This document shows, piece by piece, positions 1-64,000 of a DNA stretch of 64,000 nt. The first letter of the stretch is position 1. Each line of letters begins with the position of its first letter. Position numbers and translations under genes: made by a program. This DNA comes from a virus. The stretch is from positions 1 to 64,000 of IMG/VR virus record IMGVR_UViG_3300028597_000009, one strand, 5' to 3'. The notes below the pieces were generated by a model. It was not told where the DNA came from, did no database searches, and saw only the letters and a list, made by a program, of their open reading frames with translations.

Positions 1-1
1 G

Positions 2-43
2 CTATAACCCCTCCCACTCCTTTCGGGGTGGGAGGGGTTATAG
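2..43. terminator. Bidirectional intrinsic terminator
   Basis: A 16-bp perfect stem (2-17 with 28-43) closes on a short loop containing TTTCGG. It lies just past the stop of the minus-strand gene at 59-2236, so it can end that transcript. It may also stop plus-strand transcription entering from outside the window, since T-rich sequence follows at 44-60. The arms resemble the terminator at 27370. Confidence 0.85.
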
Positions 44-58
44 TTGCTTCTTGCTTTT

Positions 59-2236
59 TTATCGGGAGATTGGTTTGGTGAAGATGTGGGCGAGGTCGCC
101 GATGATACTGTCCGATACCTTGGAGGCAATGTTGTCAGCACGGATACTTTGTTTCATATCCAATGCCAAGCCAGTCAGGTTACGGTTCAAACGGGCATAC
201 TTCATCACGGTGTCGAGGTAGTTAATACCAGTGATACGTGAGAGGTAGTTGTTGTAGGCGGTGTCGTCGTTGAAGATACGGTTGGCCACCTGAGACGGAC
301 TGGTCAGATCGAGCAGGCTCATGGAACGGTCGATAGGCACCGATACCAGCGGCTCCAAGTCAACGATGGTGAAATCGATCTTCAGGTTCAATGGCTTACG
401 GTCAATCGTCCAGCCAGCATCACCCTGACCAAAGGTAAAGGTGCAACTTTCGATCATACCGGTACGGATAACGGAACGACCTTGGCAAAAGGCTTTAACC
501 ATGAACGGCGAGGTGTAGGAAGAACCACCCGCACTGAACGCGGCTACCAACGGCAGGAACAAAGCGAACGGAACCCAGATCTTCATGATCTGTTCATACG
601 GGTGAGCGTAGTTACAGGTCGAGAAGATGGAGTAGCTTTCTTTGTGCAGGTTGGAAGTCGAACCGTCCCAGTGATCAGGAATCTTCACGTAGGAGTTGTT
701 CGCCATTGCCAACGGGATGTTCCCGATAACAGTACCCGACAGAGCACCGATACCTGCGTCCTTGATGACGTTAACCACACCGTCAATAATACCAATACCC
801 GTAGCACCACCAGCGATGTCGAACTTGAAGTCGTTCGCCGCTTTAACGATGGAGTTGAACTTCTCGGCCATGGGCGAAGGAGTATGGGAGTTGGAGAAGC
901 TATCCGTTGTAGGACCTTGTGCTCCATCTACACGCCAAGTCACTGCGTCCAAGCCGCCAGCAAAGGCGGTCTGTACCAAGTCCAGTACGTCACCAGCCCA
1001 AGTACGGTCGTTAGGGTTGTCGTCGTAGTTGATCTTCTCGCCGTTGGCGAATGCGTTCTCTCTTCCGTTAGCCGATGCAGGTTGGGCGCGCTGTCCCGCT
1101 TCATTTGGATTGAGAGAAGGAGTTCCGCCAGTATTGGCTTCACTCATGGTCTGCATCCCAGTTACCTGAGGACCGGCACCCCCAGTACTAGCGCCACCTT
1201 TTTCGAAAGAAGCCAGACCGGCGCCTTCAGTAGAGACGTTGGCGTATGCGTCTTCGTTGATGTAGGCGCTGTCTTGCTCGACGTGACTACCTTCCGTTTC
1301 ACTACGGTACTTACTGACCGAGTTCATCTCAGCTTCGATGAAGTCTTGTGTTGGGTTACCTGCATACACAGTGTCATCGAAAGTGATCTCTTCCATCACC
1401 TGTTGCGCACGGGTGAGTTTCTCGGCAGGTGTGTTCAACACCTCGTTATCGAGCTTCGCCAACTTCTGCAACATGACCCGGTGCTTACGAACACCCTTCA
1501 TGATCAGTCGCATCAAGTCTATCGTACCGTCGGCGTTAATAACGTCGGGGAACAACAGACTCAGGTCAGAGACCGCCTTGGTGTTGTTGTAAGCGTCGTT
1601 GTCAGGCTTGAACCCGTACATCGGGTCCGTTTGTTCTTGGTTGCGCTTAGGCAACACAGGATCGATGTAGCCCAACTTAACCATGAGATCGTTGAGCACA
1701 CCAGTCGCCGCCATGGTGTACGCACCCATCGCAGGCTTAACGGTGTAGAAGTTGTTCTTAGGCGAGTCCGTCAAGAATGCCAAGAACTGGATACTCACAC
1801 TCACCAACTGCATAGGCCAGAAAGCGATAGCGCCAGCCGCTTGACCCATGTAGTAAGCCAGACCTGGAGCACGACCTTTGTTCGCAATGATCGCCGCAGT
1901 AGGACTGAACATGTTGGTAATGAAACTCAACAGACCAGCAAACTGCGCAACACCCGGGGTAAGTGTCAACAGAGTAACGTTGTTCTCGTAGACCTCTTTG
2001 TACATGCCCCCCATGCCGCCATCACGCGATTCCATGAAACGACTGTAACGCGGATCGGTAGCAGGACTGGACTGGGGAATAGGGTTGATGTAACGGTTGT
2101 CGCCTGTCGCGCTGCTGAACACGTTAAAGTAGCGATCCCAGTCCAACTGTTGCAGAAGGTCACTGGGAGGAACACCGCGAGTTAGCAGACGGAACGATTT
2201 GGTAATAATGTCTTTATCACGTGCACTGACTGCCAT
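59..2236 (-). CDS. Virion-like protein with hydrophobic segments, 725 aa
   Basis: A 725-residue protein, read after the giant virion protein gene on the same strand with 61 bases between them. It has several long hydrophobic stretches (near residues 88-112, 126-157 and 545-575), which suggests membrane contact or a buried core. A Gly/Ser/Asn-rich middle section (about 340-410) looks like a flexible linker. The C-terminal third alternates in a beta-strand-like way. No catalytic motif is visible. Its place beside the gp181-like gene suggests a structural protein of the phiKZ-like virion. The function is not recognised. The ribosome binding site is weak, and a terminator-like hairpin separates it from the upstream gene, so its own promoter or read-through must be involved. 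Confidence 0.85.
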   Translation of the reverse strand: MAVSARDKDIITKSFRLLTRGVPPSDLLQQLDWDRYFNVFSSATGDNRYINPIPQSSPATDPRYSRFMESRDGGMGGMYKEVYENNVTLLTLTPGVAQFAGLLSFITNMFSPTAAIIANKGRAPGLAYYMGQAAGAIAFWPMQLVSVSIQFLAFLTDSPKNNFYTVKPAMGAYTMAATGVLNDLMVKLGYIDPVLPKRNQEQTDPMYGFKPDNDAYNNTKAVSDLSLLFPDVINADGTIDLMRLIMKGVRKHRVMLQKLAKLDNEVLNTPAEKLTRAQQVMEEITFDDTVYAGNPTQDFIEAEMNSVSKYRSETEGSHVEQDSAYINEDAYANVSTEGAGLASFEKGGASTGGAGPQVTGMQTMSEANTGGTPSLNPNEAGQRAQPASANGRENAFANGEKINYDDNPNDRTWAGDVLDLVQTAFAGGLDAVTWRVDGAQGPTTDSFSNSHTPSPMAEKFNSIVKAANDFKFDIAGGATGIGIIDGVVNVIKDAGIGALSGTVIGNIPLAMANNSYVKIPDHWDGSTSNLHKESYSIFSTCNYAHPYEQIMKIWVPFALFLPLVAAFSAGGSSYTSPFMVKAFCQGRSVIRTGMIESCTFTFGQGDAGWTIDRKPLNLKIDFTIVDLEPLVSVPIDRSMSLLDLTSPSQVANRIFNDDTAYNNYLSRITGINYLDTVMKYARLNRNLTGLALDMKQSIRADNIASKVSDSIIGDLAHIFTKPISR

Positions 2237-2260
2237 TTAAAAAATCTCGCATTGGGTAAA

Positions 2261-2292
2261 GAAAAGAAAAGGTCGGGAGTTTCCCCCCGACC
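2261..2292 (-). terminator. Intrinsic terminator (minus strand)
   Basis: A GC-rich stem formed by 2271-2278 with 2285-2292 is followed on the minus strand by a pyrimidine-rich run (2261-2270). It lies between the giant virion gene and the 725-aa gene and should reduce read-through into the latter. Confidence 0.7.
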
Positions 2293-2297
2293 TGAGT

Positions 2298-5200
2298 TTA
2301 CACAGTCACAGATGGACCAGTTGGCTTACCGTTGCTGTTGATCTGGAGCAGTTGCTCGTGGATCGCTTTCAGCAAGGCGTTCTGTTGTTCACCGAGCGGT
2401 TGCATTACTGCCGCAACTGCTTCACCCACTGGCTGCTGTTCCACTACAGGAGATTCCTTATAGCTCGGACCAGGCAGAGGCAGAGGTGTTTGATTAGGCT
2501 GAGTAACCTGATCGTAGGTTTTAGGCGCACCAGGCGACTTACCGTATCCTTCTGGCATCGGTTGTTGCTGAGGCGCTCTAGGAGCACCACCGTTAGGCAG
2601 AGGAAGACCAGTGTAGCCATCAATCGATGCAACAGCGTTACCATTCACCAGCGGTTGCTTGGCATTCTCAGCAGCAGCCTTAATCATTTCTGGCGTAGCT
2701 ACTGTCGAGGTGTCAGGTGGAGCAGAAGGCATGCCACTTGGAGCGGCTTCTGCCTGAGGTTCTGCACCTGTGCCGCCTGGTAGTGTGTCTTGCCCGTTCT
2801 CTTGGTTTGCACCCGCCGCTGCAGCATACTTATCCGCCGCCTCTTTGGACTTAAACCCAACGTGCACGTGACCACCAGTAGCACCCGCTGAAGCTTTACG
2901 GTATTCGTTGATGATCAAGAAGTCAGCAGGCACCATCCCGGCAGAACGAAGGATCTCATTCACCACACCTACCGCTTGGTCACTTCCGTTAATACCGTTG
3001 GTCAGTGTGAAGTCCAACGCCAAGCCTACAGCATGCTTAGAGTTAGGCTTCTTGTTACGGTGATAAGCGTCGTTCAAAGCAGTGAACTGCTTGAAGTTCT
3101 GCACACGCGATTGAATGATGCTCGCCAAACGAGTGATAGCTGGATGAGACGGACCACCAGCAATGGTTTCAGACGACTTAAGCCGTAGACCACCGTTGTT
3201 AATACCGACACCACCACCTACCAGTGAAGTACCTTCACCACCACCGCCACCATAACTACCGCCATCTGGATTACCACCCGGAGCGATCATGCTTGGAGGA
3301 GTTCCGTAAGCACTGCTGTTACGCAGGCCACCGCCAGGGGCTGCACCCATAGAAGGTGTGTTACCACCGATCATAGGAGCCGAACCACCACCCGCACTGC
3401 TACCGCCACCACTTGGAGCCCCGCCACCGTACATCGATCCAGCTGTCTGAGAAGCCGACGCGTTGGTACCCGCCGCACTTTCTTCATCCGCCTTCAACGA
3501 ACCACTCTGAAGTTGCTTCAGGTAGTCGGTGTAGAGCGCAAAGCGCTTAGGCATGCCAGGCAGTTGGTTACCACCGTTCAAGCCTGTAGCCGCAGTACCG
3601 AAGTCACCGGACTGTGTAATGCTTTGCAGCAGTTTACTGTTCTTGTAGAAGTTGACCGCAATGGCCGCCATTACGTTTGGATCGTTGGAAGCAAGCTCTG
3701 GTTTGTTCTCCAGATCAATGCCCAGCTGCTGACCGATCTTCGCATACTTCTCGCGACCTGTCAGTTGAACGAATCCTCGACCACGATACTTCCAGCCATC
3801 GCCGGGAGCTTTGTTACCGAGAGACTGTCCTTTACCACCGCCATAGACCGTGTTCGCAATAGCCACTTCGCCAGCCTGAATCAACTGACGAGCCTGATCA
3901 ATGTTGGTGACTTCCTTAAAGGTCTTCACCAAGTTCTCAGGGCTAGTGTACTTCATGTTTTCAACAGTTTTGCTGTAACCACCTGTTTCGTAGTTGGTCA
4001 GCGCCAGCATCTCAGCGATTGCACGAGGGTCAGTGAAGCCTTGTTTCAACATCTCGCGAATGATCAACTGTTCTGCTAGATTCTTCGGAACCTTCACACC
4101 GTGGTCATCGCCACCGTCAGCAGGGCGAACCCCACTCAAGTCCAAGTGACTAGTATCGCTACTGCCAGTCAGAGGTTTGTACCCGTACTTGTTCTCAGGC
4201 GTCTGATAAGCACCCAGTTGGTTATAGGTGTTACCAGTACCTGCACCACGAGTAGTGTTGGTCCCGTACATGCCGCCCAGTGCCACGTCACGAGTGCTCT
4301 TCGCCTGATCTGCAGTTTGGGTGTTAGCCTGCTTCTCAGTGAAACCACCGCCCGTCTTGTGAGGGGAGATCGTGTTAGCCCACGCTTGTGTACTGGTTTT
4401 ACCAGCTTCGCCTTCAGGGTCTTTCATCTTCGCAGTAACGGAAGCTTCACCCAGCAGATTCAACATCCGTTCGACCTTAGCCGACTTGTCTGGGGAAGTA
4501 CCGTCTTTAAACGGAGACGCACGCACGTTCCAGATAGAGGTAGAAGTGTTAGAGAACCACCCCGAGATCTCTACCTGAGTTTCGATCAACTTACGTGCGA
4601 TTTCATAACGAGCGGTTACCGACAGGGTCTTCCAAACTGCGCCCGGCAAACCTTTACGGTAGGCTTGCATTGCACTGATGTAACTAGACATGACAGGAAT
4701 GAAACGATCACGGAACCAGAGGCACCAGTCGTCTGCATCACCTTTGTCCAGTCGGAAGGACTCTTTGAACAAACCAAAGATGTCACCCACCAAACCCTTG
4801 AACTCGATCTTGTCACCAGAAATGACGAACAGGGATTCGCAATAACGCTCAAGCTTCAGCACCGCTTCAACACGCCAGAGCAGATCTTGGTCGTTACCGT
4901 AGCACGCCAGCCGGATACCCGTCAGCAGGTCAACAGGACGATCATCAGGGAGCATGTCCTTAATGAACACTTGAGCAACTGCTGGTGCCACTTTGTAGGT
5001 GGTGTTCAGTTGTTGCAACTGTCCGTCAATCGCTGCCAAACGTTTCTTGGCTTCTAGGCGCGCACCACCCGGATCTTCCTCATTAGCGAATGCCTTGCGA
5101 GGATCGGCGAGTTGTGCTTCGAGCTTGGTCTTCTCTGCCTGCAATGCACCAGCACCCATGGCGGTGACTACAGTACCCTTATCCTCACCTTCAGTTTTGC

Positions 5201-8200
5201 GGTCAATGTAAGCGCGCAATTCTTCCAGCAAGTTGTTGACTTTGATGACGGTGATCTTCTCGCCCATGATAGGCGTGTCAATGTCGATCTTGGCAACGAT
5301 AGAGTAAGGATAGGGCATTACCCCTGCCAACGTCTGGTGAGTCTGCTTGGCAACCTTCAGCACGTCCTGTGTCTTCGCGTCGTCGTAGTCCTTCAGGTTC
5401 TTGATCTTCACCACATCCAAACAGGCCATGTAGGTGAGGAACACCGGCTTGAAACGACCGTTGAACCATGAGTAGATGTCGCCCATTTGTTTCTTGTTAC
5501 CGGGCTCCGTCACGAACATTTGAAGAACTTTATCCAGAGGAGCGCTCTTCGACAACGATGCACGAGCATTACCGATGACGACATGGTCAGTCAGCATTTC
5601 CTCGATTTGCAGGACCTTCTTCGCCAGATCAGAATCAGGATCACTGATACCGTATTGCGCCATCCGGATTTCGTACTGCTTACCCGAACCACGCGTAACG
5701 TAGCGATAGATCCCGTAGCCAGCCGCGGCGATACCCAGCGCAGCCAAGGTGTAAGGGTTGAACAACAGAGGAGCCAGCATACCGGCACCTGCGGTTAATC
5801 CACCCCAAGCCATCCCTGCACCAGTAACGGCAACAGCACCTAGATCGACACCCACCACACCCGCAACCGCAGCGGCTGTTTGATAGGCACCGTAAGCCGT
5901 GGCAGCATCTCCAGCGAACCCTGCTACCTTATCGATAGCTCCGCCTTCATCGATGACACCCGAGCTTGCCAGCGCATCTGTGGCCATGCCTACGGCCATA
6001 CCAGCACCGAGCCACTTACCACCACGCATCACACGACCGCCAGGAGTCTTGCGCTCAGCTGAACGAGCAGCCTTCTCTTCCTTGGTACGTTTCTTCTTCC
6101 GCAGGGTATCTGTGAAGTCACCCATGCCCTCACCCAGACTCCGTGTCTTCAGTAAGGTAAAGATCCCCTTGGCCACAGCTGTAATGCCCGTAGCGATCAT
6201 TGGGAGCGTTCTAATACCAATGGTGCTGAACCGACCCAGACTTTTCCACCACGACTTGGCAAAGAACTTCGTGAGGAAGGAAGTGACACTGAAGAGGCCA
6301 CCGGTGATAGCAGCGATACCGCTACCGATCAAGCCAAAGAGACCCATACCGGCTTTCTTCTTGGCTTCTTTACCCGGACCACCAGCACCCAATGCACCTG
6401 CGATGTTGATGATGGACTCGTCACGCTTCGTAGCCAGTGCTTCCTTAGCCTGAAGTGCCAAGTCTGCCGCCGAGTTGAGACGGAGATCTTCATGGCCTTC
6501 ACCTTTACCCATACCTGCCGCGCGCTGGTCAGCGAGTTTGGAGAACTCACGGAAAGTACCCGGACCGTTCTTGAAGCCACGGTCTTCTTCCTCACGGCGA
6601 GCGATCTCCTCTGGCGGAACCTCGTTAGGAGGTGTTACCGGCATAGGCGGAACGACTGGTGCTACCACCGTAGGAGCAGAAGCTTCAGGAGGTGGCGTAG
6701 GAAGGCCCTTAGGGCGGAACACCAACGGAGGTGTAGGCTTGGATGCAGCCACTGGTTTAGGTACCGGAGCCGAGGCTACAGTTGCTTCTACCGGTGGAGT
6801 CACAGCCGACGGAGTAACAGGCGCTACAGGCGCAGTAGCTGCAGCCGATTCAACTGGAGGAGGTGGTGCCAGTTCCTCATGGGCATAACCCCAGTGCTTC
6901 AAGAGCAGGTGATAGATACGATCCACCGAGTTCACGATAGGAGAGTAGTCAGCCTTGAAAGCGCCAGCCACTTTGTCCTTAGCACCCGCCATGTGAGGAG
7001 CGGCCTTCGCCTTAACCTTCGCCATGAAGTCCATGCTGAGTTTGCCAAACCGACGAGAAGCTTCGCCCAGCTTGTTAACGCTCACACCCATGGAAGTCTT
7101 CAGACCACGATCATAGTCTTCCTGAGTAATCAGTACTTGACCATCTTTATCGTAAACAGGACCGTCGATCTCGTTCCAGCCGTTGATCTGTACTGCATAG
7201 CCATCTTCACCACGCTTCCAGTATTCACCCAATGCAAACTTGGTGCCTGCCAGAATTGGAGACTCGTCCCCTTCCTTGTACACGTCCATCTGGTAGAAGC
7301 GGGTGACCAGCTTATTCTTCAGCGCAATAGCTCGACCGAATGGATCGATGAACTTAAACGCCTTGATAGCCAGATCTCGTACTTTACTCAGCCCATTGAG
7401 GAACACTTCCTTGTTCTCTTTGGTGAAGAGTTTAGCCGCCAAACGACGAGCGCCGATAAAGACCTTGGTAGCGTTATCCCACACACTGCCGCTGATCTCT
7501 TTCCAAGAGGTAATGATCGTGCTCTTGGTAGCGTCGTAGTAATCCTTACGCTGGAGTTTCCACGCTTCCAGAATCGGTTGATCAGAACCTTCTTCATAAA
7601 GGTCTTCCGAATCCTCTGCTGCACGGGCATTCGCCATACTGCGGATCTTGCCGTAAGCCAGAGCTGCCGCGGCACCACCACCGATCAGCGCTGCCGCTTT
7701 AGGGTTGTGGAACGCCATGGTAGCCAAGCCACCCAACAAGCCGCCCAAGATCAGAGGTTCGTGGTCCAGGAGTTTGTCGACCCCATTGTTGAACATGTCC
7801 TTAAAGTTGGTTTCACGCAGACGATCGATGATGCCACGTTTTGTAGCGTTAACTTCTTTCTCTTCCTGACTCGATTCCCGCTTGCCGGGTTGGTTGTTGA
7901 GCATGCGAGTCAAGATATCGTTGCGAGTACCTGCCAGCGTGATCAGTTCGGCCACACGCTCGTTGAGGTCGGACACACCTTTGCTCAGAGGAGCCATGTC
8001 CATCGCTTGGTTCATCGGGTGGTTTTGACCCAACCCAGCGATAGCAGCCTTCAGATCACCAATACTGCCTAGCGATTCTGTCAGCTTGTCCATCCCTTGC
8101 ACTTTGATGCCATCAGGACCGACCTGAGAGTCGTCAGACGCTCTTTTAGGATCCGTGATAGGGCTCAGGCTCGGGTTGTGGTTACCGCCGAATGCACGCG

Positions 8201-10415
8201 ACCTCAGGGGCACCAAGTCTTCTTCAACAATAGCAGGACGGTATTCGGGATTAGCGATGAAGTTGCTCATCGTGTTCCAGAACAGATCCATGTTGACATC
8301 ATCACGACCGAACTCGTCAGTAGTGATCAGACCAGCTTCCTTCAAAGCGTCGTAGCTACCGTTGCTTTTCAGCAGGTCCATCCGTTTGGTCATGTCAGGA
8401 ACAATGTTCCCCAGACTACGGTTAGCATCCGCTACACCCACAACTTTTGCACGGGCCTTCTCGGTAGGCAACATGCCAGCCATGCCGATACGGTCGAGGT
8501 CAGTACCGTCCCTGAACTGGGTAATGTGGTCGTCGGTGATGTCGAACTCTGCCTTCATTGCACGGCGGATCTCGGCAGCAATCTTCGGAGAGGTGATTCC
8601 CTTCTCATCCAAGTTCATGAAGCGGTAAGGAACGAACGCCTTGTTCTGGTCAGCGTCCTTAATCAACTGGAGCGACAGAACCTTCTTGGCCTCAGGGCTC
8701 AAACCGCTGTTACCCGCGATGCTATCTGCAAGGTTGTTAGCTGCTTGGGCGACCGGCGCGAACTGGTTGTGGTCCAACACCAAGTTAGTAGCACGGGCTA
8801 CCTTTTGCTGATGGGTATTGAAACGGCTTCGGGTATAGTCGTAAGACCACGCCTTCATTCCGTCATCACCAGTACGGAACTTCTCAATCGACAGGTGAAT
8901 CTGACTCAGCCATTGCGGCAGGATCTCGTTCAGTGTGCGGTCGCTGCGACGAGTCCACAGTTGCTGCTCGTGCATGTCCTCCAGCGTACGCCCTTCCAGC
9001 GAGTAACGAGAACCGCTGCTGTTCCAGGTGTTGCTGTAAACGTGACCCAGTCCTTTGTTAGCTGTGCTCTTCAGGGTCTTGAGGATGTTCCACTCAATCT
9101 TGCTGATTGGCTTCTTACCAGCCGGCAGGGTTGCGAGGTATTCATCATAGTCCACGACTTCGTTGTATTCGAAGCCGCCGTTGTAGAACTCGGACAAGCT
9201 GTTGGCTAAGCCTTCAGCGTTACCCGTTGCATAGGACGCAACGTTACCCAAGTCTTCCAAACGTTTGTAAGCATCTTCAGCCCACTTGGCAAAAGCAGGG
9301 AATTGCTTCTTGAACTTGCCGAGGTATTCTTGACCTTTGTTCGACTTGAACATACGCGGCAGGTTGTTGAGGAAGATCCCCGCTGCTGCGTTACCCAGCA
9401 TGTCGCCCATGTTGATAGGCGCGCCTTCGGTCATCTCAGAAGCCATGCGCAGACTGCTGGCTACGTCAGCAATACCACCTACCGCACCTTCGCGAGCATC
9501 CTTACCGAAACGCTCATTAATGAAGTCAGAGATACCACCGAACTTGCTCTTGACCGTACTGAACACTTCATCACGCAAAGCTTTACGAACAGCCTGACTG
9601 TGAGAGGTCTTCTCGTAGTCGGACATCTTCGAGAACTTGCTGATGTCTTTCAATTCAGCGATGAGACGGTGCTGTGCAGCTTCCTGGAACTTGAAGTACT
9701 TAGCCTGAGTCAGGTAGGTACGAGTCGCCACGTTCAACTGCATGGCATCTGTACGACCCTGCACACGACGCTGATGATCGAGCAACTGTTCCAACAACTG
9801 GTTACTGCGAACGACCGTACGGCTGATGGCGCCGATACCAGCGATCTGGCGACCACCAATCTCGTTCATCATGCCAATCGTACGATCGGCCACCATGGTC
9901 ATCGTATCGCGTTCGAGCAGGGAGTTAGCGTCTTCGTTCTGAAGTTGTGCCGCTACCTCTTCCTGACTAACGTCGCCACCCATGGAGGGGGCATCAGGCC
10001 CGCTCGAATAATCGCGCTTTTCCCAGTCACTGAAGTCGTGTTCTGAGAACTTATATAGCCCATCGGAGATTTTATTAGGGGTGCCTTTAGCTAACTTGTC
10101 CGCACCACGTTTTGCCAGGTACTGGAGATCCTGTACAGTTTGATAACTGTCCCCTTTAATTTCCTCCATGACCTCTTTGCGACGATCATTGAGTTGCTGC
10201 ACGTTACTGAAGGCACTCAGCCAGGTGTTAGGCAGTGCCATCTTGAGTGTGTTGATTTTGGCGTCAGTGTCGCCGACGGATTTGCTGACGATACCGGACA
10301 AGAAACCGGTAGTGAAGCTACGGATAAACCCTTTCTTAGGCTTATCGAAATCGTCATCAAAGTCTAGATCGCCACCGAAGGGATCATCATCCCATTTGAA
10401 ATCATCATCGGCCAT
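2298..10415 (-). CDS. Giant virion protein with GH19-like lysozyme and M15-like peptidase domains (phiKZ gp181-like)
   Basis: At 2705 residues this is by far the largest gene. The N-terminus is very acidic. Coiled or helical regions follow, then a proline-rich linker (about 1180-1270) and Gly/Ala-rich hydrophobic stretches (about 1365-1390 and 1520-1570). Residues 2110-2305 carry a chitinase/lysozyme (GH19-type) signature: NYETGG with candidate catalytic Glu2143, then YRGRGFVQLTGREKY near 2200. A Gly/Ser-rich spacer follows. Residues about 2430-2530 show an M15-type metallopeptidase pattern, SKHAVGLALD (His2461, Asp2468) and HVH (His2516, His2518). phiKZ gp181 is a large virion protein with a lysozyme domain next to the virion RNAP genes, the same position as here. 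It probably acts during tail penetration of peptidoglycan. The peptidase call is from motifs only. The ribosome binding site is TTAGGAG. Confidence 0.85.
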   Translation of the reverse strand: MADDDFKWDDDPFGGDLDFDDDFDKPKKGFIRSFTTGFLSGIVSKSVGDTDAKINTLKMALPNTWLSAFSNVQQLNDRRKEVMEEIKGDSYQTVQDLQYLAKRGADKLAKGTPNKISDGLYKFSEHDFSDWEKRDYSSGPDAPSMGGDVSQEEVAAQLQNEDANSLLERDTMTMVADRTIGMMNEIGGRQIAGIGAISRTVVRSNQLLEQLLDHQRRVQGRTDAMQLNVATRTYLTQAKYFKFQEAAQHRLIAELKDISKFSKMSDYEKTSHSQAVRKALRDEVFSTVKSKFGGISDFINERFGKDAREGAVGGIADVASSLRMASEMTEGAPINMGDMLGNAAAGIFLNNLPRMFKSNKGQEYLGKFKKQFPAFAKWAEDAYKRLEDLGNVASYATGNAEGLANSLSEFYNGGFEYNEVVDYDEYLATLPAGKKPISKIEWNILKTLKSTANKGLGHVYSNTWNSSGSRYSLEGRTLEDMHEQQLWTRRSDRTLNEILPQWLSQIHLSIEKFRTGDDGMKAWSYDYTRSRFNTHQQKVARATNLVLDHNQFAPVAQAANNLADSIAGNSGLSPEAKKVLSLQLIKDADQNKAFVPYRFMNLDEKGITSPKIAAEIRRAMKAEFDITDDHITQFRDGTDLDRIGMAGMLPTEKARAKVVGVADANRSLGNIVPDMTKRMDLLKSNGSYDALKEAGLITTDEFGRDDVNMDLFWNTMSNFIANPEYRPAIVEEDLVPLRSRAFGGNHNPSLSPITDPKRASDDSQVGPDGIKVQGMDKLTESLGSIGDLKAAIAGLGQNHPMNQAMDMAPLSKGVSDLNERVAELITLAGTRNDILTRMLNNQPGKRESSQEEKEVNATKRGIIDRLRETNFKDMFNNGVDKLLDHEPLILGGLLGGLATMAFHNPKAAALIGGGAAAALAYGKIRSMANARAAEDSEDLYEEGSDQPILEAWKLQRKDYYDATKSTIITSWKEISGSVWDNATKVFIGARRLAAKLFTKENKEVFLNGLSKVRDLAIKAFKFIDPFGRAIALKNKLVTRFYQMDVYKEGDESPILAGTKFALGEYWKRGEDGYAVQINGWNEIDGPVYDKDGQVLITQEDYDRGLKTSMGVSVNKLGEASRRFGKLSMDFMAKVKAKAAPHMAGAKDKVAGAFKADYSPIVNSVDRIYHLLLKHWGYAHEELAPPPPVESAAATAPVAPVTPSAVTPPVEATVASAPVPKPVAASKPTPPLVFRPKGLPTPPPEASAPTVVAPVVPPMPVTPPNEVPPEEIARREEEDRGFKNGPGTFREFSKLADQRAAGMGKGEGHEDLRLNSAADLALQAKEALATKRDESIINIAGALGAGGPGKEAKKKAGMGLFGLIGSGIAAITGGLFSVTSFLTKFFAKSWWKSLGRFSTIGIRTLPMIATGITAVAKGIFTLLKTRSLGEGMGDFTDTLRKKKRTKEEKAARSAERKTPGGRVMRGGKWLGAGMAVGMATDALASSGVIDEGGAIDKVAGFAGDAATAYGAYQTAAAVAGVVGVDLGAVAVTGAGMAWGGLTAGAGMLAPLLFNPYTLAALGIAAAGYGIYRYVTRGSGKQYEIRMAQYGISDPDSDLAKKVLQIEEMLTDHVVIGNARASLSKSAPLDKVLQMFVTEPGNKKQMGDIYSWFNGRFKPVFLTYMACLDVVKIKNLKDYDDAKTQDVLKVAKQTHQTLAGVMPYPYSIVAKIDIDTPIMGEKITVIKVNNLLEELRAYIDRKTEGEDKGTVVTAMGAGALQAEKTKLEAQLADPRKAFANEEDPGGARLEAKKRLAAIDGQLQQLNTTYKVAPAVAQVFIKDMLPDDRPVDLLTGIRLACYGNDQDLLWRVEAVLKLERYCESLFVISGDKIEFKGLVGDIFGLFKESFRLDKGDADDWCLWFRDRFIPVMSSYISAMQAYRKGLPGAVWKTLSVTARYEIARKLIETQVEISGWFSNTSTSIWNVRASPFKDGTSPDKSAKVERMLNLLGEASVTAKMKDPEGEAGKTSTQAWANTISPHKTGGGFTEKQANTQTADQAKSTRDVALGGMYGTNTTRGAGTGNTYNQLGAYQTPENKYGYKPLTGSSDTSHLDLSGVRPADGGDDHGVKVPKNLAEQLIIREMLKQGFTDPRAIAEMLALTNYETGGYSKTVENMKYTSPENLVKTFKEVTNIDQARQLIQAGEVAIANTVYGGGKGQSLGNKAPGDGWKYRGRGFVQLTGREKYAKIGQQLGIDLENKPELASNDPNVMAAIAVNFYKNSKLLQSITQSGDFGTAATGLNGGNQLPGMPKRFALYTDYLKQLQSGSLKADEESAAGTNASASQTAGSMYGGGAPSGGGSSAGGGSAPMIGGNTPSMGAAPGGGLRNSSAYGTPPSMIAPGGNPDGGSYGGGGGEGTSLVGGGVGINNGGLRLKSSETIAGGPSHPAITRLASIIQSRVQNFKQFTALNDAYHRNKKPNSKHAVGLALDFTLTNGINGSDQAVGVVNEILRSAGMVPADFLIINEYRKASAGATGGHVHVGFKSKEAADKYAAAAGANQENGQDTLPGGTGAEPQAEAAPSGMPSAPPDTSTVATPEMIKAAAENAKQPLVNGNAVASIDGYTGLPLPNGGAPRAPQQQPMPEGYGKSPGAPKTYDQVTQPNQTPLPLPGPSYKESPVVEQQPVGEAVAAVMQPLGEQQNALLKAIHEQLLQINSNGKPTGPSVTV

Positions 10416-10441
10416 CTTTAACTCCTAAGGGAAAAATTGTA
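10416..10441. other. 26-bp divergent junction between late genes
   Basis: Only 26 bases separate the start codons of the divergent giant virion gene and the RNAP beta-prime gene. The gap holds both ribosome binding sites (TTAGGAG for minus, AAGGGA for plus). There is no room for two ordinary promoters, so promoter elements probably overlap coding sequence. Confidence 0.7.
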
Positions 10442-12061
10442 ATGAAACCCACGAACCTTACGTTACTGGACTTTAACAAGATTGTACCGGGCGTTTATAA
10501 ACCCGTTACGTCCACTGACGCGTTTGAAGGCATGACCCAGAACCTCAACGACGAGGGGCTGTATTCCATCGAGATCTTTGGTAAGTTGGGCAGCAAAGAG
10601 CGCGACGAAACCGAAGCGTACATTGATACCAAGTTGGATATTTTCAACCCGACGTACTTCGGGGCACTGGCTCAAGTTAAGGGTCTCTACCTCGGAATTC
10701 TCAAAGGGACGGAATACGCGGTATGGGATCCGGAGACCAAGGATTTCATAAAATCCAACCTGCTGGAAGGCGAGACTGGGTTCAGTTTCTTTATTAAGCA
10801 CTTTAACAAGTTGACACCGTCTACCACCGATTCCTATAAACGGAAACAACGGGTAGCCTTGATCAGCCGTTTCAAGCCAGTGGCGCTGGCGCCTAAGGTA
10901 TTGGTGCCGCCTGCTGGCCTGCGCGACATCGAGTTCCAGCCTAACGGGGTTCCTGTTGAGCCTGAGATCACCGAACTCTACCGCAAGCTGTTGTTCCGTA
11001 CTCGCGTAGTATCGTTGAGCAGCAACGGTGAAGATTCTGAGAACCCTCTGTACGATACTGTGCGTTGGGGTTTGCAGAACTCTTATAACGAAATCGACCA
11101 GTACATCTTCAGCCTGCTGGACGGCAAGGGAGGTCTGATGCAACGCCGGGTTTCTACTCGTGGCGTGGTGTCTGGTACTCGTAACGTTATTACCGCGCGT
11201 AAGGTCTCCAGACCGAATCTGTTCCAGACCAACGGGGTTGACCCTAACACGACCGACATCGGGCTGTATCAGGCTCTCCTGAACTTCCAGTACGTCTGTA
11301 TCCATGCACTCCTCACTCGCTACCTGGAAAACATCTTCACTCCGGGTTCACAAAGTGTGAAGTTGGTGAATACTAAAACGCTGGAGTATGAATATGTTGA
11401 GGTGGCGCCTGCTGTCGTCGAGAAATGGTCAACGGCTACGGGCCTGACCAAACTCTTCAACGGGTTCGGTAACAGCCGTCTGCGTTCCAAGCCTATTATG
11501 ATCAGCGGCCACTATCTGGCACTGGTTTACGATGATGGCACTGACGTTTGTGTCCTCAACGACATCAACGACCTGCCAGAAGGTAAAGACAAGAAACTGG
11601 TTACTCCTATCACGTATATGGAGTTGTTCTACCTGTCCTGTCACAAGACCATCATGGAACAAGTGACACAGCAGACTCGTTACCCCGTAATTGGTATCGG
11701 TTCGATTGTACCGGCTAAGGTTAACCTTCTGACTATTGAAGGCGCCAGCACTCGGAACATTCGTACCACTGATTGGGATATCAAGGAAACCTGCACTCGC
11801 TACCCGCACAAGACTGACAGCCCTGATTACTTCGACGCCATGTCGGTTGACCCTACTCGTGAAGCCGGTTACGACTCCGACCACGACGGCGACCAACTGA
11901 ACAGCAACAGCGTCTGCGGTGAAGACAGCAAGGCCCAAGTGCATGACCTGCTGGGCAAGCGCGAATACTACATCAGTGGTAGCGGTCGTTTCCTGTATGA
12001 CCCTGTCAACGAACCCATTTTGTTTATGCTGAAGGCCGCCACCAGCGGTATGGAGGAATAA
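10442..12061 (+). CDS. Virion RNA polymerase beta-prime subunit, N-terminal catalytic part (phiKZ gp180-like)
   Basis: A 539-residue protein ending with the active-site signature of multisubunit RNA polymerases: D480-H-D482-G-D484, matching the DxDGD loop of bacterial beta-prime that holds the catalytic magnesium. In phiKZ the virion RNAP is made of split beta and beta-prime chains (gp80, gp149, gp178, gp180) packaged in the capsid and injected to read early promoters. The next gene is the beta subunit, and the giant virion gene lies on the other side, as around phiKZ gp180. The beta-prime C-terminal part is not in this window. A second, different beta-prime N-terminal subunit is at 58329. 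Tyr replaces the usual Asn-Ala before the first Asp. Confidence 0.88.
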   Translation: MKPTNLTLLDFNKIVPGVYKPVTSTDAFEGMTQNLNDEGLYSIEIFGKLGSKERDETEAYIDTKLDIFNPTYFGALAQVKGLYLGILKGTEYAVWDPETKDFIKSNLLEGETGFSFFIKHFNKLTPSTTDSYKRKQRVALISRFKPVALAPKVLVPPAGLRDIEFQPNGVPVEPEITELYRKLLFRTRVVSLSSNGEDSENPLYDTVRWGLQNSYNEIDQYIFSLLDGKGGLMQRRVSTRGVVSGTRNVITARKVSRPNLFQTNGVDPNTTDIGLYQALLNFQYVCIHALLTRYLENIFTPGSQSVKLVNTKTLEYEYVEVAPAVVEKWSTATGLTKLFNGFGNSRLRSKPIMISGHYLALVYDDGTDVCVLNDINDLPEGKDKKLVTPITYMELFYLSCHKTIMEQVTQQTRYPVIGIGSIVPAKVNLLTIEGASTRNIRTTDWDIKETCTRYPHKTDSPDYFDAMSVDPTREAGYDSDHDGDQLNSNSVCGEDSKAQVHDLLGKREYYISGSGRFLYDPVNEPILFMLKAATSGMEE

Positions 12062-12065
12062 CGGT

Positions 12066-15000
12066 ATGCAGCAACCTATTGAACTGAGAGGCTTCTTGCA
12101 GTCTGTAGCCGGGTTGGAGTGGTTAGACCAACCCTTGGGCGTTGCTTGCCCTCTGGCTGCTGTGACTGGCAGTGAAGCATTGGCTCAGTACGCAATGTTC
12201 TACAAAGCGTTTGTACAACGCAAGAAGCAAGAGTTGGTATCGCCTAACTTCATTGGCATCGGTGAGATCATTCTCCCACGGGCTTCGTTGGTTCATTACT
12301 TCCCGGCTAACCCTCTGGAAGTAGGTCCTACCACTTCTGAAGCATTCATCAGTAACTATCCTGATGATGTGTTCGTCGAGTTCCCTACACACTTCACTCC
12401 GGTAATAGGTAGTGGGCGTGCGGTGGCCATTGAAGTCCGTAAGGTTATCCAGGGATATCGTGCGAGTCATTACACGTATAACTGGACCAAGGACATCGGT
12501 ACCGTTTACAATAAAGACAAAGTGTTGATCGTCAAGACTTACGGTCTGATCGACAAGATGTGGGTTGCTCGTCCTTCGATGTTCATTAACTTCGAGCGAC
12601 ACTACAACCGTTATTCGATGCTGATGGATAGCATCAACGCAGAAGCTGTTAAGGGTAAGCGTAAGCAGTTCTTCCGTATTGACCTGCCGTTGCACCTGCC
12701 TAGCTTCAGTGAACTGTTGATCGATTACGATCACTACATCGAGAGCTTTAAAGACGGCATTCCACATGCCAGTAACAAAACCGTTCGCTTGACCAAAGCA
12801 GAAAGCTCGTATTGGTTGATGGACTGGATGGCCTACCTCTTCGGGGATACCGAGTACAGCTTGTTCGGCAAGTTGACTCCTGAAGCCATCGACAGCATGC
12901 ACCTGATCTTTGCTTTCAACAGTCGTTCCTTGGTGCTGCATTTGGGTACGCTGAAAGGCTGGTTGGACGAACTGCTGGAGAGCAAGTACGCACCAAAGGA
13001 AGGTAAAGGTCCCGAGAGTCATCGTGCAGGGCATCCAAAGCGTCTGAACGTGTCTAAGCGGGTTTACCTCGCATTGTTGAACCTCACTCGTGGTGGCATT
13101 AGTGAAGGAGAAGTTGTAAAGGAGGAGGAAAATGTCAGAGAAGGAGAAGAGGCCGAAGCGTCTGGCTCTGTGGCTGCAGCAGCGAAGGGATCTGAGAAAG
13201 GAAAAGGACGAGCATCCAGCGAAGGAGGAGGGGGCAAAGTTTCTGGCAAGACTGACACTACCCCAACTGTTTCTGGTGGTGGCTCTATCCTTGATGTTCT
13301 CGATCCTGTTCAAAGAGTGGACAGCGGAGATGCTGAAGGGACCGGACAAGAGGGAGACGCAAGCGATCCTGAGAGCGTTGAGGAATGGACATCCCATGTA
13401 GATGACACTCTACTGGAACAAGAGTCCACTGTTACCGAAACCTCTACCGCCAAGGATCCGTTCCCTAAGCTGGAGAGTGGTATCTCCGCAGCTCTTGAAG
13501 AACGTGCGCGTGATGGCGTCCTGACGGTTGCTGAGCAACAGTTCTTCATGCGCAAGGGTACCCAAGTCTACAAGATCAAGATGGAGAACGGTCAGACGCT
13601 GGCTGAGTTCATTGAGATTGACGACAAGGAACTGAAGACCCTCAGCAGTGACGCCAAGATCGAAGGTAACTTCCCCACTATTCTCGATGAGAGTATGTTG
13701 GTGAGTCGTGCCAAGGTATTGAAGCAGGGCTATGTGGATAAGTTCCTCCACAAAGATACTGCTCGTATGGTTGTCAGTATTCAGAACGCCGGCTTCGCTC
13801 TCAACGATTTCAAACACACCATTGTTTCCGGTGTTGAAGGTTCCTATGACGTCTATGGGTTCCAGGTTCATCATGTTGATGGCGAACAATCGACTCACCA
13901 GATCCGCATGCCTCGCGTGGGCAAGGATGGTGCGTTCATGGTCGACGGCGTTAAGACCCACCTCCAACTGCAACGGATGGAGCTGGTAGTTCGCAAGATT
14001 GGTAAAGACAAGGTTGCACTGACCACCCACTACGACCGTAAGCTGATGATCTCTCGCAGCAAGAAGGTAGTAGACGACCTAGGTCTGTGGATGGTCAAGC
14101 AAGTCCTCCTGAAGGCCTCTGTGGCTGCGAACGGGATTACCTTGAGCCGTGGTAGCGGTTACAACAAAGACTTGGTCAGTCCGCGTATCTACAGCCTCTT
14201 TGCCACCAAGTTCCAATGGATCGCCAAAGGTGATATTACTTTGGACTTCCGCATCGACAAGTTGCTGGAAGAGTACCCTCAGTTCAAGAAGTACACCAAG
14301 CAGGACATGTTCCTTATTGGCGTGAAGGACAAGAAACCGTTGACCATCGACAGTTACGGTAACTTGTACCTAGACGAGAAAGAGTTCAACACCATTGAAG
14401 GTCTGCTGGATATCCATGGCGCCAAGACTCCTAGCGAGTACGCCGTGATCAACATCAGCGGTTACCCGTTCCCGATGGGTGTTGTGCTCTGCTACTACTT
14501 CGGTATTGATGAGCTGTTAAAGGTTATCAAAGCGGAAACTCGCTCGGTGCCTATGGGTACCCGTCCGAAGTTGGGGCCTGACGAATATTCCATCCAGTTT
14601 AACGACGAGTATCTGATCTTCAACCGTCGTGAGAAGCTGACCACCTTGATCTTCGGTGGCATGCCTAAGTTGACCAACATCAGTAACTTCAGCCGAAGTG
14701 ACCTGAACAACAAAGGCATTTGGGGTCCTTTGATGGGGGATCCGAAAGTCCGTCCACAACAGTTCTTGGAAATGAAGAACCTCTACGACATGTTTATCGA
14801 CCCGATCTCCAAAGATCAGTTGAAGCGCATGGGGTACTCCACTTCCTTCCACCACCTGCTGATTGACGCTACGAAGCTGCTGGAGACCGATTACACTCGA
14901 CACGGTGTAGAGATCGAGGAACAACGGGTCGTTGGCTACGAGCGCTTTGCGGGGCACATGTACCGTGAGCTGGTGAGCTCTGTTCGTAAGTTCCGCAGTA

Positions 15001-16505
15001 AGGGCAAGGGTCGTAAGCAGAAACTCGACATTAACCCTGAAGCGGTGATTGTGAACATCCTCAAGGACACCTCGGTGAACTTGGTAGAGGAAGTTAACCC
15101 GATTCACCAATGTAAGGATCAGGAAGAGCTGACCTTCGGTGGTACGGGTGGTCGTAGTGGTATCACCGTCGTTAAGCGTGACCGTGTTCAGTTGGACAGT
15201 TACCGGGGCATTGTGTCTGAGGCGAACAAGGACAGCGGGCAAGTAGGTTTCGTTACCTACCTGACTTCTGACCCTCGCATCGAAGACTACCGGGGCAACA
15301 TCAACCTCAAGGAGAAACCTTCCTTGACGGGTATTAACTCGGTAACGGGTAACTTGGCTTTTGGTATGTCTAAGGACGACCCTAAGCGGGGGATGTTTAC
15401 CAGCACACAGGCTAGCCAAGCGGTCAGCGCACAGAACTACAGCCCGAACATCAGTCGTACCGGTTATGACAACATCATCGCACACCGTACTTCCGAGTTG
15501 TACAGTAAGGTGGCGAGCGATGACGGTAAGGTGACTCAGGTTACCGACGACATGCTGGAAGTGACGTATGCGGATGGGACTGTCGACAAATACCCTCTGG
15601 GTCTGGAGATCGGTGAGGCAAGCGGTGAGTACCACCGACACACTCGTATTACCGATATGAAAGTAGGCGACAAGTTCAAGAAGGGTGATGTCCTCGGCTT
15701 CGACAAGCAGTGGTTTACTCGGGATATCTTCTGCCCAGGTCAAGTTGCTTGGAACGCAGGTCGTATGGTTCGCATTGCGTTGGTAGAAGACCAAGATACC
15801 TACGAAGACTCCATCGCTATCTCGAAAGAGATCATGGAAGAATCGGTTACTCCTTTCATCAAGATTAAACGCTTTGCTGTTGATGTCGAGCAAGTCGTTA
15901 ACTTCCGGGTGAAAGTAGGGGATCAAATCGACTACGACGCGATTTTATGCGAAATCGAAGACGACCACCAAGTCGGTGGCGGAGGTGATAATGAATTGGC
16001 CAGTGATGTTAACCGGCTAGGCATTAAGCAAGTCCGTTCCACTCACCACGGTGAAGTCGTTCAAATCGATGTAACCTACAACTCTCCACTGGAGAAGATG
16101 TCCGAAGGTGTGCGCAAGTTCATTGTGGCTAACGACAAGCTGCGGAAACGCAAAGCCTCTATCGATAGCACCAAGTCGGAAACCGGTAGCGTGAGTAACA
16201 ACCTCAACGTGAACAAACCGGTACTGGCTCCGGGCAAAGCACTCTTCGAGATCTACGTGGAGTCGATGGACCCAAGCACCATCTCCGACAAATACGTCAT
16301 CGGCAACCAGATGAAGGGTACCGTCGGTAGTGTGATCAAGAAGGCTTTGATGACACGCGACGGGCGCAAGATCGACGTGAAGGCTAGCTTTAAAGGTATG
16401 TTTAACCGGATGGTTCTTAGCCTTCGGGATAAACTGGCGTCTAACGAAGTGACTATCCAGATCACTCGGAAGTTCATCGCTATTTACAGGGGTACCAATA
16501 AATGA
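12066..16505 (+). CDS. Virion RNA polymerase beta subunit (phiKZ gp178-like)
   Basis: A 1479-residue protein starting five bases after the beta-prime stop, behind GGAGG. The C-terminal third matches the bacterial beta core: a VEDQDTYEDSIAIS segment like the beta NFEDSI region, and KYVIGNQMK with Lys1409 and Lys1417 at the eight-residue spacing of the two conserved active-site lysines (E. coli beta K1065 and K1073). Residues about 330-490 form a Glu/Gly/Ser-rich, probably disordered insert between two folded halves. That insert is where another reading frame encodes a membrane protein (13132-13401). The protein should pair with the beta-prime chain encoded upstream in the injected early polymerase. 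Its stop overlaps the endolysin start as ATGA, so translation of the two is probably coupled. Confidence 0.87.
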   Translation: MQQPIELRGFLQSVAGLEWLDQPLGVACPLAAVTGSEALAQYAMFYKAFVQRKKQELVSPNFIGIGEIILPRASLVHYFPANPLEVGPTTSEAFISNYPDDVFVEFPTHFTPVIGSGRAVAIEVRKVIQGYRASHYTYNWTKDIGTVYNKDKVLIVKTYGLIDKMWVARPSMFINFERHYNRYSMLMDSINAEAVKGKRKQFFRIDLPLHLPSFSELLIDYDHYIESFKDGIPHASNKTVRLTKAESSYWLMDWMAYLFGDTEYSLFGKLTPEAIDSMHLIFAFNSRSLVLHLGTLKGWLDELLESKYAPKEGKGPESHRAGHPKRLNVSKRVYLALLNLTRGGISEGEVVKEEENVREGEEAEASGSVAAAAKGSEKGKGRASSEGGGGKVSGKTDTTPTVSGGGSILDVLDPVQRVDSGDAEGTGQEGDASDPESVEEWTSHVDDTLLEQESTVTETSTAKDPFPKLESGISAALEERARDGVLTVAEQQFFMRKGTQVYKIKMENGQTLAEFIEIDDKELKTLSSDAKIEGNFPTILDESMLVSRAKVLKQGYVDKFLHKDTARMVVSIQNAGFALNDFKHTIVSGVEGSYDVYGFQVHHVDGEQSTHQIRMPRVGKDGAFMVDGVKTHLQLQRMELVVRKIGKDKVALTTHYDRKLMISRSKKVVDDLGLWMVKQVLLKASVAANGITLSRGSGYNKDLVSPRIYSLFATKFQWIAKGDITLDFRIDKLLEEYPQFKKYTKQDMFLIGVKDKKPLTIDSYGNLYLDEKEFNTIEGLLDIHGAKTPSEYAVINISGYPFPMGVVLCYYFGIDELLKVIKAETRSVPMGTRPKLGPDEYSIQFNDEYLIFNRREKLTTLIFGGMPKLTNISNFSRSDLNNKGIWGPLMGDPKVRPQQFLEMKNLYDMFIDPISKDQLKRMGYSTSFHHLLIDATKLLETDYTRHGVEIEEQRVVGYERFAGHMYRELVSSVRKFRSKGKGRKQKLDINPEAVIVNILKDTSVNLVEEVNPIHQCKDQEELTFGGTGGRSGITVVKRDRVQLDSYRGIVSEANKDSGQVGFVTYLTSDPRIEDYRGNINLKEKPSLTGINSVTGNLAFGMSKDDPKRGMFTSTQASQAVSAQNYSPNISRTGYDNIIAHRTSELYSKVASDDGKVTQVTDDMLEVTYADGTVDKYPLGLEIGEASGEYHRHTRITDMKVGDKFKKGDVLGFDKQWFTRDIFCPGQVAWNAGRMVRIALVEDQDTYEDSIAISKEIMEESVTPFIKIKRFAVDVEQVVNFRVKVGDQIDYDAILCEIEDDHQVGGGGDNELASDVNRLGIKQVRSTHHGEVVQIDVTYNSPLEKMSEGVRKFIVANDKLRKRKASIDSTKSETGSVSNNLNVNKPVLAPGKALFEIYVESMDPSTISDKYVIGNQMKGTVGSVIKKALMTRDGRKIDVKASFKGMFNRMVLSLRDKLASNEVTIQITRKFIAIYRGTNK
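13132..13401 (+). CDS. Nested single-pass membrane protein ORF inside the RNAP beta gene, 89 aa
   Basis: An ATG in another frame follows AAGGAGG by six bases, which is among the strongest ribosome binding sites in the window. The product is 89 residues: a very charged N-terminus (1-37, Lys/Arg/Glu), one hydrophobic helix at about 41-60, and a charged C-terminal tail of about 29 residues ending at TAG. It covers beta codons 356-445, exactly the low-complexity Glu/Gly/Ser/Ala insert, as expected if one frame is free to vary. The endolysin gene follows the beta gene, so a holin, antiholin or other lysis role is conceivable, and the topology would fit a single-pass holin. That role is inference. 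It could also be a chance ORF, but the ribosome binding site and clean transmembrane helix argue against this. Confidence 0.6.
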   Translation: MSEKEKRPKRLALWLQQRRDLRKEKDEHPAKEEGAKFLARLTLPQLFLVVALSLMFSILFKEWTAEMLKGPDKRETQAILRALRNGHPM

Positions 16506-17431
16506 ACTACAGTACCGTCAACGGTGTTAAAGACATCCAAGTCCTGTTAAAGGAAGCGGCTGTCTACACTGGCAAGATTGACGGTGTCTGGGGTACTGGA
16601 ACTCGGGATGCAGTCTTGAAGTTATTTCATGGCTGCCGTCTCCCGACTGCCGGGGGTCAAACGACCCTCGTTTCCATCTCCGCAGGCTCCGACTTCGCTG
16701 GTGCTAAAGATGGCATCATGGGCATTCAGAGCAATCTGAAGTTGTTCCAATTGTACACCGGTGCCGTCGATGGCTTGATGGGTCCCGGTACGTTCAAAGG
16801 TTTCTATGCTGCATTCGTCGCTTATCGTAAAGCGAACAAGCTGCCGGTCTATGACCTCGGCTGGAGCAAGCGGGTGCCGGGCATCTTCACTCAACGCGTC
16901 AAGCAGTGGTGTGATGCCAAGGGTTACTGGGCAAACGCTGCACACGGCCTCATGGGCTGCATGAGCTTCGAGTCCGGTAACACCTTCAGTCCTTCCAAGC
17001 AGAACAACGGTGGGGCCAAGTACTTTGGTCTGATCCAGTTCGGCGATGCGGCTTGCCAAGATCTGGCCAAGTTCCTGAAAGATCCAAGCATCACTCTGGA
17101 AGCTGTTAAGGCTATGTCCCAGATGGATCAGCTGGAGTTGGTCTTCAAGTACTTCGCCATGTGGGAAAGCCGTGGCAAGGTTTACAAGCGCATGGAAGAC
17201 TTCTACCTGACGATCTTCTACCCTGCCGCTGTTGGCAAAGGTCCGGATGAGGTGTTGTTCACCAAGAATTCCGATGTTCCAATCATCGCCAAGTCGTACC
17301 TGCAAAACAACGGGTTCGATCTGGACAAAGATGGCGCCATTACTGTTGGCGAAATCTGTACACGTGTTTCCCAAGCTTACTACGACGGTCTGGATCCGGC
17401 TAACCGGAATATCCTGTCGGTCGCCGCCTAA
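16502..17431 (+). CDS. Endolysin: two peptidoglycan-binding repeats plus SLT-type transglycosylase domain
   Basis: A 309-residue protein. Two peptidoglycan-binding repeats (about 5-48 and 60-105) each carry the DGxxGxxT/R pattern. A lytic transglycosylase-like domain fills the rest, with SFESG placing catalytic Glu at 157 and a YFGLIQFG segment downstream. KZ144 of phiKZ (catalytic Glu115) and EL188 of phage EL (Glu155) have the same modular order, binding domain first. The two-repeat form is like the OBP endolysin. It cleaves host peptidoglycan at lysis. There is no signal peptide, so a membrane protein must let it out. The start codon overlaps the RNAP beta stop (ATGA), tying the enzyme to the late virion operon. 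A possible membrane partner is nested at 13132. Confidence 0.92.
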   Translation: MNYSTVNGVKDIQVLLKEAAVYTGKIDGVWGTGTRDAVLKLFHGCRLPTAGGQTTLVSISAGSDFAGAKDGIMGIQSNLKLFQLYTGAVDGLMGPGTFKGFYAAFVAYRKANKLPVYDLGWSKRVPGIFTQRVKQWCDAKGYWANAAHGLMGCMSFESGNTFSPSKQNNGGAKYFGLIQFGDAACQDLAKFLKDPSITLEAVKAMSQMDQLELVFKYFAMWESRGKVYKRMEDFYLTIFYPAAVGKGPDEVLFTKNSDVPIIAKSYLQNNGFDLDKDGAITVGEICTRVSQAYYDGLDPANRNILSVAA

Positions 17432-17461
17432 TCCAACCACCCCTTTAAAGGAGATCAGTCG

Positions 17462-17635
17462 ATGACTGACAAAGCTTTGATTGACAAAATCATCACTGTG
17501 GCTAACGTCACAGAGTTGGTAAAGAAGACCGTCGCCAAACTGGGCCTGGAATTCATCGCACCCCTGGACGAATCGATCCAGGATGAAAAGATCAGCAAGG
17601 CCATCGTGGCTCGCACTAAAGGGACTTCGAAATGA
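17462..17635 (+). CDS. Small protein, 57 aa
   Basis: A short ORF with ATG at 17462 behind AAAGGAG, ending in TGA that overlaps the next start (ATGA at 17632-17635). The product is mostly helical in composition and lysine-rich, with no motif and no membrane segment. The good ribosome binding site, tight fit and overlap make it a real gene. The role is unknown. It is probably late and translationally coupled to the following virion protein. Confidence 0.75.
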   Translation: MTDKALIDKIITVANVTELVKKTVAKLGLEFIAPLDESIQDEKISKAIVARTKGTSK

Positions 17636-19158
17636 TTCGTGAATCGAGCATTGCTCTGGGCGAGCTGATTGCAGTTACCGGTGCCTCCATCGTTCCGACG
17701 ACCATCATCGAAGGTCTGAACGGCGAATCCATCGGCGCCATGGCGTACACCGACGATTTCCGTAAAGAGATCGTTGCTACCACTTCCAACGGTATGCACA
17801 CCGAAACCCTGGAAGCTGCAAGTGATCGTCTGGCCGAGATCATCCGCAACTCCATGAACAACATCCGCGACTACGGCGTTCCGCTGGCGTCCAAGATTGT
17901 TAACGCCACCAACCTGCTGTACTCGAAGGGCCGTCTGGAAAGTCTGACGACTGACATGTTCCGCGTCAGCTTCATCAACATCGACGATCCGTTCTTCAAG
18001 TCGGCGCTGTACCCTGCTGAAGTCCGCGACAAGTCTCTGTCGTATACCTCGGTTGATCTGCGCGGTCTGGAACGTCTGCAATTCGAATGGCCGGAAGACT
18101 CGACTGTTCTGAAGTTCATCGACTCCTCGCATCCTGACATGGTAGAGATCATCTCCAGCCAGGACGAGTCCCTGAACAACGCAGCTTCCTTCCTCAGCAA
18201 CATCAACGAACTGGGTAACCTGTTCGAAAACAAGGATGGCGTGTTCGACTTCTCCAAGGTCAAGACCCTGCGGGTTAACCTGCTGCTGAAGATGTACGTC
18301 CTGTTGACCAAGATGTACGCGAAAGAAGATCCAGTGCCTTGGCTCAAGGTTGGTGATCTGGCTACCTACCGCTCCTTCGTCAACTTGATGTGGAACGGCA
18401 TGACCCTGTACCTCATCCACCTGAAGGCCGTAGTTGAAAGCTACAAGGCTCGCAAGCTGGTGCTGGTGCAAGAGAAGCCGGTGCGTCTGACCGACCATCC
18501 GAACAGCAACTTCAAGGACACCCGCTTCATGTCCGGCGAAGTGCGTGCGTACTACACCAACGACATGCTGGATCGCATTGATGCCGCTCACGTGAGCTTC
18601 GGCGAAATGATCAAGGGTTACTTCTGGGCGAACCTGACCGGCGGTAGTCTGCAACTGCAATCGGTGATCGACAACCCATCGCTGGGTGCTGGTCAGGCCA
18701 AAGAGTACTACGCTTCGATCCATGAGCGTTTGACTCTGCAATCGACCAAGCTGTTTGTGGCTGGTGGTCTGAAGGCCATCGGTGAGTTCATCGCTGAAAC
18801 CCCTGCACTGGCTGCACGTGTTGGCGAGCTGCGTAAGAACAGCACCGACATGATGTCGACCTGGCTCCAGAAGAACTTCTACAGCGAGCTGGAAAAAGCC
18901 CATTACGTTATTGCCGACAAACTCGGTGACGGTGAAATGGCAATCGCTGAAGGCGACGAAGATCCTCGTCTGGCAGTTGTGTTGTCTACTCCGCTGGTGC
19001 CTGTGTTCCTGCGTGCTTGCGGCGCTCAGATGGCGGCCGACATCATCGAAGACACCTTCATCACCACTGCTGACTGTGACAACATCGCAGACAAGCGTGA
19101 GCGCCTACACGTGTCGGTGATCAACCTGATCGTCTCTCGTTCTTTGGATAAGGCATAA
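17632..19158 (+). CDS. Virion-like protein, 508 aa
   Basis: A 508-residue soluble protein, rich in helix-forming and acidic residues, with no recognised catalytic motif and no signal peptide. Its codons are strongly C-ending, as in the abundant sheath and chimallin genes, which suggests high expression. It lies in the late block between endolysin and prohead protease. The corresponding phiKZ region encodes capsid and virion proteins, so a structural or internal-head role is likely. That is inferred from position only. Confidence 0.8.
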   Translation: MIRESSIALGELIAVTGASIVPTTIIEGLNGESIGAMAYTDDFRKEIVATTSNGMHTETLEAASDRLAEIIRNSMNNIRDYGVPLASKIVNATNLLYSKGRLESLTTDMFRVSFINIDDPFFKSALYPAEVRDKSLSYTSVDLRGLERLQFEWPEDSTVLKFIDSSHPDMVEIISSQDESLNNAASFLSNINELGNLFENKDGVFDFSKVKTLRVNLLLKMYVLLTKMYAKEDPVPWLKVGDLATYRSFVNLMWNGMTLYLIHLKAVVESYKARKLVLVQEKPVRLTDHPNSNFKDTRFMSGEVRAYYTNDMLDRIDAAHVSFGEMIKGYFWANLTGGSLQLQSVIDNPSLGAGQAKEYYASIHERLTLQSTKLFVAGGLKAIGEFIAETPALAARVGELRKNSTDMMSTWLQKNFYSELEKAHYVIADKLGDGEMAIAEGDEDPRLAVVLSTPLVPVFLRACGAQMAADIIEDTFITTADCDNIADKRERLHVSVINLIVSRSLDKA

Positions 19159-19164
19159 CTCGGC

Positions 19165-19893
19165 ATGGATGTTGAGAATCTCAAGCACGATCCGTCGATA
19201 GGCGACAAACTGTTCGACGAGTTGGAAGATGGTTCCGTTGTTGCTAAGCGGGACTTTGAAATCCATCTCCCTAAACGTTTTGTAGACAATGGAATGGCTA
19301 CCGTTGAGGAGACAGTGTCGACAGTGGCTGTGCTGGGGTTGGTAATACCGGGGGAGTCCTACGCTTCCCTGGTAGCACTAATGGACATCACCCTAGTGCC
19401 GCTCAGTATCCGTGAAGTGGGTATTAAAGGGGTTCAGTATCTGGTTCTGGAATTCACCAAAGGCGACACGGTGATTGAGAACCGCAAAGTGATTCAGGAC
19501 CCGAACAAGCCCTATGCGTTTTACATGGAGTTCCTCTACTACGCCAAGTTACCTTGGTATGTTGACGAAGACATTCTGTCGGCCTTGTTTGACAACGCCA
19601 GGAATGAAAGCGGCGCTGATGTGGGTAGTAGTCCCCAGGTAATGCGAATATTCACTTCGCTGATGTTTCGTGATCCAGACAATCTGGAAAAACCGTACCG
19701 GGGAAGTAAGGCAATGTTAGAAGGGAGACCTCCAGTAGTTGTGGGTCTCAACAACAGCGGTCTTTTGATTGATGGTACCTTCCCGAAACTGGGTGGTGGC
19801 TATATGAAAGATAACACCTTGGCCGCTATTGTGAACCCTGATACCAAAGTCACTGACTTGGAGAAAGTAATCAAAGGGGTCCCAACAACATGA
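19165..19893 (+). CDS. Virion-associated protein, 242 aa, function unknown
   Basis: A 242-residue protein starting seven bases after the previous stop, with its own stop overlapping the start of the protease gene (ATGA). The sequence alternates hydrophobic and polar residues as in beta-rich folds (about residues 48-125). A Gly-rich segment with a GLNNSGLLIDG stretch lies near the end. No motif is recognised. The coupling to the prohead protease gene suggests a role in head assembly, but I cannot name it. Confidence 0.78.
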   Translation: MDVENLKHDPSIGDKLFDELEDGSVVAKRDFEIHLPKRFVDNGMATVEETVSTVAVLGLVIPGESYASLVALMDITLVPLSIREVGIKGVQYLVLEFTKGDTVIENRKVIQDPNKPYAFYMEFLYYAKLPWYVDEDILSALFDNARNESGADVGSSPQVMRIFTSLMFRDPDNLEKPYRGSKAMLEGRPPVVVGLNNSGLLIDGTFPKLGGGYMKDNTLAAIVNPDTKVTDLEKVIKGVPTT

Positions 19894-20744
19894 CGAAGAT
19901 CATTACCTTCGGCAACACGATTCTCGAGGGCAGCGGTAAAAAGGGGATCTTGAAACCAATGGATCCGGGTGGTGCTTACTACTTGGTAAACGCCGGTGGT
20001 TTCAACATTCCCAATCGGGCAGGTATCGTTTACGGTTTCAACGATTACCTGAAAGAATGTATGCGGGAAGACAGCGACCTTAACCGTCGGGTGTCTGAAG
20101 GGCAGGTTCAGTGCGAACTCGGCCACCCACCGCAGTACTTCTGGGAAAACGTCGGTGGTCGTATCGTGCAAACGCCGATCACCGACATCTACCAGTGGAT
20201 CCACCGTCTGCGTACGGTAATGGAACCAAACGTGTGTGGCGCTATCCGGAAGATCCATTGGGTCATGGCGGGTGGCGATAAGGATCCGATCTACAACCAG
20301 ATCGAAGTTCGTCCGTTCGGCGTGCATGGTCACATCATGCAAGCCAGCCTCGAAGATCCTGACATGAACACTGCGTTCAGTATCCGTACTGTAACCAAAC
20401 CGCAGAAAATGGGGGAGCGTAACCGTGAGGTGGATTACTTCTCGACTTACGATATGGTGATTGAGCAAGGTATGCTGCATGCCTGCAAACACCGTACCGC
20501 GGGTCTGGAAGACTTCATGTCCTCCGCGTTGGTGGATTCGACCCCAGCGGAAGTGTCGACTACTGTCGATGAGTTCTTCTTCCTGTGCGATAAGCACATG
20601 GGTAGCGACGCCGCAATGGCTCGCTTTGCTGGCAACGAAAGCTTCGATCGTGTCAAGGCCATGGTCAATGACTTGAAGAAGCGCTACACCCAGGACAAAC
20701 CAATTAAACTGGTGCGTTCGAGCTCGCTGTCGGTGTTCATGTAA
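19890..20744 (+). CDS. Prohead maturation protease (phiKZ gp175-like, T4 gp21-type)
   Basis: A 284-residue protein with a His-Ser-Asp pattern typical of phage prohead proteases: ELGHP with His79, AFSIRT with Ser164, and STYDMV with Asp188. The LGHP block and the later SxR block keep the spacing of the T4 gp21 (S80) family. In phiKZ, gp175 cleaves head proteins during capsid maturation and lies close to the virion RNAP (gp178, gp180) and gp181, the same cluster as here. It would act inside the prohead on scaffold and internal head proteins. It is the last gene of the late block and is followed by a terminator. Confidence 0.8.
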   Translation: MTKIITFGNTILEGSGKKGILKPMDPGGAYYLVNAGGFNIPNRAGIVYGFNDYLKECMREDSDLNRRVSEGQVQCELGHPPQYFWENVGGRIVQTPITDIYQWIHRLRTVMEPNVCGAIRKIHWVMAGGDKDPIYNQIEVRPFGVHGHIMQASLEDPDMNTAFSIRTVTKPQKMGERNREVDYFSTYDMVIEQGMLHACKHRTAGLEDFMSSALVDSTPAEVSTTVDEFFFLCDKHMGSDAAMARFAGNESFDRVKAMVNDLKKRYTQDKPIKLVRSSSLSVFM

Positions 20745-20754
20745 ACAACATTCT

Positions 20755-20805
20755 CTAGGGTCAAGGGCTTCGGCTCTTGGCCCTAGGGCTATGTTTATAT
20801 TTTTC
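20755..20805 (+). terminator. Intrinsic terminator after the prohead protease
   Basis: An 11-bp stem (20755-20765 with 20776-20786) around a loop containing CTTCGG is followed by TTTATATTTTT. It closes the late block that starts at 10442. Confidence 0.85.
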
Positions 20806-20868
20806 AACAGTGGTCGCATACCTATAGCCTAACGGGGCGCACACAATTTTTAAATGAGGAATGATGTA

Positions 20869-21819
20869 ATGGATGATAAAACTCAAGCTGCAACCCAGAT
20901 GCTGGAACAACTGTCCTTCGTAAACGTTCTCCGCGACACTCTGGGTTCTGCGAAGGTTATCGCCGCACTCCGCGACACCTCCAACAAAGAGTGGGACAAC
21001 TGCAAAGACGCCAACACCGGTGATCACCTGATCAAAGGTATCTTCCAGAGCACCCAGAAGGGCGACGCAGTACGTATCTACATCGCCAAGGTCATGGCAC
21101 AGTACATGCGCTCGGTCGGTGCACGCGCTAACGCATGGACCAAGAACACCATCGCCGCCGAGAACTTCACCAACACTTCCATCAGCAACCGTATCTCGGC
21201 CGCTGAGTTCCAGGAAGCTGACGAGCTGTTCAAGATCGTCGCTACTCGCCTGATCGGTTTCGACGACGGCGTGATTGACTTCGTTGTTGCCAAGACCCCT
21301 AAGGCCAAGGCAGAAGCGCTGGTGGTTTATCTGGCCTCTCGTTTCGATCTGGCTGAAAGTCCTGAAAAGGCTGCCGAGCATTACGCCGGTATCATCGACC
21401 TGTTTAGCGTCAAGTTCGAAGGCGACGGTTTCGATGAGCTGTACTTCCTGAAGACTGTCGGTCAGGTTATCAGCTACTACAGTTACAGTGTTGGTGAAGA
21501 GCTGAAACTGACCAACCCGTTCGACGTGCTGGAAATGCTGGAAAGCGAAGCCGACTACGGCAACATCGGTGAGATGGGCACTGTGCTGGCTGGCGGTCCT
21601 ATCGAAGTCATCATCGACAAGGATGATCCGGATCCACAGGTTACCATTGATCACGTGCGTGCGCAGTGGGCGAATCTCGATGTGCGTGTTGTAATGCCAG
21701 ATGGCAACGTGGTTGAGTTCAAGAAAGACGGCAGCGTAGTGGCCAATGCTCAAGGTCCGGTAGAAGTTGTTGCGGGTGCTGATGAAGGCAATCAGATCCG
21801 TAGCACTCTGATCGGCTAA
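20869..21819 (+). CDS. Unknown protein, 316 aa, probably abundant
   Basis: I place the start at ATG 20869, because GAGGA lies eight bases upstream. The in-frame ATG at 20854 has no ribosome binding site. The 316-residue product has a helical N-terminal two-thirds and a beta-rich tail from about residue 240 (repeated short strands with Gly-Asp turns). There is no catalytic motif, signal peptide or membrane helix. Codons are strongly C-ending. It stands alone between a terminator and an early promoter, so it is a separate transcription unit. The function is not recognised. Confidence 0.78.
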   Translation: MDDKTQAATQMLEQLSFVNVLRDTLGSAKVIAALRDTSNKEWDNCKDANTGDHLIKGIFQSTQKGDAVRIYIAKVMAQYMRSVGARANAWTKNTIAAENFTNTSISNRISAAEFQEADELFKIVATRLIGFDDGVIDFVVAKTPKAKAEALVVYLASRFDLAESPEKAAEHYAGIIDLFSVKFEGDGFDELYFLKTVGQVISYYSYSVGEELKLTNPFDVLEMLESEADYGNIGEMGTVLAGGPIEVIIDKDDPDPQVTIDHVRAQWANLDVRVVMPDGNVVEFKKDGSVVANAQGPVEVVAGADEGNQIRSTLIG

Positions 21820-21833
21820 CAAGCGTAAAAAGA

Positions 21834-21850
21834 TTTCAGGTCTATATTAC
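21834..21850 (+). promoter_or_regulatory. Early (virion RNAP) promoter
   Basis: TATATTAC at 21843-21850 within a 17-base block identical to the one at 27426-27442. phiKZ early promoters carry this element. A short hairpin (CAGAC/GTCTG, 21864-21877) follows. The next start codon is at 21945. Confidence 0.8.
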
Positions 21851-21944
21851 TTAGGGGAAGAGACAGACTAACGTCTGGGGGAACGTGACTAACACCTTCT
21901 CTTTCTCTCCCCCTTTCCTAATGGCACCCAAGAGGTTTTTTACA

Positions 21945-22385
21945 ATGAGCTTGAACAACTCTTACACCGATTTCATGAACGCTGGCGTTAAGTCTCTGGT
22001 CGATAACAGCAACTACGACAAGGCGACCAACCACGTTACTTTCGATGCGTCGAAGTTGGAACTGCCAGAAGGTGTTACTGCGGAATCGATGCAGTCCCAC
22101 GTCAGCGTGATCAACCAACTGTCCGCCCAAGCTGAAACGGCCGTAGCTGAAATCGCCCGTACTCAGTTCGCTGACAACAACAAGCTGACCACTGTTGACG
22201 GCACCCTGGACTTCGGCGGCTTCACCGTTAACTCCCAGCACCACCTGCAACAGCAAGTTGGCGACGACTTCCTGTGGGGCATCAGCAGCACCGCTATCGA
22301 CTACGTTCACAGCGAAGAGCAAACCAGCTGGCTGACTGAACAACGCGACGCAAGCACCGCGCTGGCCACCAAACTGTTCGGTTAA
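21945..22385 (+). CDS. Early protein, 146 aa, function unknown
   Basis: The first gene after the early promoter at 21843. ATG 21945 is preferred, with AAGAGG nine bases upstream. Earlier in-frame starts (GTG 21885, ATG 21921) would add a poorly conserved-looking leader. The product is acidic, Gln/Thr/Ala-rich and mainly helical in the middle, with no recognised motif. Being immediate-early in position, it is a candidate host-takeover protein or a nucleus or vesicle component. That is inference from the promoter alone. Confidence 0.75.
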   Translation: MSLNNSYTDFMNAGVKSLVDNSNYDKATNHVTFDASKLELPEGVTAESMQSHVSVINQLSAQAETAVAEIARTQFADNNKLTTVDGTLDFGGFTVNSQHHLQQQVGDDFLWGISSTAIDYVHSEEQTSWLTEQRDASTALATKLFG

Positions 22386-22399
22386 TACCACTTTCAATA

Positions 22400-22433
22400 A
22401 GGGATGACTGAGGAGCAATCCTTGGTCATCCCT
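22400..22433 (+). promoter_or_regulatory. 15-bp hairpin with GCAA tetraloop before a ribosome binding site
   Basis: Positions 22400-22414 pair with 22419-22433 around a GCAA (GNRA) loop. No T-run follows. TGAGGA comes next, then ATG 22448. It is more likely an mRNA stability or processing element than a terminator. Confidence 0.55.
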
Positions 22434-22447
22434 ATGAGGATCTCGTT

Positions 22448-22792
22448 ATGCCTGTTATTTTGGAAGATGGTAAATACGCTGGTTATGACGCAGTTGAATT
22501 ACGCGCTGCTGTTAAGACGTTTAATGACCTGATGACGGAACGTAACAAACCGTTCGCTGTGATCAAGATCGAAGATGGTCAACCGGATGGCGGGCGTTTC
22601 CAGATCGAGCGTACTGTTGAGCACGTGTTGATCTATCGTGTTCTTCCTGTTGGTCTGTTGTACATTGCCAAGATGAGTATCGACGGCACCGAGGAAATCT
22701 ACGGTGACGATCAGACCATCGGCGAAGCATTCGCTGTAGATATTTTGAACGATGTGATTCTGAACATCGACAAGGTAGCGGCAGCAGGTTAA
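22448..22792 (+). CDS. Small early-region protein, 114 aa
   Basis: A 114-residue acidic protein with alternating beta-strand and helix character and a central hydrophobic strand pair (about residues 60-80). It is preceded by a long hairpin and a TGAGGA ribosome binding site, and followed by a GAGA-capped hairpin. No family is recognised. It is probably co-transcribed with the gene at 21945 from the early promoter. Confidence 0.75.
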   Translation: MPVILEDGKYAGYDAVELRAAVKTFNDLMTERNKPFAVIKIEDGQPDGGRFQIERTVEHVLIYRVLPVGLLYIAKMSIDGTEEIYGDDQTIGEAFAVDILNDVILNIDKVAAAG

Positions 22793-22798
22793 TGGTGG

Positions 22799-22828
22799 AG
22801 CTAAGGAGAGATCCTTAGCTTCGTTTTA
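22799..22828 (+). terminator. Hairpin, probable weak terminator
   Basis: A nine-bp stem (22799-22807 with 22812-22820) on a GAGA loop is followed by TCGTTTTAT. The T-run is short, so partial termination is likely. Confidence 0.5.
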
Positions 22829-22858
22829 TAGCGCATTTTCATTTTTCGTCGGTGTCCT

Positions 22859-23188
22859 ATGTCCATCGTTATTCAAATTGACAACCTCTTTAAGCGGATG
22901 GCTGACGTCGGCGTAGTCAATATACCAAAGCGCCAGTATGCAGTACGTCACGGAACGGAAGATTTTAAAGTTCTCTTTGACAGTAAGTTAAAGAGAGCGG
23001 GTATCTGGATGAAGACAGATCACATCGATAAACCCGGTAAAGAGGTCTATATACAGGTCGCCAGGTTTTATCCGCGTTGTACGTCTTGGACAGGTACTCC
23101 TCGTACAGATATGTGGATGAACAAATTTGTAGCCGTCTTAGAAGCGGCTGAAGCGATTATTGTGAAGGAGCATCAAGATGGAAAGTGA
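22859..23188 (+). CDS. Small protein, 109 aa
   Basis: A 109-residue basic protein with aromatic-rich beta-type segments (about 25-75) and a helical end. Its ribosome binding site is weak. Its last 11 bases overlap the start of the 362-aa gene, so the two are translated together. No motif is recognised. Confidence 0.72.
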   Translation: MSIVIQIDNLFKRMADVGVVNIPKRQYAVRHGTEDFKVLFDSKLKRAGIWMKTDHIDKPGKEVYIQVARFYPRCTSWTGTPRTDMWMNKFVAVLEAAEAIIVKEHQDGK

Positions 23189-24266
23189 AGTAGAAAAGCT
23201 TTTGGCTGAACTGGAGCAGATGGGCATCTTTGATGTCGACTTCCCAGAGCAGTTGGTAGGGAGCGTTGTGTTCGCAGTTAAGTCTGATGAGCGCACGCTT
23301 AGCCTTCGCCGTTTGGTGGGTAGTGTTGCATACCCTGAGATCACCTCGCGTCCTTGGTTCACTTACAAGGCGTCTAACCGGGAACAGATCTATCACACTC
23401 AGGGTCTTGAAGAAGACGTCCTTATTGACGCACTCACGCGGTTCCGTGACAACATGGCCGTGCTGATCAACCGCTCTTTGAAGTGCCGGTTGCGTCTACC
23501 CACCGGTCACCCTGAGAACGATCTGTTCGTCCGTGATAAAGACGAGTGGATAAAGCTTCAGCGGAATCAGGAAGCAGAACCTCTGACGGCTAATGTTGTA
23601 TCGCCTGATGCTGAGCTGATGAAAACGTTTAACAAACTCGTCGAGTTGGATGTCTTCAATCCAATGAACGGGTGTTTGCCAGTTGGTCAGTTTTACGTCC
23701 GGATATTCCCTGTTGCTCAGAAGCTGGAAGTTTACCACTTCCAAGACACCGCTTCGTTGTTGGCGAGCATCAAGCCAGACCTACAGATCTACTCCGACGC
23801 GAGTAAGTTCGGTATGGAAGAACTGGAGAATGTCCTGAAGCACTTGTTAGAAAACCTTACCGCCCAGATTGAACCACGATCTTACAAAGAACTGCTTGCC
23901 GAGTTAGATGGTTTTGAAAGAAATAAAGTTGTTGGTAAACACTACCAGCCTGAAGATAATGAACCGAGCCCATTCGGTCCGCCGGTCAAACTCGCTACCG
24001 ACAACCCGTGGGTGGTGTGGCGTCGTACTGCGCATCCTGAGTACCCTACCGACGGGCATGCTGCTCGGGACGCCTTGATTGCCTTGTTGATGAATGAACC
24101 AAGACGACCAAAGATCGACTTGGAAACCGTTCCATTCAACTTCGAAACGGATACTCATAAGCTTTCACTGGGATGGGTTATCCATATGTTCTACAATTTC
24201 GGCAAGCCGTGGGAAGAAGTACACTGCATCGGCATTGCCCGCCTCGACCAACACAAACGTTACTAA
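23178..24266 (+). CDS. Unknown protein, 362 aa
   Basis: A 362-residue protein whose ATG lies in the end of the previous gene with AAGGAG seven bases upstream. There is no signal peptide or membrane helix. Residues 1-60 and 175-240 look helical and the remainder mixed. Conserved-looking aromatic and proline-rich stretches lie near 285-300. I recognise no family. It is followed by a Nudix-like gene in the same direction, so a role in early metabolism or takeover is possible but unsupported. Confidence 0.75.
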   Translation: MESEVEKLLAELEQMGIFDVDFPEQLVGSVVFAVKSDERTLSLRRLVGSVAYPEITSRPWFTYKASNREQIYHTQGLEEDVLIDALTRFRDNMAVLINRSLKCRLRLPTGHPENDLFVRDKDEWIKLQRNQEAEPLTANVVSPDAELMKTFNKLVELDVFNPMNGCLPVGQFYVRIFPVAQKLEVYHFQDTASLLASIKPDLQIYSDASKFGMEELENVLKHLLENLTAQIEPRSYKELLAELDGFERNKVVGKHYQPEDNEPSPFGPPVKLATDNPWVVWRRTAHPEYPTDGHAARDALIALLMNEPRRPKIDLETVPFNFETDTHKLSLGWVIHMFYNFGKPWEEVHCIGIARLDQHKRY

Positions 24267-24280
24267 CCTGGAGCAACACA

Positions 24281-25123
24281 ATGATCCTGAAGTCTCTTCC
24301 GAAACATTCCGAAACCACTTACGGCGTTCACCCGGCCATTCTGGCTGAGATCGTTCGTGACAACGCGTTCACCCTGATGGCGCCGGATGTTATCCATCAG
24401 GCCATGAAAGATCTGGATCAAGGTGTCATGGGTGCTGTGCGTTCCCTGATCGCCAAGTTCGACCTGCTGCGCCAAGGTATCGCGTATGGCTTGACTTACC
24501 GCATCGACTGGTCCAACCCAGTAGCCCCGCGTCTGCTGTTCCTGGTCTACAAGCGCAACAAGAAGAACGCCAACAAAGAGTTGCAATCGGTTTTCTCTCT
24601 GGGCGCCGGCGGCCACATCGAAGGTCTCGACCTGTCGTACCACCAACTCGATCTGGGTGGCGGTGAGTTCGAGATGACTCAAGCAGTCGACATGTTCGAA
24701 TCCATGGAAGATTCTTTCGCTCGTGAATACGGCGAAGAAGTAATCCTGCTGGATCAGAACGGTAGCGACATTACCGATCTGGTTATCGACCCGTTGTACA
24801 ACGACGGCTTCCCTAAAGTCGGTTTCGTGATGGACAGTAGCCCGCTGCCGGGTTACGTCGGCACCATTCACTTCGGCGTGGTTTACGCTATTCATGCTGC
24901 TGACGCTGTCGGCTTCGACATGAAAGAAGAAATGAACGACGCGGTGTGCTGGGCTTCTGCAGATCAGCTGCTGAGCGATCCAGTCTTCACAGGCGAAGTT
25001 GCGTTCGAGCCATGGTCGCAAATGATCCTCGATCAGATCTACGATCTGGAAAAGCACATCATCGAACACTTCGTCCTGGAAACTGTTGACAAAGCAGCGT
25101 CCGCAGAACCAGCGGTGTTCTAA
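24281..25123 (+). CDS. Nudix-type hydrolase-like protein, 280 aa
   Basis: ATG 24281 follows CTGGAG. The Nudix-like part has SLGAGGHIE (about 106-114), then a near-complete Nudix box: Glu140, seven residues, then R148-E-Y-G-E-E-V154, matching REUxEExGU except that Gln replaces the usual leading Gly. After it comes GYVGTIHFGVVY (191-202), a strand that also follows the box in this branch of the family. Nudix enzymes hydrolyse nucleoside diphosphates linked to another group, using the box glutamates to bind metal. Phage examples clean nucleotide pools or decap RNA. The substrate cannot be told. Helical extensions at both ends (1-70, 235-280) are extra. A UUCG-loop terminator follows. Confidence 0.72.
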   Translation: MILKSLPKHSETTYGVHPAILAEIVRDNAFTLMAPDVIHQAMKDLDQGVMGAVRSLIAKFDLLRQGIAYGLTYRIDWSNPVAPRLLFLVYKRNKKNANKELQSVFSLGAGGHIEGLDLSYHQLDLGGGEFEMTQAVDMFESMEDSFAREYGEEVILLDQNGSDITDLVIDPLYNDGFPKVGFVMDSSPLPGYVGTIHFGVVYAIHAADAVGFDMKEEMNDAVCWASADQLLSDPVFTGEVAFEPWSQMILDQIYDLEKHIIEHFVLETVDKAASAEPAVF

Positions 25124-25129
25124 TCCGGC

Positions 25130-25157
25130 TAACCCTGCCCCTTCGGGGGCAGGGTTA
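25130..25157 (+). terminator. Intrinsic terminator
   Basis: A 12-bp stem (25130-25141 with 25146-25157) closes on a TTCG tetraloop just after the Nudix-like gene. The trailing T-run is weak. Confidence 0.75.
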
Positions 25158-25190
25158 TTACCGCTACATTTTTGTTAAAAGGATTTTCCT

Positions 25191-25562
25191 ATGAGCAGCA
25201 ACCGTATTAAAGAACCGACCACAGAACTTACTGATCTGTACCACCAAACAACACGTGCTTTCAATGGTGGAGTGGATGGTGTGTTTGTCTGTGGGCAGTT
25301 GACTGTTGTTCTGGTTGAACGGAAACACTTCGCACCGGATATCTACGTATACAACTTCAAGCGTAGTCGTAAGCCGTTGATTGAACTGGGTAATGCTGGG
25401 CAATCTCTGTTGTTCCGTCCCTACTCGAAAGAAGGGGTGAACGGTGACATCTACCTCAATGAGGAAGATATCCTCAAAGAGATGCGGTTGATTCCTAAGC
25501 TGATGAAAGAACGTGTTCGTAATCACATCATTCACGAGATGGCAGTTCATAGCGGGAACTAA
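25191..25562 (+). CDS. Small protein, 123 aa
   Basis: ATG 25191 follows AAAGGA. The 123-residue product looks like a small alpha/beta fold, with hydrophobic strands at about 29-42 and 50-56, then a charged helical tail. No catalytic pattern or membrane segment is visible. It starts a run of tightly spaced genes leading to thymidylate kinase. Confidence 0.73.
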   Translation: MSSNRIKEPTTELTDLYHQTTRAFNGGVDGVFVCGQLTVVLVERKHFAPDIYVYNFKRSRKPLIELGNAGQSLLFRPYSKEGVNGDIYLNEEDILKEMRLIPKLMKERVRNHIIHEMAVHSGN

Positions 25563-25591
25563 CTCTATGGGACAACCATGAGGCCCTTCTA

Positions 25592-25822
25592 ATGTCTATC
25601 GAACTGGCGTCTAAAATTGAACAGCTGCAAATGCGACTGCACTCAGTTTGTAAAGAAAAGCAATGTCCAGTGCTCGCAGAAGAATTAAGCACCACGTTGG
25701 GACTAATCCCGGCGCTGTATGAAAAGATCCGTCACGGCGAACCCGGTCATGAAGCGTGGCTGAAGGATGCTATTGAAGCGCACTTCTTAAAGAAACCCAT
25801 GCCTGATTACGTGGCGAAATAA
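25592..25822 (+). CDS. Small helical protein, 76 aa
   Basis: A 76-residue, probably all-helical protein with two cysteines (Cys19, Cys24). It ends 10 bases before the thymidylate kinase start, so it is in the same operon. The spacing of the cysteines alone is not enough for a zinc-finger call. Function unknown. Confidence 0.7.
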   Translation: MSIELASKIEQLQMRLHSVCKEKQCPVLAEELSTTLGLIPALYEKIRHGEPGHEAWLKDAIEAHFLKKPMPDYVAK

Positions 25823-25832
25823 CGGAGCAGTT

Positions 25833-26555
25833 ATGAAGGGCAAATTTGTTGTTGTTGACGGTCTGGGCGGGGCTGGTAAGTCCACAGTCTTGGACAAGAT
25901 CGAAGCCTTCTGTAAAGATGGCGGTTTGGACTACGTTCGTACTCGTGAACCGGGTGGCACGTTTGCAGCTGAATATCTGCGCAAGCTGTGTCGCGAAGGT
26001 ATTCCGGGTGATCCTGATAAACTGGAACCTATCACTCAGGCGCTGTTGTTTAATGCAGCCCGCGCTGAGAACGTCCAGAAGGTCATCCTGCCTGCGTTGC
26101 GGGCTGGTAAGGTGGTTCTGTGCGATCGTTTCGCAGACACCACCTACGCGTTCCAGGGCGGTGCCTTAGGTGTAGATCTGGGTGTGTTGCAAGGCATCCA
26201 TCAGTTGGCACATGGTATCAACCCGGATATGACCTTCTTGCTGGACGGTAAGCCAGAAGTCTTCCTGCAACGTATCTCTCCAGAAGAGATGGCGAGTGAT
26301 CAGTTCGATAACTTAGAGCTGACCAAGCTGAAGAACGCGCGGTCGATGTATCTGACCATGTCGACGACGTACCCTGAACAGTATCGAGTGATCGATGCTA
26401 TGCAGTCACAGGAACAAGTGTTCGCACAGATCCTGCCGTATCTGCAAGAGCTGAAGAATCTGATGCGCCAGCGACCTAGCACCAAAGGTGTACAAGTCAT
26501 TCAAGATGCGTTTCCTGGGGGCTCGGTAAGTATCAAACATACATCCGAGGTTTAA
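25833..26555 (+). CDS. tmk: Thymidylate kinase
   Basis: A 240-residue kinase. The P-loop GLGGAGKST is at residues 10-18, the TREPGGT motif that contacts dTMP at 37-43, and the Asp98-Arg99 (DR) motif in CDRFADTTYAFQG. These three in order define thymidylate kinases, which phosphorylate dTMP to dTDP in dTTP synthesis. The protein is somewhat longer than the usual 205-215 residues because of a C-terminal extension of about 25 residues. It lies in an operon of small phage genes and would raise the dTTP supply for replication inside the phage nucleus. phiKZ-like phages are known to encode this enzyme. Confidence 0.93.
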   Translation: MKGKFVVVDGLGGAGKSTVLDKIEAFCKDGGLDYVRTREPGGTFAAEYLRKLCREGIPGDPDKLEPITQALLFNAARAENVQKVILPALRAGKVVLCDRFADTTYAFQGGALGVDLGVLQGIHQLAHGINPDMTFLLDGKPEVFLQRISPEEMASDQFDNLELTKLKNARSMYLTMSTTYPEQYRVIDAMQSQEQVFAQILPYLQELKNLMRQRPSTKGVQVIQDAFPGGSVSIKHTSEV

Positions 26556-26556
26556 A

Positions 26557-26742
26557 ATGTCTGCTGAAGACGAAATGATCGACAAGCTCCGTTTGGAGCA
26601 ATACGGAAAGGTCTATTCCACGACCCCTCCGGAACGTCCACCGTACAACCCTAACGGGCTTAAAGAGAACCCTGACTTCGTCAAGAACTCTGAGCCCGCT
26701 AAGCAGTACGAGTTCGGTATGCCGTTGTCCGTACGCAAGTAA
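26557..26742 (+). CDS. Small proline-rich protein, 61 aa
   Basis: A 61-residue ORF starting one base after the thymidylate kinase stop region, with GAGG upstream. The composition is charged and proline/tyrosine-rich in the middle, suggesting an extended or disordered peptide. The tight operon spacing supports its being real. Function unknown. Confidence 0.65.
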   Translation: MSAEDEMIDKLRLEQYGKVYSTTPPERPPYNPNGLKENPDFVKNSEPAKQYEFGMPLSVRK

Positions 26743-26750
26743 GGTGTGAT

Positions 26751-27362
26751 ATGAAACTCTACCATTACTCCGGTGCGCATTACGATCAGTTACAAAGCCG
26801 TCGTGTAACAGGGCTTCCGATGCGTCCGGGTATGCGAGTCTCTGACGATTACTTGGATCACATCTCAGTCTTCTTCGATCCCATTCCTTCTAAGCTCATG
26901 CCGGAGATCTTTTATAAAGGTCATCCGTTCTGGTTTAAAGGTCATGTGATTTATGAGCACGTGGTCGAGGTAGCTGATCTGGAAGATGAGTTCAACTTCC
27001 GCATGGTAGAGAGTGATCGACGGACAGAGCTGTTGGATAAGTTCTCTGAAGAGCACAATTGGGAAGATGACGATCCCAAGATCTTGGCCAAGTGGAAGGT
27101 CGAGGAGCTCAAGATGCAGCGCAAGTATCACGAGATTGGTTTTGATAAAGCCAGTCTCATTGCGTTGATTAAGACCCTACCTCGTGACGTTACGAAGTAT
27201 GGGTACTTGAAGGCTAGATCCCGTGATGACTTTGACCTCGGTTACAACAAGTATGCTGCCAACGTTCCGCACCTCATGCTGTACGTGCGCACAGGTATCA
27301 TACCGGTTAAGGAAGTGTTTGAGTTGACCATCGGTAGCGACCACCGCAAGAAAGTTGTGTGA
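26751..27362 (+). CDS. Unknown protein, 203 aa, opens with an LYHYS motif
   Basis: A 203-residue protein, eight bases after the previous stop. The first residues MKLYHYSG resemble the opening strand of several ADP-ribosyltransferase-like folds (LYHGS-type), but I cannot identify the later catalytic residues with certainty, so no enzymatic call is made. The centre (about 75-130) is strongly charged and helical. It is the last gene of the thymidylate kinase operon and is followed by a strong terminator. Confidence 0.72.
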   Translation: MKLYHYSGAHYDQLQSRRVTGLPMRPGMRVSDDYLDHISVFFDPIPSKLMPEIFYKGHPFWFKGHVIYEHVVEVADLEDEFNFRMVESDRRTELLDKFSEEHNWEDDDPKILAKWKVEELKMQRKYHEIGFDKASLIALIKTLPRDVTKYGYLKARSRDDFDLGYNKYAANVPHLMLYVRTGIIPVKEVFELTIGSDHRKKVV

Positions 27363-27369
27363 ACCACAC

Positions 27370-27409
27370 TATAACCCCTCCTAGCCCGCAAAGGCTAGGA
27401 GGGGTTATA
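27370..27409. terminator. Strong intrinsic terminator
   Basis: A 17-bp perfect stem (27370-27386 with 27393-27409) on a short CGCAAA loop is followed by TTTAAG. It ends the operon running from 25191 and insulates the early promoter that follows directly. It is symmetric, so it may also act on the minus strand. Confidence 0.85.
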
Positions 27410-27425
27410 TTTAAGATACATTTGT

Positions 27426-27442
27426 TTTCAGGTCTATATTAC
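27426..27442 (+). promoter_or_regulatory. Early (virion RNAP) promoter
   Basis: TATATTAC at 27435-27442, in a 17-base block identical to 21834-21850. A hairpin with 7-bp stem (AAAGACA/TGTCTTT, loop ATCAA) follows at 27452-27470. The start codon is at 27492. Confidence 0.85.
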
Positions 27443-27491
27443 CAGTACGATAAAGACAATCAATGTCTTTCACACTCTGGAGCAATACCTC

Positions 27492-28334
27492 ATGACTACT
27501 ACTACTTCTTTCATGGCTGACCGTTTCGCTAAACTGCTGTCCAACATCGCTTTCGAAATTCCATTCGACCCTGAGTGGAAAAACGGCACTGGTTACTTTG
27601 ACCATGCTGTTGATTGCTACGTACCTGAAGGTCGCGTAGTTAAATCGATCTGCCCTGACACTGAACGTCGCATCGTTCTGGTGGGCACTGTTCTGGGTAC
27701 CGTTGTGGTATTCGAACGTTACACGCCGAAGCCAGAAGCCAAGCAGGCATTCATCCTGACCTGGCACGCACCAAATGCTCTGAAAGGTTTCATCGGCGAG
27801 CCAGCACTGACTTCCGATGGTCTGGAAGGTATCGTGTGCACTTACTACCCGCAAGACAACATCAGCAAGCACGTTAACAAGCTGATCGACGCAGGTATCA
27901 AAGCACGTGCTGTTCTGGCTGAGAAGGCTGCTGAAATGGTTGCAACGCAAGTTGAACCAGAAGTAGTGACCTCGGAAACTCGAGTTCTCACTGGCTTCGA
28001 AGCAGTAGTCGCGGCAGTCAAATCGGTTAACGGTTTGGTGCTCGACGATCACCGTGGTAATGGTGGTAAGCTGCAACTGTGCGGCGTGGCTACTCTGGAC
28101 AAAGGGGATTCTTCTATCCCAGTTGCTCTGATCCACGATGACTACTTCTCGTTGAACGAAGTTTACCTGGACGATCAAGGTGTTGCTCACATCTCTACCC
28201 GTGCGGTAGGTGGCGTGATCCACACTCCAAAGCGTCTGAGTGTAACCTTGGCTGATGGTATTGCCAAGTACAACGACGAAGCTCGCACTGCCAAATGGTC
28301 GTGCGGTACCGTAGAGAACGTAACAACGTTCTAA
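27492..28334 (+). CDS. Early protein, 280 aa, function unknown
   Basis: The only gene between its own early promoter and the terminator at 28350, with CTGGAG before ATG 27492. The 280-residue product has two halves that both look beta-rich (about 50-90 and 175-250), joined by an Ala/Glu-rich helix (about 137-170). There is no catalytic motif. Codons are C-ending, as in highly expressed genes here. An isolated strong early unit suggests an abundant early protein. It could be a host-interaction or nucleus-related factor, which is inference. Confidence 0.8.
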   Translation: MTTTTSFMADRFAKLLSNIAFEIPFDPEWKNGTGYFDHAVDCYVPEGRVVKSICPDTERRIVLVGTVLGTVVVFERYTPKPEAKQAFILTWHAPNALKGFIGEPALTSDGLEGIVCTYYPQDNISKHVNKLIDAGIKARAVLAEKAAEMVATQVEPEVVTSETRVLTGFEAVVAAVKSVNGLVLDDHRGNGGKLQLCGVATLDKGDSSIPVALIHDDYFSLNEVYLDDQGVAHISTRAVGGVIHTPKRLSVTLADGIAKYNDEARTAKWSCGTVENVTTF

Positions 28335-28349
28335 TTACCTCAAGGTAAG

Positions 28350-28380
28350 GAGCAGGGGATTTCCTCTGCTCTTTATTTTT
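28350..28380 (+). terminator. Intrinsic terminator
   Basis: A GC-rich stem (28350-28358 with 28363-28371) is followed by TTTATTTTTT. It closes the early transcription unit at 27435-28334. Confidence 0.85.
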
Positions 28381-28421
28381 TGGGGAGTCTCGTTATCTCT
28401 TTTAAGACCAAGGAGCTTCAA

Positions 28422-28892
28422 ATGAAAGTGTTCTTCTCTCTGGCGTTGATTTATCTGTTGGGTTCTTTCAGCAACGCCTTCGCTGATATTCCTGATGAGA
28501 TCCCTGGTCATCATGAAGACGTGTTGTTGGATTGCAACACTACGGCGAACAAACGTGTACTCGTTATGCGTGATCCAAAGACCGATACCTTCACGATCCT
28601 TTACGGTAGTGATCTCGTGCGCCCAGAACGCACCACAGTTAGACAAGGTAATGACATGGGTACTTCGCGTACTCTGTCTACTACTGAGTCGACTGAGATC
28701 CGAGAGATCTACGTATCGGAGCCACCCGAGTTTGTAACCGTGGGTGTAGTGGATAAAGGTGGCGTTCTCTCTGCTTACTACAGTGTGCAGAAAGACATCA
28801 CCAAGATCGTTTCAGATAAGTGTGTTCCGGAGACGATTAAAAGCAAATTCGATTTCTCAGAGAACTTTCAATCTCTGACTGAAGTTGATTGA
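28422..28892 (+). CDS. Exported (periplasmic) phage protein, 156 aa
   Basis: ATG 28422 follows AAGGAG by seven bases. The longer ORF upstream lacks such a site. Residues 1-21 form a classic Sec signal peptide: a lysine at position 2, a hydrophobic core, then NAFA before a probable cleavage site and DIPDE. The mature part (about 135 residues) is beta-rich with two cysteines (about 37 and 133) that could form a disulphide. No family is recognised. A secreted product in a cytoplasmic phage programme suggests action on the envelope, for example superinfection exclusion or periplasmic inhibition. That is inference. Confidence 0.8.
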   Translation: MKVFFSLALIYLLGSFSNAFADIPDEIPGHHEDVLLDCNTTANKRVLVMRDPKTDTFTILYGSDLVRPERTTVRQGNDMGTSRTLSTTESTEIREIYVSEPPEFVTVGVVDKGGVLSAYYSVQKDITKIVSDKCVPETIKSKFDFSENFQSLTEVD

Positions 28893-28897
28893 CGCCG

Positions 28898-28938
28898 GGG
28901 AGGTTATCCTCCCTTCTTCGTCTCCTTTATTTTTTTGT
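28898..28938 (+). terminator. Probable intrinsic terminator
   Basis: A six-bp GC stem (28898-28903 with 28908-28913) on a TTAT loop; the T-rich run (TTTATTTTTTT) comes about 15 bases later, so efficiency is uncertain. Confidence 0.55.
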
Positions 28939-28954
28939 TTAAAGGAGCAAGTTT

Positions 28955-29692
28955 ATGATCAACCGTTTCCGTGCGGTAGACCGTAAGAATCTGGATACCT
29001 TTCAGGGGATCATTGAAGTAGCAGGTGGCTACGTCCCGTTGGACTTTATCTTCAAGATCTTCAACCACATGAAAAAGAATCCAGACGGGTATGATCATCA
29101 TTGGTTGCTTAAAGCTCTCAGGACTGCACAGGACCTGTCGGATCTCCATAGCCTCCCAGAAGGCATGAGATCGATCATGTACGCCGTTACATTATTAATG
29201 GAGACTGGTCGCACTTACGACGGACAACACCCCCACGACGCTTCTGGGGCCTTTGCAGTGGTGTTCCTGAACGAGCACGCGGATGCTTTCTTCACGGATG
29301 AGGAAATCAAGTCTATCTTTAATTGCTGCCGACGAATGACCCTTACCAACATGCGTCCTTCAGTGGACACTCAAATCGCCGTCATAGCGCAGGAGGTGCG
29401 GTTACTTGCAGATGTGTTTTATCCAGATCCAGCGAAGCTCGTTATCGACTTCGTTAAAAACAATTCTACGCCTAATCTGACACCTATGGGACCCGATCAG
29501 TGGTGCCAAGAGTTGGCAGAGCACTTCGCAGAAAAGTATGGTCGGAAGGGAACAGCTTGGAAAGCACTCCCGATCATGGTTCTCAACAACAAACAGGAGC
29601 AGCTCCGGAACTTCCAGATTATTGCCGATGACCGTGGAGCCATCGGTGATCTAGTGAAGAATAACTACAATCGAATATTCGCTAAAAGGTAA
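28955..29692 (+). CDS. Unknown protein, 245 aa
   Basis: ATG 28955 follows AAAGGAGC. The 245-residue protein appears largely helical. An HHWLLKALRTAQD stretch and a YDGQHPHD segment (near 85-92) are histidine-rich, reminiscent of HD-type metal sites, but the spacing does not let me call a hydrolase. There is no signal peptide or membrane helix. It is in tandem with a small membrane-anchored protein. Confidence 0.75.
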   Translation: MINRFRAVDRKNLDTFQGIIEVAGGYVPLDFIFKIFNHMKKNPDGYDHHWLLKALRTAQDLSDLHSLPEGMRSIMYAVTLLMETGRTYDGQHPHDASGAFAVVFLNEHADAFFTDEEIKSIFNCCRRMTLTNMRPSVDTQIAVIAQEVRLLADVFYPDPAKLVIDFVKNNSTPNLTPMGPDQWCQELAEHFAEKYGRKGTAWKALPIMVLNNKQEQLRNFQIIADDRGAIGDLVKNNYNRIFAKR

Positions 29693-29698
29693 ATCAAC

Positions 29699-30133
29699 AT
29701 GGTTGATTTCATCATGAATCTGGCAGTGGGCGTTGTCTGGCTTACGATCGCTGGGTTGCTGATTATTCGGCGCAGGGAAAGGCGTGGGTTGCGTTATGGC
29801 ATTAGCCTACTGGATGACGGTATGGAGTTCTGGTACCGTCTAGGTGTGTATGCCGGAACCGTCAGAATGATCCGTGATGTTAACGTTAAAGTTCCTCAGC
29901 TCGATGGTCACGTGCTAGGATGGGAATGCAAGTTTCCTACATGTTTCACTAATAAGGAAATGTGCCAGTACATCTGTGTCAACGCACCGACTGCTGTGGA
30001 TGAGAGTGCATTCCATCCGACAGACCTGATGATCTTTAATGAAGTCGTTAACCGGAACAACAACGGGCTCGTTAGTATCTACGGTCAGATCTTTATCTAC
30101 GACAATAGCGACTATAAGCCATTTGAAAAATGA
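29699..30133 (+). CDS. Membrane-anchored protein, 144 aa
   Basis: A hydrophobic helix at residues 4-24 is followed by an Arg-rich cluster (RRRERR, 25-30), which predicts an N-terminal inner-membrane anchor with the remaining 115 residues in the cytoplasm. The soluble part has four cysteines between about 76 and 92, possibly a metal site or disulphides. It ends at the bidirectional terminator facing the tail tube gene. Function unknown; envelope targeting is likely. Confidence 0.73.
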   Translation: MVDFIMNLAVGVVWLTIAGLLIIRRRERRGLRYGISLLDDGMEFWYRLGVYAGTVRMIRDVNVKVPQLDGHVLGWECKFPTCFTNKEMCQYICVNAPTAVDESAFHPTDLMIFNEVVNRNNNGLVSIYGQIFIYDNSDYKPFEK

Positions 30134-30140
30134 GAAGACA

Positions 30141-30185
30141 TAATAAACCCCTACCCCATCCGTGAGGAGGGGTAGGGGTTTATTA
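30141..30185. terminator. Bidirectional terminator between convergent genes
   Basis: A 17-bp stem (30141-30157 with 30169-30185) lies between the end of the plus-strand early block and the end of the minus-strand tail tube gene, with A/T tails on both sides. Confidence 0.9.
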
Positions 30186-30206
30186 CTTGTTTCAACGCTC
30201 GGGTTA

Positions 30207-31142
30207 TTAGCCCAAGTATTCCGTGTTGGCCACGGTTGCTTTCGAGTTGGTCATACGCTCGATGGTACCAGCGTCGCTCAGACTCTCCAGGATCGCAGTG
30301 CGCTCTTGGAAGCCAGGCGGTGCAGTGATAGCATCAGGGTTGTACAACGGCAACAGCGCGAGCATTTGACGGGCAATGGTCTTGACCGCCAGGGTGTCGA
30401 ACTCAACTACACCGGTGAATTCCATCTGGATTTGACGGATGGTGTTTTCTTCCGACTTGTTGCGCTTCAGCTCGATCGGCACGGTGTTAACCGGCTGACC
30501 ACCAACAACGATGGCGGCGTGAGACACGTCCTTCATGTTGCGGGTTGGCTCGAAGTAGATCGCCGAGTACGAAGTCTCGTCGAGCAACATGTCTCCCGGA
30601 TCGTCGAGGATGACCATCTTGGCGTTCAGGATCTCAGGATCCATCAGGCCCCAACGCGACCAGATCTTGATCATGTTGGTGAAGGGCTCACCTTCCACGT
30701 CGTAAACAGTGTGCGTTACCGCACCCAGGCTACGGGTAGCGCCGACCGGGATCGACATTTTGTGGCCGGTCCATTCCATCGCGCCGAAGTTAACTTCGGT
30801 GGAGTCACGGAGACCTTCGAACGACTGCGAACGGTTCTCGAAGAAAGCCTTGCAGAGCGAGTGAAGCTTATCGCCGCCTGGCAGACGCGAGAACATTGCA
30901 GGGGTGCTGAGAACGATGCACCAGGCTTGTTGCGAGACGTGTGGCTGAGCCGACATGTACTCGAAAACGTTGCCGGCCCAACCGTACATGCCGCCGTCGT
31001 CACCATTGATGACGGGACGGTTTTCCTGGTCCATCGCAACAACGAACGGATCGCTGGCGCTGAGCAGGGTATTGTCAGTACGGTGAGGGTAGTTCGTGTT
31101 CGAACCAGCGCTCGACTTGACTGGAACTGGGGTGGTAGCCAT
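30207..31142 (-). CDS. Tail tube protein (phiKZ gp30-like)
   Basis: A 311-residue protein directly downstream of the sheath gene on the same strand (10 bases apart), as sheath gp29 and tube gp30 are in phiKZ. The middle and C-terminal parts are beta-rich, with a VNTVPIELKRNKSEE segment and a QIQMEFTGVVEFDTL segment typical of strand-loop-strand tube proteins. The ribosome binding site is AAGGAG. It would polymerise into the rigid inner tube through which DNA passes. The call rests mainly on synteny, size and high-expression codon use. Confidence 0.8.
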   Translation of the reverse strand: MATTPVPVKSSAGSNTNYPHRTDNTLLSASDPFVVAMDQENRPVINGDDGGMYGWAGNVFEYMSAQPHVSQQAWCIVLSTPAMFSRLPGGDKLHSLCKAFFENRSQSFEGLRDSTEVNFGAMEWTGHKMSIPVGATRSLGAVTHTVYDVEGEPFTNMIKIWSRWGLMDPEILNAKMVILDDPGDMLLDETSYSAIYFEPTRNMKDVSHAAIVVGGQPVNTVPIELKRNKSEENTIRQIQMEFTGVVEFDTLAVKTIARQMLALLPLYNPDAITAPPGFQERTAILESLSDAGTIERMTNSKATVANTEYLG

Positions 31143-31152
31143 TGACTGCTCC

Positions 31153-33318
31153 TTACGCAGTAGTCAGATCTTCTTCGTTGTACGCGAAGAGATCCAGGTT
31201 CATCATGTACTTACCTTTGTTGAAGTAAGCGTGAGCGATGGTGTTCATCACAGCGCGACCGCCCGGTTGGGTTTCGTCGTAAGACGGGTCGAACGTGATC
31301 TGACGAACCAGACCACCCAGTGCATCGCGGCATTTACGCTCTGCGTTGTCCTTGAACAACGAGATGTATTGGCCGGCCGACAGCGAGGTGTCGCCGCACA
31401 GGCTGTTCCACTCGTCCTGAGCGATCTTCTCGATGCACACGCACAGGAAGTTGGTGACCAGGTCTTTCAACACGGAGTCCGGGTTGTTGTACACGGTGAC
31501 CAGCGCTGGGCGGAACAGAGTTTCAACGTTACGAGGGCGCAGAGTCACACCACCGTTGTTGAAGTTGTCGTTCGCAACGAAGTCTTCTTCGAACTCGATG
31601 TTCGGGGAGTGCATGGTCCGCAGGTTGCGGTTGTCCTTGCTATCCGGCGAGAAGGCAGCCGAGATCGTGCCACGGGAGTTACCGGCGAACAGGGCGAAGG
31701 CGTAAGCCAGGTCCAGGTTACCGGAGAACGCGTCACCAGTACGCTCGTCGATCAGGTACGCTTCGATCAGGTTGATCGCGGCGCGGCTGGTAGGGGTACC
31801 CCACTTCTCCGACTCTGGGTAGAGACGGCAGGTAGCTGCCAGCGCAGTGAAACGCGAGTAGACGTCGGCCAACTCGTTGGTCTTGCCCGGTTCCCAGACA
31901 GTAGCATCCGGTACCACGATGATGTCCTTACGGCTGGACAGCAACTGGATAGCCAGATCCTTGACTTCTTGGGAGAAGCCCACGTCCCACCAGAACGACT
32001 GACGGTTACGAGTATAGTTCTTGGTCTCGGTTCCGGCCAAGTACTCGGTCATGTCACGAGCGATCAGGTAGTTGGTCGCTTCCCACGCCTGAGTGGCGGT
32101 CAACGGGTACTTGGCGTTGGCCAGTACGTTGAACGGGTCATCCAGCGCAGGCTGGTCGATCCATGCAGGCACTTTGCCATCGTCACCCAGGAACGGAGAG
32201 ATACCGCCCGAAGCTTTAACAGCGCCCGACATGTCCCATGCAACCGAGCTGCCCATTTGCAGAGCGTAGTACGGAGCACCGGTGTGGTTCTGGCAGGTGA
32301 ACGGGTTCATCTGCTGGAATGGGAACTGGCTGACTTCTACCAGAGTGCTGTTGTTCGGCTTTTCGATGGCGTACATTGCCTGGCAGAGCGAGGTAATGTG
32401 GTCGTCGTACGAGTAGACCGAGTTGAACGGCTGCTGAACCAGGTTAACCTTACGGTTAACGTTGGCGCCGGTGAACTGGCCGAAGCCGTTCTTCAGGCTG
32501 AACTGCTGCAGACCCTGTTCGGCTTTGAAGAGGGTGTAGCTCACGGATTCCAGACGAGCCGGAGTCTTGGCGTAGGTACGGATACCTGCTTCGCTCTCGG
32601 TGAACATCTTCAGGTCGAACGGGAACACGCCGGTCTGGGTAACGAAGTCGGCAATGGAACGCCAGTTAACCATATCGTTACGAACACCGGTCACCAGGCC
32701 GCTGCGGTTGTATTCGTCGCCGACGCCAGCAATAGCTTCGTACAGCGGGAACACCACAGTTTCTGGGATGGCTGGAACGTCGCCAACAGCAGGAGTGCCT
32801 GCGATGGTACGACGAGTCAGCGCACCGACTTCTTTGGTGGCTGCGTCCGGATCAGGTTTGATCTCGATCTGCAGGCCTTCGAACTCTTCGCCGGTTTCAA
32901 CTTTGGCACCGGTGTTGTCGCGAACGAAGTTACCAGCCAGGTCACGCTGGTAGTCCTTGATGGTCACTTTCTGCACGAATGCAGACATAGCAACGCGGGC
33001 TACCTTGGTGTTGGCGCTGACGCGGCGAACGCCGATAGCGGATTGGCCGCCAGCGATCAGTTGCTGCAACAGCAATGCGTTCGGGTTGTAGTACGGGGTA
33101 TGGTGGTCCAGTACGTTACCGAAAGTACGAATGAAATCCGCAGTACTGATCCAGCTGGTACCTTTATCACTGGCCAGTGGGCCCTTTGGCGTGATCATGG
33201 TAAGAACAGGAAGGTGCAGCGGGAACGTGGGTTGGGTGACGTTATAATCCGGGATCGACTTGTCGTTGATACCGTAGTTATTCACCTTCCCCGGGATGAT
33301 CTTTTGAAGAACAGTCAT
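31153..33318 (-). CDS. Contractile tail sheath protein (phiKZ gp29-like)
   Basis: A 721-residue protein, close to the 695 residues of the phiKZ sheath. The features expected of sheath proteins are present: an N-terminal segment ending in a FPLHLPVLTMITPKGP strand, a long variable middle, and a C-terminal conserved domain rich in Tyr, Asn and Phe with a YLIDERTGDAF region. A VALNLIEAYL-like helix lies near residue 520. It is followed by the tail tube gene and divergently flanked by virion genes that lead to terminase, the phiKZ gp25-gp30 arrangement. It forms the outer contractile cylinder of the tail. Confidence 0.87.
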   Translation of the reverse strand: MTVLQKIIPGKVNNYGINDKSIPDYNVTQPTFPLHLPVLTMITPKGPLASDKGTSWISTADFIRTFGNVLDHHTPYYNPNALLLQQLIAGGQSAIGVRRVSANTKVARVAMSAFVQKVTIKDYQRDLAGNFVRDNTGAKVETGEEFEGLQIEIKPDPDAATKEVGALTRRTIAGTPAVGDVPAIPETVVFPLYEAIAGVGDEYNRSGLVTGVRNDMVNWRSIADFVTQTGVFPFDLKMFTESEAGIRTYAKTPARLESVSYTLFKAEQGLQQFSLKNGFGQFTGANVNRKVNLVQQPFNSVYSYDDHITSLCQAMYAIEKPNNSTLVEVSQFPFQQMNPFTCQNHTGAPYYALQMGSSVAWDMSGAVKASGGISPFLGDDGKVPAWIDQPALDDPFNVLANAKYPLTATQAWEATNYLIARDMTEYLAGTETKNYTRNRQSFWWDVGFSQEVKDLAIQLLSSRKDIIVVPDATVWEPGKTNELADVYSRFTALAATCRLYPESEKWGTPTSRAAINLIEAYLIDERTGDAFSGNLDLAYAFALFAGNSRGTISAAFSPDSKDNRNLRTMHSPNIEFEEDFVANDNFNNGGVTLRPRNVETLFRPALVTVYNNPDSVLKDLVTNFLCVCIEKIAQDEWNSLCGDTSLSAGQYISLFKDNAERKCRDALGGLVRQITFDPSYDETQPGGRAVMNTIAHAYFNKGKYMMNLDLFAYNEEDLTTA

Positions 33319-33436
33319 GGAGAACCTCGTGGATGTCCTGGAAGTGGGTCCTGAAACAATCGTATGCTAGCCATTTCTGGGCCGTACAGTGTGTTATACC
33401 ACTGGCACATAACATGTTATTTTTAGAGGTTCCTCC
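33319..33436. promoter_or_regulatory. Divergent control region between sheath and virion operons
   Basis: These 118 bases separate the minus-strand sheath and a plus-strand virion operon. They contain a perfect 12-bp palindrome (ATAACATGTTAT, 33409-33420) and a small inverted repeat CAGTG/CACTG (33387-33404). Late promoters for both operons must lie here or overlap the genes. No specific promoter can be assigned. Confidence 0.5.
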
Positions 33437-34315
33437 ATGCTGATCAACGCCTATGACACAACTGCCGGAAAGCCTTATCGGTCGACGGACAAGATTGAAA
33501 GCACAATTAAAACGTTGCATGTTACTCGCAACTTGACCCCTACCAAAAAGCCGGGTGTCTTCGTTATCACCAATGAAGAGGCTTATCCGTTCCCGGTATT
33601 CGCTTTCCCGATCACCATGGAAGCGTTCAACCGCCAACTGATTACTGTTTACGATGAGCGCCCTTTCCGTAACAAGTCGAACGCTATCGTGCATGCCAAC
33701 GAGGTGACCATCTCCCGGTTGGCTGCGTTCCTGCAACACGACGTAGCAGAGGGCAACCTGACCCCGCTGAAGAACTGCCGACTGATTGCGACCAAAGCTT
33801 TCTCGGAAGCACTGGGCAGCAAGATCGTTCGTAGTGCCGGTTTGGAATCCAACGAAGCACTGACCCTGAAGATCCTGTTGGCCTACTACTTCCTGTGCCT
33901 GAGCGAGAGCAACAGCACCGACCTGACACTGGTGGGGATCAACGTTATCCGTTCGATCTTCGGTAGCGAGAAAGGTTACATCCTCGGTGTTATTGAAGAC
34001 CTGCCTCGTCTGGCGACCCTCGTTGACCTCCAGGAAGCTATCCTCAGCAACCCAGTGCTGTACAAACTGAAGGGCCTGACCATGGGCGACTTCTTGGCTG
34101 TGGTCGGTGGTATCAGTTTCAGTTCGCTGGGTAACAAGATTCTCATGGCTGCGGCTGAAGCACCTTGCTTGTTTACAGCAATGGTGTATGGCGTGGCTCG
34201 CTTCAAGGTTTACAACAAGACTCCTCTGGGGATCGCTCTTGATCCTAAATATAACAAGGGTGTTCTCGAATCGTTTACTCAACATATCGATTACACCTAC
34301 GACCTCAACGGGTAA
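33437..34315 (+). CDS. Virion protein, 292 aa (phiKZ gp28 position)
   Basis: A 292-residue protein that starts the plus-strand virion operon ending with terminase. The N-terminal 75 residues look beta-rich. The rest is mostly helical, with a hydrophobic stretch near 225-260 (Gly/Ser/Ala-rich) that might be a buried helix pair. AGAGG lies upstream. Position opposite the sheath gene matches phiKZ gp28. No biochemical role is recognised. Confidence 0.8.
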   Translation: MLINAYDTTAGKPYRSTDKIESTIKTLHVTRNLTPTKKPGVFVITNEEAYPFPVFAFPITMEAFNRQLITVYDERPFRNKSNAIVHANEVTISRLAAFLQHDVAEGNLTPLKNCRLIATKAFSEALGSKIVRSAGLESNEALTLKILLAYYFLCLSESNSTDLTLVGINVIRSIFGSEKGYILGVIEDLPRLATLVDLQEAILSNPVLYKLKGLTMGDFLAVVGGISFSSLGNKILMAAAEAPCLFTAMVYGVARFKVYNKTPLGIALDPKYNKGVLESFTQHIDYTYDLNG

Positions 34316-34320
34316 ACAAC

Positions 34321-36984
34321 ATGGGTATTCGTGGACCGGAAGACAGTACTCCGTTGGTGAACTACACGGACTTTAACCTTTGGTCGAATCCGGAAGAGAA
34401 CCAACAGTACCAAGTCGAAATGAATCGTGTGACCGGAGACTTTGGCGTAAGCTTTAACTTCGGTTACATGAACAAGTGGCGAGTCCTGCCGAAGAAGAAC
34501 ACGTTTTACCACGTCTACTCTATCGGCGGTTTGTCCCCAGGTTTCTGGAACTTCAAGAACACCATCCTCGGGCGTAACCCGCTGGACCGTTGGTGTAATG
34601 CTGCGTCGTTGGCGAAGGCTCGTGGTATCCAGTTGGATATCTACAACTCCAAGGGCTACCAAGCCTCCCGTGGTCACTGCTGGATCATGGTGACTTACGA
34701 CGGACTGGTATTGATCGCCATCGAGAAGATGTCGCAGTATCCGATTGATCTGGATTCGCACATGCACTTCCGCTGCTACACGCCGAGTGTGTTGGTGGAT
34801 CTCAGTCGACTGCTGCAAGGTGAAGTCAACAACCCATTCACCTACGAAACCATGGTCTACGAGAATGCGGGTGAGCTGGCCACACTGATGGCTCGCTACA
34901 GCTACTTCAAGGCCAAGCCGGGTTACACTGGTGTGTACTACAACGGGGCGTTCTTCAATGGTGCGCCTAACGCCATCCCCGGAATCAAACCGGGTGACAT
35001 CGTTGAGTTCTGGCATGACCCTACGGTGATTCGCACCGAGATCTACCAGTACAAGAACTTGGCGGACTTCTACTCCGATCTGGACAAGAAGCGTAAGGTG
35101 ATCCTGCACCCTGCTAAACGTAAGGGCGACTTCACCATCCGTTACTTCGATGACAACGACTACTTCTTGGTAGGTCCAAACAAGAAGGGGTTGTATCTTC
35201 ATCGGAACAGTGAGACCACAGTTCGTCAGTTGACTCATGTTGACGTGTCGATCGCTGCGGACTACATCGAGTCGGCTGCCGCTTACCATCCGGACTTGTC
35301 GGATACCGACAAGATCAGCATCATGAGCATGGTTCGGAAAACTGACTGGGAATACAAGTGGCCGAATGAGCATCATCGCATTCGTTACCTGTACCGTTTC
35401 CCAGACGCCGATATCATCAAGGCGTTCACTGGTGCTCGGGCGAACATGCCAGAGTGGACAGCTGCAGGACTGGAGACTGGGGCTACAATGGGTCTGTTGC
35501 GTCGTCAGTGGGGCGAGATCAAGAAGGATGATGCAATCCTTTCGACCGGCTACAACGCGGCTACACGGGTGCTTAGCGAGACTCCTCTGCGGGCTACCTA
35601 CTTGCTGGGTCAACGCGGTATCGAGATTCCAGTAACCTATCGTCCGTCCTGCACCGCTTGGGAACACGATTCCAATGGCAAGCTGCTGGGCTTCTGGAAC
35701 ATGGTGGGCAATCGCTACTATGCTCCTCGTAGTCCTACCTGCGCCATGGTCGAGTTCACCATGGGTGAGTACAGTCGCAAGCTGGACACCACTGTTACCA
35801 ATCAGAACCTGCCACTAGAGGCTGATTGGGACTACCAAGTCTACACTTGTGCATGGAGTATCGTGCTGGGTGAGCTGGTAGGTGAATGGACTAACGTCAC
35901 TGACGATAGCACCATGTATGTCATCACGGATGGGGTTCTGACCTGGAAGGGACTGGATAAGGTCAACAAGCGTGGGATCATTATTTCTAACAAGAAGATC
36001 CTCGCTTATCAATTCCAGTTGAACCACCTTGACCGTAGCTTGGCGTTTGCTCTGACTGAGATCTACGAAGACGGCGGTTTGTTGGCTCCTGTGACCTTTG
36101 CCCAGGTTGATATCTGGTTGAACGGACACCCGCTGATCGATAAGGTAGATTGGATCTATGACGACCAGTACTGCTACATCAACAACAAAGAGTTCTTGGT
36201 TGACGGTCCTCAAACGATCACTGTACGGGCGCACGGCCTCGGTAAAGATGTGGTTGAGCCAAACACTGACACCGAGCTGGGATATGTGGATGGCGGCGTT
36301 ATTGGCCGCTTCAATCGCTATAATCTTCGCGGTGATCGAGTTACTCGTACGGTTATTAATGGAGCCCTTTACCTGACGGATGAAGTTCCCCGGGCCGAGC
36401 GTTCTATTCCGGATGGTCAGTGGAGTGCCTTGAACGGTCGTCCGTACATGGTTAAACACCAGTACTGTCCGGTCAAGTATGTGGACCCTGTCCACAGCTA
36501 CCCGTACCGTGCTCGCAGTCGTGAGGTCGACCAGCGTGTCAGTGACTACATGACCCTGTGGTTGCCTAAGCCTCGTACTGCCGCTGAAGAGATCACTTGG
36601 GAATCGGCATCGCTGCCGGCGGGTTCTAACCTCCCTGCGGTTCCGAACTTGCAGGATAAGTATCGCCTGTACAGTCCGTTCCTGAACGTGGTGGTTAACG
36701 GTGTGCTGAACAACTTGATTCCTTTGCCTGCAATGGGGTCCGGTGAAACAGCTTACAGCATGCAAGACGTTAAGGATGCTGTGGCTCCGTACATCTGGTG
36801 GCTGAAGTACGATCCTGTTATCCGTAAGTACGACCGTCGTTACTTCGCGATTACCCCGTTTGCAAACTACGGTAAACTTACCGTGTCGGATAAAGAGCTT
36901 ATCTTCTTCAAACAGGTCAACGATTTGTACCTCGAATCGGTCTGTGTGATTGAAGGTTACTTCGAGGTGAACAACAATGTTTGA
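34321..36984 (+). CDS. Virion structural protein, 887 aa (phiKZ gp27 position)
   Basis: A large 887-residue protein beginning six bases after the previous stop. It is rich in Tyr, Trp, Asp and Asn, typical of beta-rich tail or fibre proteins, and has no enzyme motif. Residues 600-700 contain repeated strand-turn units (for example around VDGGVIGRFNRYN). It overlaps the next gene by eight bases. By synteny with phiKZ it is a virion protein of the tail or baseplate. Adsorption or tail-completion roles are possible. Confidence 0.8.
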   Translation: MGIRGPEDSTPLVNYTDFNLWSNPEENQQYQVEMNRVTGDFGVSFNFGYMNKWRVLPKKNTFYHVYSIGGLSPGFWNFKNTILGRNPLDRWCNAASLAKARGIQLDIYNSKGYQASRGHCWIMVTYDGLVLIAIEKMSQYPIDLDSHMHFRCYTPSVLVDLSRLLQGEVNNPFTYETMVYENAGELATLMARYSYFKAKPGYTGVYYNGAFFNGAPNAIPGIKPGDIVEFWHDPTVIRTEIYQYKNLADFYSDLDKKRKVILHPAKRKGDFTIRYFDDNDYFLVGPNKKGLYLHRNSETTVRQLTHVDVSIAADYIESAAAYHPDLSDTDKISIMSMVRKTDWEYKWPNEHHRIRYLYRFPDADIIKAFTGARANMPEWTAAGLETGATMGLLRRQWGEIKKDDAILSTGYNAATRVLSETPLRATYLLGQRGIEIPVTYRPSCTAWEHDSNGKLLGFWNMVGNRYYAPRSPTCAMVEFTMGEYSRKLDTTVTNQNLPLEADWDYQVYTCAWSIVLGELVGEWTNVTDDSTMYVITDGVLTWKGLDKVNKRGIIISNKKILAYQFQLNHLDRSLAFALTEIYEDGGLLAPVTFAQVDIWLNGHPLIDKVDWIYDDQYCYINNKEFLVDGPQTITVRAHGLGKDVVEPNTDTELGYVDGGVIGRFNRYNLRGDRVTRTVINGALYLTDEVPRAERSIPDGQWSALNGRPYMVKHQYCPVKYVDPVHSYPYRARSREVDQRVSDYMTLWLPKPRTAAEEITWESASLPAGSNLPAVPNLQDKYRLYSPFLNVVVNGVLNNLIPLPAMGSGETAYSMQDVKDAVAPYIWWLKYDPVIRKYDRRYFAITPFANYGKLTVSDKELIFFKQVNDLYLESVCVIEGYFEVNNNV

Positions 36985-38701
36985 CCAAACCCCCTTGTCC
37001 TCCGCGGTTAACGCGGTAGCAGGTACATCCATCAGCCCCATGAACACCGGGGAGCGAAAGGTTCTCCACTACATCGAGAACATCTTCGACCCGGATAAAC
37101 ATCCGATTACCGACCTGACCAGTTACGTGGTTCCTCAGGAAGGTGAGCTGGTGTTCGACGTGGACAACGGTATCATTTACCGTGTAGCCAATGTTGCCTG
37201 GCAGTCCACTCTGAAGTCGACGCTGGTGCCATGGGAGTTCACGACCACTGCTGGCGCTGGCACTACTGACCAGGATTACATCTTCGGTCTGCGTGGCGGC
37301 CCTCAGAACGGTGAAGCCCTGCTGGCCATCGACTACAGCGTACGTCCTAACGTCGCTCGTGTTGATTCCACCATCATGCGCCCAGGTGCTGCTTACGGTC
37401 TGGTGTATCTGGGTTCTGCTGCTGTCGATAGCAACATCATTTCGGCACAGTACGACTCGTCGCTGAACATGGTGAACAAGCAGGTGCCTACCAAGCTGGC
37501 TGCGATCAATGGTTATGATAACAAAGCGATCATGACCACCGGTGCATTCAGTGTGACCAAGAACGAAGAAGCACTGCCTGACGGCACTCGTTGCTGGTTG
37601 GTGTTCTACGACATTGCTGGCGAGTACATTCCTCCGGCGCAGCCGTTGATGGTACAGCACTCGGCGTACATGAAAGATCACCAAGTCGGCGTCAAGTACG
37701 TCACTGGTGTGGAACTCATCACGCCATGGTTCACCAACATCAGCGATCCGGATCGTATCATCGTTCCGATCAACGTTGCGTTGGCGACAGTCGAGTTCCG
37801 TGCGGTTACGCATTACTCCGACGGCAGTACCTCGGCGCCAGCTCCGGTTAACAACGGCGAATACTCGCTGTTTGGTATCTCGGAATACCGTCCGAAGTTC
37901 CCGGGTCAAACGGGTGAGCTCACGCTGACCAAGAAATTGGCAGCCAACGAGCAACACTACATTGCCAACCCTGGCAACCCGAACTTCGCTCGCAAGAGCT
38001 ACACCATCGAGGCCGGTGCGTCGAAGGGTGCTTACTCTCCGAAGATCTACACGTACCCGCAATGGGATGCGACTCTGGGCGGCTACCGTCTGCAGCACTT
38101 CCTGTACGACTTGGATCGTCGCACGTTCACCGAGGTTACTGCGTTCGTCAAGTACAACGACAAGTCCCCGGCGTACAAGCCATCCTCGTACGGTCTGTCT
38201 CAGCCGTTGATCTTCAACCTGAACCTGAAAGATGTCAACTCGACGTACGAAAGTGTGATCTTCATCCAGCACACCGAAATCATCCTGTTGAAAGACATCA
38301 ACGGTCCGGGCACTCGCTGGCAGGTGAACTTCTCTTACGGGAAGCCGATCTACAGCGCGTTGGTCGCAGGCGTGAAGGGCACTGGTGCGGCTACCAAGTT
38401 CAACATCATGAACGGGTTCGACTCGTTGCCTGAATGGCTTGACGGCATGTACCAATCTGTTTACCCGGCTTACGACGTGTGGAACGAAGACAAGGCGCCG
38501 ATCCCGACGCACTTCGACCTCATGCACGAAGACGGTCGTAAATGGCGCTTCGACATCGCGGTTGCATGGAACAAGGACAACGCTATCAGCATCTCGATGC
38601 AGAAGGGCAAGACCTGGTACATCGACTGGATCAACAAGAACGCTTCGGGTACCGAACTGCAGTTGGGTCAGACAGGCATCACTGTCGAACTGATCTCTTG
38701 A
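36977..38701 (+). CDS. Virion structural protein, 574 aa (phiKZ gp26 position)
   Basis: A 574-residue beta-rich protein overlapping the previous gene by eight bases, so the pair is probably co-translated and may form a complex. The sequence has many Gly-Thr-Thr and Asp-Asn turns between hydrophobic strands and no catalytic motif. C-ending codons indicate high expression. It shows the same composition bias as the 887-aa protein. Its place between gp27-like and terminase genes supports a tail or neck structural role. Confidence 0.8.
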   Translation: MFDQTPLSSAVNAVAGTSISPMNTGERKVLHYIENIFDPDKHPITDLTSYVVPQEGELVFDVDNGIIYRVANVAWQSTLKSTLVPWEFTTTAGAGTTDQDYIFGLRGGPQNGEALLAIDYSVRPNVARVDSTIMRPGAAYGLVYLGSAAVDSNIISAQYDSSLNMVNKQVPTKLAAINGYDNKAIMTTGAFSVTKNEEALPDGTRCWLVFYDIAGEYIPPAQPLMVQHSAYMKDHQVGVKYVTGVELITPWFTNISDPDRIIVPINVALATVEFRAVTHYSDGSTSAPAPVNNGEYSLFGISEYRPKFPGQTGELTLTKKLAANEQHYIANPGNPNFARKSYTIEAGASKGAYSPKIYTYPQWDATLGGYRLQHFLYDLDRRTFTEVTAFVKYNDKSPAYKPSSYGLSQPLIFNLNLKDVNSTYESVIFIQHTEIILLKDINGPGTRWQVNFSYGKPIYSALVAGVKGTGAATKFNIMNGFDSLPEWLDGMYQSVYPAYDVWNEDKAPIPTHFDLMHEDGRKWRFDIAVAWNKDNAISISMQKGKTWYIDWINKNASGTELQLGQTGITVELIS

Positions 38702-38734
38702 TGTTATACAACCACCCATCACTGGAGTAGAAGT

Positions 38735-38926
38735 ATGACGTCGTCTGTTAAAGCATCGGCCCATTGCGCTGATAACAAGGAAGTTGTGGTTCGTGTGATC
38801 AACATGGCTACCAATGAGCAGCTCGAAGAATTCGTTCTGCAAAACGGTGAAGTCAAGGAAGTTTACGTTTGGGATGAGCGAGCTGTCATCACTCACGAGC
38901 GTCCAAAATCGGTTGAAGCTGTGTAA
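38735..38926 (+). CDS. Small protein upstream of terminase, 63 aa
   Basis: A 63-residue ORF behind CTGGAG with ATG at 38735. The acidic product alternates strands and turns and looks like a small beta barrel or ubiquitin-like fold; the family is not recognised. It is followed by a terminator before terminase. A role in the virion or packaging is only suggested by location. Confidence 0.72.
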   Translation: MTSSVKASAHCADNKEVVVRVINMATNEQLEEFVLQNGEVKEVYVWDERAVITHERPKSVEAV

Positions 38927-38941
38927 CACCGTTCTAACAGG

Positions 38942-38976
38942 CCAAGGGGTAACACCCTTGGTCTGCTTTCTTTTTT
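38942..38976 (+). terminator. Intrinsic terminator before terminase
   Basis: A seven-bp stem (38942-38948 with 38955-38961) is followed by TTTCTTTTTT. It separates the terminase gene from the virion operon upstream. Confidence 0.8.
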
Positions 38977-39007
38977 GTCTGATGTATATTTTTAACGGGG
39001 ATGATCC

Positions 39008-42000
39008 ATGTCGGAAACCACTGAGATTCCCAATCTCAAGTTTGCTAAGGATCTGGTCAATTACCTCGGCTGTCAGAACCTCCCTAAGGAACTGATTGAC
39101 GATCGTAAGAAACGGGTCGATTGGGAAAAGCGTACCGAAGATGAGCTGACCATGGCTCACTTCAATGAAGATAGTTTGTTCAAGATCAAGACGGTTCGTT
39201 TCCTCAAGGACTTCGCTCGTTACAAAGCGGCTCCTGATCTGAAGACCACCAACACCAGCTTTCTGCGTACCGCTGAGATCTTCCGTCAGCAAGGGATTAA
39301 GAACTATTACTTCCTGCTGCAACTGAACAACCCGGCACTGGTGGGTGTGGATCCGTATGACGAGAACCTGACTCATGACCAGAAGCTGATGGTCATGCAC
39401 GAATGCGAGACCAACTTCTGGTACTTCCTTCGTGAGGTGTGCAAGCTGCGACCTGATCGTCAGTTCTTGGCTAACCGAGGTAACATCAGTTTCATCTGGA
39501 GTTACCTGAACCACATCACCACGTACATGATCATGCCTCGTCAACAGGGCAAGTATCAGGACGACAACAACAAGGTCCGGATCAAGCCTAAGGGTCGTGC
39601 TGATATACCGGATGACATGTGGGCAAAGATTGGCAGCCTGCAGTTGGGTGATGAAGTTATCGACCGTTACGGCAACGTGTGTAACGTGATCGGTGTACAC
39701 CCTCAAGGGTTGAAGCGACTGTACCGGGTTTACGCCAGCGACGGTCGTTACGTCGATGCCGGTCCTGAACATCTGTGGACAATGGGTGACCATTCTCGCA
39801 AGGTGAACGAAGAACCGATCTGGGATGACTACACCACTGCTGAGATGCTGACCAAGCACAATCAGAAAGTGAAGATGGAGTTCCCCCTCATCGATCCTGA
39901 GTTGGGCAAGAAGAAGACCTTGGCTATTGACCCCTACGTCATGGGGACATTGGTAAGCGGTAGTCGTGTTGGTGGCAAGATTGTTATTCGCAAGGTCTCT
40001 GAACAGGCAGACGAATACATTCAAGCCAACCTGCCTGATGGGCTGGAGCTGATTTGCAAGGGTAGTCGTCGTACTATCCAGATGATCGAAGAAGGCAAGG
40101 AGATTGTCTTCGATCCAGAGATGGGGGTTCCCGCGCACTACCTCGAAGGGGCTCTGCAAGACCGCCTAACGCTGTTACAAGCGTTTCTCGATCAAGGGGT
40201 CATCACTGAGGAGGGTGTGGCGTATCGTTCTGCTAGCCGCATTATAAGCGGACACATCCAATACCTCGCTCGTGGTCTTGGTGGTACTGCACTCAAAGCA
40301 AACGGTAAGGTGACGGTTACCCTGCCTAACACGCTGGGTTACTTCAAGTTCAAGCATTCGACTGAGGATGAGTGGACCTTCCCTAACCAGTTGTTCGTGG
40401 ATCGCATCGAGTATCTTGGTGAAGCACCTTGTACTTGCATTGAGGTGGACAACGAGGAACATCTGTACGTTACCGATGACTTCTTGGTTACCCACAACAC
40501 TGTATCGGTGCAGGTGATCAAGTTCTGGCTGACGTTCATCATGGGTCGAGGCTATAAGTCTCACTTGGTTACCCTGAAGAGTGATAACCGGGCTCAGTTC
40601 ATCGATGCCATCAAGAAGATCCGAACCTGTCTGCCGAAGTATCTGGTTAACCCAACCTACAAGGACAAGGACGCAGGTACTTACCTGACGTACAAAGCCT
40701 TCGGTGACGATCAGGTAAATACCCTGACCATCTCCGTACCACAGATGGGTGAAGCGGCTGCAGGCGACTTGGGACGGGGTCTCACGGTAGGTACCACGAA
40801 CTACGACGAACCGGGATACATCTCCTGGATTGAGTCGATCATCAACGGTTGCTCTCCTTCTGCTTTGACAGAGATGGAGCTTTGCCGTGAAGCGGGTATT
40901 CCGTACGGGATCAACTACATCACGACACCGAACACGACATTGCATCCAAGCGGTGCGTTCATGTTCGAGAAACTGATGTCCTCGACGGAGTGGCGTGAGA
41001 AGTTCTTCGACTCGTACAGCGAGAGCCATCTGAAAGCCCGTCTGTTGCGTGCCTCGCCTAAGAAGACGACTTCGCCTTCTGTGGCCATGGTGTACAACTA
41101 CCTGCAACTGGGTAAAGACAAAGAGTGGGTTAAGGAGACGATTGACTCCCTCGGTCTGTCGTTGGCTAAGGCCAAGATCGACTTGCTCCTCATGTGGGTG
41201 GAAGACGGTGAGAACCGTTTGTTCGACGACATTACTCGTGAAGCGATCAACAACGTTAAGCGGGATAAGGTCTGGAGTAAGGAGTTCAGGAGTAGCGGGT
41301 TGTTCGTGGACTTCTTTGTCACGCAACAACAGCTGATGGAGATGGGCAAGAAGGAGCACAACGACTACTTCCTCATCGGGGTGGATACGTCGCAGGCTAT
41401 CAACAAGGACGCCTGTACGTTGATTATCCGCAGCATGCGCTCGGGTAAGGTGATAGGGGTAGGACGGTTTGCACTGGCGTTCCTGGATGACGTAACTGCG
41501 ATCATTGTCGACATGCTGGAGACTCTCAACAACAGCCTACTGATTATCGAACGCAACTACGCTCACCACATGATCGATAACCTGTTGATCATGCTGCCAG
41601 CCAAAGGGATGGATCCGTTCACTCGGATTTACAACACGGTCTTCCAAGACCCTGTTAACAACCCTAAGGAATACGAAGCCGTTCAACACACCAAGTTCGC
41701 ACACCGTACCAAGAACTTCTACTTGAAGTACAAGCAGTACTTTGGCTTCAACACCACCTCTACGTCGCGTCAAGTGCTGTACGGGCTGATTCAGGAAGCG
41801 GTCGGCATCACCGGCTACGGAATCAACTACGACAGGCTAGCGGACGAGCTGATCAACCTGCGTACTAAGTCGGACCGCATTGACCACGACACCAAGCAGC
41901 ACGATGACTTGGTCATTGCATGGCTGTTGACGTACTGGTTCATCAAGCTGGGGGCTAACAAGCCGATGTACGGTATCCCTACTGGGATTGCCTTGACGGA

Positions 42001-42283
42001 TACCCGCAACCTATTGGAAGTGGGCAAGACTAAGAATGCTCCTGATGTTGACCCGAGCATCCTGCAGTTTGTTGATAGTGTGAGAACACGTGTCGCTAAG
42101 CTGACGGATGAACTGCTCAATACCAACGACAACATTCTGGCCATGCGTCTGGAAGCAGAGATACACAAGCTGACGAAGCTGCTACCAGTCGAAACTGTTA
42201 AGCTGTTGACTGTCGACGACCTGTTGGCGGATGCCAAGCTACAACGCAACAAGCGGATGCTACAAAACCGAAGAGCAGCATAA
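39008..42283 (+). CDS. terL: Terminase large subunit precursor containing an intein
   Basis: A 1091-residue precursor. The packaging ATPase P-loop reads RQQGK at 178-182, then is interrupted by a 315-residue intein and resumes at Thr498-VSVQ. After splicing the protein would be 776 residues with an intact QQGKT Walker A. A Walker B-like YDE lies near residue 600. The nuclease half has the RNase H-like acidic pattern: IGVDTSQ (about 792), IIERNY (about 847) and DDLVIAW (about 966). The enzyme pumps DNA into proheads and cuts concatemers. It sits in the phiKZ gp25 position next to gp26-28-like virion genes. Because the intein blocks the ATP site, packaging activity depends on splicing. Confidence 0.93.
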   Translation: MSETTEIPNLKFAKDLVNYLGCQNLPKELIDDRKKRVDWEKRTEDELTMAHFNEDSLFKIKTVRFLKDFARYKAAPDLKTTNTSFLRTAEIFRQQGIKNYYFLLQLNNPALVGVDPYDENLTHDQKLMVMHECETNFWYFLREVCKLRPDRQFLANRGNISFIWSYLNHITTYMIMPRQQGKYQDDNNKVRIKPKGRADIPDDMWAKIGSLQLGDEVIDRYGNVCNVIGVHPQGLKRLYRVYASDGRYVDAGPEHLWTMGDHSRKVNEEPIWDDYTTAEMLTKHNQKVKMEFPLIDPELGKKKTLAIDPYVMGTLVSGSRVGGKIVIRKVSEQADEYIQANLPDGLELICKGSRRTIQMIEEGKEIVFDPEMGVPAHYLEGALQDRLTLLQAFLDQGVITEEGVAYRSASRIISGHIQYLARGLGGTALKANGKVTVTLPNTLGYFKFKHSTEDEWTFPNQLFVDRIEYLGEAPCTCIEVDNEEHLYVTDDFLVTHNTVSVQVIKFWLTFIMGRGYKSHLVTLKSDNRAQFIDAIKKIRTCLPKYLVNPTYKDKDAGTYLTYKAFGDDQVNTLTISVPQMGEAAAGDLGRGLTVGTTNYDEPGYISWIESIINGCSPSALTEMELCREAGIPYGINYITTPNTTLHPSGAFMFEKLMSSTEWREKFFDSYSESHLKARLLRASPKKTTSPSVAMVYNYLQLGKDKEWVKETIDSLGLSLAKAKIDLLLMWVEDGENRLFDDITREAINNVKRDKVWSKEFRSSGLFVDFFVTQQQLMEMGKKEHNDYFLIGVDTSQAINKDACTLIIRSMRSGKVIGVGRFALAFLDDVTAIIVDMLETLNNSLLIIERNYAHHMIDNLLIMLPAKGMDPFTRIYNTVFQDPVNNPKEYEAVQHTKFAHRTKNFYLKYKQYFGFNTTSTSRQVLYGLIQEAVGITGYGINYDRLADELINLRTKSDRIDHDTKQHDDLVIAWLLTYWFIKLGANKPMYGIPTGIALTDTRNLLEVGKTKNAPDVDPSILQFVDSVRTRVAKLTDELLNTNDNILAMRLEAEIHKLTKLLPVETVKLLTVDDLLADAKLQRNKRMLQNRRAA
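39554..40498 (+). mobile_element. Class 3 intein (WCT type) with degenerate LAGLIDADG region, in the terL P-loop
   Basis: In-frame insert from Tyr183 to Asn497 of the precursor, between Lys182 and Thr498. The first residue is Tyr, not Cys, Ser or Ala, which would block standard splicing. Class 3 inteins instead use a Trp-Cys-Thr triplet, all present: Trp257 in block B (EHLW), Cys477 in block F (CIEVD) and the +1 Thr498, with the usual C-terminal VTHN. The central part resembles a DOD/LAGLIDADG endonuclease (PYVMGTLVSGSRVG and LLQAFLDQGVI), but the acidic residue expected at the end of each motif is missing, so homing activity is probably lost. The insertion point is the codon for the Walker A threonine, a typical conserved intein site. 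Confidence 0.85.
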
Positions 42284-42292
42284 ACCAGCCAT

Positions 42293-42330
42293 AACCCTAC
42301 CCAGTCCTTTCGGGCCGGGTAGGGTTTAGC
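42293..42330. terminator. Bidirectional terminator between convergent genes
   Basis: A ten-bp stem (42293-42302 with 42317-42326) with loop containing TTTCGGG separates terL (plus) from the alginate-lyase-like gene (minus). Confidence 0.85.
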
Positions 42331-42347
42331 TTTGCTACATAAAATAT

Positions 42348-43028
42348 TTATACAGCGCCGTGTGTAACGGAGAGCTCGGAGATCACAGACATCGAACCGT
42401 CTTCTACCGGAGTATCGTCGGTGTAGTCAATCTGGTTGTAGACACCGCCGTGGAACTGGAGAACCTGATCCTGCCAAGAGTCATCCAGCTTCCAAGATAG
42501 CTTGATGGAAGAGATACCCTTACACAGGACGTTGATCGACACAGACCCGTTGGAGGTCACACCAATGCTGAGTTTAAACGTAGCGCCCAAAGGCACGTCG
42601 TTATGGATCACAGTGTTGACGATTTCAGGGTTGGTGAAACTACGACGGAAGCCAATCGTAATCTTGCCCTTGTTCCAGAACACCTTCAGCGGAGGAGTGG
42701 TAGCATCCTTGACATGGATCTGCCCGATAACTACCTTCTGTGCCGAGTTGACTTTGCCGAGGGTGATCTCTTGGCGACTCCAGTGACGCGCTGCGGAGTT
42801 CAAAGCCCAGTACTCAGGCTCTTTCCATTCGCAGCGGGTACGCTTGGTGCTCTTGCTCGAAGCGCCTTTGGTAGGAGCAGTGAACAGAACAGCACCCGTA
42901 GGCCACTGGCTGATTACTGTAGGGCATTGCACGAGTGCAAGGTCGCCCATGAGTTCCAGAGCCACCGGGTTCGTATCAGAAACCGGCAGAGGTGTTGCGA
43001 TGAGGAACTTGGTGATATCAACCGACAT
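42348..43028 (-). CDS. Alginate-lyase-like protein (polysaccharide lyase family 7 fold)
   Basis: A 226-residue protein, about the size of one PL7 domain. It has the three PL7 landmarks in order: TRCEW (Arg65, Glu67) in place of RSELR, GQIH (102-105) and FHGGVYNQ (192-199) in place of YFKAGxYNQ, so the catalytic His105 and Tyr197 are kept. PL7 enzymes cut alginate by beta-elimination. Pseudomonas capsules and biofilms contain alginate, so a virion-borne lyase would help reach the cell. There is no signal peptide, as expected for a particle-borne enzyme. It overlaps the next minus-strand gene by 11 bases and belongs to a virion-protein operon. The first block is the weakest, so activity is uncertain. 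Confidence 0.72.
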   Translation of the reverse strand: MSVDITKFLIATPLPVSDTNPVALELMGDLALVQCPTVISQWPTGAVLFTAPTKGASSKSTKRTRCEWKEPEYWALNSAARHWSRQEITLGKVNSAQKVVIGQIHVKDATTPPLKVFWNKGKITIGFRRSFTNPEIVNTVIHNDVPLGATFKLSIGVTSNGSVSINVLCKGISSIKLSWKLDDSWQDQVLQFHGGVYNQIDYTDDTPVEDGSMSVISELSVTHGAV

Positions 43029-43314
43029 GGTTCTTATCCAGGAAGGCGATCATTTCGCCCTTGCTACGGCCGTTGAAGCTGTTGCCGAGTTTGTCGAATG
43101 GAACGCCAGCCTGCAGGTCGAGGAAGGCGGTACGCGCCAGCAGCGGGCTGCGGTAGAAACGAGCACTCTCGTTGTCGACTGCGGTGTCTGCGTTCAACTG
43201 CGCCAGCATGTACACTTCGCTGGTACGTTCTTTACCGTATGGCAGGTGTGTCTTGGCTGCCACGAACTTTTCGGTACGCTGAATGATTTGAATTTCAGTG
43301 TTAGGGGTAGACAT
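43018..43314 (-). CDS. Small virion-operon protein, 98 aa
   Basis: A 98-residue protein behind AAGGAAG, overlapping the alginate-lyase-like gene by 11 bases. It appears to contain a beta segment (5-40) and a helical end. No motif is recognised. Overlap implies coupled translation with the lyase, so it may be its adaptor or anchor in the virion. That is inference. Confidence 0.73.
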   Translation of the reverse strand: MSTPNTEIQIIQRTEKFVAAKTHLPYGKERTSEVYMLAQLNADTAVDNESARFYRSPLLARTAFLDLQAGVPFDKLGNSFNGRSKGEMIAFLDKNHVG

Positions 43315-43323
43315 GCCGCTTCC

Positions 43324-44700
43324 TTACTCGTAATAGTCTTTGGAAAGGATCCGCAAAACGATGTACAGACTCAACGCTGTGCGAATCAGTTGAACGGTTT
43401 GTTGGGTTTTAACGCCGGTTTGCTCTTTGATGATGTCATCACCAATAGTGCGAATTACTTTGACCGTGTCGTTCTTACTTCGAGGAGCACCATAGGCACC
43501 GCGCATCTTGGTAAGTACATCGTAGACGTTGGTCTTCTTGATACCATTAGCATGCAGGTATTCAAACATGTGCATGAGAACGGCATCAGCGAACTCTTTG
43601 TACTGGGGCTTCTTCGGGTTGTTGTACAACGCAGGGAAGCGCTGAATCACATACGCCAACTTGTCCCGGGGTACGTTTTCCAAGGCATTGGCCGAATAGG
43701 TAATCAGCTCTTCCTTGTAGAACGAGGTTTCTTCGGTGAGGATGCGATCGAGGTACAGGCTCAGTTGGGTTACTTCCTTGGTCTGAGATTTCAGACTGAG
43801 TTCGTCCCCCAAGTTAACCTTGGCCCCATCGGTCTTCACGATGTTGGTTTTGTTCTTCACGTCGTGGAATACCTTGTTGATGTCGTTAATCGCACGACGC
43901 AACCGGTTCTGGATATCGCCGACCATGTAAACGATCTTCTTGTCGTCATCCATCTTGGAGAACGCATCGAAGTGGATACCAGTCTTCGGGTTGATAATGA
44001 ACTCAGCCCGAGCCTCGATCAGCATACGCCAGCTACCGTACCGCTTGATATCGTACTTCAGACTCAAACGGTTGTAGGTTTCCAGTACCACTTCTTTCCG
44101 TGCCATGAACGGATAGTCGTTGTGAATGATCGAAGTCAAACACTTGTAGTGGTACATGCACACCAAGTCAATCAGCGCTTGGTGTTTGTCTTTTGGGTCC
44201 AGCTTGGACTTGTAGACACGATGCATCAGGTACGGAATAGTCAGGTTGAATGTATCGCCTACTACACTCCATTCCTTGTTCACAGCTTTGGCTGCGTGGA
44301 GGTTCTCTTTGAGTTCCTCCTCATCCACGTCGAAGATCTCGGAGAACCACTGGTTCCGATCCGCCGTGGTGAAGGTGATCTTGTGCAAACCAAGGTACGG
44401 AGAACCGAAGAACTCCATGTGGTCTACCAACCCGACCTTACGGGTGATGAACGCATAAACATAGCGTCGCAGTTGCAGAGCCCACTTAGGGGTGATCTCC
44501 AGATAAGTGGAGAATCGGTCACACACTTCGAGGATAGCGTTGTTGCTATCGAAGTTAACGCCAGACAGCAGCGCCTCGTTACCGGTAACACCTTGGATCT
44601 CGCTTGGGTGCAACGGCTCCAGATACAACCCACCCTTGGCTAGCAATGAGTGTTCTTCGAGCCCTTCGAACAAACTGAAAATATCAAGAAACGCGGTCAT
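43324..44700 (-). CDS. Virion-like protein, 458 aa
   Basis: A 458-residue, largely helical protein behind AAAGGGA, nine bases from the next gene in its operon. It is rich in Lys, Leu and Tyr, with no signal peptide, membrane helix or enzyme motif. It lies between a putative structural protein and the alginate-lyase-like pair on the minus strand. This type of long helical protein is common among phiKZ-like head and tail components, but I do not recognise it specifically. Confidence 0.78.
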   Translation of the reverse strand: MTAFLDIFSLFEGLEEHSLLAKGGLYLEPLHPSEIQGVTGNEALLSGVNFDSNNAILEVCDRFSTYLEITPKWALQLRRYVYAFITRKVGLVDHMEFFGSPYLGLHKITFTTADRNQWFSEIFDVDEEELKENLHAAKAVNKEWSVVGDTFNLTIPYLMHRVYKSKLDPKDKHQALIDLVCMYHYKCLTSIIHNDYPFMARKEVVLETYNRLSLKYDIKRYGSWRMLIEARAEFIINPKTGIHFDAFSKMDDDKKIVYMVGDIQNRLRRAINDINKVFHDVKNKTNIVKTDGAKVNLGDELSLKSQTKEVTQLSLYLDRILTEETSFYKEELITYSANALENVPRDKLAYVIQRFPALYNNPKKPQYKEFADAVLMHMFEYLHANGIKKTNVYDVLTKMRGAYGAPRSKNDTVKVIRTIGDDIIKEQTGVKTQQTVQLIRTALSLYIVLRILSKDYYE

Positions 44701-44711
44701 GGGAAATCCCT

Positions 44712-45557
44712 TTACATCCGACGTGGAACGGAGCGGCGTACGGAATCGTTTACACGCTGGCGGTCAGAGTACGCCATACGCTTGGTCCATTCACCGGTGA
44801 GAAATTCTTCATACGAAGTCCAAGCATCGCGGTATTCGTTGATGTCGTCTTTGATGTCATCAAGAGGAACACCAGAACGCAGGATCGCTTCTTGAGTAGG
44901 ACGACGGCAAGCACGGTAGATGTAAGCCTTAACGGCGAAGCCTACCAACTTGGCGAAGTGTTCGTACTGACGAGTACTGATGCTGCTCATACCTTCGTCG
45001 AACTCTAGGATGCATTTCCCCGTCATGGAGAAGGTGCCCGAGTTCAGCCCGTAGATCACGAAGCAGTTGTTGCCCGTCATGTGGATGTTGTTGTAGGTGA
45101 TCGGCATGGAACGGCTAGGCGACAAAGAGTCAATCAGCCCTTGAGTCATGTCAGTCACCGAACCCTGTCCGCACATGGCGTTGGAGTTCATCGACATACC
45201 GAGCATACCGGTCGACGAGGTCATGGAACCCAAGTAGACTTCGGTTACCGAGATAATCTTGCGACCACCCGTAAGTATGTCCGGCACGTTAACTTCTACA
45301 CAGCCGTTGCCGAGGTCTCGAATCTGAGCACCCGAGAAGTCGATGAGTTCAGTCTTACCGCCGTTGACGTTACAAGCAGGCAGTACGGTGCGGTGCAAAA
45401 CCTTTTCGCGGATACCCTGTTCAACGGTGGTGTGGTTCACCATGTTGTACCAGTTGCCGGCGAAGTTACCATTGGGTTTTTCGAACGCCAACTTGAGGAG
45501 ATAATCGTCGATGTCCGAGTTCATCACCCGGTTGATTGCATAGTCAACGCAACTCAT
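44712..45557 (-). CDS. Virion-like protein, 281 aa
   Basis: A 281-residue protein, the first gene of the minus-strand operon 45557-42348. A Gly/Met/Ser-rich central stretch (about 112-150) gives way to strands with an NNCFVIYGLNSGTFSMTGK segment, followed by a helical, Arg/Tyr-rich tail. No catalytic residues are evident. It is probably structural, from operon context. Its promoter should lie in the long non-coding region upstream. Confidence 0.78.
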   Translation of the reverse strand: MSCVDYAINRVMNSDIDDYLLKLAFEKPNGNFAGNWYNMVNHTTVEQGIREKVLHRTVLPACNVNGGKTELIDFSGAQIRDLGNGCVEVNVPDILTGGRKIISVTEVYLGSMTSSTGMLGMSMNSNAMCGQGSVTDMTQGLIDSLSPSRSMPITYNNIHMTGNNCFVIYGLNSGTFSMTGKCILEFDEGMSSISTRQYEHFAKLVGFAVKAYIYRACRRPTQEAILRSGVPLDDIKDDINEYRDAWTSYEEFLTGEWTKRMAYSDRQRVNDSVRRSVPRRM

Positions 45558-45585
45558 ATGAATAGTCTCGTTTGGGTGAGTGGAA

Positions 45586-45780
45586 GTGGTCTATAGCATT
45601 TCAAAAACCACCGTGAACGTCGGGGAGGAAGACCTTCCAAAATCGCCTGTAAAAGTAGATCTGTTAAAACTGGTGGGTCAGGTTGTCCGACGGGGTGAAA
45701 ACCTTGCCAAGAGCTTCGTAGGGCCCTTAGCGGAGATTCTGAGTGGGTATCTGGAGGTGGGTTTCCATCTTCAGGAATAA
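45586..45780 (+). CDS. Possible small protein with GTG start, 64 aa
   Basis: An ORF with no ATG. GTG 45586 has GGTGAG six bases upstream, and GTG 45580 is an alternative. The product has a plausible amphipathic C-terminal helix (LAKSFVGPLAEILSGYLEV region). It occupies the space directly upstream of the divergent minus-strand operon, so it could equally be a chance ORF across that leader. Confidence 0.35.
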   Translation: MVYSISKTTVNVGEEDLPKSPVKVDLLKLVGQVVRRGENLAKSFVGPLAEILSGYLEVGFHLQE

Positions 45781-46217
45781 GAGCCTAATTGATTTTCCAT
45801 CTACCTATATATTTTATTTGGTGGCTGCGCCGGGGCGCCGGGGGTAGATGTTTATTTTTGCTTTTCACTTCCCTTCGGGAACAGTAGGCGAAAATGGAAT
45901 AAACTTTTGTGGTTAATTTCTTCGCTTTTTCGTTCCCTTCTCTATTACGCGTGCGCACGCGCTCCGTGCGCTAAAGAACCTATAAATATATTTATATATT
46001 TATTATTCTTTATTGCTTTTACTGCTTTTAAAAAGCATGGAAACGCCTGCGCGTGTACGCACACGAGGTAAACAGAAGGGAAGAATATCTCAGACCTAAA
46101 TTATCAGGGTGACAGGTAGAAATATTAAATCACTTGCGAAATGATTTATAGATTATACCACGGATTCGCGTTTTGTACCAGAAATTAATCGATGTATTGT
46201 ATACGGAGCACTGAAAC
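45781..46217. other. Origin-like or regulatory intergenic region: palindrome plus AT-rich core
   Basis: This 437-base stretch lies between divergent genes. It holds a perfect 14-bp palindrome CGCGTGCGCACGCG (45948-45961), then about 60 bases that are almost all A/T (45971-46035), then another GC-rich alternating element with similar composition (46047-46065). GC-rich alternating elements flanking an easily melted core are common at replication origins. It could instead be a double promoter region. A weak early-promoter-like TAAATTAT lies at 46097. A GGGGCGCCGGGG element is at about 45831-45843. Confidence 0.45.
46097..46104 (+). promoter_or_regulatory. Possible weak early promoter element
   Basis: TAAATTAT in the context CAGACCTAAATTATCAGG resembles the CAGGTCTATATTAC block but differs at several positions. 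It lies 114 bases before the first Ntn hydrolase gene. Confidence 0.35.
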
Positions 46218-46781
46218 ATGACGACAGTGTGTTACGACGGGCAACACATGGTCAGCGACTCACAGAGTACGTTCGGCCAGATGAGTAGTCTTACCCCTTT
46301 CCAGAAAATCCATACACCCGAAGAGGGCGACTACTGGGAAGTGAACGGTGTCAAGGCAATCGTGTTTGGCATTTCGGGGAATGCCATGGCGGTTGAGAAC
46401 CTCAAGGAGAAACTCCGCGAGAACCTGACCTACAAGACTCGGTTCAACGAGGAAGAGATGCAGTTCTCCACGATCATCGTCGATGAGAACGGTCGGACCT
46501 ATCGCTGGAACTGCAACAAGACACGCACTCGCCCAATGGAGATTCTGGAACTCTTGCCCACCATGCCACCTGTGGCGGTAGGTTCTGGTTACCAGTTCGC
46601 CATGGGGATCCTCGCTATCGGCAAGGACGCGAAGTCTGCTGTGAAGACGGCGATCCGTTTGGACCCTCACTCCGGTGGGGAACTCCAAGTCTGGGAATTC
46701 CCGGGCAAACCTGACAAACCTTCGGTTCGACCTGCAAAGGCCAAACCCACTGCCAAGAAATCCGCTGGAGCAAAAGCATGA
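46218..46781 (+). CDS. Proteasome/HslV-like Ntn hydrolase, copy 1, 187 aa
   Basis: A 187-residue protein that starts MTT: removal of Met would expose Thr as the nucleophile, as in HslV and proteasome beta subunits. Asp14 (VSDS) and Lys30 (FQK) keep the 16-residue Asp-Lys spacing of the proteasome active site (Asp17, Lys33). FGISGN (50-55) and AVGSG (120-124) match the conserved glycine turns. A Pro/Lys-rich tail (about 160-187) is extra. Such proteins usually assemble into rings and cleave peptides with an ATPase partner. None is seen nearby, so it may work alone or with host HslU. The stop overlaps the start of copy 2 (ATGA). Confidence 0.75.
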   Translation: MTTVCYDGQHMVSDSQSTFGQMSSLTPFQKIHTPEEGDYWEVNGVKAIVFGISGNAMAVENLKEKLRENLTYKTRFNEEEMQFSTIIVDENGRTYRWNCNKTRTRPMEILELLPTMPPVAVGSGYQFAMGILAIGKDAKSAVKTAIRLDPHSGGELQVWEFPGKPDKPSVRPAKAKPTAKKSAGAKA

Positions 46782-47341
46782 CCACGATAGCCTACGACGG
46801 CTCGCTACTGGTAAGTGATTCGGCCATGACAGTCGATAGCACCATGTATCCAGCCGCCTTCCGCAAGATCTACACACCCGAGGAAGGAGAGTACTGGGAT
46901 ATCAACGGGGTTCGTATCCTGGCTTTCGGTCATGCGGGTGACGTTGAGACCATTCACTTGGTCAAGGAAGCTCTGGCCGACGGGATCACCTACAAGACCA
47001 CTCTCGATGCACCGAACATGGGTTTCTCAACCATCATGATCGACGAGAACGGTTTGGCTCACATGTGGTTGTTCTCGAACAACAAGGGTCAGGACAGTTA
47101 CACCCTGCTCCCGATGTTGCCTCCGGTAGCGGTTGGTTCGGGTAGCGACTTTGCCATGGCTGTAATGACCATCGGTAAGAGCGCCAAGGTGGCGGTGAAG
47201 GCATCCATCAAGTTGGATATCAACTCGGATGGTAATCTTCAGATCTTCGAATTCCCTGGAAGACCTGAGAAACCTTCGAAGCGACCAGAGATCGAGGCAC
47301 CGACCTTGCCAGAGGCCGTGACCGAGAAAGGTGCTGACTAA
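46778..47341 (+). CDS. Proteasome/HslV-like Ntn hydrolase, copy 2, 187 aa
   Basis: A paralogue of the preceding gene with the same length and layout: Met-Thr2-Thr3-Ile start, Asp14, Lys30 (FRK), FGHAG and AVGSG at the same places, and a Pro-rich tail. The two share the KIxTPEEGxYW and FSTIxxDENG blocks but differ widely elsewhere, so duplication is old. The four-base overlap suggests equal synthesis and possibly a hetero-oligomeric ring. The catalytic set is intact in both, so neither is an obvious inactive partner. Function in the phage cycle is unknown. Confidence 0.75.
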   Translation: MTTIAYDGSLLVSDSAMTVDSTMYPAAFRKIYTPEEGEYWDINGVRILAFGHAGDVETIHLVKEALADGITYKTTLDAPNMGFSTIMIDENGLAHMWLFSNNKGQDSYTLLPMLPPVAVGSGSDFAMAVMTIGKSAKVAVKASIKLDINSDGNLQIFEFPGRPEKPSKRPEIEAPTLPEAVTEKGAD

Positions 47342-47532
47342 CGAAATTTATCTATCCTATGCGTGGACCTGTGAGTGCACCTCCCTGAAGAAGATAGTTC
47401 GTTAGTGGTTCCGCGATGATAGTTTGGAGTACCTACTCGCACTGACCGGTCATGTCCCCCCGTTAGCATCCGGTCAGCCAGCAATTTACCGCTGGGAAAA
47501 ACTCCTCTAGTACAAACCTGCCCCCTATGGTG
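47342..47532 (+). ncRNA. Candidate structured RNA region after the Ntn hydrolases
   Basis: There is no credible ORF in this 190-base stretch. A 9-bp perfect inverted repeat (47337-47345 with 47398-47406) extends inward through 47352-47356 with 47393-47397, forming a long irregular hairpin that begins at the stop codon of the preceding gene. No tRNA pattern is visible. It may be a 3' UTR structure or a small RNA. Confidence 0.4.
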
Positions 47533-47577
47533 CCCAGACCCTCCTGCCGGGGTCTGGGTGCTGTGGGTTCTTTTTTT
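47533..47577 (+). terminator. Intrinsic terminator
   Basis: CCCAGACC (47533-47540) pairs with GGTCTGGG (47551-47558); TTCTTTTTTT follows at 47568-47577. Confidence 0.7.
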
Positions 47578-47726
47578 GCATTTTGTTTTAACCGGAAGAG
47601 TTTATTTTATACTTGCCTACGTCGTGTCGTTTCCTTGGTTGGGTTTTGACATGCGTAGACATAGGGAGTGGGTCCGAAATTTACTTCCTGTAGCAGGTAA
47701 CTCCTCTTCAAGCAATTGTTTCTTCG
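47578..47726 (+). ncRNA. Non-coding segment between two terminators, possible small RNA
   Basis: About 150 bases bounded by a terminator on each side, with no gene that has a ribosome binding site. A second terminator directly after implies a separate transcript starts in this segment. No promoter was recognised. It is an RNA candidate only. Confidence 0.35.
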
Positions 47727-47727
47727 G

Positions 47728-47770
47728 AAACCCCCTTACTGGCTAACTATGCGGTAAGGGTTTATTTTTT
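47728..47770 (+). terminator. Intrinsic terminator upstream of phuZ
   Basis: CCCTTAC (47733-47739) pairs with GTAAGGG (47754-47760), followed by TTTATTTTTT. It insulates the phuZ early promoter. Confidence 0.75.
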
Positions 47771-47813
47771 ACTTGAGAGCCATTTTCTTAGGATGTAGGT
47801 AACGGGCTGAAAT

Positions 47814-47831
47814 ATTTCAGGCCTACATCAT
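47814..47831 (+). promoter_or_regulatory. Early promoter of phuZ
   Basis: TTTCAGGCCTACATCAT matches the TTTCAGGTCTATATTAC block at 13 of 17 positions (core TACATCAT at 47824-47831). A hairpin follows at 47834-47858 (GTGC..AATCA with TGATT GCAC). The start codon is at 47895. Confidence 0.65.
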
Positions 47832-47894
47832 TAGTGCGTAATCAGTAAATGATTGCACGAATTCATTAACGGTAACTTCAAAGAGAAAATTTAC

Positions 47895-48893
47895 ATGAAT
47901 GTTAATAACTCGCAACTCGCTTACTTCCTCTGCGGTGGTACCGGTATCAACGTTGGTGTGGCTCTGAAGGGTGATTCCAAAACCGACAACAACAAGTCGG
48001 CCTTCTTCGTAGGTCTGGATTCCTCCAGCGCCAACTCTTCTCACGGCCTGTTCGAAATCGAATACATGGTCAAAGCCGGCAGCGCCGACGAGAAGACCCA
48101 AGGTTCCGGTAAAGTCAAAGCGACCAACTACCCACAAGCTGAACAGTTCGTTGCTCAGACTCTGGCCAAGCACAAACCGCGTCCTTACAACGTCGTGGTC
48201 TGCAACACCGCTGGCGGTACCGGTTCGATGCTGGGCTTCGTGCTGGCGCGTACGCTGCTGGCTCAGGGTCACCTGGTCGTGCTGTGCCTGATCAACGACA
48301 TGACCTCCCAGGTCGAGATGTCCAACGCCGTCGGCTCCCTGCGCTCCTTCGCCAACCAAACCGGCCCGAACTTCCTGGACACGGTAATCCCGTACCTGGA
48401 ATTCAACAACACCCTGGAAAACACTCGCGGCGAAGTCAACAGCAACATCGTTGACAAACTGAACATCCTCAGCCTGTTCCTGACCGGCGAGAATGGCGAG
48501 ATGGACTACCAGGACGTCAAGAACCTGCTCAGCTACTCGAAGCACTACGGCGTACCAGCAGCTCTGTCGCGCATCCGTTTCTTCGACGCCGACGCAGTGG
48601 CTCAGTTCACTGGCAAAGTTCCGGTGGCCGTTGCTTCCCTGTTCAAGGACAGCAACAGCGTGATCCCTCGCTTCAACGGTACCGTGATCCGTTCGACCGG
48701 TGTGTTCGCCAAAGACGTAGCCCGTCCGAAGAACACCGACGAGCTGCACATGGTCCTGGACCACGGCGAAGCTCTGCAAGAGCTGGAGCAGAAGATGAAA
48801 GAGCTGGACGACCGTAAGGTTGCCTCGTCTTCCAACTTCGTTCAGCAGAAAGATCTGAGCGCCGGCGCTGATGCTTCGGGCTTCGTACCTTAA
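47895..48893 (+). CDS. phuZ: PhuZ phage tubulin
   Basis: A 332-residue tubulin/FtsZ-family GTPase. CGGTGINV (13-20) is the first nucleotide-binding loop, and NTAGGTGSMLG (104-114) is the tubulin signature loop. Length is close to the 315 residues of the 201phi2-1 PhuZ. ATG 47895 begins at the natural first strand; a TTG upstream only adds residues without homology. PhuZ filaments make a dynamic spindle that centres the phage nucleus and carries capsids to it. The C-terminal tail is shorter in acidic residues than in 201phi2-1 PhuZ, where it helps polymerisation. It is transcribed alone, between its own early promoter and a terminator, with C-ending codons indicating high expression. Confidence 0.9.
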   Translation: MNVNNSQLAYFLCGGTGINVGVALKGDSKTDNNKSAFFVGLDSSSANSSHGLFEIEYMVKAGSADEKTQGSGKVKATNYPQAEQFVAQTLAKHKPRPYNVVVCNTAGGTGSMLGFVLARTLLAQGHLVVLCLINDMTSQVEMSNAVGSLRSFANQTGPNFLDTVIPYLEFNNTLENTRGEVNSNIVDKLNILSLFLTGENGEMDYQDVKNLLSYSKHYGVPAALSRIRFFDADAVAQFTGKVPVAVASLFKDSNSVIPRFNGTVIRSTGVFAKDVARPKNTDELHMVLDHGEALQELEQKMKELDDRKVASSSNFVQQKDLSAGADASGFVP

Positions 48894-48900
48894 GCACCTA

Positions 48901-48965
48901 GCAATATAGACGTAGGGTACCGGGGAGCGATCCTCGGTGCCTTATGGCTGCTATATTGTTTTTTG
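48901..48965 (+). terminator. Long-stem terminator of phuZ
   Basis: A long hairpin: AATATAG at 48903-48909 pairs with CTATATT at 48951-48957, with an inner GC stem capped by a GCGA loop near 48927. TTTTTTG follows. Confidence 0.8.
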
Positions 48966-49026
48966 ATATTTTCTTCTACAGCTTCGCAATATCTATAGGA
49001 GATTATTCATTGGGAGGGGCAAGAAG

Positions 49027-49323
49027 GTGTCTAGAAGCTTCTGCATTGATTTTAAATCATACTCCCTACTCTATGTAGTGGGTGCAGATCGAAACGTCTT
49101 GAAGCGATGCGTGGACGGAATTGATCTTGCGTCTATTTTGATAGATGAGGGCTTCAATAACTTCGAGAATCCTTACGTGTATAACCGCATGAAGGGTCGC
49201 GATATCAATTCATTAAGGGAGCAAGTAGCTGGCGCTGTATTGGGGATTCCCAGGGACGCGTTGGTAAGTGTAAGGCGCTTGGGGAATAATCAGCACATCG
49301 TGTTGGTTACGCTAAAGTACTAA
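49027..49323 (+). CDS. Small protein of a tandem array, 98 aa, GTG start
   Basis: GTG 49027 follows a purine-rich GGGAGGGG stretch. The 98-residue product opens with a strand-like FCIDFKSYSLLYVVG segment, has a helical centre, and ends with a beta hairpin (LVSVRRLGNNQHIVLVTLKY). The same plan of helices followed by a terminal hairpin recurs in the next genes. No known family. First of a run of seven closely packed genes. Confidence 0.7.
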   Translation: MSRSFCIDFKSYSLLYVVGADRNVLKRCVDGIDLASILIDEGFNNFENPYVYNRMKGRDINSLREQVAGAVLGIPRDALVSVRRLGNNQHIVLVTLKY

Positions 49324-49333
49324 AGGGGCTACC

Positions 49334-49882
49334 GTGATTTCATTCGACGTTCAACACTTGGCAAACAGTCTGCTTATGGAGACTGGTGATACATATGCAG
49401 TAAAGGAAGAAATTGCAATACGAATGGTCGAAGCAGCAATCGATATCATTAACGAGCCTAGAAAGCAAGACGCCATTCTGGATCCGTTGAATCATATCTG
49501 GGAAACGCATTACGGGCTGGTAACACCCGACCTTGTTATCCTGGCGGTCGTAGACGATCTACAGAAACAAATCAGACAGCACAACTGGGATACACGGTTG
49601 GTTGTCAAGCCGACATTTAAGAAAGTGTCGAACACGTTCCATCGGGCTACTGTGCAGATGGATCTGGATGCCACCCTCGCCAGACAAAAGACCAAGCCCA
49701 AAAAGAAAGCTGCTGTCCGGGCACAAGTAACGGCGACGACGGTGAGCGATAATCCTAGTGCGGAAGATATCAATGAATTCCTTGATGTTGTTGAACGCAG
49801 GAGTGAGCGACGAACTCCGCTACTTTCAGATCGACACCCAAAATTTATTGCAGAACCTTTTGCAAGAGATCGGCGGGATTAG
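49334..49882 (+). CDS. Small protein of a tandem array, 182 aa, GTG start
   Basis: GTG 49334 follows AAAGGGG. Residues 1-85 are helical, residues 86-112 resemble a strand pair, then a Lys/Ala/Thr-rich tail with a KKK patch (about 121-125) and an Arg-rich end. The last 110 bases overlap the following gene in another frame, and the tail in that overlap is the part with least structure. Function unknown. Confidence 0.68.
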   Translation: MISFDVQHLANSLLMETGDTYAVKEEIAIRMVEAAIDIINEPRKQDAILDPLNHIWETHYGLVTPDLVILAVVDDLQKQIRQHNWDTRLVVKPTFKKVSNTFHRATVQMDLDATLARQKTKPKKKAAVRAQVTATTVSDNPSAEDINEFLDVVERRSERRTPLLSDRHPKFIAEPFARDRRD

Positions 49883-50246
49883 TACAGGTATTCCTCCGGA
49901 CTTTGATCGCTATAAGGAAATGGCGTGGGGACTGCTTGAAATGGGTGTGATGTATTTCGGGGTAGGTAAAGGTCGCAGGATCGATGAGCAGCGTTACAAC
50001 CAAGCGTTAGTAAACAAGTTCACCTTGGCTGCTGATCGGGATGACATTATAACCGACATTGCTTCAGCGTTGCATACGCAACTGAGCACTGTGCTGGACA
50101 AGACTGCTTTGGAATACCCGTTTGCATATCAGATGTTGGCGAATGGGGACATCCTGATCGGGATCGATGTACGGGACTTTATTCCAATCCCGGCAGACGA
50201 TTTCGATCCTAATGAGGAGTGGGTTGATTATGAGCAGAGCACGTAG
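49773..50246 (+). CDS. Small protein of a tandem array, 157 aa
   Basis: ATG 49773 is preferred, with GGAAG upstream; ATG 49785 and GTG 49803 are alternatives, and the GTG 49758 form lacks a site. The product has a helical body (20-110) and a C-terminal hairpin (YQMLANGDILIGIDVRDF). It overlaps the previous gene by about 110 bases and the next one by 17. No family recognised. Confidence 0.68.
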   Translation: MNSLMLLNAGVSDELRYFQIDTQNLLQNLLQEIGGISTGIPPDFDRYKEMAWGLLEMGVMYFGVGKGRRIDEQRYNQALVNKFTLAADRDDIITDIASALHTQLSTVLDKTALEYPFAYQMLANGDILIGIDVRDFIPIPADDFDPNEEWVDYEQST

Positions 50247-50598
50247 CATCCCACTAGGCGTCCTCCCCACGATATTCAAGAAGTTTGGGTATCTAGATGG
50301 GGAGGTCACCACCCTCTTGACGATTTTGTTAATGATGTGCCGGACTAATGAAGAGACGTATCTCGAAGATATCATCTCGGAGTTCATTCGGACCGAAATG
50401 GATTTAGATCCGCTGCAAGCCCAGATCTTCATTCTGGAAGCGCTCCCAACCTTATTGGACATAGGCACGCAGTTCAGGCGATTGGCATTGACCGGTCACC
50501 TGTTACGGTATGACGTGTTCGGATACACCATTCTTTTGGAAGTCGACGATGACTACTCGAACCTTCAGCCACTCAGTGTCGGTCCCACCACTGACTGA
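50230..50598 (+). CDS. Small protein of a tandem array, 122 aa
   Basis: ATG 50230 with GAGGAG about ten bases upstream; the longer upstream reading has no site. The product is helical (15-85) and ends in strands with an acidic EVDDDYSNL tail. It overlaps neighbours on both sides (17 and 50 bases). Function unknown. Confidence 0.68.
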   Translation: MSRARSIPLGVLPTIFKKFGYLDGEVTTLLTILLMMCRTNEETYLEDIISEFIRTEMDLDPLQAQIFILEALPTLLDIGTQFRRLALTGHLLRYDVFGYTILLEVDDDYSNLQPLSVGPTTD

Positions 50599-50851
50599 TG
50601 TACCAGAAATGCTGGGTGCATACGGAACCCTGTTCCAGTCGCTCGGCATCTCGTTTGCACAACCGTTTCCTTTTCCTCTGAGCACGGGGTTTACTCACCC
50701 GATCCCAGAGGAGAACAAGAAGCTTACCGATGAGTTCTTCATGACCTCAATGCAGCTGACTAGCGCCAGCCAGATGAACGGCCCGCTATCGTTTGTAAAC
50801 GCCAGTGTATCCAGTTCTATGGTGACATTCATTTTCCAGTACAACGAGTAA
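50549..50851 (+). CDS. Small protein of a tandem array, 100 aa
   Basis: ATG 50549 follows GGAAG by six bases. The product is Ser/Thr/Phe/Pro-rich, with a terminal strand pair (LSFVNASVSSSMVTFIFQY). It is less helical than its neighbours, so it may be the outlier of the array or a small structural subunit. It overlaps the previous gene by 50 bases. Confidence 0.65.
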   Translation: MTTRTFSHSVSVPPLTDVPEMLGAYGTLFQSLGISFAQPFPFPLSTGFTHPIPEENKKLTDEFFMTSMQLTSASQMNGPLSFVNASVSSSMVTFIFQYNE

Positions 50852-50855
50852 CGAT

Positions 50856-51170
50856 ATGTGTAAACGCATCGTACAAATTGATTACGAGGAGCTTGCGGAT
50901 CATCTTCTAGTTTGTCATGCGTTAGACACACCAGCCGAATTGCTGACCTTCGAACGGGCGAGGGTTATCTTAGCTGAACACGTCGAACTCATTATGGACG
51001 AGAGTGATTACTATAGCCCGGATGCTGTCCTGACCGATATCTTGTTTAAGCACCACACCTTTGGGTCTATTAAAGATGTACATGTGACAACTGTCCCAGG
51101 TACCGTGGTGATTCGCGATGGCCATCCTTTGAAGCTTCCTCTGGTACTAATCGAGTTAGACTTTCTATAA
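50856..51170 (+). CDS. Small protein of a tandem array, 104 aa
   Basis: Five bases after the previous stop. The product is an acidic 104-residue protein with helices at 8-45 and 50-65 and a final beta hairpin (VHVTTVPGTVVIRDG then LPLVLIELDFL), again the shared plan. Its opening RIVQIDYEELADHLLVCH resembles the opening of the 182-aa member in spacing. Function unknown. Confidence 0.68.
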   Translation: MCKRIVQIDYEELADHLLVCHALDTPAELLTFERARVILAEHVELIMDESDYYSPDAVLTDILFKHHTFGSIKDVHVTTVPGTVVIRDGHPLKLPLVLIELDFL

Positions 51171-51182
51171 GGAGCATGTTGT

Positions 51183-51596
51183 ATGGCAACCCCAAACCCC
51201 GCCCAGGGAGATATCGTCACTTTCCAACTGGTGGTCAACAGCGTCAACGGTGATGAGCGCGTGGATGTAAAGGTAGACGGCCTGTTGAACTACTCCACTG
51301 CGCGCATGATCGACCCGCAACTTGTGATCAAGCACAAGAACCTTTATCCTTACTTCAAGGACAAGGTAAACCAAGTCGACGATCCGGCGATGTACAAATA
51401 CCTAGCGCTGATCGGCCGTAACGGCGCTACCGAGATCATCGGTATCCCGTGGATTAACGATTCGACCTTCCGTGTCATTGATGGTCGTAACGCTACGGTC
51501 GGCATTACCAACTGGCGTGAAGACTTCCGGGCTCCCCTGGCAACCTTCATGCAAGGGTTGGGCGCTTCCTACACACTCAACGTCTTCGATAAGTAA
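51183..51596 (+). CDS. Beta-rich protein, 137 aa
   Basis: ATG 51183 follows AAGGAG. The 137-residue protein alternates short strands and turns through most of its length (for example LALIGRNGATEIIGIPWI near 69-86), as in small virion barrel proteins. Codon use is closer to that of late structural genes than of the array before it. It is the last gene before a terminator. A minor virion or baseplate component is a reasonable guess. Confidence 0.72.
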   Translation: MATPNPAQGDIVTFQLVVNSVNGDERVDVKVDGLLNYSTARMIDPQLVIKHKNLYPYFKDKVNQVDDPAMYKYLALIGRNGATEIIGIPWINDSTFRVIDGRNATVGITNWREDFRAPLATFMQGLGASYTLNVFDK

Positions 51597-51607
51597 GGTG
51601 TGTAATT

Positions 51608-51660
51608 GATTACCGTGATTCCCATTAATAAGGGAGTCGCGGTAAATCACTTTATTTTTT
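51608..51660 (+). terminator. Intrinsic terminator
   Basis: A 16-17-bp imperfect stem (51608-51623 with 51632-51648) on an ATTAATA-type loop is followed by TTTATTTTTT. It closes the run from 49027. Confidence 0.85.
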
Positions 51661-51706
51661 GGTCCATCCATTTTTTATTTAAAGAATCACCTAGGGATTA
51701 ACTTAC

Positions 51707-53785
51707 ATGACCGCCATGGCTCAGCATCTGTCTCCGTTCATGGAGGTGGAATACAAACCGAACAAGGCGCTGCTGAAGAACTACCACTACCTCGCGGCTT
51801 CGTATCTGTCCGTGATGTACCAGTGGGACTACGACACAGTTCTTGAGTTGTGCGAAAAGATCTTCATTCCAAATGAGAACGGCTTTAAAGAAGCCAAGTT
51901 CAAGGTCTTTCAGAAGAACAAGTATGGCGACCGTGTTCCAGTCGTTATGCCTGCGCGTGAATTCTTTCAAACGGTACAGGACAAGAACTATCACCTGTCT
52001 CCGTCGTTGGTGGCCTACACTCACACTGACGAAAAGCAATCCGTCAACGCTATTGGTACCGATACCTTTATTGAATTCCGTCGTTTGTATAAAGGCAAGC
52101 GTAAAGGTGTTCCGCACGGTAGTGACGACTGGCAAGCGTTCAACGAAATCCAGAACGCACTGAAGATCTTCAACAACGCCCAGTCGGGTGGTATGTCGTC
52201 TTCGGGTACTCCGCTGTTCAACAAGTCTGGCCACACCACACTGACCAGCACCTGCCGTGCATTGACTTCGACGGCTAACCTGATTAACGAGCGGTTGATT
52301 ACAGGTAACCGACTCCTGCTCAGTTACAACAAGTCCATGGAACTGTTTGTCAGTACCTTGGCATTCTCGGATCGCAAACTGATCCAGAAAGTGATCGACG
52401 ACTTCCAAATGAAGTACGCAACAGTCGATCAAGTAATGGACATGATCAAACGTTGCAGCGCTTATTACTGGAACAATCCAAGTAGCATTAAAGCGATGGA
52501 GATGTTTGTTAAGAACCTGACTCCGCTGGAACTGACGATCCTGCTCTGCACCATGGACTTGCGTGGTCTGTACACGACCAACCCTGAGATGATGCGGACG
52601 TTCTTCGACGAGTGGTGTGCAATCCCCGCCATTCCAGAAGTGGGTAAACCAGAAGACTTCGTTAAACCAGCCAACGATGACTACAAGGTTCTTTGTGTCA
52701 CTAAGCTGGGCAAGAGCGCAACTGCTGAACAGATCAACCACCTCAACGCTTACCACATTACGTTGGAGCAGAAGTGGGGCGAGTTCATCAAGGCGTTCCT
52801 CAAGTCTGAGATCCCACCAACCGGTATCTTCAGCGTTAAAGAGATCGTGCGTGAAAACGTATTGACCTCCGACACAGACTCCATGATCTACTCCGTGGAC
52901 ATGATCGTTGACGACTACGTTAAGGGTCCTGAATCCGGTCTGTGCTTCAACGGTGTATTGACCTACTTCATTCGTTCGATCTCTGTAGACCAGCATGCTC
53001 GTCTCAGTAAGAACATGAACGTAGCGAACCGCTACCTGCACCGTCTGAACATGAAGAACGAATACCTGTTCGGTTCGTATGTAACGACTTCGATGTCGAA
53101 GCACTACTACGCACTGCAGTTGATGATTGAAGGCATCCTCAACGATGAGCCTGATCTCGAAACCAAAGGCGTTCACTTGCGCGGTATCAAGATCGCCATG
53201 AAGGTACGTGAGTTCACCAACAAGTTGATGCGGGATGTATTGAACTGTATCTACAACGGTGGTCAGCTCGATGCACCTGATCTGTTGCAACAAGTGGCTG
53301 ATCTGGAACGTGCTCTGTTCGAAGAGATCGAAGCAGGTGGCTGGAGCTGGTTGACCAAGAACGGGATTAAGGAAGAAGCGGCCTACACCACTCCTGAGTC
53401 GTCGATCTACTTCTACCACGAGATGTGGGTGAAGGTGTTCGCTGAGAAGTATGGCGCGGCTCCTGAGCTGCCGTACCGTGCGTACAAGGTTAACTTGGAC
53501 ATGAACAACAAGACGAAGATGAAGAACTACTTTGACTTGGTTAAGGACACTGAGGTCGGTAAGAAGTTTGAAGCTTACATCACCGAACGTAGTTCCTTGA
53601 CATCCGTTTATATCCCAGTCGACATGATCGAATCGATTGGCGGTATCCCGAAAGAGATCTTGCCGATTGTAGATACTCGGTTGTTGATTGCACAGAACTT
53701 CAAATCCATTTATGCCATTCTGGAATCACTTGGTTTGTTCATTATGAACTCCAAGGTATCCCGTCTGGTATCCGATGAACATTAA
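51707..53785 (+). CDS. Divergent family-B-like DNA polymerase, catalytic portion
   Basis: A 692-residue protein. SDTDSMIY (388-395; DTDS at 389-392) matches motif C of family B polymerases, where the two Asp bind metal. Around 149-200, NALKIFNNAQSGG then LTSTCRALTSTANLIN resembles motif B and the helix after it (Lys153, Asn157). The exonuclease domain and a clear motif A (DxxSLYPS) are absent, so the first half of the polymerase may be a separate gene outside the window, or motif A has diverged beyond recognition. The gap between motifs B and C is longer than in T4 polymerase. It would replicate the genome inside the phage nucleus. I am sure it is a real conserved gene but less sure of the polymerase name. 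Confidence 0.65.
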   Translation: MTAMAQHLSPFMEVEYKPNKALLKNYHYLAASYLSVMYQWDYDTVLELCEKIFIPNENGFKEAKFKVFQKNKYGDRVPVVMPAREFFQTVQDKNYHLSPSLVAYTHTDEKQSVNAIGTDTFIEFRRLYKGKRKGVPHGSDDWQAFNEIQNALKIFNNAQSGGMSSSGTPLFNKSGHTTLTSTCRALTSTANLINERLITGNRLLLSYNKSMELFVSTLAFSDRKLIQKVIDDFQMKYATVDQVMDMIKRCSAYYWNNPSSIKAMEMFVKNLTPLELTILLCTMDLRGLYTTNPEMMRTFFDEWCAIPAIPEVGKPEDFVKPANDDYKVLCVTKLGKSATAEQINHLNAYHITLEQKWGEFIKAFLKSEIPPTGIFSVKEIVRENVLTSDTDSMIYSVDMIVDDYVKGPESGLCFNGVLTYFIRSISVDQHARLSKNMNVANRYLHRLNMKNEYLFGSYVTTSMSKHYYALQLMIEGILNDEPDLETKGVHLRGIKIAMKVREFTNKLMRDVLNCIYNGGQLDAPDLLQQVADLERALFEEIEAGGWSWLTKNGIKEEAAYTTPESSIYFYHEMWVKVFAEKYGAAPELPYRAYKVNLDMNNKTKMKNYFDLVKDTEVGKKFEAYITERSSLTSVYIPVDMIESIGGIPKEILPIVDTRLLIAQNFKSIYAILESLGLFIMNSKVSRLVSDEH

Positions 53786-53797
53786 TAGGGGACGGCC

Positions 53798-54127
53798 ATG
53801 GGTACGTTACATTCCTTAGATGCAGCTAGGCGTAAACGTGCCCGACGGACGGAACTGTTTGGAAAGGCACAACAGCTGAGAGAGTTGGTTGCTAACTATC
53901 TCAGCGAGTACCTGCGTTCTTGCGACGACTTGGTAGCGGCTAATGACGCGCTAACTGCGTATAACCGTAAGCCTTGGTACCTCAAGTTCTTTAGTAACCA
54001 TGAAAAGATGCTCCTTGTAATGAACATCGACCGAGCTACTGATTATTGTGAAGCCCAACGACGGAACCTTATCAACGCTCGAAGTAGTCTTGGTAAGGAA
54101 CTCTTTAAAGAAGTGCTGAGCATTTAA
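53798..54127 (+). CDS. Small basic coiled protein, 109 aa
   Basis: Behind AGGGGA, 12 bases after the polymerase-like gene. The 109-residue product is basic (RKRARRTE near 12-18) and almost entirely helical, likely a coiled coil that could bind nucleic acid. The location suggests a replication accessory role; no family recognised. Confidence 0.72.
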   Translation: MGTLHSLDAARRKRARRTELFGKAQQLRELVANYLSEYLRSCDDLVAANDALTAYNRKPWYLKFFSNHEKMLLVMNIDRATDYCEAQRRNLINARSSLGKELFKEVLSI

Positions 54128-54147
54128 GATATACTCGAAGTCGAACC

Positions 54148-54155
54148 TATATTAC
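54148..54155 (+). promoter_or_regulatory. Early (virion RNAP) promoter
   Basis: Exact TATATTAC in the context CGAACCTATATTACTTGGG. A hairpin (AAGGTA/TACCTT, loop ATCAA) follows at 54166-54182. The start codon is at 54201. Confidence 0.85.
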
Positions 54156-54200
54156 TTGGGTGATAAAGGTAATCAATACCTTCCACCGTTGGAGTTCAGC

Positions 54201-54722
54201 ATGAGTCGTGAAATTCGCAAAGTGCCTAAAGACTGGGCGCACCCTATTGATCCTCGTGGTCATCACCATGACGGCAGTGTGTGGTACATTCCTCAGCACG
54301 ACGGTAGCCGGTGGCATAACGATAGCACTGACTACGACGAGGAAAAGGCTAAGTGGGATCGGGGCGAATATCCTGACTACGCCTCTGAGGATAGCAAGAA
54401 GCTGTCTTATGAGGCATGGAACGGCAAGCGCCCTGAAAGGAACCGGTATATGCCGGTCTGGGCTGAAGAAGAGAAGACTCACTTCATGCTCTACGAAACC
54501 ACAACAGAAGGTACACCAAAGAGTCCTGCATTCGACAACATCGAAGAGCTGGCTCAGTGGTTGGCCGTTACCAAAGCCACAACCTTCGGACGCGAGGTAG
54601 GGTCCTATGAGACCTGGCTGGCGTTCTGTCAGAAGGGGAGTACCTGCGGGGTCGGCTTCGTCATGGATTCTGATGGTAGTAACTTTGCCACAGGTGTAGA
54701 TGTTGTAGCCAAGCAACCATAA
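54201..54722 (+). CDS. Early protein, 173 aa, function unknown
   Basis: ATG 54201 with TTGGAG six bases upstream; the longer reading from 54156 would run into the promoter leader. The N-terminal half is rich in His, Asp, Trp, Tyr and Glu with a series of HDGS/HHDGS and DYDEEK-like segments, as in acidic host-interaction proteins. The C-terminal half has a small alpha/beta pattern. It is a single-gene early unit ending at a strong hairpin terminator. Confidence 0.77.
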   Translation: MSREIRKVPKDWAHPIDPRGHHHDGSVWYIPQHDGSRWHNDSTDYDEEKAKWDRGEYPDYASEDSKKLSYEAWNGKRPERNRYMPVWAEEEKTHFMLYETTTEGTPKSPAFDNIEELAQWLAVTKATTFGREVGSYETWLAFCQKGSTCGVGFVMDSDGSNFATGVDVVAKQP

Positions 54723-54729
54723 ACCTATA

Positions 54730-54775
54730 ACTCCTACTGCCCTTTGCGGGGCAGTAGGAGTATAAGGATTTTCAA
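54730..54775 (+). terminator. Intrinsic terminator
   Basis: A 12-bp perfect stem (54730-54741 with 54750-54761) on a CTTTGCGG-type loop. The T-rich tail is interrupted (GATTTTC). It ends the single-gene early unit and may also protect the convergent minus-strand gene. Confidence 0.75.
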
Positions 54776-54853
54776 TTTATTTTCATTTTTATTTGTAAAA
54801 AAGGAAGTACTTCGTCGGATTAAACCGTTAAGTCTTCTCCCGTAAGATGAAAA

Positions 54854-55954
54854 TCAATTAAAATTGACGATGTTCAGTTCTTTCACTTCTTTCGCCAAAT
54901 CGATCAACACCTGTCTGAAACTATTACCCGGCACACTTCTGTAGCGGTTAATCATAGTGTCAATGCAACGGTTGATAGGAACGTTGATGTCACTCGCCTT
55001 GTAGCCCATGCGGTTACCGATCGCCAGATAGATGGCGTACAGCTTCAGCACCTGTGGTTCCCAAGCCCACACAGTTTGCGAGAACACATTGTTCTGGCCC
55101 GGATCAACATAGTTGAAGAACGGTTCCCGATACACGCTACCGATCTGGGTAATCAGGTTACCCACATCTATTAGACGACGGTCCGTGAGGGCGTCAATAA
55201 GGAAGACCAGATATTCCTTGAGCAGCTTCTCCTCACCCAGCGTGTTGAACACCACATTGTTAGTAGAGAGGAGAATCTTCAGCGGCTCTTCCTTTACAAA
55301 GAACTCGTAGAGGATGTTCGTGACCGTCAACTGGTTATGGATCAGGGTAGCGGTGACCAGCGGATACTGACAGACGTACGCATGGATGCCCGTGTTGGTC
55401 ATGCGGTCTTGGTTCATGTACAACCACCAGCCCAGCGCCAGCTCTACCAGATCGATACCAATAATGGCACAGTCCTTGAACTGTCCTTTAATGACGGGTT
55501 TCTCGACAGTGTGTTTGTACCCACGTTCCAATACCGTAGAGAACAACGGAATAACCGGTTTCAGTTTTTCTACACGAAGGTCGTCATTATAGGCGTAGGT
55601 CTTTGTGTTATCGATCAGAACCCAGTGCTCTTGAACGTTCTCACGATAGAAACCATCAACCGTCGTTTCACCGATATGGTTGATAGAAGTAATCTTAAAC
55701 GTGGTGCACAATGAATTAGCACGGAAACGTGTATACTTTACCACGTAATCGAGTTCCCAGTCTGGATCGATGCTGAGCATCTGCAACAACCCTACCAGCC
55801 GGTGCTGGTTCTCCAGATTGAAAGGTGTGCGGTCAACGTAGTCACGGAAGTCTTTGCGGTTGATTTCAGTGACACGTTGAAGGTTATCCATTCCAGCAAA
55901 GCGACTACGGGGGTAGACGAACTTTCCGATATCAGGTAAAGAGAGAGTCAGCAT
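54854..55954 (-). CDS. Virion-like protein, 366 aa, minus strand
   Basis: A 366-residue, Asn/Tyr/Leu-rich protein, the only minus-strand gene between 45557 and the window end. No membrane helix, signal peptide or catalytic motif is evident. Residues 60-130 look beta-rich, the rest helical. Its upstream region is shared with the chimallin gene, so its promoter must be in 55955-56236. Reversed orientation among early plus genes suggests late expression. A virion role is likely but unproven. Confidence 0.75.
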   Translation of the reverse strand: MLTLSLPDIGKFVYPRSRFAGMDNLQRVTEINRKDFRDYVDRTPFNLENQHRLVGLLQMLSIDPDWELDYVVKYTRFRANSLCTTFKITSINHIGETTVDGFYRENVQEHWVLIDNTKTYAYNDDLRVEKLKPVIPLFSTVLERGYKHTVEKPVIKGQFKDCAIIGIDLVELALGWWLYMNQDRMTNTGIHAYVCQYPLVTATLIHNQLTVTNILYEFFVKEEPLKILLSTNNVVFNTLGEEKLLKEYLVFLIDALTDRRLIDVGNLITQIGSVYREPFFNYVDPGQNNVFSQTVWAWEPQVLKLYAIYLAIGNRMGYKASDINVPINRCIDTMINRYRSVPGNSFRQVLIDLAKEVKELNIVNFN

Positions 55955-56086
55955 GTGATAGCCTTCAGGATATAAAGTATCAGTGAAACGCTATTATATT
56001 GTAGATGACTACATCAGGGGTAATTCCCTGAAGGGACCATAGCGTAATTTAAAAATTCGTGGTGTGGGTTTTAATGCCACTTTGCC

Positions 56087-56094
56087 TATATCAT
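56087..56094 (+). promoter_or_regulatory. Early-promoter-like element, distal to chimallin
   Basis: TATATCAT in the context GCCTATATCATCC, followed by a short hairpin CCTA/TAGG (56095-56108). It differs from TATATTAC at two positions and matches the phuZ element in its last four bases. Confidence 0.5.
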
Positions 56095-56142
56095 CCTAGA
56101 CGTTTAGGGTGTAAACGGGGTGGGCTAAGAAAATTTGAAGCC

Positions 56143-56150
56143 TACATTAC
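56143..56150 (+). promoter_or_regulatory. Early promoter, proximal to chimallin
   Basis: TACATTAC in the context TTTGAAGCCTACATTACTAA, one mismatch to TATATTAC. An 8-bp hairpin (56167-56174 with 56178-56185) follows. The chimallin start is at 56237. Confidence 0.7.
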
Positions 56151-56236
56151 TAATGGGACTAGTAATACAGATGTTCGACATTTGTGAATATGGTCTCGCT
56201 TAAGCAAACTATCTTCGTACACAAGGAAATTATACC

Positions 56237-58237
56237 ATGACTTTGAACACTGGCGACAGCAGCGCTTGGGGCACCAGCGACGACAACACCGGCAAGCCTA
56301 CTGGCGGCAACAATGCTCCTGTCGGCGGCCTGGCAGGTTTGTTCCGTCTCCCGTCCATGACCTCGGACAACCGCAACCTGAAAGAAGTCTCCGAAACCAT
56401 GGAGAAGGTTGCACAGATCTACGAGAACGCGAAGAAGTCCACCACCAACGAACTGCAGCGCAAGATCATTCCAACGATCGAATCCCTGACCTCCTCGATC
56501 TCGCCGCTGCTTCCCGGCCTGGGCCTGTACTGCACCTACGAAGGCACCATGTACGTCATGGGCGTCCTGTTCTCCAACCGCAACCTGACCATCGGTTCTG
56601 AGCGCATCACCATCAGCGGCATGAACAACATGACCCAGCAGGTTTCGATCCCTGTTGCCCCGGCCCAATACGCCAACGGTCAGTTCCTGGAAAAGCTGAA
56701 AGGTCACTACGTCCGTCACGCCGAAAGCCAAGGCGTCAAGAACGTATCCGTGATCAACATGATCGTGGTGGATTTGGAGATGCTCGCGCATCCCGAAGCC
56801 GGCGAGCAGAAAGACTGGCCTCACAACATCGCCAACTACCTGGCGAGCGAGTGGGAAGAAGCCATCATGGTCAAATCGGTTCAGGAAATCTGCGCCGCTG
56901 GCTATGCAACTCCGAACCCGTTCGCAACTCCTGAGCAGCCATACGGCAAGGACAACTGCGCCGAAGCTCGCGTTAGCGCCATCAGCAACCGTGTAACCAA
57001 AGGTCGTACTCTGACCGCGGCCAACATGGAAGTGATCGCTTCCACCATCAACAACAACAGCAACATCAGCAACTACTCCGGCAACTCGAAAGAGATCGCT
57101 CGGGCTACTGCGATCGTTGGCCTGAACGCTGTTAGCTGGGAAGAGCACAACCGCTTCATCATGTCGCACCGCACTCCAGACCAGATGTCGAACCTCCAGA
57201 ACTTCCTGGGCGCCGGCGGCATGGGTGGTGCAGTGTTCCCGAACGGTTACCGTCCACTGCGTCCAGTGATCACCGTGGAAGCGGTGCAAGCTGGTGAGCA
57301 ACTGCAGAACAACGGCGGACTGTACCCGTTCTTCTACGGCCTGTACCTGCTGATGTCCACCAACAACAACTACGTCTTCGCAGAAGCCTTGCGTCGTCAC
57401 AGTGTTGGTGCACGCGGCAACCTGGCTGACCTGGAAGTTCGCATCAACCAGATGCTGGCTCAGATCCCTGGCGGTCTGCAAGCTCAGCGCATCACTCTGG
57501 ACGACAAGAAGATCGCGGATACCGATCTGGTGAACCAATGGATTCGCCAGAATGTGTCCCCACATGCAACGTTCCAGGTCAACCTGATCTCGAGCGGCCC
57601 GCATGCGTCGATCATGAACTTCCTGTTCCGCCTGGCCGGCAAGTCCAACGTGAACGAGGTCAAGACCACGATCGCTCTGATCGATGCAATGACCAACAAC
57701 AAGCTGTCCGAAATCATCAAGCGCAACCTGGCAGCCAACAGCGGCTGGAACCCTGGCAAGCCAGTGCTCCTGCCTACCGGCATGATCGCAGTAAACGGCC
57801 TGGCCGAGTACGGCGACAAGAAGCTCAACACCCAGGAAGTGGACGAGATGATGATCTCGCACGTCAAGGGCAAGGGCGGCCAAGCAGCGATCGAGTCGTA
57901 CCTGGGCACTCAGTACGGGTCCAACCCGCACGAAGAGTTCAAGCAACGCGCTCAGAAACTGCGTGTCGAACTGTCGTCGTCGATCTTCGATGGCAAGGTT
58001 CACATCAACGGTTTCGCACAACCGCACATCTGGGCACCGGACTTCATGTCGGCACTGGGTGAAGCAATGGACAGCATCGGTCAACTGAACGTGGCGAACA
58101 ACCTCGGCAGCTGGCGTTCGAACGCTCTGGTGTACGCACCGGGCGTAGGTCTGGCCACTGTGTCGGCCGCCGGTTCCAACAACCCGACTGGTTCGGGCCT
58201 GGGCGTGGCGTACAACATGGGTCAATCCTTCATGTAA
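56237..58237 (+). CDS. chmA: Chimallin (ChmA), phage-nucleus shell protein
   Basis: A 666-residue protein, near the length of the known chimallins (631 in 201phi2-1 gp105; phiKZ gp54 somewhat shorter). It has a Gly/Asn-rich disordered N-terminus (1-30), a large mixed alpha/beta core and a Gly-rich flexible C-terminal tail (about 640-666), the layout of ChmA subunits whose tails lock neighbouring tiles. Codon use is very biased to C-ending codons, as expected for the most abundant early protein. Two early promoter elements lie upstream and a terminator downstream. The next gene is the non-virion RNAP beta-prime subunit, exactly the phiKZ gp54-gp55 order. The protein assembles the proteinaceous compartment that encloses replicating DNA and shields it from DNA-targeting defences. 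Confidence 0.88.
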   Translation: MTLNTGDSSAWGTSDDNTGKPTGGNNAPVGGLAGLFRLPSMTSDNRNLKEVSETMEKVAQIYENAKKSTTNELQRKIIPTIESLTSSISPLLPGLGLYCTYEGTMYVMGVLFSNRNLTIGSERITISGMNNMTQQVSIPVAPAQYANGQFLEKLKGHYVRHAESQGVKNVSVINMIVVDLEMLAHPEAGEQKDWPHNIANYLASEWEEAIMVKSVQEICAAGYATPNPFATPEQPYGKDNCAEARVSAISNRVTKGRTLTAANMEVIASTINNNSNISNYSGNSKEIARATAIVGLNAVSWEEHNRFIMSHRTPDQMSNLQNFLGAGGMGGAVFPNGYRPLRPVITVEAVQAGEQLQNNGGLYPFFYGLYLLMSTNNNYVFAEALRRHSVGARGNLADLEVRINQMLAQIPGGLQAQRITLDDKKIADTDLVNQWIRQNVSPHATFQVNLISSGPHASIMNFLFRLAGKSNVNEVKTTIALIDAMTNNKLSEIIKRNLAANSGWNPGKPVLLPTGMIAVNGLAEYGDKKLNTQEVDEMMISHVKGKGGQAAIESYLGTQYGSNPHEEFKQRAQKLRVELSSSIFDGKVHINGFAQPHIWAPDFMSALGEAMDSIGQLNVANNLGSWRSNALVYAPGVGLATVSAAGSNNPTGSGLGVAYNMGQSFM

Positions 58238-58264
58238 GACGGCCGTCGTGTCGTAACGAACCAG

Positions 58265-58307
58265 AGAGCGAGGAGGGTAATACCTCTTCGCTTTCTAGTT
58301 CTTTTTT
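58265..58307 (+). terminator. Intrinsic terminator after chimallin
   Basis: A ten-bp stem (58267-58276 with 58283-58292) followed by CTTTTTTC. It separates the abundant chimallin transcript from the RNAP gene. Confidence 0.85.
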
Positions 58308-58328
58308 CTCTTTTTTCTGGAGTTAGTC

Positions 58329-59945
58329 ATGTACCTTCCCGAACTTACTCCTTCCAATGAAAAAGCTATTGCTGCGCTAACTCAGTACAGCGAAGAAGCA
58401 CTGGATCCGATTCCGCACTTCACAGCGTTTGCCAAGAAGTTCGGTAAGTCCTTGGAAGACGACCCGCTTTACTCTCGTCCGTTGTATATCGACTTCGAGG
58501 ATTTCGACTATCTTCACGATACCAGTCGCCTCAAGCCGGTCTACCTGAACGACTTCGATTTCAACATCCAGGAAGATCGCGATACACTGGCGCGTCTCAC
58601 TCGGATGGAGTTCAATGGTAACTCGTTTGAAACGGTTGCACGTTGTACTTGTGGTAAGCTGCGGGGTAACTACCGACTGAAGCAAGGCAAAGCCTGTGAC
58701 GTCTGTGGTGATGTCCCTGAGCTGTTCTTGGACAAGGGCGAGGATACTCGTCTGTGGTTGCGTTGTCCTGAAGGCGTAACTGCTTTCATCAACATCGGCT
58801 TCTTCACAACCTTCTTTAACAAGGTGGGTATTGGTAGCCCGAAGGTTTGTGTGCCGCGTTACTTCATTGACCCGGTCTATCGTGCTCAGGTTAATAAACA
58901 GAAGAACACCACTCAGGTACTTCTGCGCAACATGTTGGAAGAACTTCAGATCACTCAGATCGACCTCAATACGTTCCACGAGCGTTGCGACGACCTGATG
59001 CACTGGATGTTGATCGGTAACGGTAAACGTCACTGCACCACTTCTCATGAAGGCGTGTTGTTGATGGATGTGTACCAGAAGAACCGCCACTTGGCCTTCT
59101 GCAAATACATCAAGGTACCGAACCGCTACGCCACTGTGTTGGAGAAGGCGGGTAAAGAGATTTACTCGTACAGTCACCAACCAGAAACGGCTAAGCTGTA
59201 TTTTGCCATCGCCGACACCAAGCGTTCCAATCAGGTAGTCAAACTGTCTCAGGTTGATCTGAAGAAGAACGTAGCGATCGTTGGTAAGACTCTGGTCAAT
59301 CTGGCGGATCAGTACCGGAAGATCAACAACCCGAAAGCGTTGTTTGGTAAACCGGCTATCAACCGTAAGCACGTAGCGTCTGGCGCATTGCCATTCACCG
59401 GTCGTTCTGTGATTACCTCACAGACTGGTATCATCAACCCGGACGAACTGTTGGTTCCGTGGAAGATGTGCTTGTCGATGCTGGAATATCACATCACCTC
59501 GTTCCTGTATCGTCGTGGCCATACTCCGTACGAAGCAATTCGTCGAATTAACCAAGCGGCGTACAATATTGATCCACTGATCGATGAATTCTTTACGGAT
59601 CTGGAGGTAAACCGTAAGTGTGTCATCGAAGCTGGTCGAAATCCGTCGATTGAATATCTCAGTCTGCGGGCATTCTTCCTGCGTATCAACCGGGACCTTG
59701 AAGACGAAAGTATCAAGATTCCAATCTTGGCAGTTAAAGAGGCCAACGCCGACTTTGACGGTGACAACGTGTATGTTGTTATCATGGTTGACAACGAATC
59801 CAAAGCGAAAGCTTACGGCGCATTCGGTCACCACCAAGTGCTGGACCGCAACATTCCGTTCAGGGTTGGCGACTACGCTGGGCAGGCGGCCACTAACCTT
59901 ATGAACCTTAACACGCTGATGTCGCAAACACCGATCTTGGCGTAA
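58329..59945 (+). CDS. Non-virion RNA polymerase beta-prime subunit, N-terminal catalytic part (phiKZ gp55-like)
   Basis: A 538-residue protein. A zinc-ribbon-like set Cys106, Cys108, Cys123, Cys126 corresponds to the ribbon at the start of bacterial beta-prime. NADFDGD at the end (Asp475, Asp477, Asp479) is the canonical catalytic loop. The gene directly follows chimallin as in phiKZ, where gp55 joins gp68, gp71-73, gp74 and gp123 to form the polymerase that transcribes late genes. The remaining subunits are not in this window. Contrast with the virion copy at 10442, which has DHDGD and no evident Cys4 ribbon. Confidence 0.92.
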   Translation: MYLPELTPSNEKAIAALTQYSEEALDPIPHFTAFAKKFGKSLEDDPLYSRPLYIDFEDFDYLHDTSRLKPVYLNDFDFNIQEDRDTLARLTRMEFNGNSFETVARCTCGKLRGNYRLKQGKACDVCGDVPELFLDKGEDTRLWLRCPEGVTAFINIGFFTTFFNKVGIGSPKVCVPRYFIDPVYRAQVNKQKNTTQVLLRNMLEELQITQIDLNTFHERCDDLMHWMLIGNGKRHCTTSHEGVLLMDVYQKNRHLAFCKYIKVPNRYATVLEKAGKEIYSYSHQPETAKLYFAIADTKRSNQVVKLSQVDLKKNVAIVGKTLVNLADQYRKINNPKALFGKPAINRKHVASGALPFTGRSVITSQTGIINPDELLVPWKMCLSMLEYHITSFLYRRGHTPYEAIRRINQAAYNIDPLIDEFFTDLEVNRKCVIEAGRNPSIEYLSLRAFFLRINRDLEDESIKIPILAVKEANADFDGDNVYVVIMVDNESKAKAYGAFGHHQVLDRNIPFRVGDYAGQAATNLMNLNTLMSQTPILA

Positions 59946-59964
59946 CCAGTTAGAGGCAGGACTA

Positions 59965-60606
59965 ATGAACAGTGCTCACGCATTTACGTACGCTATTTCA
60001 GGTAGCTATACGGAAAACCAAATGCAGAAGTACTCCAACTACACGAACCAAGTCGCGCAAGCATTCCAGCAGGGTGGAGGCTGGCTAGCTGATCAAGCTA
60101 CTCGAGCGCTAGACGGGTTCAATACGTTTGTAAATTCCCGAGCATGGGAAATGAGCAAGCGGTTGTTGGGTAAGTCTGATGGTGATTACGTCAGTCGGTT
60201 TGAAATTGGTTACCTCGGCAGTGTCAATGGTCTGCAAGGTGCTCAGGGTTTCATGCGCGATTACATCATGGCGCACACTGGCATTCAGCAGGATTACCAG
60301 AACGATCTGATCGAGGGTTACGAGGGCAACTTCAGCAAGCTGTGTGTTGGTATTGGCGAGGAAAACATTTTCTATCGTCGTGCTATGAACGGCATGCTTC
60401 ATATCGAAACGGTCGATGACAAGCAACAGGCTCGACACACTCACTACATGGAAAGCATGGGTGGTGGATTGTCGTTCCGTGAGCGAGTAGATGTCCATAA
60501 GACTTGGGCCGCTATCGACCATCATCGTGCGAAGAAACTGTTCGACGTTACCAGCGAGCGCAACAACCCGCTGGCTACTGCTGAGGCCTCGTCAGACGAC
60601 GAATAA
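59965..60606 (+). CDS. Unknown protein, 213 aa (phiKZ gp56 position)
   Basis: A 213-residue protein starting 19 bases after the RNAP subunit and ending before a terminator, so both are in one unit. It is helical and Gln/Asn/Gly-rich at the start, His-rich in the last third (HTHY, DHHRAKK), and acidic at the end (SSDDE). No metal site can be assigned confidently. Its consistent position after the polymerase gene suggests a linked role, but none is known to me. Confidence 0.77.
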   Translation: MNSAHAFTYAISGSYTENQMQKYSNYTNQVAQAFQQGGGWLADQATRALDGFNTFVNSRAWEMSKRLLGKSDGDYVSRFEIGYLGSVNGLQGAQGFMRDYIMAHTGIQQDYQNDLIEGYEGNFSKLCVGIGEENIFYRRAMNGMLHIETVDDKQQARHTHYMESMGGGLSFRERVDVHKTWAAIDHHRAKKLFDVTSERNNPLATAEASSDDE

Positions 60607-60615
60607 GCAACTTTA

Positions 60616-60657
60616 ATAAACCAGGGGAGGGTGTGCCTTCCTTGGTTTATTTTTTTG
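60616..60657 (+). terminator. Intrinsic terminator
   Basis: A 13-bp stem with two wobble pairs (60618-60630 with 60636-60648) followed by TTTTTTTG. Confidence 0.88.
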
Positions 60658-60726
60658 TTTCACGCATCTTACAGCGCTTTGCTGTTTTATTCTTATAGAG
60701 GGTCCGATCACTAAAGGGTTTCCATC

Positions 60727-61131
60727 ATGGCAGGTTATTGCGTAGGGACTATGTCCTCCAAAGTTGGTTGGGAAATCAAATCCCCACAAGAAGCACTGGC
60801 ACTTCATTTCATGTACTGGTTCACCACGCGCCGAGATCAAGGCAAGGTAATCGGGCAGGTTCCTTCTTTTTATTATCTCTGGGCTACCCATGGTACTACA
60901 CCGGAGACCATGGTAGATCGCACCAAGACTGAGTTCGACAGCTACATTAAAGAGCTCTTCCCAAAGTCTGAAGTGAACGTGACCATGGAGAAGGTTGAAG
61001 GCCAGAAAAACAATTACCATCTGTTACTGGCAGCCAAGATCATCGTGGACGGTATTGTTTACGATCTGTCGAAGGTTGTACTGGTGACGGGTGAAAAATA
61101 CAAAGTACTTGATCAGAAGAGGCTCGGATAA
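60727..61131 (+). CDS. Unknown protein, 134 aa
   Basis: ATG 60727 with AAAGGG upstream. The 134-residue product is a small alpha/beta protein: helix, aromatic-rich turn (FYYLWATHG near 50-58), charged helices, then strands. It ends two bases before the next start, so the genes are coupled. No motif recognised. Confidence 0.74.
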   Translation: MAGYCVGTMSSKVGWEIKSPQEALALHFMYWFTTRRDQGKVIGQVPSFYYLWATHGTTPETMVDRTKTEFDSYIKELFPKSEVNVTMEKVEGQKNNYHLLLAAKIIVDGIVYDLSKVVLVTGEKYKVLDQKRLG

Positions 61132-61133
61132 CA

Positions 61134-61934
61134 ATGGCAGCTCAGCATTTGTCTAAGGAAGAACGCGCAGAAATTATCAAGGAAGATTTCCGTTTCCTTG
61201 ATGAAGTTCAGATTCAGAAGGTTAACGGTAAGCCGATGATGAGTGACGGCACCATGCCGCACAACGTATCGCACGTCATCTACGAGAAAGAGTTCGTAGA
61301 GAAGTGGCTGATGGGGTTCGCGTTGGGCAACTACCGCGGTATCAACTACTTCAAAGCTGACGAATGGTTCAGTCTGTCGGCCAACGGCACCCGCGCTGTA
61401 ATGGTAGTGGACGATGACCACAAACCACTGCTGGTGATTGCTCCAATGATCACCCACAACCTGTCGCCGCGTGAGTTCCAGCTGCTGCAACAGGCCAGTC
61501 GCTACATCCACAGCAACAGCGTGGACACCATCAAGGCGAACGATCCGAACGCCAATCTGGGTATCGCTCGCAAGATTAAAGAAACGCTCGCTGAGAAGAA
61601 GCGTATCACTCTGACCGAGATGGTTATCCCAGAGTTCTACGAGAAACACGGCATCATCCCTGAAGTTGAACAGCAGGTCTATTATATCAAGGACAACCTG
61701 CTGCAAGGTGCTGCGCCGATCGACGATATCAACCGTCTGCGCCACGTTCTCTATGCGAACTACCGTAAAGAGAACATCAGCCAGGAAGAGTTCGAACTCG
61801 TCGAGCGTCTTACTCGTAACACTCCTCTGGTGTTCCAGTTCAACCCAGAGTGCCTCAACGCTGTAAAGGTAAACGCCACCAAAGGCGTAGCTGCGGAAAC
61901 ACGGGAGACACCGGTAGACCCGCTTGAATGTTAA
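61134..61934 (+). CDS. Unknown protein, 266 aa
   Basis: A 266-residue soluble protein, helical overall with a central beta segment (about 75-105), C-ending codons and no catalytic motif. It sits between the 134-aa gene and the SbcD/Mre11-like nuclease. A replication or recombination context is suggested by that neighbour, not by the sequence itself. Confidence 0.76.
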   Translation: MAAQHLSKEERAEIIKEDFRFLDEVQIQKVNGKPMMSDGTMPHNVSHVIYEKEFVEKWLMGFALGNYRGINYFKADEWFSLSANGTRAVMVVDDDHKPLLVIAPMITHNLSPREFQLLQQASRYIHSNSVDTIKANDPNANLGIARKIKETLAEKKRITLTEMVIPEFYEKHGIIPEVEQQVYYIKDNLLQGAAPIDDINRLRHVLYANYRKENISQEEFELVERLTRNTPLVFQFNPECLNAVKVNATKGVAAETRETPVDPLEC

Positions 61935-61955
61935 TTAGGATTAGGGGATTTGCAA

Positions 61956-63077
61956 GTGCGTTTTCTATGGAGCTCTGACCATCACACGCTACACCAGATT
62001 ACCCCTACGACTCACATCTTGGGTAACCTGTCGAAGTTCCTGTGGATCGATCATGACTTGGCTAAGGTCAACATGGTTGTATTCGGCGGTGATTTCATGG
62101 AACGAGTTGTTGATTCCCCTAATGCTGATAACTTCAAGATCAAGGATTGGGGAAGGGAGTTTCTGGATAAGGCCCATGAAGCCAATCCGGATATGGTTGT
62201 TATCTGGTTAGAAGGGACTTCGTCTCATGACTGGGGGCAGCCACGTCACTTCCTCAATCTAGCACCTCGGGGATTCGATGTCCGTTATATCGACACCTTA
62301 TGCATTCAGGTGTTCGAGCAGTTTGATGATCTGTCGGTTATGTATGTACCCGACAACATGGGCAAGATGACTCCGGATGATATCTGGGATCTCGCTCTGA
62401 AAGAATTGAAATCCAAGAACATGGATAAGGTCGATCTGATCTACTTCCATGGTGGGTTCGAATTCCAGTTGCATGCTGCGGCTCGCCACAGTGCGCACAA
62501 CCTCGATCGATGGGAATCCATCGCCGAGTACGGGATCTTCGCTGGTCACATCCACACGCCCGTACAGAAGGGCAAGCTGTGGACTTCTGGCTCGTTCGAT
62601 CGTACCGCTCATGGTGAAGAACATCCCAAGGGCGGTTACTGTGTAGATCTCGATAAGAAGACCAATAAGTTTAATCCGGTCTTCTGGGAAAACAAAAATG
62701 CTTTGCCTTATGTCACCATGAAAGTGGATAAAGAGACTGGGGCAGAACAACTGGTTAAAGATGTTCACGAGTTCATTGCAAAAAAGAAACTCCCGCTACA
62801 CGCACAACTGCGTATTAAAGGAGGATCTTCTGAAGTTGTTAACCCGGTAATGGCGGTACTCGCCAAGGACTACCCGTACCTAGGGTTCAAGTCTGACAAC
62901 GAGGTGGATAAAGGGATCCTAGTAGACGACACGATGTTTGATTCGAACGTTTACGTAGGTGTGTCTTTAACCAAAGAGAACCTTAACGATTCGTTACTTC
63001 CAGAAATCTCAGACGAACTTGAAGCGGCTGGGATTTCGGTAGACGAAGCCTGGGCGGTTCTTGAGGAGTTCACATGA
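61956..63077 (+). CDS. SbcD/Mre11-like metallophosphoesterase nuclease
   Basis: GTG 61956 is preferred, about ten bases after AGGGG; TTG 61950 is too close to that site. The 373-residue protein shows the calcineurin-like phosphoesterase blocks of the SbcD/Mre11/T4 gp47 group in order: SSDHH (6-10), GGDF (44-47), GTSSHD (87-92, in place of GNHD), YFHGG (163-167) and GHIH (197-200). These residues bind two metals and cut DNA ends or hairpins. The C-terminal 150 residues are specific to this protein. No SbcC/Rad50-like ATPase lies in the window, though it could follow after 64000. The stop overlaps the next start (ATGA). Confidence 0.85.
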   Translation: MRFLWSSDHHTLHQITPTTHILGNLSKFLWIDHDLAKVNMVVFGGDFMERVVDSPNADNFKIKDWGREFLDKAHEANPDMVVIWLEGTSSHDWGQPRHFLNLAPRGFDVRYIDTLCIQVFEQFDDLSVMYVPDNMGKMTPDDIWDLALKELKSKNMDKVDLIYFHGGFEFQLHAAARHSAHNLDRWESIAEYGIFAGHIHTPVQKGKLWTSGSFDRTAHGEEHPKGGYCVDLDKKTNKFNPVFWENKNALPYVTMKVDKETGAEQLVKDVHEFIAKKKLPLHAQLRIKGGSSEVVNPVMAVLAKDYPYLGFKSDNEVDKGILVDDTMFDSNVYVGVSLTKENLNDSLLPEISDELEAAGISVDEAWAVLEEFT

Positions 63078-63868
63078 CCAGAGCAGTTGGTGGGCTCGGG
63101 ATGTCCGTAGGTACGTCATATGCCATCGAGAACGGTGGCGCTGACGCAATGCGGGGAGCAGATACAATTCTGTTCAACCTGCGGACCCTGATCCGTAACG
63201 CGCAAGCGTCTTATGAGGCAGCAGATCCGGATTACAACAAAGTCGACCAACTCGTTAAAGATGTTGAGAGCGACTTGTTGTTACTCGGCAAATTCATCGA
63301 ACAGAACCGAAAGGGGAAGCCGATTCAGATGGTGGTGTACGCGCCATCGTACCGTGGGCTGAAGAGTCGTTTCAAGCATGCTGACTTGTACGTTCCTAAA
63401 GAGAACTCGAAGAAAGAAGCCTACCTCAAGGTAGCCGAAAAGGTCTTCGATGCTGTCCTGAAGAAGTACGATAAGCTGCTGGTCAAGACTGATGTCGGCA
63501 TGCCTGAGTTTAAAGGCAAAGGCATTGTATTGACACACCATGTCGTAGACCTGACGGAAGTGTCAGGCATTGGCAGACTCTATCTATTGGAGTCGCACAC
63601 GGGGAATTTGAAATCCTTTACCATGTGGAACACCAAGTTAACTGGAGGGGATAAACTTCACTACATTCCTTTTAACCGACTCACCATCCAGATCTTCGGT
63701 GACAACTCGGTCAACTTTAAGTCCTCCTCGCATGCGATCAAGGAACTGGTGAAGAAGATCGCGATAGATGCCAAATGGACCTCAGCTACCTCGATGACTC
63801 GAGTACGAGGAGCCATTAACGATCTTCCTCAGGGAGTGGATAAAGCAGGCCTTTTGATGATGCTTTAA
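63074..63868 (+). CDS. Unknown protein, 264 aa, coupled to the nuclease
   Basis: A 264-residue protein whose start overlaps the nuclease stop. The N-terminal 90 residues look helical and acidic. The rest is a mixed fold with strand-rich parts (about 95-115, 155-220), with an LTHHVVDL segment near 153. No known catalytic pattern. The four-base overlap suggests a partner of the nuclease in replication or recombination. Confidence 0.76.
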   Translation: MTRAVGGLGMSVGTSYAIENGGADAMRGADTILFNLRTLIRNAQASYEAADPDYNKVDQLVKDVESDLLLLGKFIEQNRKGKPIQMVVYAPSYRGLKSRFKHADLYVPKENSKKEAYLKVAEKVFDAVLKKYDKLLVKTDVGMPEFKGKGIVLTHHVVDLTEVSGIGRLYLLESHTGNLKSFTMWNTKLTGGDKLHYIPFNRLTIQIFGDNSVNFKSSSHAIKELVKKIAIDAKWTSATSMTRVRGAINDLPQGVDKAGLLMML

Positions 63869-63937
63869 TTCCACGGTAATGCCATTAATATAGACTAAAC
63901 ACCCTCTTTTTCAGCTTGTACAAAAGGTAGAGAACAC

Positions 63938-64000
63938 ATGAACGGACAGCAACAAGCACCGCGTCAACAACGGAAGAAAACATTCCTGAACGACTACCGT
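63938..64000 (+). CDS. Start of a gene cut by the window edge
   Basis: ATG 63938 with AAAGG about nine bases upstream opens a frame that is still open at the last base. The 21 visible residues are Gln/Arg/Lys-rich (QQQAPRQQRKK), a basic disordered-looking start. A weak AT-rich element (63881-63895) may hold its promoter. Nothing more can be said. Confidence 0.65.
   Translation, partial: MNGQQQAPRQQRKKTFLNDYR

Follow-up and report, generated by a model that had tools for sequence, protein, structure and literature searches.

Inside the virion RNA polymerase (vRNAP) beta gene of an EL-like jumbo phage we find an overprinted frame, at 13132-13401, that we believe to be a real protein-coding gene for a bitopic membrane protein, with a probability of about 0.9. 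This figure covers the gene, its coding status and the bitopic nature of its product; a role in lysis lies outside it.

The nested frame and its neighbourhood

The window analysed here, 64,000 nucleotides of a 110,530-base virus record (IMG/VR record IMGVR_UViG_3300028597_000009), carries a late gene block, and the features of interest are collected in Table 1. A sequence-only reading of this DNA had described an 89-codon ORF in another frame with AAGGAGG six bases before its ATG, one clear hydrophobic helix, a position on the low-complexity stretch of beta at codons 356-445, and a signal-less endolysin encoded next. This description holds: the coordinates and spacing were reproduced, the helix corresponds to a 19-residue hydropathy peak at residues 41-59, the stretch of beta is an acidic linker rich in Gly, Ser and Glu, and a modular endolysin was found at the place described.

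Table 1. Coordinates in the window of the nested frame, its parts and the genes around it
Feature	Position	Strand	Remarks
Tail-protein gene		-	
RNA polymerase beta subunit fragment	10442..12061	+	phrog_2986; upstream partner of beta
Virion RNA polymerase beta subunit	12066..16505	+	phrog_3148; 1479 codons; host gene of the nested ORF
Shine-Dalgarno-like AAGGAGG	13119..13125	+	ends 6 bases before ATG; within beta Lys-Glu-Glu codons
Beta linker, codons 356-445	13131..13400	+	DNA common to both genes
Overprinted ORF	13132..13401	+	+1 frame of beta; 89 codons plus stop
Putative transmembrane (TM) segment, nested residues 41-59	13252..13308	+	19-residue hydropathy peak; AlphaFold helix 43-68
Predicted C-terminal amphipathic helix, nested residues 71-84	13342..13383	+	conserved P-x-x-x-R-E-x-x-x-I-L-K-x-L-like motif
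Modular endolysin	16502..17431	+	PG_binding_1 and lysozyme-like domain; EL188 homologue; next in operon

Several features of the neighbouring genes deserve mention in their own right. A gene of 57 residues (window 17462-17635; phrog_17945, of unknown function) separates the endolysin from the virion gene that follows, and a small gene occupies this place in nearly all relatives inspected. The endolysins of OBP and AH04 (L028:7331-8317; L040:6354-7340) carry a GH19-type catalytic domain in place of the lysozyme/transglycosylase-like domain of their relatives, while keeping two PG-binding repeats and the gene position. The 642-aa endolysin of the Aeromonas phage AhC3_1 (L097:7275-9200) has an apparent intein-like insert in its catalytic domain, which starts CVDTETEILTTTG, ends VYITGN before C and splits the lysozyme-like region. 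Beta itself is split into two frames at about query residue 1105 in EL-like phages and in Shewanella phage FishSpeaker (L020, L021, L022, L027), where an HNH endonuclease gene follows the gene upstream of the split beta; together these suggest introns or homing-element activity in vRNAP genes.

When the amino acids of the window's beta were held fixed and its codons shuffled synonymously, the nested frame stayed open in 27% of shuffles, and in 6% it was both open and able to encode a TM-grade segment. The beta genes of some relatives also have open +1 frames with a TM segment at other places. Because of both results the ORF is weak evidence in one genome alone and only suggestive there, and the relatives were therefore used as the test.

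Conservation, selection and distribution

IMG/VR and phage records supplied the beta homologues, which were sought at the protein level after a search of phages with the DNA of the beta gene had found nothing. All EL/OBP/pTD1-clade loci that cover the linker have the same +1 frame open at this site. The carriers comprise 28 representative lineages (EL, RisingSun, pTD1, OBP, Miami-like and metagenomic phages), in which the frame runs to about 80-150 codons; over 28 of 28 open frames the summed log10 P(open) is -27.9, a value that is not a strict probability as the lineages are related. Relatives with a broken frame had been named as grounds for refuting the ORF; the clade keeps the frame open and most members keep an SD-like sequence and ATG. 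In most lineages a core of AGGA, GAGG or GGAG precedes the corresponding ATG by 5-9 nt, while the start is unclear in the OBP/Petsuvirus/AH04 group.

The nested protein can be aligned throughout the clade and has a common layout of a basic N-tail, one TM helix, at the end of which stands a conserved Phe/Leu-Ser/Thr, and a C-terminal helix. Far groups of this divergent family share 15-30% identity, and AhC3_1 matches it weakly; a profile built from 21 members scores carriers at E 1e-36 to 7e-5 and gives only noise elsewhere in beta. When 2.3 billion bases of phage DNA were searched by tblastn with divergent members, the family was recovered at the syntenic beta site, where the matched records annotate only the polymerase, or a 'hypothetical protein' in place of the polymerase; the few matches elsewhere, in Caulobacter phages, had E values of 6-7 and were noise. 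Annotation of the nested gene is absent from every public record checked. A search of the genomes for a second copy at another place found none: the weak genome matches in Moabite and in the phage behind L096 are an antisense stretch and the TM segment of a spanin.

As is usual for a gene, variation outside the ORF is concentrated at beta position 3. Inside the ORF it moves to beta position 1, where the +1 frame has its wobble base, and position 3 varies least or almost least. In six close relatives, 48, 29 and 23 columns vary at positions 1, 2 and 3 of 95 codons inside the ORF, against 264, 146 and 799 of 1358 codons outside it (Fisher p 3.6e-13), and three Vibrio phages give 39/24/28 inside and 348/198/908 outside (p 5.7e-7). 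The flip recurs in 10/10 separate sets of relatives, with Fisher p from 7e-20 to 0.013 (1.7e-13, 1e-8, 7e-20, 9e-13, 4e-7, 1e-8, 1e-5, 0.013, 0.011 and 1e-4). When two clades were scanned with 30-codon sliding windows, all of those with more variation at position 1 than at position 3 lay on or beside the ORF. The single difference in the ORF between the window and a near-identical relative (L002) changes T to I in beta and is silent in the +1 frame, and over the shared DNA the +1 translation has a higher BLOSUM score than beta in 173 of 231 pairs.

We regard this substitution pattern as direct evidence of coding, in which the +1 protein is the more constrained of the two. The earlier proposal of an overprinted membrane-protein gene in a tolerant linker is thus borne out by a frame conserved across the clade and by selection in +1, including, as a constraint test on beta had been suggested, conserved beta wobble positions inside the ORF where the +1 wobble varies. 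That there is no gene, and that beta codon bias keeps a chance frame open or an RNA element constrains the stretch, is highly improbable: the frame does stay open in 27% of the window's shuffles, but it is open in all 28 lineages, the codon-periodicity flip specific to +1 coding recurs in ten sets of relatives, and an RNA element is disfavoured because it would not shift variability to the +1 wobble position.

The nested-family TM-bearing +1 frame was found in none of nine betas of other clades, eight from the named phages fnug (phiKZ-like), Psa21, Moabite, Eowyn, pVa-21, SPFM16, Deimos-Minion and Proteus phage 10 and one from the metagenomic phage L096. A low-complexity linker stands at the same beta site in the 8 non-carriers that were aligned. 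In a tree of the rest of beta, one branch with support 100/100 splits the 28 carriers from the 9 non-carriers, which is a single change; the root is not fixed, so the direction of that change rests on inference. On the most economical view the nested gene probably arose by overprinting a single time, in the common ancestor of the EL/OBP/pTD1 clade, within a disordered linker that already existed; loss from the other clades, rather than gain in this one, is possible.

The predicted protein and its possible roles

The nested protein is predicted to cross the inner membrane once. Its N-tail is net positive in 21/21 aligned members, which by the positive-inside rule predicts N-in/C-out. This basicity is partly forced, as GAR codons of the acidic beta linker are read as K or R in +1. 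An AlphaFold model, a weak one at pLDDT 67, places helices at residues 8-27, 32-39, 43-68 (TM) and 71-84, and gave no structural match when compared with viral structures; profile searches of Pfam, PHROGs and PDB with the nested family returned only noise and no match to a known holin or antiholin.

We propose that the protein is most likely made by independent internal initiation, from its SD and ATG, on late beta mRNA, since an SD-like core and ATG occur at the equivalent site in most lineages. The product would be an inner-membrane protein of 80-100 residues: judging from charge, its strongly basic N-tail would lie in the cytoplasm and, beyond the one TM helix, a short helical C-tail in the periplasm. 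As the substitution periodicity shows, selection over the shared DNA is dominated by the +1 protein, with the beta linker carried as a tolerant spacer. Since it would be produced alongside the late virion proteins and immediately ahead of the endolysin, the nested protein most likely has its task at the inner membrane in late infection. On the strength of operon context, lysis control, whether as holin partner, antiholin or endolysin-release helper, is our leading guess, and a tentative one. That this is a de novo membrane family, born once in the EL-like vRNAP gene and coupling virion production to lysis timing, is more doubtful; it supposes that RNAP and capsid are made at the membrane and that +1 is now the dominant coding frame of the stretch.

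Any role in lysis must be weighed against the lysis genes found elsewhere in these genomes. In phage EL, gp109 is a two-TM protein of 123 residues (115514-115885) that a spanin pair adjoins on the other strand. A gp109-like family was found in 11/13 other genomes searched, the two without it being a phiKZ-like control and one fragment, and its genes adjoin spanin-like genes in the genomes inspected; no gp109-like gene was found in the window's own 110 kb record, which is a fragment. Deimos-Minion, Proteus phage 10 and, weakly, Moabite also have a gp109-like match, and all three are without the nested gene.

The likely lysis module of EL is unannotated (L101:15514-16631; NC_007623.1 115514-116631): gp109 (phrog_14084) faces the i-spanin gp111, and the o-spanin lipoprotein frame occupies 115947-116396, where the annotated start of gp110 is too short and the real frame begins upstream. 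Homologues of gp109 adjoin spanin-like genes in RisingSun, pTD1, Miami-like and metagenomic relatives, and the two-TM domain occurs twice in tandem in OBP, N1M2, AH04, ZPAH34 and AhC3_1. Both EL and OBP appear in a published survey as phages with two-component spanins of the overlapped type (PMC6139136). Elsewhere, in the 310 kb metagenomic jumbo phage whose record also supplied the L096 beta, an i-spanin-like gene wholly contains, in a different frame, an o-spanin-like frame with a lipobox (L123:797-1513 and 1203-1421).

The sequence-only reading suggested that the nested gene is the missing holin. Such a holin would be class III-like, with one TM helix in N-in/C-out orientation, and would release the signal-less endolysin encoded next. 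The protein is small, predicted to be bitopic and placed in a late operon, the endolysin lies one gene downstream in those carriers whose sequence extends far enough, OBP and AH04 with their different catalytic domain included, and no holin is annotated in the EL regions read. However, given that in the EL-like genomes examined a conserved two-TM protein (gp109 in EL) has an i-spanin and an o-spanin gene next to it, that several phages without the nested gene also show a gp109-like match, that in Agricanvirus (Deimos-Minion) a modular endolysin directly follows beta although the nested gene is absent, and that clades without the nested gene lyse anyway, we consider holin identity rather unlikely; it was downgraded because the gp109/spanin module is present, and the claim of a missing holin is unsupported. 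The gp109-like protein is a more orthodox holin candidate, and the nested protein is not the obvious or only holin. Agricanvirus, with its endolysin alone, likewise led us to reject the idea that the nested gene and an adjacent endolysin always occur together. Spanin identity was also rejected, as the nested protein has no cysteine, hence no lipobox, and only ~30 residues after the TM segment, where an i-spanin has a long periplasmic coiled coil, and EL has separate spanins.

The main rival to lysis control is a membrane anchor for the assembly of the capsid or the virion RNAP. Capsid assembly takes place on the inner membrane in nucleus-forming phages (PMC12908238), and a gene within a virion protein gene would be made in step with that protein and, here, would provide a long basic cytoplasmic tail; phiKZ-type phages, however, also assemble at the membrane and do so without the nested gene, which leaves an anchor a minority prospect.

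A lysis regulator or antiholin that works with the gp109-like protein and the spanins would fit the presence of the nested gene and the gp109/spanin module in the same genomes, and the predicted bitopic N-in/C-out form with a short periplasmic helix is compatible with it. Nevertheless, the gp109-like family is also present where the nested gene is not, and there is no homology to known antiholins, so that this specific role is unlikely. Small bitopic phage membrane proteins often serve superinfection exclusion or host-envelope takeover, and the tails of the nested protein diverge fast, as might be expected of either. We find such a function similarly improbable for a gene that is conserved across the clade, locked into a late structural gene and without a family match beyond noise.

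Relation to known systems and significance

The nested gene has parallels among overprinted genes of other phages. Gene E of phiX174, in the +1 frame of D, is likewise a small membrane protein overprinted in a larger gene of other function, and there too the host frame is the older of the two (PMC8227390). In phiX174 no lysis gene exists besides E, however, whereas the phages with the nested gene also have an endolysin and spanins, and we claim no homology. Lambda Rz/Rz1 is similar in that the embedded gene is in +1 and is often missed by annotation (PMC6139136). In contrast to Rz1, the nested protein lacks a cysteine and lipobox, and its host gene is an RNA polymerase rather than an i-spanin. 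Class III holins of the T4 T type share one TM helix and the N-in/C-out topology predicted here, but T has a large periplasmic domain, while the C-terminal part of the nested protein is ~30 residues long, without sequence match, and pore formation by it is hypothetical. More generally, viral genes overprinted in disordered regions tend to pair a tolerant frame with a new, clade-restricted and more constrained one (PMC8227390); what sets the present case apart within this class is a host gene that is the multisubunit-type virion RNAP of jumbo phages and a family without known relatives.

The nested gene runs throughout a well-studied jumbo-phage clade (EL, OBP, RisingSun, pTD1, Miami-like) and is missing from the records checked; the proteomics paper on RisingSun lysates reports annotated gene products (PMC6034870). 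Because the gene is present throughout the clade, knock-out, tagging or truncation of the vRNAP beta linker there would hit two genes. As a case of overprinting in a disordered linker the locus is both clean and deep, and its new frame is now the more constrained. Finally, the nested protein is a concrete candidate for membrane functions that are poorly described in nucleus-forming phages, such as lysis control and membrane-bound assembly.
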